Position numbers and translations under genes: made by a program. DNA of 13,505 nt from NCBI GenBank assembly GCA_903911165.1, contig CAIWCQ010000439.1, positions 1 to 13,505 on the forward strand, in the 5' to 3' direction. Source of the stretch: an uncultured Actinomycetes bacterium (GTDB taxonomy: Bacteria; Actinomycetota; Actinomycetes; Mycobacteriales; Mycobacteriaceae). Below, piece by piece: positions 1-13,505 of the stretch. The notes under the pieces were generated by a model that saw only the letters and a program-made list of their open reading frames with translations, was not told where the DNA came from and searched no databases. Position 1 is the stretch's first letter; each line of letters starts with the position of its first letter.

Positions 1-419
1 TCGAGCATCACCTGGCTGATGTAAATCGTCGCCAGAATCCCGAAGATGATCAGCGCGTTCCAAAATCCGCGGATAGCGTCGGCGCGCATGACCTCCTCAT
101 TGGCGCTGGTGGCCTCGAAGGCCACCTGCAACGAGGTGTAGAGGTCATTGCTGAAGAAGCTGAGCAGAACGCTGATGCGGACCGAGATCATCACCGAGAG
201 CAACAGGACGCCCAACCAGACCCACAGTTTGACCGCCGAGCGGCCCGTGAAGTATCCGCCGGTGACGCGCCAGTACTGCCGACCCCAGACGGTGAACCGG
301 GCCAGCAGCACCAGCACTATCAGAGTCAACGCCGCAGAGATCGCCCAGGCCTTCAGGATCCAGAGCAGTGACGGGACGAGTTCGTTGCCCCAGTCCATTG
401 ACGGTTTGTATGGCTCCAA
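1..419 (-). CDS. bacA: BacA/SbmA-family ABC transporter, N-terminal part (Rv1819c-like)
   Basis: The 5' part of a gene that runs off the left edge; 139 codons are visible. The protein begins [20 protein letters not shown] and has hydrophobic segments at about residues 18-38, 58-78 and 115-135, with the stretches WGRQYWRVT and [12 protein letters not shown] between them. This matches the N-terminal membrane domain of mycobacterial Rv1819c, an SbmA/BacA-like ABC transporter implicated in uptake of vitamin B12, bleomycin and antimicrobial peptides; the nucleotide-binding domain lies outside the window. I chose a TTG start because a strong GGAGGAG ribosome binding site (427-433) sits 7 bases upstream and because the extra residues EPYKPS match the family N-terminus better than the ATG at 398. 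It is divergent from secA2 across about 108 bp. In M. tuberculosis ilvG lies between these genes and is absent here. The family assignment is firm; the substrate is inferred. Confidence 0.86.
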
Positions 420-453
420 CGTCGCTCTCCTCCCTGCGGCGGCAGTCCCCGGC

Positions 454-459
454 AAGCTA
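454..459 (-). promoter_or_regulatory. Candidate -10 element for bacA
   Basis: On the minus strand this reads TAGCTT, fitting the mycobacterial TAnnnT -10 consensus. It would place transcription start near 447, giving a leader of about 28 nt that contains the GGAGGAG ribosome binding site at 427-433. No clear -35 box is seen. Prediction from sequence pattern only. Confidence 0.3.
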
Positions 460-520
460 CCCCAGAGGCGAACAGGCGCCACCACCGCCGCACTTGCTCA
501 ACGGTCTGGCCAGCCGACGG

Positions 521-526
521 TACCGT
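521..526 (+). promoter_or_regulatory. Candidate -10 element for secA2 (possibly leaderless)
   Basis: TACCGT fits the TAnnnT -10 consensus. A transcription start 6-8 bases downstream would fall at about 532-534, on the in-frame GTG codon at 534. No purine-rich ribosome binding site precedes any of the three GTG codons at 528, 534 and 537, which is what a leaderless transcript would look like. TTGCTC at 494-499 resembles a -35 box but its spacing of 21 bases is too long. Inference. Confidence 0.3.
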
Positions 527-527
527 T

Positions 528-2933
528 GTGCCCGTGGTGAAGACTTCCAAAACCGGTTCATCCGGCCAGGGCCGGCTGAGTCGGGGCTTCTGGCGACTGC
601 TCGGCGCGACCGACGAGAAGGTCACGGCGCATTCGATGGCGGAGGTGTCGGCATCGGAGGCTTTCGCCGACAAGGCCGCCGGTCTCGACGATGAGCAACT
701 CGCCAAGGCGGCCCGGTTACTGAACCTCGCCGACCTCGCCACCGCGGCCGACGCCCCGCAGTTCCTGGCCATCGCTCGGGTGGCCGCCGAGCGTGCCACC
801 GGTCTGCGCCCATTCGACGTCCAATTGCTCGGTGCGCTGCGGATGATGGCCGGGGATGTCATCGAAATGGGCACCGGTGAGGGAAAAACGCTCTCCGGTG
901 CGATCGCCGCGGCCGGGTACGCCCTCGGCGGACGCAGCGTCCACGTGGTGACCATCAATGACTATCTGGCCCGTCGCGACGCCGAATGGATGGGACCGCT
1001 GATCGAGGCGATGGGCCTGACAGTCGGCTGGATCACCGCCGATTCGACCCGGGAGGAACGCCGGGCCGCCTACCAGTGCGACGTCACCTACGCCTCGGTC
1101 AACGAGATCGGCTTCGACGTTCTGCGCGACCAACTCGTCACCGACGTCGCCGATCTGGTGTCGCCCAACCCCGATGTCGCGATCGTCGACGAGGCCGACT
1201 CGGTCCTCGTCGACGAGGCACTGGTGCCGCTTGTGCTGGCGGGCACTTCGCATCGGGAGACCCCCAAACTGGAGATCGTGCGATTGGTCGGTCAGCTGGT
1301 CGCCGACGGGGATGCGGACCGCTACTTCGCCACCGACGACGACAGTCGCAACGTGCATCTGACCGAGGCCGGCGCGCGGTGGCTGGAGAAGGCGCTCGGT
1401 GGGATCGACCTCTACGCCGAGGAGAACGTCGCGACGATTCTGACCGAGGTCAACGTCGCCCTGCACGCCCATGTGCTCCTTCAGCGCGATGTGCACTACA
1501 TCGTCCGCGACGGCGCGGTCCAGTTGATCAACGCCTCCCGTGGACGAATCGCCGCACTGCAGCGCTGGCCGGACGGCCTGCAGGCGGCGGTCGAGGCCAA
1601 GGAGGGCATCGAGACCACCGAGACAGGTGAGGTGCTCGACACCATCACGGTCCAGGCCTTGATCAACCGTTACCCCACGGTGTGCGGCATGACGGGCACC
1701 GCACTGGCCGCCGGCGAGCAGTTACGCCAGTTCTACAAGCTGGGGGTCTCACCCATTCCGCCCAACGCGCCCAACGTCCGGGTCGATGAGCCCGACCGGG
1801 TCTACCTCACCGCCGCGGCCAAGAACGAGGCCATCATCGATCACATCATCGAGGTACACGCCACCGGCCAGCCGATCCTGGTGGGCACCCAGGACGTCGC
1901 CGAGTCCGAAGATCTGCACGCCCGCCTGACGCGCCGCGGGGTTCCCGCGGTGGTGCTCAACGCCAAGAACGACGAAGAGGAGGCCGGGGTCATCGCCGAG
2001 GCCGGCAAGCTGGGGGTGGTCACGGTATCGACTCAGATGGCCGGCCGCGGCACCGATATCCGACTGGGCGGATCCGATGAGACCGACCACGATGCCGTTG
2101 CCGAACTCGGCGGCCTGCATCTGATCGGCACCGGCCGCCATCGCACCGAGCGACTCGACAACCAGTTGCGCGGCCGGGCCGGCCGCCAGGGCGACTCGGG
2201 TTCGTCGGTGTTCTTCGCCAGTTGGGAGGACGACGTCGTCGAGGCGCACCTCGATCCGGCCAAGCTGCCCGCAGAGTGCGACGAGAACGGGCGCGCCACC
2301 AGCCTCAAAGCCACCACGCTGCTCGATCACGCCCAGCGGGTCGCCGAAGGCCGCCTGCTCGACGTGCACGCCAACACCTGGCGGTACAACCAACTGATCG
2401 CCCAGCAGCGCGCCATCATCGTCGAGCGGCGAACGACCCTGTTGAGCACCGCGACCGCCCGCGAGGAATTACGGGAACTGGCTCCGGATCGCTACGCCGA
2501 ACTCGTCGAGGAACTGGCCGGTTCGAATACTGAAACCGGTTCAAATACTGAAGCCGGTTCGAATACTGAAACCGAGCATGAGTTGGAGCGGATTTGCCGA
2601 CAGATCATGCTCTTCCACCTCGACCGCGGCTGGGCCGACCATCTGGCCTATCTTTCCGACATCCGGGAAAGCATTCATCTGCGTGCGCTGGGACGTCAAA
2701 ACCCGCTCGACGAGTTCCACCGCCTGGCCGTGGACGCGTTCGCCGGCTTAGCGGCGGACGCAATCGAGGCGTCCCAGCAGACTTTCGAGACCGCCAACAT
2801 CCTGCGCGACGAGCCCGGACTGGACCTCTCCAAACTCGCGCGGCCCACGTCGACCTGGACCTACATGGTCCACGACAACCCGTTGCGAGACGACACGCTG
2901 TCGGCCCTGAGCCTGCCCGGAGTGTTCCGCTGA
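528..2933 (+). CDS. secA2: Accessory Sec preprotein translocase ATPase SecA2
   Basis: ATPase driving export of a subset of proteins through the SecYEG channel. In mycobacteria it is the accessory partner of SecA1 and contributes to virulence-factor export and cell-wall-related secretion. At about 801 residues it is much shorter than housekeeping SecA and lacks the C-terminal zinc-binding tail, as usual for SecA2. Visible motifs: GTGEGKT Walker A at residues 115-121, VDEAD Walker B/DEAD box at 220-224, [13 protein letters not shown] after Walker [14 protein letters not shown] and [11 protein letters not shown] in the second helicase domain, and the family ending [10 protein letters not shown]. 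Unusual: an in-frame insertion of three six-residue repeats ([18 protein letters not shown], residues 665-682) in the C-terminal helical part, absent from the M. tuberculosis protein as I recall it. The start is uncertain: GTG codons at 528, 534 and 537 are in frame, and 534 best fits the M. smegmatis N-terminus and the -10 box. pgsA2 follows after 18 bases. Confidence 0.96.
2520..2573 (+). repeat. 18-bp tandem repeat, three copies, inside secA2
   Basis: Units lie at 2520-2537, 2538-2555 and 2556-2573. Units 1 and 3 are identical; unit 2 differs at two bases (TCA for TCG, GCC for ACC). Each unit encodes GSNTE plus T or A, so copy-number change keeps the reading frame. The stretch is clearly more AT-rich than the surrounding gene (GAATACTGAA core). 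It probably arose by replication slippage. Confidence 0.95.
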
Positions 2934-2951
2934 CCGTTAGGTTGCAACCGC

Positions 2952-3560
2952 ATGCCCGATGACTCCAACCGCATGTGGGGCCGCGTGCTGACGATCCCGA
3001 ACATCCTCAGCATCATCCGGTTGATCCTGGTGCCGGTGTTCCTCTACCTGCTGCTGGCTCGGCACGCCTACGGTCCGGCTGTGGCCATCCTGATCTTCGG
3101 CGGCGTCTCGGACTGGGCCGACGGCAAGATCGCCCGGTTGGTCGCCAACCAGTCCTCGCGGCTCGGGGAGTTGCTGGACCCCCTGGTCGATCGCATCTAC
3201 ATGGTCGCGGTTCCGGTTGGTCTGGCCCTGGCCGGCGTGCTGGGTTGGCCGGTGGTGGGGATCCTGCTCGGTCGGGATGCCGTGCTCGCCGCAACCCTGC
3301 CGGCGGTGCGCAGCCGGGGCATTACGGCGCTGCCGGTGAGCTACGCCGGCAAGGCGGCAACCTTCTCGCTGATGTCGGGATTGCCGCTGATTCTGTTGGG
3401 GCAGTGGGACTCCGGCTGGAGCCGGGTCATCGGACTGTGCGGGTGGGCGTTCCTGATCTGGGGCATCGGCATGTACCTGTGGTCGGCGGTGCTGTACCTG
3501 CTTCAGGTTCGCCTGGTGCTGCGTGGGCTGCCCCGGGTGCACCCCAAGACGATGACCTAG
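2952..3560 (+). CDS. pgsA2: CDP-alcohol phosphatidyltransferase PgsA2
   Basis: Integral membrane enzyme of the CDP-alcohol phosphatidyltransferase family, which transfers a phosphatidyl group from CDP-diacylglycerol to an alcohol such as glycerol 3-phosphate. The exact acceptor of mycobacterial PgsA2 is not settled by sequence. The active-site motif is DWADGKIAR, then nine residues, then GELLDPLVD, giving all four catalytic aspartates. The gap between AR and G is nine residues here against eight in classical PgsA proteins. About five to six hydrophobic segments cover the 202 residues (for example 21-37, 40-55 and 88-110), in line with the family. ATG at 2952 is taken as start; it has no strong ribosome binding site and lies 18 bases after secA2, suggesting translation from the same message. 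A second in-frame ATG is at 2973. Next downstream is gcvH after 37 bases; the DUF881/small-basic-protein genes usually placed between them are absent. Confidence 0.93.
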
Positions 3561-3597
3561 GCTCGACCCGACCTGCCCCGGCGAAACGAGGAGACCC

Positions 3598-3990
3598 GTG
3601 AGCGACATCCCCGCCGATCTGCGTTACACCGCCGAGCACGAGTGGGTGCAGCGCACCGGCGAGGACACGGTGCGGGTGGGCATCACCGACTTCGCCCAGG
3701 ATTCGCTGGGCGACGTGGTCTTCATCCAGCTTCCCGACGTCGGTACCGACCTCACCGCGGGGGAGTCGTTCGGTGAGGTCGAGTCCACCAAGAGCGTCTC
3801 GGACCTCTATGCGCCGCTGTCGGCGTCGGTGGTCGCGGTTAACGCCGAGTTGGAGGCCAAACCCCAGCTGGTCAACTCCGATCCCTACGGTCAGGGTTGG
3901 CTCTTGGAGTTGCGGGCGAGCGGCGATACCCTTGATGACGGGCTGGCGGGACTTCTCGAGGCAGACGCCTACCGGGACACCCTGGGCTGA
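3598..3990 (+). CDS. gcvH: Glycine cleavage system H protein
   Basis: Small lipoyl carrier that shuttles the aminomethyl group from the P protein (GcvP, encoded 3.2 kb downstream) to the T and L proteins in glycine cleavage. The 130-residue length is normal. The lipoylation site is Lys65 within [15 protein letters not shown], and the N-terminus RYTAEHEWV is typical of the family. The GTG start is supported by a purine-rich ACGAGGAG site at about 3587-3594, a few bases upstream. The stop codon lies inside a 17-bp tandem repeat, the first unit of which encodes the last residues (LG-stop). The gene precedes garA by 168 bases. Pairing gcvH with an FHA gene, MerR gene, DUF151 gene and MerR gene is a conserved actinobacterial order. 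Confidence 0.97.
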
Positions 3991-4040
3991 CTGACAACCT
4001 GGGCTGACTGACAACCTGGGCTGACTGACAACCTGGGCTG
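3981..4040 (+). repeat. 17-bp tandem repeat, about 3.5 copies, spanning the gcvH stop
   Basis: Unit CCTGGGCTGACTGACAA occurs perfectly at 3981-3997, 3998-4014 and 4015-4031, followed by nine bases of a fourth copy (4032-4040). The first unit includes the gcvH stop codon, so each copy repeats the TGA context. The identity of the copies implies recent slippage. The unit is not a multiple of three, but all extra copies lie after the stop and leave the protein unchanged. Confidence 0.96.
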
Positions 4041-4047
4041 GCAGTCT

Positions 4048-4082
4048 CGCCGGCCCGGAAACCGCCGGCCCGGAAACCGCCG
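4048..4082 (+). repeat. 15-bp tandem repeat, about 2.3 copies, upstream of garA
   Basis: Unit CGCCGGCCCGGAAAC at 4048-4062 and 4063-4077, with five further bases (4078-4082). It starts only seven bases after the 17-bp array ends but is unrelated to it in sequence. It ends just before a candidate -10 box at 4087, so it occupies the place of the -35/spacer region of a possible garA promoter. Confidence 0.93.
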
Positions 4083-4086
4083 TTGT

Positions 4087-4098
4087 TAGGGTGCACCC
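4087..4098 (+). promoter_or_regulatory. Candidate garA promoter -10 with overlapping 10-bp palindrome
   Basis: TAGGGT at 4087-4092 fits TAnnnT, and the perfect palindrome GGGTGCACCC at 4089-4098 overlaps it. A start of transcription would fall near 4099, giving a leader of about 60 nt before garA. The palindrome could be an operator, but no family can be assigned. Prediction only. Confidence 0.3.
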
Positions 4099-4158
4099 AT
4101 CCTTGGGCGGTACGGTCAGCACTGGCAGACGAGGCGCGGGACGGCGAGGAGTGGTTGA

Positions 4159-4656
4159 GTGACCCAACAGGACCGACCAGCGGGAACTGGCGCGACCTCC
4201 GATGAGGTCACGGTGGAGACCACCTCGGTCTTTCGCGCGGATTTCCTCAGCGATCTCGACGCCGCGACCGGTGAGACCGCCGTGCCCGGATCGGGCGCGA
4301 TGTCCGGGGTCGAAGGCTTACCGGCGGGTGCGGCACTGCTGGTCGTCAAACGCGGCCCCAACGCCGGCTCCCGGTTTCTCCTCGACCAGCCGACAACCTC
4401 AGCGGGCCGGCATCCCGACTCTGAGATCTTTCTCGACGATGTGACCGTCAGCCGCCGCCATGCCGAGTTCCGTTCCGACGGCGGCAAGTTCCACGTCGTC
4501 GACGTCGGCAGCCTTAACGGCACCTACGTCAACCGTGAACCGGTCGACTCGGCTGCGCTGACCAACGGTGATGAAGTTCAGATCGGCAAGTTTCGGCTGG
4601 TATTTCTGACCGGTCCCAAGCCAGCCGAGGGCGATGGTGTTGCGCAGGCCCAATGA
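4159..4656 (+). CDS. garA: FHA-domain metabolic regulator GarA (OdhI orthologue)
   Basis: Cytosolic phosphorylation-controlled regulator. In mycobacteria unphosphorylated GarA binds and inhibits 2-oxoglutarate decarboxylase (KGD) and NAD-glutamate dehydrogenase and activates glutamate synthase; phosphorylation by PknB or PknG in the N-terminal tail switches this off. The 165-residue protein shows the phospho-acceptor motif VETTSVFRADFL with Thr21 and Thr22, a variable linker (about 31-50), then the FHA domain (about 55-150) with GRHP (83-86), SRRH (98-101) and NGTYVN (120-125), the phosphothreonine-binding loops. The numbering of the two threonines equals that of M. tuberculosis. GTG start with AGGAG at 4147-4151, seven bases upstream. 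The stop overlaps an ATG in a 20-bp repeat array leading into ftsR. Its place beside gcvH and upstream of gcvP suggests shared nitrogen/one-carbon control, which is inference. Confidence 0.97.
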   Translation: MTQQDRPAGTGATSDEVTVETTSVFRADFLSDLDAATGETAVPGSGAMSGVEGLPAGAALLVVKRGPNAGSRFLLDQPTTSAGRHPDSEIFLDDVTVSRRHAEFRSDGGKFHVVDVGSLNGTYVNREPVDSAALTNGDEVQIGKFRLVFLTGPKPAEGDGVAQAQ

Positions 4657-4696
4657 GCGCACCAGATACCCAGTGAGCGCCCCAGATACCCAGTGA
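4653..4696 (+). other. Two seven-codon minigenes linking garA to ftsR
   Basis: ATG at 4653 opens a frame encoding MSAPDTQ and stops at TGA 4674-4676. GTG at 4673 opens the same peptide and stops at TGA 4694-4696. Each start overlaps the preceding stop by four bases: garA TGA/ATG (ATGA at 4653), first minigene/second (GTGA at 4673), second/ftsR (GTGA at 4693). A ribosome finishing garA could reinitiate stepwise into ftsR. They are by-products of the 20-bp duplication of the ftsR start; whether they are translated cannot be told from sequence. Confidence 0.4.
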
Positions 4697-4712
4697 GCGC
4701 CCCAGATAGCCG
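4654..4712 (+). repeat. 20-bp tandem repeat, three copies, carrying the ftsR start
   Basis: Units at 4654-4673, 4674-4693 and 4694-4712 (the last diverged and one base short) share TGAGCGC, then A or C, CCAGATA. The unit is the sequence around the ftsR start codon and codons 2-5 (SAPD). Because 20 is not a multiple of three, the upstream copies are out of frame with ftsR and end at stop codons. Confidence 0.95.
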
Positions 4713-5484
4713 TGAGCCCGCCGGGATGTCGATCGGGGCAGTCTTGGATCTGCTCCGGCCGGACTTCCCGGATGTCACGATCTCCAAGATCCGCTTCCTC
4801 GAGGCCGAGGGGCTGGTGACACCTCAGCGCAGCCCGTCGGGTTACCGGCGGTTCACCGCCTACGACAGTGCCCGGCTGAGGTTCATCCTGACCGCCCAGC
4901 GTGACCAGTACCTGCCGCTGAAGGTCATCAAGGCCCAACTCGACTCCCAGCCCGACGGGGCATTGCCGGGGCGGGATTCGCTGTATCCGGTCCCGCGACT
5001 GGTGGGAGTGGACGACCCACGTCGACCGGCCGCGGATGCCGCCGGTGCGCCCATTGTTTCCCCGGGTGTTTCCCCAGGCGCGGCTGTTGCCGGCGGCACG
5101 GGGTCGCCGGTGCCCGTCCGACTCAGCCGCGAGGACCTTCGGGAGCGTTCGGGGGTCGGCGAGGAACTTCTCACCGCGTTACGGAAGGCCGGCGTCATCA
5201 CCACCGGACCGGGCGGGTTTTTCGACGAGCATTCGGTGGTGATCGCCCAGTGCGCTGCGGCACTGGCCGAGTACGGCGTGGAACCCCGGCACCTGCGAGC
5301 CTTCCGGTCGGCCGCCGACCGGCAGTCTGACCTGATTGCCCAGATCGCCGGCCCGGTCGGCAAGGCCGGCACCACCGGCGCCCGCGACCGTGCGGATGAC
5401 CTGGCCCGGGAGGTGGCGGCGCTGGCGATCAGCCTGCACACCTCGCTGATCAAGTCCGCCGTCCGCAACGTCCTGGACCGCTAA
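4693..5484 (+). CDS. ftsR: MerR-family transcriptional regulator FtsR (Rv1828 orthologue)
   Basis: DNA-binding regulator; the Corynebacterium orthologue FtsR activates ftsZ, so a role in cell division is likely. The 263-residue protein begins [21 protein letters not shown], matching Rv1828. It has a MerR winged-helix domain at about residues 12-85 ([33 protein letters not shown]), a variable Pro/Gly/Ala-rich linker (about 88-135) containing a repeated VSPG, and a conserved C-terminal domain (LSREDL..., [34 protein letters not shown]). No cysteines or metal-site motif were seen. GTG 4693 is chosen because MSAPDS is conserved; ATG at 4726 is an in-frame alternative. There is no ribosome binding site of its own, so translation probably depends on coupling from garA through the repeated start region. 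Confidence 0.95.
5056..5079 (+). repeat. 12-bp direct duplication in the ftsR linker
   Basis: GTTTCCCCGGGT (5056-5067) is followed directly by GTTTCCCCAGGC (5068-5079), 10 of 12 bases alike, encoding VSPGVSPG in the variable linker between DNA-binding and C-terminal domains. It is in frame and probably neutral. Confidence 0.7.
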
Positions 5485-5488
5485 GGAC

Positions 5489-5494
5489 TAGACT
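5489..5494 (+). promoter_or_regulatory. Candidate -10 element for the DUF151 nuclease gene
   Basis: TAGACT, five bases after the ftsR stop, fits TAnnnT. Transcription would begin near 5501, giving a leader of about 35 nt that includes the GGCGGAGG ribosome binding site at 5519-5526. No clear -35 box. Pattern-based prediction. Confidence 0.3.
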
Positions 5495-5535
5495 CGTGGA
5501 GGTTCAGGCACATCTTTGGCGGAGGTCGGTTACCG

Positions 5536-6030
5536 ATGGCTGAGGTACTCGTTATCGGTGTTCGTATTGAGCAACCCACCAACCAACACGTGCTGCTGTT
5601 GCGCGAGTCCGCGGGGGACCGCATCCTGCCGATCTGGATCGGGGACAGCGAGGCGCAGGCGATCATCCTCCAGCAGCAGGGGGTGGAACCGCCGCGCCCG
5701 CTGACCCACGATCTCTTCCGGGATGTCATTGGCGCCCTTGGCCATTCGCTGAAAGAGGTTCGCATCGTAGACCTTCGTGAGGGCACGTTCTACGCGGATC
5801 TGGTTTTCGATAACGACGTCCGGGTGTCGGCCCGGCCATCAGACTCGGTGGCCTTGGCGATTCGGATGGGTGTCCCTATCCACGTTGAGGACGCCGTACT
5901 CGACGAGGCGGGCCTACTGATGCCCGACGACAGCGACGAGGAATCCGACGGAACGATGCGCGAAGACGAGGTGGAGAAATTCAAGGAATTCCTCGACAGC
6001 GTCTCACCGGACGACTTCAAGGCGACCTGA
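5536..6030 (+). CDS. Bifunctional nuclease family protein (DUF151, Rv1829 orthologue)
   Basis: A 164-residue cytosolic protein of the DUF151/bifunctional nuclease family; plant and thermophile members have RNase and DNase activity, while the role in mycobacteria is unknown. Visible family features: IEQPTNQHVLLLRE near the start, LPIWIGDSEAQAI (about 31-43), RPLTHDL (54-60), VRIVDLREGTFYADLVF (74-90) and VSARPSDSVALAIRMGVPI (95-113). The acidic C-terminal tail ending EDEVEKFKEFLDSVSPDDFKAT is nearly identical to Rv1829. ATG 5536 is chosen over other starts because GGCGGAGG lies about nine bases upstream and the protein start matches the family. It stands between two MerR regulator genes, an order kept across actinobacteria. 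Confidence 0.94.
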   Translation: MAEVLVIGVRIEQPTNQHVLLLRESAGDRILPIWIGDSEAQAIILQQQGVEPPRPLTHDLFRDVIGALGHSLKEVRIVDLREGTFYADLVFDNDVRVSARPSDSVALAIRMGVPIHVEDAVLDEAGLLMPDDSDEESDGTMREDEVEKFKEFLDSVSPDDFKAT

Positions 6031-6190
6031 GGGCGAGGGCCGCCCAGATCACGGATGCGCAACAGCTGGGCCGGACTGCCCGCGACACGCCCTCCGGGGG
6101 CTACCAATCGCACCTGCGACGTTCACAATTTTTCCTGCGATGTCCGATGATTCGGCGGCGCGAGTCCCACGATCGGGGCCGGCCGGGGCG

Positions 6191-6196
6191 TATGCT
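6191..6196 (+). promoter_or_regulatory. Candidate -10 element for resR
   Basis: TATGCT fits TAnnnT and lies in the 211-base space between the nuclease gene and resR. Start of transcription would be near 6203, giving a leader of about 39 nt with GAGAGG at 6229-6234 as ribosome binding site. The rest of the space (6031-6185) holds only small 4-5 bp stems and a T-run at about 6129-6133, none convincing as a terminator. Confidence 0.35.
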
Positions 6197-6241
6197 CAGG
6201 CTGCCGGTTGGCTCCGGCTGTGAACGGCGAGAGGATGCATT

Positions 6242-6850
6242 GTGGGCGACGAGTCACTACAGGGAGAACTTGACCTTGCGGCCCCGGCCGGTGTTCACGC
6301 AGTCAGTGAACCCGTGCAGGGCGGCCTTTTCCCGGATGACTCCGTTCCCGACGAACTGATCGGTTACCGCGGCCCGAGTGCCTGTCAGATCGCCGGCATC
6401 AGCTACCGGCAGTTGGACTACTGGGCTCGCACCTCACTGGTGGTGCCGTCGATCCGCAGCGCGGCCGGATCAGGCAGTCAGCGGCTGTACTCGTTCAAGG
6501 ACATCCTGGTCCTCAAGATCGTCAAACGCTTGCTGGACACCGGTATCTCGCTGCATAACATCCGCGTCGCCGTCGACCACCTGCGCCAGCGCGGCGTCGA
6601 GGACCTTGCCAACATCACCCTGTTCTCCGACGGCACCACCGTCTACGACTTCACCACGGCCGAGGAAGTCGTCGATCTGCTGCGGGGCGGCCAGGGCGTA
6701 TTCGGCATCGCGGTCAGCGGGACCATGCGCGAACTCACCGGAGCCATCGCTGACTTCCCCGGTGAACGGGCCGACGGCGCCGAGTCGATCCCGTCTCCCG
6801 AGGACGAGTTGGCCTCCCGGCGCAATAATCGCGACCGCAAAATCGGCTGA
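6242..6850 (+). CDS. resR: MerR-family regulator ResR/McdR (Rv1830 orthologue)
   Basis: Transcriptional regulator; in M. tuberculosis Rv1830 was named ResR, under selection in clinical isolates and linked to growth/division control with WhiB2 and WhiA. The M. smegmatis orthologue is also described as a cell-division regulator. The 202-residue protein has a short variable N-terminus (1-28), then GLFPDDSVPDELIGYRGPSACQIAGI leading into a MerR winged-helix region (about 41-100: ISYRQLDYWARTSLVVPS, SGSQRLYSFKDILVLKIVK), then helices with HNIRVAVDHLRQRGV and the ending ELASRR...RDRKIG shared with Rv1830. It is shorter at the N-terminus than the roughly 225-residue M. tuberculosis protein. The GTG start is supported by GAGAGG seven bases upstream. 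A long palindrome follows the stop by 36 bases and may end its transcript. Confidence 0.95.
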   Translation: MGDESLQGELDLAAPAGVHAVSEPVQGGLFPDDSVPDELIGYRGPSACQIAGISYRQLDYWARTSLVVPSIRSAAGSGSQRLYSFKDILVLKIVKRLLDTGISLHNIRVAVDHLRQRGVEDLANITLFSDGTTVYDFTTAEEVVDLLRGGQGVFGIAVSGTMRELTGAIADFPGERADGAESIPSPEDELASRRNNRDRKIG

Positions 6851-6886
6851 ACCGGGCTCCCGCGCGCACTCTTGGGCGCCGCTCGC

Positions 6887-6950
6887 CCGCGAGCAGACGC
6901 AAACTCGCACGTTTTCGGCCCCGCTGATGCGACTTTATGTCTGCTCGCGG
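6887..6950. repeat. Long imperfect palindrome between resR and gcvP
   Basis: Arms 6887-6909 and 6928-6950 pair at 21 of 23 positions including one G-U. The outer 12 (CCGCGAGCAGAC with GTCTGCTCGCGG) are perfect; mismatches are C6900/A6937 and C6904/C6933; the loop is 6910-6927. No T-run follows, so it is not a classical terminator, though it could end resR transcription. The core GCGAGCAGACGCAAA resembles a palindrome I recall recurring between mycobacterial genes; that is memory, not checked. The right arm touches the gcvP promoter candidate. Confidence 0.85.
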
Positions 6951-6951
6951 C

Positions 6952-6957
6952 TAGAGT
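6952..6957 (+). promoter_or_regulatory. Candidate -10 element for the gcvP riboswitch transcript
   Basis: TAGAGT fits TAnnnT and lies one base after the palindrome. Transcription would start near 6964, exactly at the first base-paired segment of the glycine riboswitch (6965), which supports the call. The -35 region would fall inside the palindrome's right arm. Confidence 0.45.
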
Positions 6958-6964
6958 AGGAACC

Positions 6965-7162
6965 GCATCGAACCTGTGCGGGAGAGTTCCGAGACAGCCA
7001 GTCGCGGACGCCGAAGGAGCAATACCTCTCCGTCAATCTCTCAGGCCCCAGGACCGCACCGGAACACGATGCCTCTGGAAAGCGGCGACCGTTTCACGGC
7101 CGCCCGCCGATGGGGAAAAGTGGCCCTGCGCTGCTGAATCTCTCAGGCACCCATGACAGAGG
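6965..7162 (+). ncRNA. Tandem glycine riboswitch (gcvT type) upstream of gcvP
   Basis: Two glycine aptamers in series. Aptamer 1: P1 formed by GTGCGG (6976-6981) and CCGCAC (7054-7059), with conserved core CGCCGAAGGAGCAA (7009-7022) and CTCTCAGG (7038-7045). Aptamer 2: P1 formed by CCTCTG (7072-7077) and CAGAGG (7157-7162), with core CGCCGATGGGG (7105-7115) and a second CTCTCAGG (7140-7147). The leader GCATCG (6965-6970) pairs perfectly with linker CGATGC (7067-7072), the P0 helix of the leader-linker kink-turn of complete glycine riboswitches. Glycine binding is expected to switch on gcvP. Small reading frames across this segment, such as one at 6872-7156, are not genes. Confidence 0.95.
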
Positions 7163-7203
7163 GGGAGGACGTCCGATCGTCACGTCCACCTCGAGGAGTG
7201 CCA
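7163..7203 (+). promoter_or_regulatory. Riboswitch expression platform and gcvP ribosome binding site
   Basis: A hairpin GGACGT (7167-7172)/ACGTCC (7182-7187), extendable by two G-C pairs past one mismatch, lies just before the ribosome binding site GAGGAG (7193-7198), five bases ahead of the GTG start at 7204. GAGG at 7165-7168, next to aptamer 2 P1, can alternatively pair with CCTC at 7189-7192. No T-run terminator is present, so control of translation is more likely than of termination. Inference from pairing. Confidence 0.45.
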
Positions 7204-10035
7204 GTGTCCGAGAACTTCGCCACCCGCCATATCGGCCTTGATGCCGACGCGTTGGTCACCATGCTCGGCGTCATCGGCGTCACATCGCTCGACGAGTTGG
7301 CGGCCAAAGCGCTGCCGCCCGCGATCCTCGACGCGGTCGGTGCCGACGGCACGGCACCTGGTCTGGAAACACTGCCGGCACCGATCACCGAACATCAGGC
7401 GCTGGCCGAACTGCGGGTGATGGCCGACTCCAACACCGTCGACGTGTCGATGATCGGTCAGGGCTACTACGACACGCTGACCCCGCCGGTGCTGCTGCGC
7501 AACGTGCTGGAGAACCCGGCCTGGTACACCGCGTACACGCCGTACCAGCCGGAGATCAGCCAGGGCCGGTTGGAGGCGCTGCTGAATTTCCAGACCATGA
7601 TCGCCGATCTCACCGGCCTCGATATCGCCAACGCTTCGATGCTCGACGAAGGCACCGCCGCCGCCGAGGCGATGACCCTGATGCACCGGGCGGTGCGCGG
7701 ATCGGCCCACCGACTGGCTGTCGACGTCGATATCTTCGCCCAGACCGCCGCCGTGCTGGCCACCCGCGCCGAGCCACTCGGTATCGAGATCGTCACCGCT
7801 GACCTGCGCAACGGTCTTCCCGAAGGGGAGTTCTTCGGCGTGATCGCGCAGCTGCCCGGTGCCAGTGGACGCCTCACCGACTGGTCGCCGCTCATCGAGC
7901 AGGCGCACGAACGGGGCGCCCTGGTGGCGCTCGGCGCCGACCTGCTGGCACTCACGCTGATCGCCGCGCCCGGGGATATCGGGGCCGACGTCGCGTTCGG
8001 CACCGCCCAGCGCTTCGGGGTTCCGATGGGATTCGGCGGTCCGCATGCCGGGTACCTCGCGGTGCACACCAACCACGCGCGTCAGTTACCCGGCCGGTTG
8101 GTTGGGGTGTCCCTGGACGCTGACGGCGCACCCGCCTACCGGTTGTCGCTACAAACCCGCGAACAGCACATTCGCCGGGACAAGGCGACGTCGAACATCT
8201 GCACCGCCCAGGTCCTGCTGGCGGTGATGGCCGCGATGTACGCCAGCTATCACGGCGCCGACGGGCTGACAGCAATCGCCCGCCGGGTGCACGGTCATGC
8301 CCGTAGCGTGGCCGCCGGGTTGGCCGCCGCCGGTATCGACGTGGCGCACGACAATTTCTTCGACACGGTGCTTGCGCGCGTGCCGGGACAAGCCGCAGCG
8401 ATTCAGGCTGCCGCCAAGGCCCTGGGCATCAACGTGTGGCGCGCCGACGACGACCACATCTCGATTGCGTGCGATGAGACCACCACCGCAGAGCAGGCGG
8501 CCCGGGTTCTGCAGGCATTCGGCGCTAAGGTGGTTGGCGATTTCGATGGACCCGAAATCGCTACGCGCACAACCGATTTCCTGAATCACCCAGCCTTCAC
8601 CAAGTATCGCACCGAGACTGCGATGATGCGTTACCTGCGTGCGCTGTCCGATAAGGACATCGCGCTGGACCGCAGCATGATCCCGCTGGGCTCGTGCACC
8701 ATGAAACTCAACGCCGCTGCCGAGATGGAGGCGGTCACCTGGCCGGAGTTCGGCCGGTTACATCCATTCGCCCCGGCGGACGACGCCGTCGGCCTGCGAC
8801 GGCTGATCGCGGATCTGCAGAACTGGCTGACCGGCATCACCGGCTACGACGAGATCTCACTGCAGCCCAATGCCGGGTCCCAGGGCGAGTACGCCGGCCT
8901 GCTCGCGATCCGCGACTACCACGCCGGGCGCGGCGAGTCGTACCGCGATGTGTGCCTGATCCCGTCGAGTGCGCACGGCACCAACGCCGCGTCGGCCGCC
9001 CTGGTCGGCATGCGCGTGGTGGTGATCGGCTGCCGCGACAACGGTGACGTCGACCTTGACGAACTGCGCGCAAAGATCACCGAGCATGCCGGGGCGTTGG
9101 CCGCGTTGATGATCACCTACCCGTCGACCCACGGTGTCTTCGAGCACGACATCGCCGATATCTGTGCGGCGGTGCACGACGCCGGCGGCCAGGTCTACGT
9201 GGACGGCGCCAACCTCAACGCCCTGGTTGGTGTGGCCCGGCCGGGAAAGTTCGGCGGTGACGTGAGCCACCTCAATCTGCATAAGACGTTCTGCATTCCG
9301 CACGGCGGGGGTGGGCCGGGTGTGGGGCCGGTTGCCGTGCGCGCGCATCTGGCGCCCTATCTGCCGGGCCATCCGCTGGCCCCGGAACTCCCCGGCGGCC
9401 ATGCGGTGTCGTCGGCGCCCTACGGGTCGGCCTCGATCCTGCCGATCAGTTGGGCCTACATCCGGATGATGGGGGCGGCCGGGTTGCGAACGGCGTCGCT
9501 GGCGGCGATCGCGTCGGCCAACTACGTCGCCCGTCGACTCGACGAGTACTACCCGGTGCTCTACACCGGGGAGAATGGCATGGTGGCTCACGAATGCATC
9601 CTGGATCTGCGGCCCATCACCAAGGCCACCGGCGTGACCGTCGATGATGTGGCAAAACGCTTGGCAGACTTCGGTTTCCATGCACCCACTATGAGCTTCC
9701 CCGTCGTCGGAACCCTGATGGTCGAACCCACCGAGAGCGAGAGCCTGGCCGAGGTTGATGCGTTCTGCGAGGCGATGATCGCCATTCGCGAGGAGATCGC
9801 CCAGGTGGCCTCGGGGCACTGGCCCGCCGAGGACAACCCACTGCGCAATGCCCCGCATACCGCCGGGTGCCTGCTGGTGGAGAACTGGGACCACCCGTAC
9901 ACCCGAGAGCAGGCGGCCTACCCGCTGGGTAAGGCGTTCCGGCCCAAGGTCTGGCCATCGGTACGGCGGATCGACGGCGCCTACGGCGACCGCAACCTGG
10001 TGTGCTCGTGCCCGCCGGTGGAGGCCTTCGCCTGA
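7204..10035 (+). CDS. gcvP: Glycine dehydrogenase (decarboxylating), P protein
   Basis: PLP enzyme that decarboxylates glycine and loads the aminomethyl group onto lipoyl-GcvH, encoded at 3598. It is a full-length single-chain P protein of 943 residues (Rv1832 GcvB is about 941). The N-terminal half contains [33 protein letters not shown] and DEGTAAAEA. The C-terminal half contains [29 protein letters not shown] and [18 protein letters not shown] with the PLP-binding Lys694. I start at GTG 7204, giving [13 protein letters not shown] after a GAGGAG site. The longer frame from ATG 7153 is rejected because that ATG lies inside the closing strand region of riboswitch aptamer 2 and adds 17 residues without family match. 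It is monocistronic here and converges on the VWA gene. gcvT and an L protein gene are not in the window. Confidence 0.97.
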
Positions 10036-10098
10036 ACTACCTCGGCGACACCGGTGATCAGTTCTACCCGTGACCGGCGCCCTACGGCAGCGAAGCCG

Positions 10099-11889
10099 CT
10101 AGGACAGCATCCGGGCGATCGCTGCGAGCAGGTCGGGGGAGTCCGATGTCGCCACCTCCTGGTAGCTGCCACCGGAAAGCCGGGTGATCTCCTCCCACAC
10201 GGGCCGGTCCGGGTCACCGCCGAAGTCGATGACGTTGATCGTCACCGGCCGGTTCGGGTCGGCGGCGGAGGTGAGGTAGTTCTGCAGGCCCGGGCCGTCG
10301 AGGGTGCGGTCTGTATGCGGACCCTGGGTGATCACCAGGATCGAATTCGGTTGGCCTGGGCGGTAATTGGCGAGTGCGTCGGTGTAAGCCCGGGGCAGTG
10401 TGGTGAACGACACCGCGCCGCCGCCGGTGGGTGCGAGTCCATCGAGCGTCGACGTCAGTGCAGCCGAGCGCGTTTGACCGCCGAGATCGTCGGATAGTGG
10501 GCCGGTGGTGACCACGGGACGGCTGTCGGCACCGTCGAACGTCCACAGCCCGACGGTGGCGTTGGGTGGCAGTGTGCGGATCCGATTGCTCAGCGCCGCG
10601 GTCACATTGGCCAGTCGCGACCGGCCGGCCTCGTCGCCGGCCAGACCCTGATCGAGGACCACGGTGGTCACCGCTGCACCGGCCGGTGCCACCGCCGCAG
10701 CCACCGCGGCACGCATCGCGTCGTCACCGGTCGGCAGCGGTGCCGCCAACGCCGGGAAGCTCACCACGTCGCCCGCCGGCGGGGTGGTTCCATCGGCTCG
10801 GAACCCGGCCCGGGCCAGCGCCTCGAGTTGTTCCGGCCGGCCCATGAACCGGGCGAATTCGCTCGCGGCACTGACCTGCTCCTCGGAAAGCCAGTCTCCG
10901 GCCAGTAGGACGGTGGGATAGTCGGCCATCGCCACCGGGCCATCCGGAATCCACTGTGCAACAACATCTTTTGCACTTGGCAGATTCGAGGCCCGGCTGA
11001 ACAGTTGCTGTTCGGTCATCGCGACGGCGTGCACGCCGGCGGCGGCCGGGTCGCCCGGAGCCACCAGCGCGTTCCAGGCTTCGGTCGCGTTGTTTTCGGC
11101 CAATTGAGGCTGGCCGCCCAACAGCGCACTGACGGCGCCCAGGCCGGCGGTGGGCGGCGCCCCGGGCGGGGCGGAGGAGATCGCGACGGCTTCGGCGGCC
11201 AGATAGGTGGCATCGTTGCTGCCGTCGATCGGCAGCGCCAACCGCAGCGAGCCCCATCCGGGCAGGTTCATCGGATCCAGCGAGGTCGGGTTGGTCTGCA
11301 GTGCCGGAAGCGTCGCCCAGCCCTGCACCCCGAGGGCGGCAGCGAGTTGCGGCCGGAGGGCCAGCACCACCGGTGTGGCGGCCAGGGACCGGGCGTCGCT
11401 GACAATCTGCTTGCCGGCGAGCGCCTGCAGCCGTGCCGAGGACACCGAGCTGGCGGGGATCCACAGGGCCGGTCGCTCACCCAGGTCGGTCGGCCAGGCA
11501 CCGACTAAACCGTTGACGACGGCATCGGAACCGGCCGGTCTGACGACCACATCCACACACTTGTCACCCACCGGTTTCGCCTCGGCGTTATAGGTCTGGG
11601 CGAAAGCCTCGACGTTGCCGGCAATCGCCGCATCGGCAACGACCGCCACCGTGGCGGTTCCCTGTACGCATTGGCGGGCTGCATCTTCGGAACGTCGCGA
11701 CATCGCGTCGGAGAAGAACCGCCACAGGATCACCGCGCCAACCAGGACCACCACCGCGACCAGCGCGGCGATCACGCCGTTGCTGACGCCACGGCCGGCG
11801 GGGTCAACCCGGCGCCGGCGCCCGGTCGACTCACCGTCGGTGGGTTCACCGACGGTGTTCCCGGGATCGGGCATGTTGTGCCGGCCCAT
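10099..11889 (-). CDS. Membrane-anchored solute-binding/VWA-like protein (Rv1836c-like)
   Basis: A 596-residue protein of unknown function conserved next to glcB in mycobacteria. A short polar N-terminus (1-37, with RRRR at 24-27) precedes one transmembrane segment (about 38-58), so the bulk should face the cell wall. Residues about 78-370 look like a type 2 periplasmic solute-binding fold (TVAVVADAAI, SLRLALPIDG, MADYPTVLLAGDW). Residues about 405-596 look like a von Willebrand A domain (AVTTVVLDQG, ATVGLWTFDG, NSILVITQGPH, VTINVIDFG). The metal-site motif is not intact: DQGLA instead of DxSxS, GGGAV for GGT, and TQG for TDG. The ATG abuts the glcB TAA with no spacing, so translation is probably coupled; a second in-frame ATG is at 11874. 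It is about 80 residues shorter than M. tuberculosis Rv1836c as I recall it. Confidence 0.83.
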   Translation of the reverse strand: MGRHNMPDPGNTVGEPTDGESTGRRRRVDPAGRGVSNGVIAALVAVVVLVGAVILWRFFSDAMSRRSEDAARQCVQGTATVAVVADAAIAGNVEAFAQTYNAEAKPVGDKCVDVVVRPAGSDAVVNGLVGAWPTDLGERPALWIPASSVSSARLQALAGKQIVSDARSLAATPVVLALRPQLAAALGVQGWATLPALQTNPTSLDPMNLPGWGSLRLALPIDGSNDATYLAAEAVAISSAPPGAPPTAGLGAVSALLGGQPQLAENNATEAWNALVAPGDPAAAGVHAVAMTEQQLFSRASNLPSAKDVVAQWIPDGPVAMADYPTVLLAGDWLSEEQVSAASEFARFMGRPEQLEALARAGFRADGTTPPAGDVVSFPALAAPLPTGDDAMRAAVAAAVAPAGAAVTTVVLDQGLAGDEAGRSRLANVTAALSNRIRTLPPNATVGLWTFDGADSRPVVTTGPLSDDLGGQTRSAALTSTLDGLAPTGGGAVSFTTLPRAYTDALANYRPGQPNSILVITQGPHTDRTLDGPGLQNYLTSAADPNRPVTINVIDFGGDPDRPVWEEITRLSGGSYQEVATSDSPDLLAAIARMLS

Positions 11890-13505
11890 TTATTCGGTCC
11901 CCGGTTGATGCCGACGCCCCAGCGCGGCTTTGTACTCCCGGCGGCGCCGGTGCAGGATCGGCTCGGTGTAGCCGCTGGGCTGGGCGGCGCCGGTGAGAAT
12001 CAGTTCCTGAGCGGCCTGGAAAGCGATGCTGCCCTCGGGGTCCGGGGCCATCGGCCGGTATTCCGGGTCCTGGCTGTTCTGCTGGTCGACCACCGCCGCC
12101 ATCCGACGCAGGCTCGACGTGACATCTGCGGCGGTGATGAGGCCGTGCCGCAGCCAGTTGGCCAGTAACTGACTTGATATGCGCAGCGTTGCGCGGTCTT
12201 CCATCAGCGCGACATTGTGGATGTCGGGCACCTTGGAGCACCCCACGCCGGCTTCGACCCAGCGCACCACGTAGCCGAGTATCGACTGGCAGTTGTTGTC
12301 GACTTCCTCATGGATTTCGTCGGACTCCCAGGCCATTTCCGCTGCCAGCGGAATGGTCAGTAGCGGTTCCAGTCCCGCGCGCTGCCGGCTGGTCAGTTCC
12401 CGTTGCATCGCCTCGACGTCGACGTAGTGGTAGTGCATGGCGTGCAGGGTGGCGGCGGTGGGCGAGGGCACCCAGGCGGTGCTGGCACCGGCGCGGGGTT
12501 GGGCGATCTTCTGTTCCACCATGGCGGCCATCAGATCGGTCATCGCCCACATCCCCTTGCCGATCTGAGCGCGGCCGGAGAATCCGGTCGCCAAACCGAC
12601 ATCGACATTGCGGTCCTCGTAGGCCAGGATCCACGGCTGGGTTTTCATTGCGCCCTTGCGGATCATCGGGCCGGCTTCCATCGAGGTGTGGATCTCGTCG
12701 CCGGTGCGGTCCAGGAACCCGGTGTTGATGAACGCGATCCGGTCCGCAGCGGCCTCCACGCAGGCCTTGAGGTTGGCGGAGGTGCGGCGCTCCTCGTCCA
12801 TGATGCCGATTTTTATGGTGTTGGCGGGCAGGCCCAGCACGTCCTCGATACGGCTGAACAACTCGACGGTGAACGCGACTTCCTCAGGCCCGTGCATCTT
12901 CGGCTTGACGATGTAGATCGAACCTGTCCGGCTGTTGCGGTGTGGCCCGTTGGCATCCCCGGCATCCAGACCGTGCATCGCGATCAGGCTGGTGAACACA
13001 CCGTCCTGGATCCCTTCGAAAACCTCTGACTCTTCCCCGTCGGCATTGACTCTGACGATGGCGTCATTGGTCATCAGATGCCCGACATTGCGGACGAACA
13101 GCAGACTCCTGCCCGCGAGGGTGAAATCCGTCCCGTCCGGCGCCCGGTATGACCGATCGTCGTTGAGCACCCGGGTGAATGTGTTGCCGCCCTTGCTCAC
13201 CGACTCGGACAGATCGCCGCGGTTGAGACCGAGCCAGTTGCGGTAACCCAGCACCTTGTCGTCGGCATCGACGGCGGTCACTGAATCCTCGAAGTCCATA
13301 ATCGTGGTGATGGCCGACTCCAGCATCACGTCGGAGATGCCGGCCGGATCGGTGGACCCGATCGCTGAACCCGGGTCAATCAGGATTTCGATGTGCAGAC
13401 CGTGATTGACCAACAGCACCGAATCCGGCGCGTCCGGGGATCCGGTGTATCCGGCGAACTGCCCGGGATCAGCCAGGCCGGTCACGTCGCCGTCGGCCAG
13501 CGCAA
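11890..13505 (-). CDS. glcB: Malate synthase G, 5' end outside window
   Basis: Enzyme condensing glyoxylate with acetyl-CoA to malate in the glyoxylate shunt. About 538 codons are visible; the first roughly 200 of the usual 740 or so lie beyond the right edge. The frame is open to the edge (ALADGD before [15 protein letters not shown]), so the GTG at 13483-13485 is an internal valine, not a start. Family features: [13 protein letters not shown] stretch [100 protein letters not shown] and [23 protein letters not shown]. The last contains the catalytic aspartate (Asp633 in M. tuberculosis numbering) and the conserved cysteine 14 residues before it. The C-terminus [15 protein letters not shown] is typical. 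Downstream, with no gap, comes the VWA-like gene. Confidence 0.96.

Follow-up and report, generated by a model that had tools for sequence, protein, structure and literature searches.

The window, by which we mean the whole stretch of DNA analysed (positions 1–13505 of contig C439 of assembly G000, which has 3.14 Mb in 524 contigs), carries garA followed by ftsR on the + strand. The garA product matched the NCBIfam model OdhI NF041660 with 222.3 bits (cut-off 200) and the ftsR product matched FtsR NF050798 with 260 bits (cut-off 150). Direct reading of the letters between the two genes revealed three copies of a 20-bp unit at 4649–4708, and the features of the junction are as follows.

4159–4656, + strand: garA/odhI, FHA-domain 2-oxoglutarate dehydrogenase inhibitor (ORF list; FHA domain), the upstream gene of the relay
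4632–4640, + strand: best Shine-Dalgarno (SD)-like match for ATG4653, within garA (−6.0 kcal/mol, 12-nt gap)
4649–4668, + strand: 20-bp unit 1, unlike the other two units at two bases
4653–4676, + strand: minicistron 1, MSAPDTQ, starting on the garA stop (ATGA) and stopping on GTG4673
4669–4688, + strand: 20-bp unit 2 (TRF, reading)
4673–4696, + strand: minicistron 2, MSAPDTQ, with a GTG start, stopping on ftsR GTG4693; scored as the bridge of the junction
4689–4708, + strand: 20-bp unit 3, containing the ftsR start (TRF, reading)
4693–5484, + strand: ftsR, MerR-family regulator of cell division, 263 aa, start GTG4693 (N-terminal coding signal)
4712–4717, + strand: GTGAGC near-repeat 19 nt past GTG4693, a possible slippage partner
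4726–4728, + strand: alternative ftsR start Met12, judged unlikely

The garA stop TGA at 4654–4656 overlaps an ATG at 4653–4655 as ATGA. The frame opened by this ATG reads ATG AGC GCA CCA GAT ACC CAG TGA, and its stop at 4674–4676 overlaps GTG4673 as GTGA; the frame opened by GTG4673 reads GTG AGC GCC CCA GAT ACC CAG TGA, and its stop at 4694–4696 overlaps GTG4693, again as GTGA. Each of the three successive stop/start junctions is therefore at −4, within the spacing of coupled pairs (−4 to +3), and ftsR itself starts at +36 relative to garA. All 20 bp agree between units 2 and 3, and unit 1 departs from them at two bases; both differences are silent in minicistron 1 and the first is silent in garA too, and two bases are too few for a selection test on the minicistrons. 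TRF reported an array at 4649–4717 with a period of 20, 3.5 copies and a score of 110, its last half copy being the near-repeat GTGAGC at 4712, which L001 and L002, relatives with one copy of the unit, have too. When the window was resampled four times with an order-2 Markov model, once for each score threshold (50, 60, 80 and 100), no array with a period of 10–60 appeared. The sequence and TRF together bear out the earlier note, which had described a triplicated 20-bp start region passing from a garA-stop/ATG through two MSAPDTQ frames to GTG4693 by ATGA and GTGA overlaps. When a 16-base core of the unit was searched for with up to 3 mismatches, the 3.14-Mb assembly gave 21 matches and the reversed control 18; outside the garA-ftsR locus there were likewise 18, every one of them at 3 mismatches. 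As these other matches were at the reversed-control level, we concluded that the unit is local to garA-ftsR, and its being a dispersed repeat of G000 was rejected.

GTG4693 is the only start in the ftsR frame after the garA stop and before Met12, as judged from the ORF list and by reading. Among 58 distinct overlap-class relatives, codons 2–11 of ftsR varied mainly in the third position (entropy 0.21, 0.42 and 1.08), and codons 13–30, taken for comparison, gave 0.22, 0.05 and 0.98; an ATG is found 33 nt past the ftsR start in 75 of 76 overlap-class rows. A Corynebacterium glutamicum FtsR cut by 28 residues, so that it starts MSIG, is described as failing to complement (PMC6683498); the extension before the internal Met is 11 residues in the window FtsR and 28 in the C. 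glutamicum protein. A start at Met12 (4726) was judged unlikely from the third-position variation, the truncation result and the comparison of SD matches given below, and GTG4693, which had been proposed as the true start, was upheld by the first two of these.

The best SD pairing for ftsR GTG4693 was −3.9 kcal/mol, 15 nt off, and the minicistron starts gave −1.9 kcal/mol at GTG4673 and −6.0 kcal/mol at ATG4653. All such energies were calculated with what we take to be the 16S tail. In the single-copy L001 and L002 the ftsR values were −8.6 and −9.1 kcal/mol, and ftsR in the window is without most of the SD match present in these relatives. Junctions at −1 had a median ftsR SD of −9.1 kcal/mol (n=54) and long-spacer relatives one of −2.7 kcal/mol (n=30). 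That ftsR has no ribosome binding site of its own, as had been claimed, is supported by these values, with the proviso that a weak SD is not rare, being found also in the long-spacer relatives and at two of the six other window starts tested (−2.5 and −3.6). As the long-spacer relatives are weak too, ftsR output need not be low where its SD match is. The fold of the junction RNA was not unusual (z 0.50 against 200 shuffles, 138 of which folded at least as well), and a special RNA structure at the junction was rejected. A search of the window, L175, L170 and L067 for known RNA families returned none at the junction, the glycine riboswitch alone reaching threshold.

Relatives were drawn from the best 80 of 266 protein matches, 71 of these 80 being entitled Mycobacterium or Mycolicibacterium, and from a search of G000 and 395 other genomes of one genus. 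In addition to the window, 169 loci were classified, comprising these best 80 of 266, 29 of the best from the genus search and 60 further rows; the junction table omits L259, which has a TTG start, and the tree omits L037. The resulting 169 rows, the window included, gave 144 distinct garA-ftsR junctions, a sample of the most similar relatives rather than a random one, with rows that are related and not independent. Since 93 of the 144 have a spacing of −4 to +3, close coupling of garA and ftsR is the usual state. We scored as a bridging minicistron any frame of at least 4 codons that starts near the garA stop and whose own stop has a spacing of −4 to +3 to the start of ftsR. Not counting the window, 48 junctions have a spacer of at least 12 nt; 33 of these were bridged in this way and 15 were without a bridge, leaving two other junctions and the window. 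The 20-bp array was found in the window only among the 144. On the tree the window grouped with L001 (identical to L083) and L002 with an SH-aLRT value of 100, and all three of these relatives have a single copy, a single start and a 1-nt overlap, TAGTG or TAATG. The comparison of copy number proposed beforehand thus gave one copy in the nearest kin and three in the window, and because the window alone carries the array we regard it as a recent local duplication. In L001 an in-frame TGA follows the garA stop TAG, and it is at that TGA that garA of the window ends. Two GTGAGC lie 19 nt from each other in L001, and in L002 an ATGAGC is followed by a GTGAGC; such pairs are a possible seed for slippage. 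L002 and L037 carry the title Bifidobacterium breve, yet both have a garA-ftsR of mycobacterial type and L002 groups with the window; they are probably mislabelled bins.

The explanation that we favor, with moderate confidence, is that of a tolerated slippage duplication in which stepwise reinitiation would keep ftsR coupled to garA, probably less efficiently than before. A 20-bp duplication of the garA stop and ftsR start, now in three copies, would have arisen once this lineage had parted from its closest sequenced kin, and replication slippage would be the simplest route. Since the unit is 2 mod 3 and its NTG overlaps a TGA, each extra copy makes a seven-codon minicistron that ends on the next start; the tidiness of the relay follows from this arithmetic (20 = 2 mod 3, with an NTGA start) and is therefore no evidence of design or function. 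Ribosomes leaving garA would restart at 4653, then at 4673 and then at 4693, and ftsR would thereby remain coupled to garA though now 36 nt past the garA stop. In older studies coupling was best at −4 to +3, with a 3–10-fold loss by about +40 (PMC12548453). The SD-like match embedded in garA would now serve the first copy, with little left for ftsR; as the SD of ftsR is now weak, its output is probably below that of single-copy relatives, which is an expectation only. The array would be tolerated because coupling is kept.

A rather unlikely alternative is that the minicistrons play no part, GTG4693 being reached directly by ribosomes or 30S subunits from garA or initiation occurring there de novo. 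One study is described as finding coupling undiminished from −4 to +25, save for a peak at −4 (PMC12548453), so that minicistrons may not be needed, and in another coupling was partial over a 50-bp gap (PMC6728339); the ordinary fold of the junction RNA also fits this alternative. Direct arrival at GTG4693 would, however, have to contend with the weak SD there and with two NTGA stop/starts in the path of the ribosome. Returning to stepwise reinitiation, we regard as unlikely its extension to a rheostat, in which a selected number of units sets the FtsR:GarA ratio by passing a fixed fraction of ribosomes at each step. In E. coli, removal of the SD is reported to have lowered reinitiation by 60–90% in three of five pairs, to have been essential in one and without effect in one (PMC6728339); given such losses, output could fall with each step that has a poor SD. 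Between senX3 and regX3 the number of 77-bp copies varies from one to seven (PMC2453075), and bridged junctions recur in Mycobacterium. Against this, no variation in copy number was seen, no second strain of the species having been found, the relay results from the length of the unit, and bypassing of steps would blunt any control; we see no sign of copy number as an evolved control. An ftsR transcript of its own, possibly leaderless and beginning in or near the array, is improbable, even though cg1631(ftsR)-cg1633 is an annotated sub-operon in C. glutamicum (PMC6683498) and leaderless transcripts are described as common in mycobacteria (PMC4633059). An assembly artefact, the true genome having one or two units, is most improbable; the array is known from one contig of a 524-contig assembly, but at 60 bp it is short, the contig around it extends over at least 13.5 kb, and two private differences mark unit 1.

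Bridged junctions were conspicuous in the early set of the first 109 relatives and the window, in which 26 distinct junctions have spacers of at least 24 nt and 23 of these, the window among them, were bridged; the number expected in that set was 3.3 by shuffling or 5.3 from a Markov model, with maxima of 10 and 13 in 4000 trials. The 60 later loci brought ten more unbridged junctions, and bridging is therefore common but not a rule; as a rule it was rejected when the 23 of 26 became the 33 of 48 noted above with these loci and the limit of 12 nt. The latter proportion hints that keeping a bridge may be favored rather than merely tolerated. On the tree the bridged class needs 8 changes, gains and losses not being told apart, and at least 5 of them are forced by starred branches; L018, which has a cassette of the kind described below, and L015, which is empty, are sisters with a support of 100. 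Other duplications occur at this junction. In L020 and L054, which are close on the tree but not sisters, a 13-bp duplication has copied GGAGGGTAGTGA together with its SD and the ftsR start region, giving a spacing of +12; L217 has a 33-bp unit in 2.2 copies, and L246 a 15-bp unit.

Many of the garA-ftsR bridges in relatives consist of the sequence of a dispersed, often tandem repeat of 30–33 bp with the core ATGAGCGCTYGCGCGAAGAG, which lies at gene junctions of many mycobacteria, forms minicistron relays, and is found at garA-ftsR itself in several relatives. With up to 1 mismatch, GATGAGCGCTYGCGCGAAGAG was present in 76 of 118 genomes, the reversed control giving 0 in all, and the exact 20-base core occurred 742 times in 65 of the 118. 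An ATGA followed 30–33 bp further on in 404 of the 742, tandem copies counted. Among the 150 of these 404 places that were listed, a hand count gave 115 at 32 bp, 22 at 33, 11 at 30 and 2 at 31; as 30 or 33 bp continue one frame, 33 of the 150 make no relay between units. Of 30 cassette arrays at 30 loci, 16 started at −4 from an upstream ORF, 16 ended at −4 to a downstream ORF (the other 14 being without a downstream gene at −4) and 10 did both. Among 74 ATGAG sites taken from these loci as controls, the corresponding numbers were 14, 4 and 1 (Fisher for both ends, 1e-5). The arrays are not all independent, since by eye the same junction recurs in different genomes (L161, L173 and L184; L166 and L167). 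The median SD at cassette ends was −6.3 (n=23), and that of long ftsR junctions, many of which have a cassette, was the −2.7 given above. The window unit resembles this cassette in having tandem units and short frames with NTGA at both ends. It differs in being local, whereas the cassette is multi-copy; the core ATGAGCGCTYGCGCGAAGAG had no match in G000 at up to 1 mismatch, and by eye only RTGAGCGC is common to the two, so the window unit falls outside this family. An open-access literature search found no report of the 20-bp garA-ftsR array or of the 32-bp cassette, and a text search with one 16-base piece of the cassette core found no paper.

Among described systems, the window unit is most readily set beside MIRUs, which likewise have tandem units on a start codon and an ORF with −4 coupling to the gene that follows (PMC12548453), and whose units of 77 and 53 bp (PMC2453075, PMC4213456) are 2 mod 3, as is the 20 of the window. 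Compared by description, MIRUs are dispersed in many places and longer, whereas the window unit is 20 bp, is found only at garA-ftsR, its other matches being at the level of the reversed control, and is made of the first codons of ftsR itself. The MIRUs of the senX3-regX3 spacer are reported from M. leprae and the M. tuberculosis complex only (PMC4213456), and the available text of PMC9094748 mentions neither MIRUs nor coupling. A review describes MIRUs as repeats of many mycobacteria (PMC12548453), so the 32-bp cassette could count as one; it may be undescribed, or a kind of MIRU whose sequence was not printed. Termination-reinitiation pairs (ATGA/TGATG) share the stop/start geometry of the window (PMC6728339, PMC12548453) but normally have one overlap, and the window has three in series. 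The Start Associated Sequences of cluster K mycobacteriophages are, as here, short repeats tied to translation starts, but these are dispersed 13-bp repeats resembling ribosome binding sites and are described without a minicistron relay (PMC3203893).

Start-codon cassettes of like logic recur in the genus, and the observation of the window array is correct and neat. A broader reading, which we judge less likely than not, is that MIRUs (53 and 77 bp), the 32-bp cassette and the window unit belong to one mycobacterial class of start-codon cassettes, mostly 2 mod 3 and with NTGA ends, which could insert and multiply at gene starts because ribosomes are handed on; within this reading the number of units may tune FtsR against GarA. 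The constant adjacency of garA and ftsR has led to the suggestion that the two are functionally linked (PMC6683498). Were the broader reading true, the window would present a start-codon cassette at its birth, made from a gene's own first codons, and the 32-bp cassette would be an apparently undescribed kind present in over half of the 118 sampled genomes. The junction also yields a simple rule, that an operon should stay coupled through a tandem duplication at one of its gene starts if the unit is 2 mod 3 with NTGA ends, and this may explain the tolerance of MIRU-like repeats inside operons. As one-copy, three-copy and cassette-bearing junctions exist in nature, serial termination-reinitiation could be measured on them without invented sequences.

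The window has four tandem arrays in 13.5 kb compared with 1.4 expected, a borderline excess (P 0.051). The other three, all reported by TRF, are a 17-bp repeat of 3.8 copies across the gcvH stop codon (3976–4040), a 15-bp repeat of 2.3 copies between gcvH and garA (4048–4082) and an 18-bp in-frame repeat of 3.2 copies in a SecA-family gene (2518–2574). That the array stems from a general abundance of tandem repeats in the genome was rejected, the density in the G000 sample (10.2 per 100 kb) being ordinary for the genus when compared with 5.0, 5.0, 5.5, 11.0 and 17.0 in samples of five other genomes. Two adjoining glycine riboswitch aptamers at 6969–7169 precede a gene listed from 7153, which is presumably gcvP, and the second of the two matches extends to 7169, beyond the ATG at 7153.
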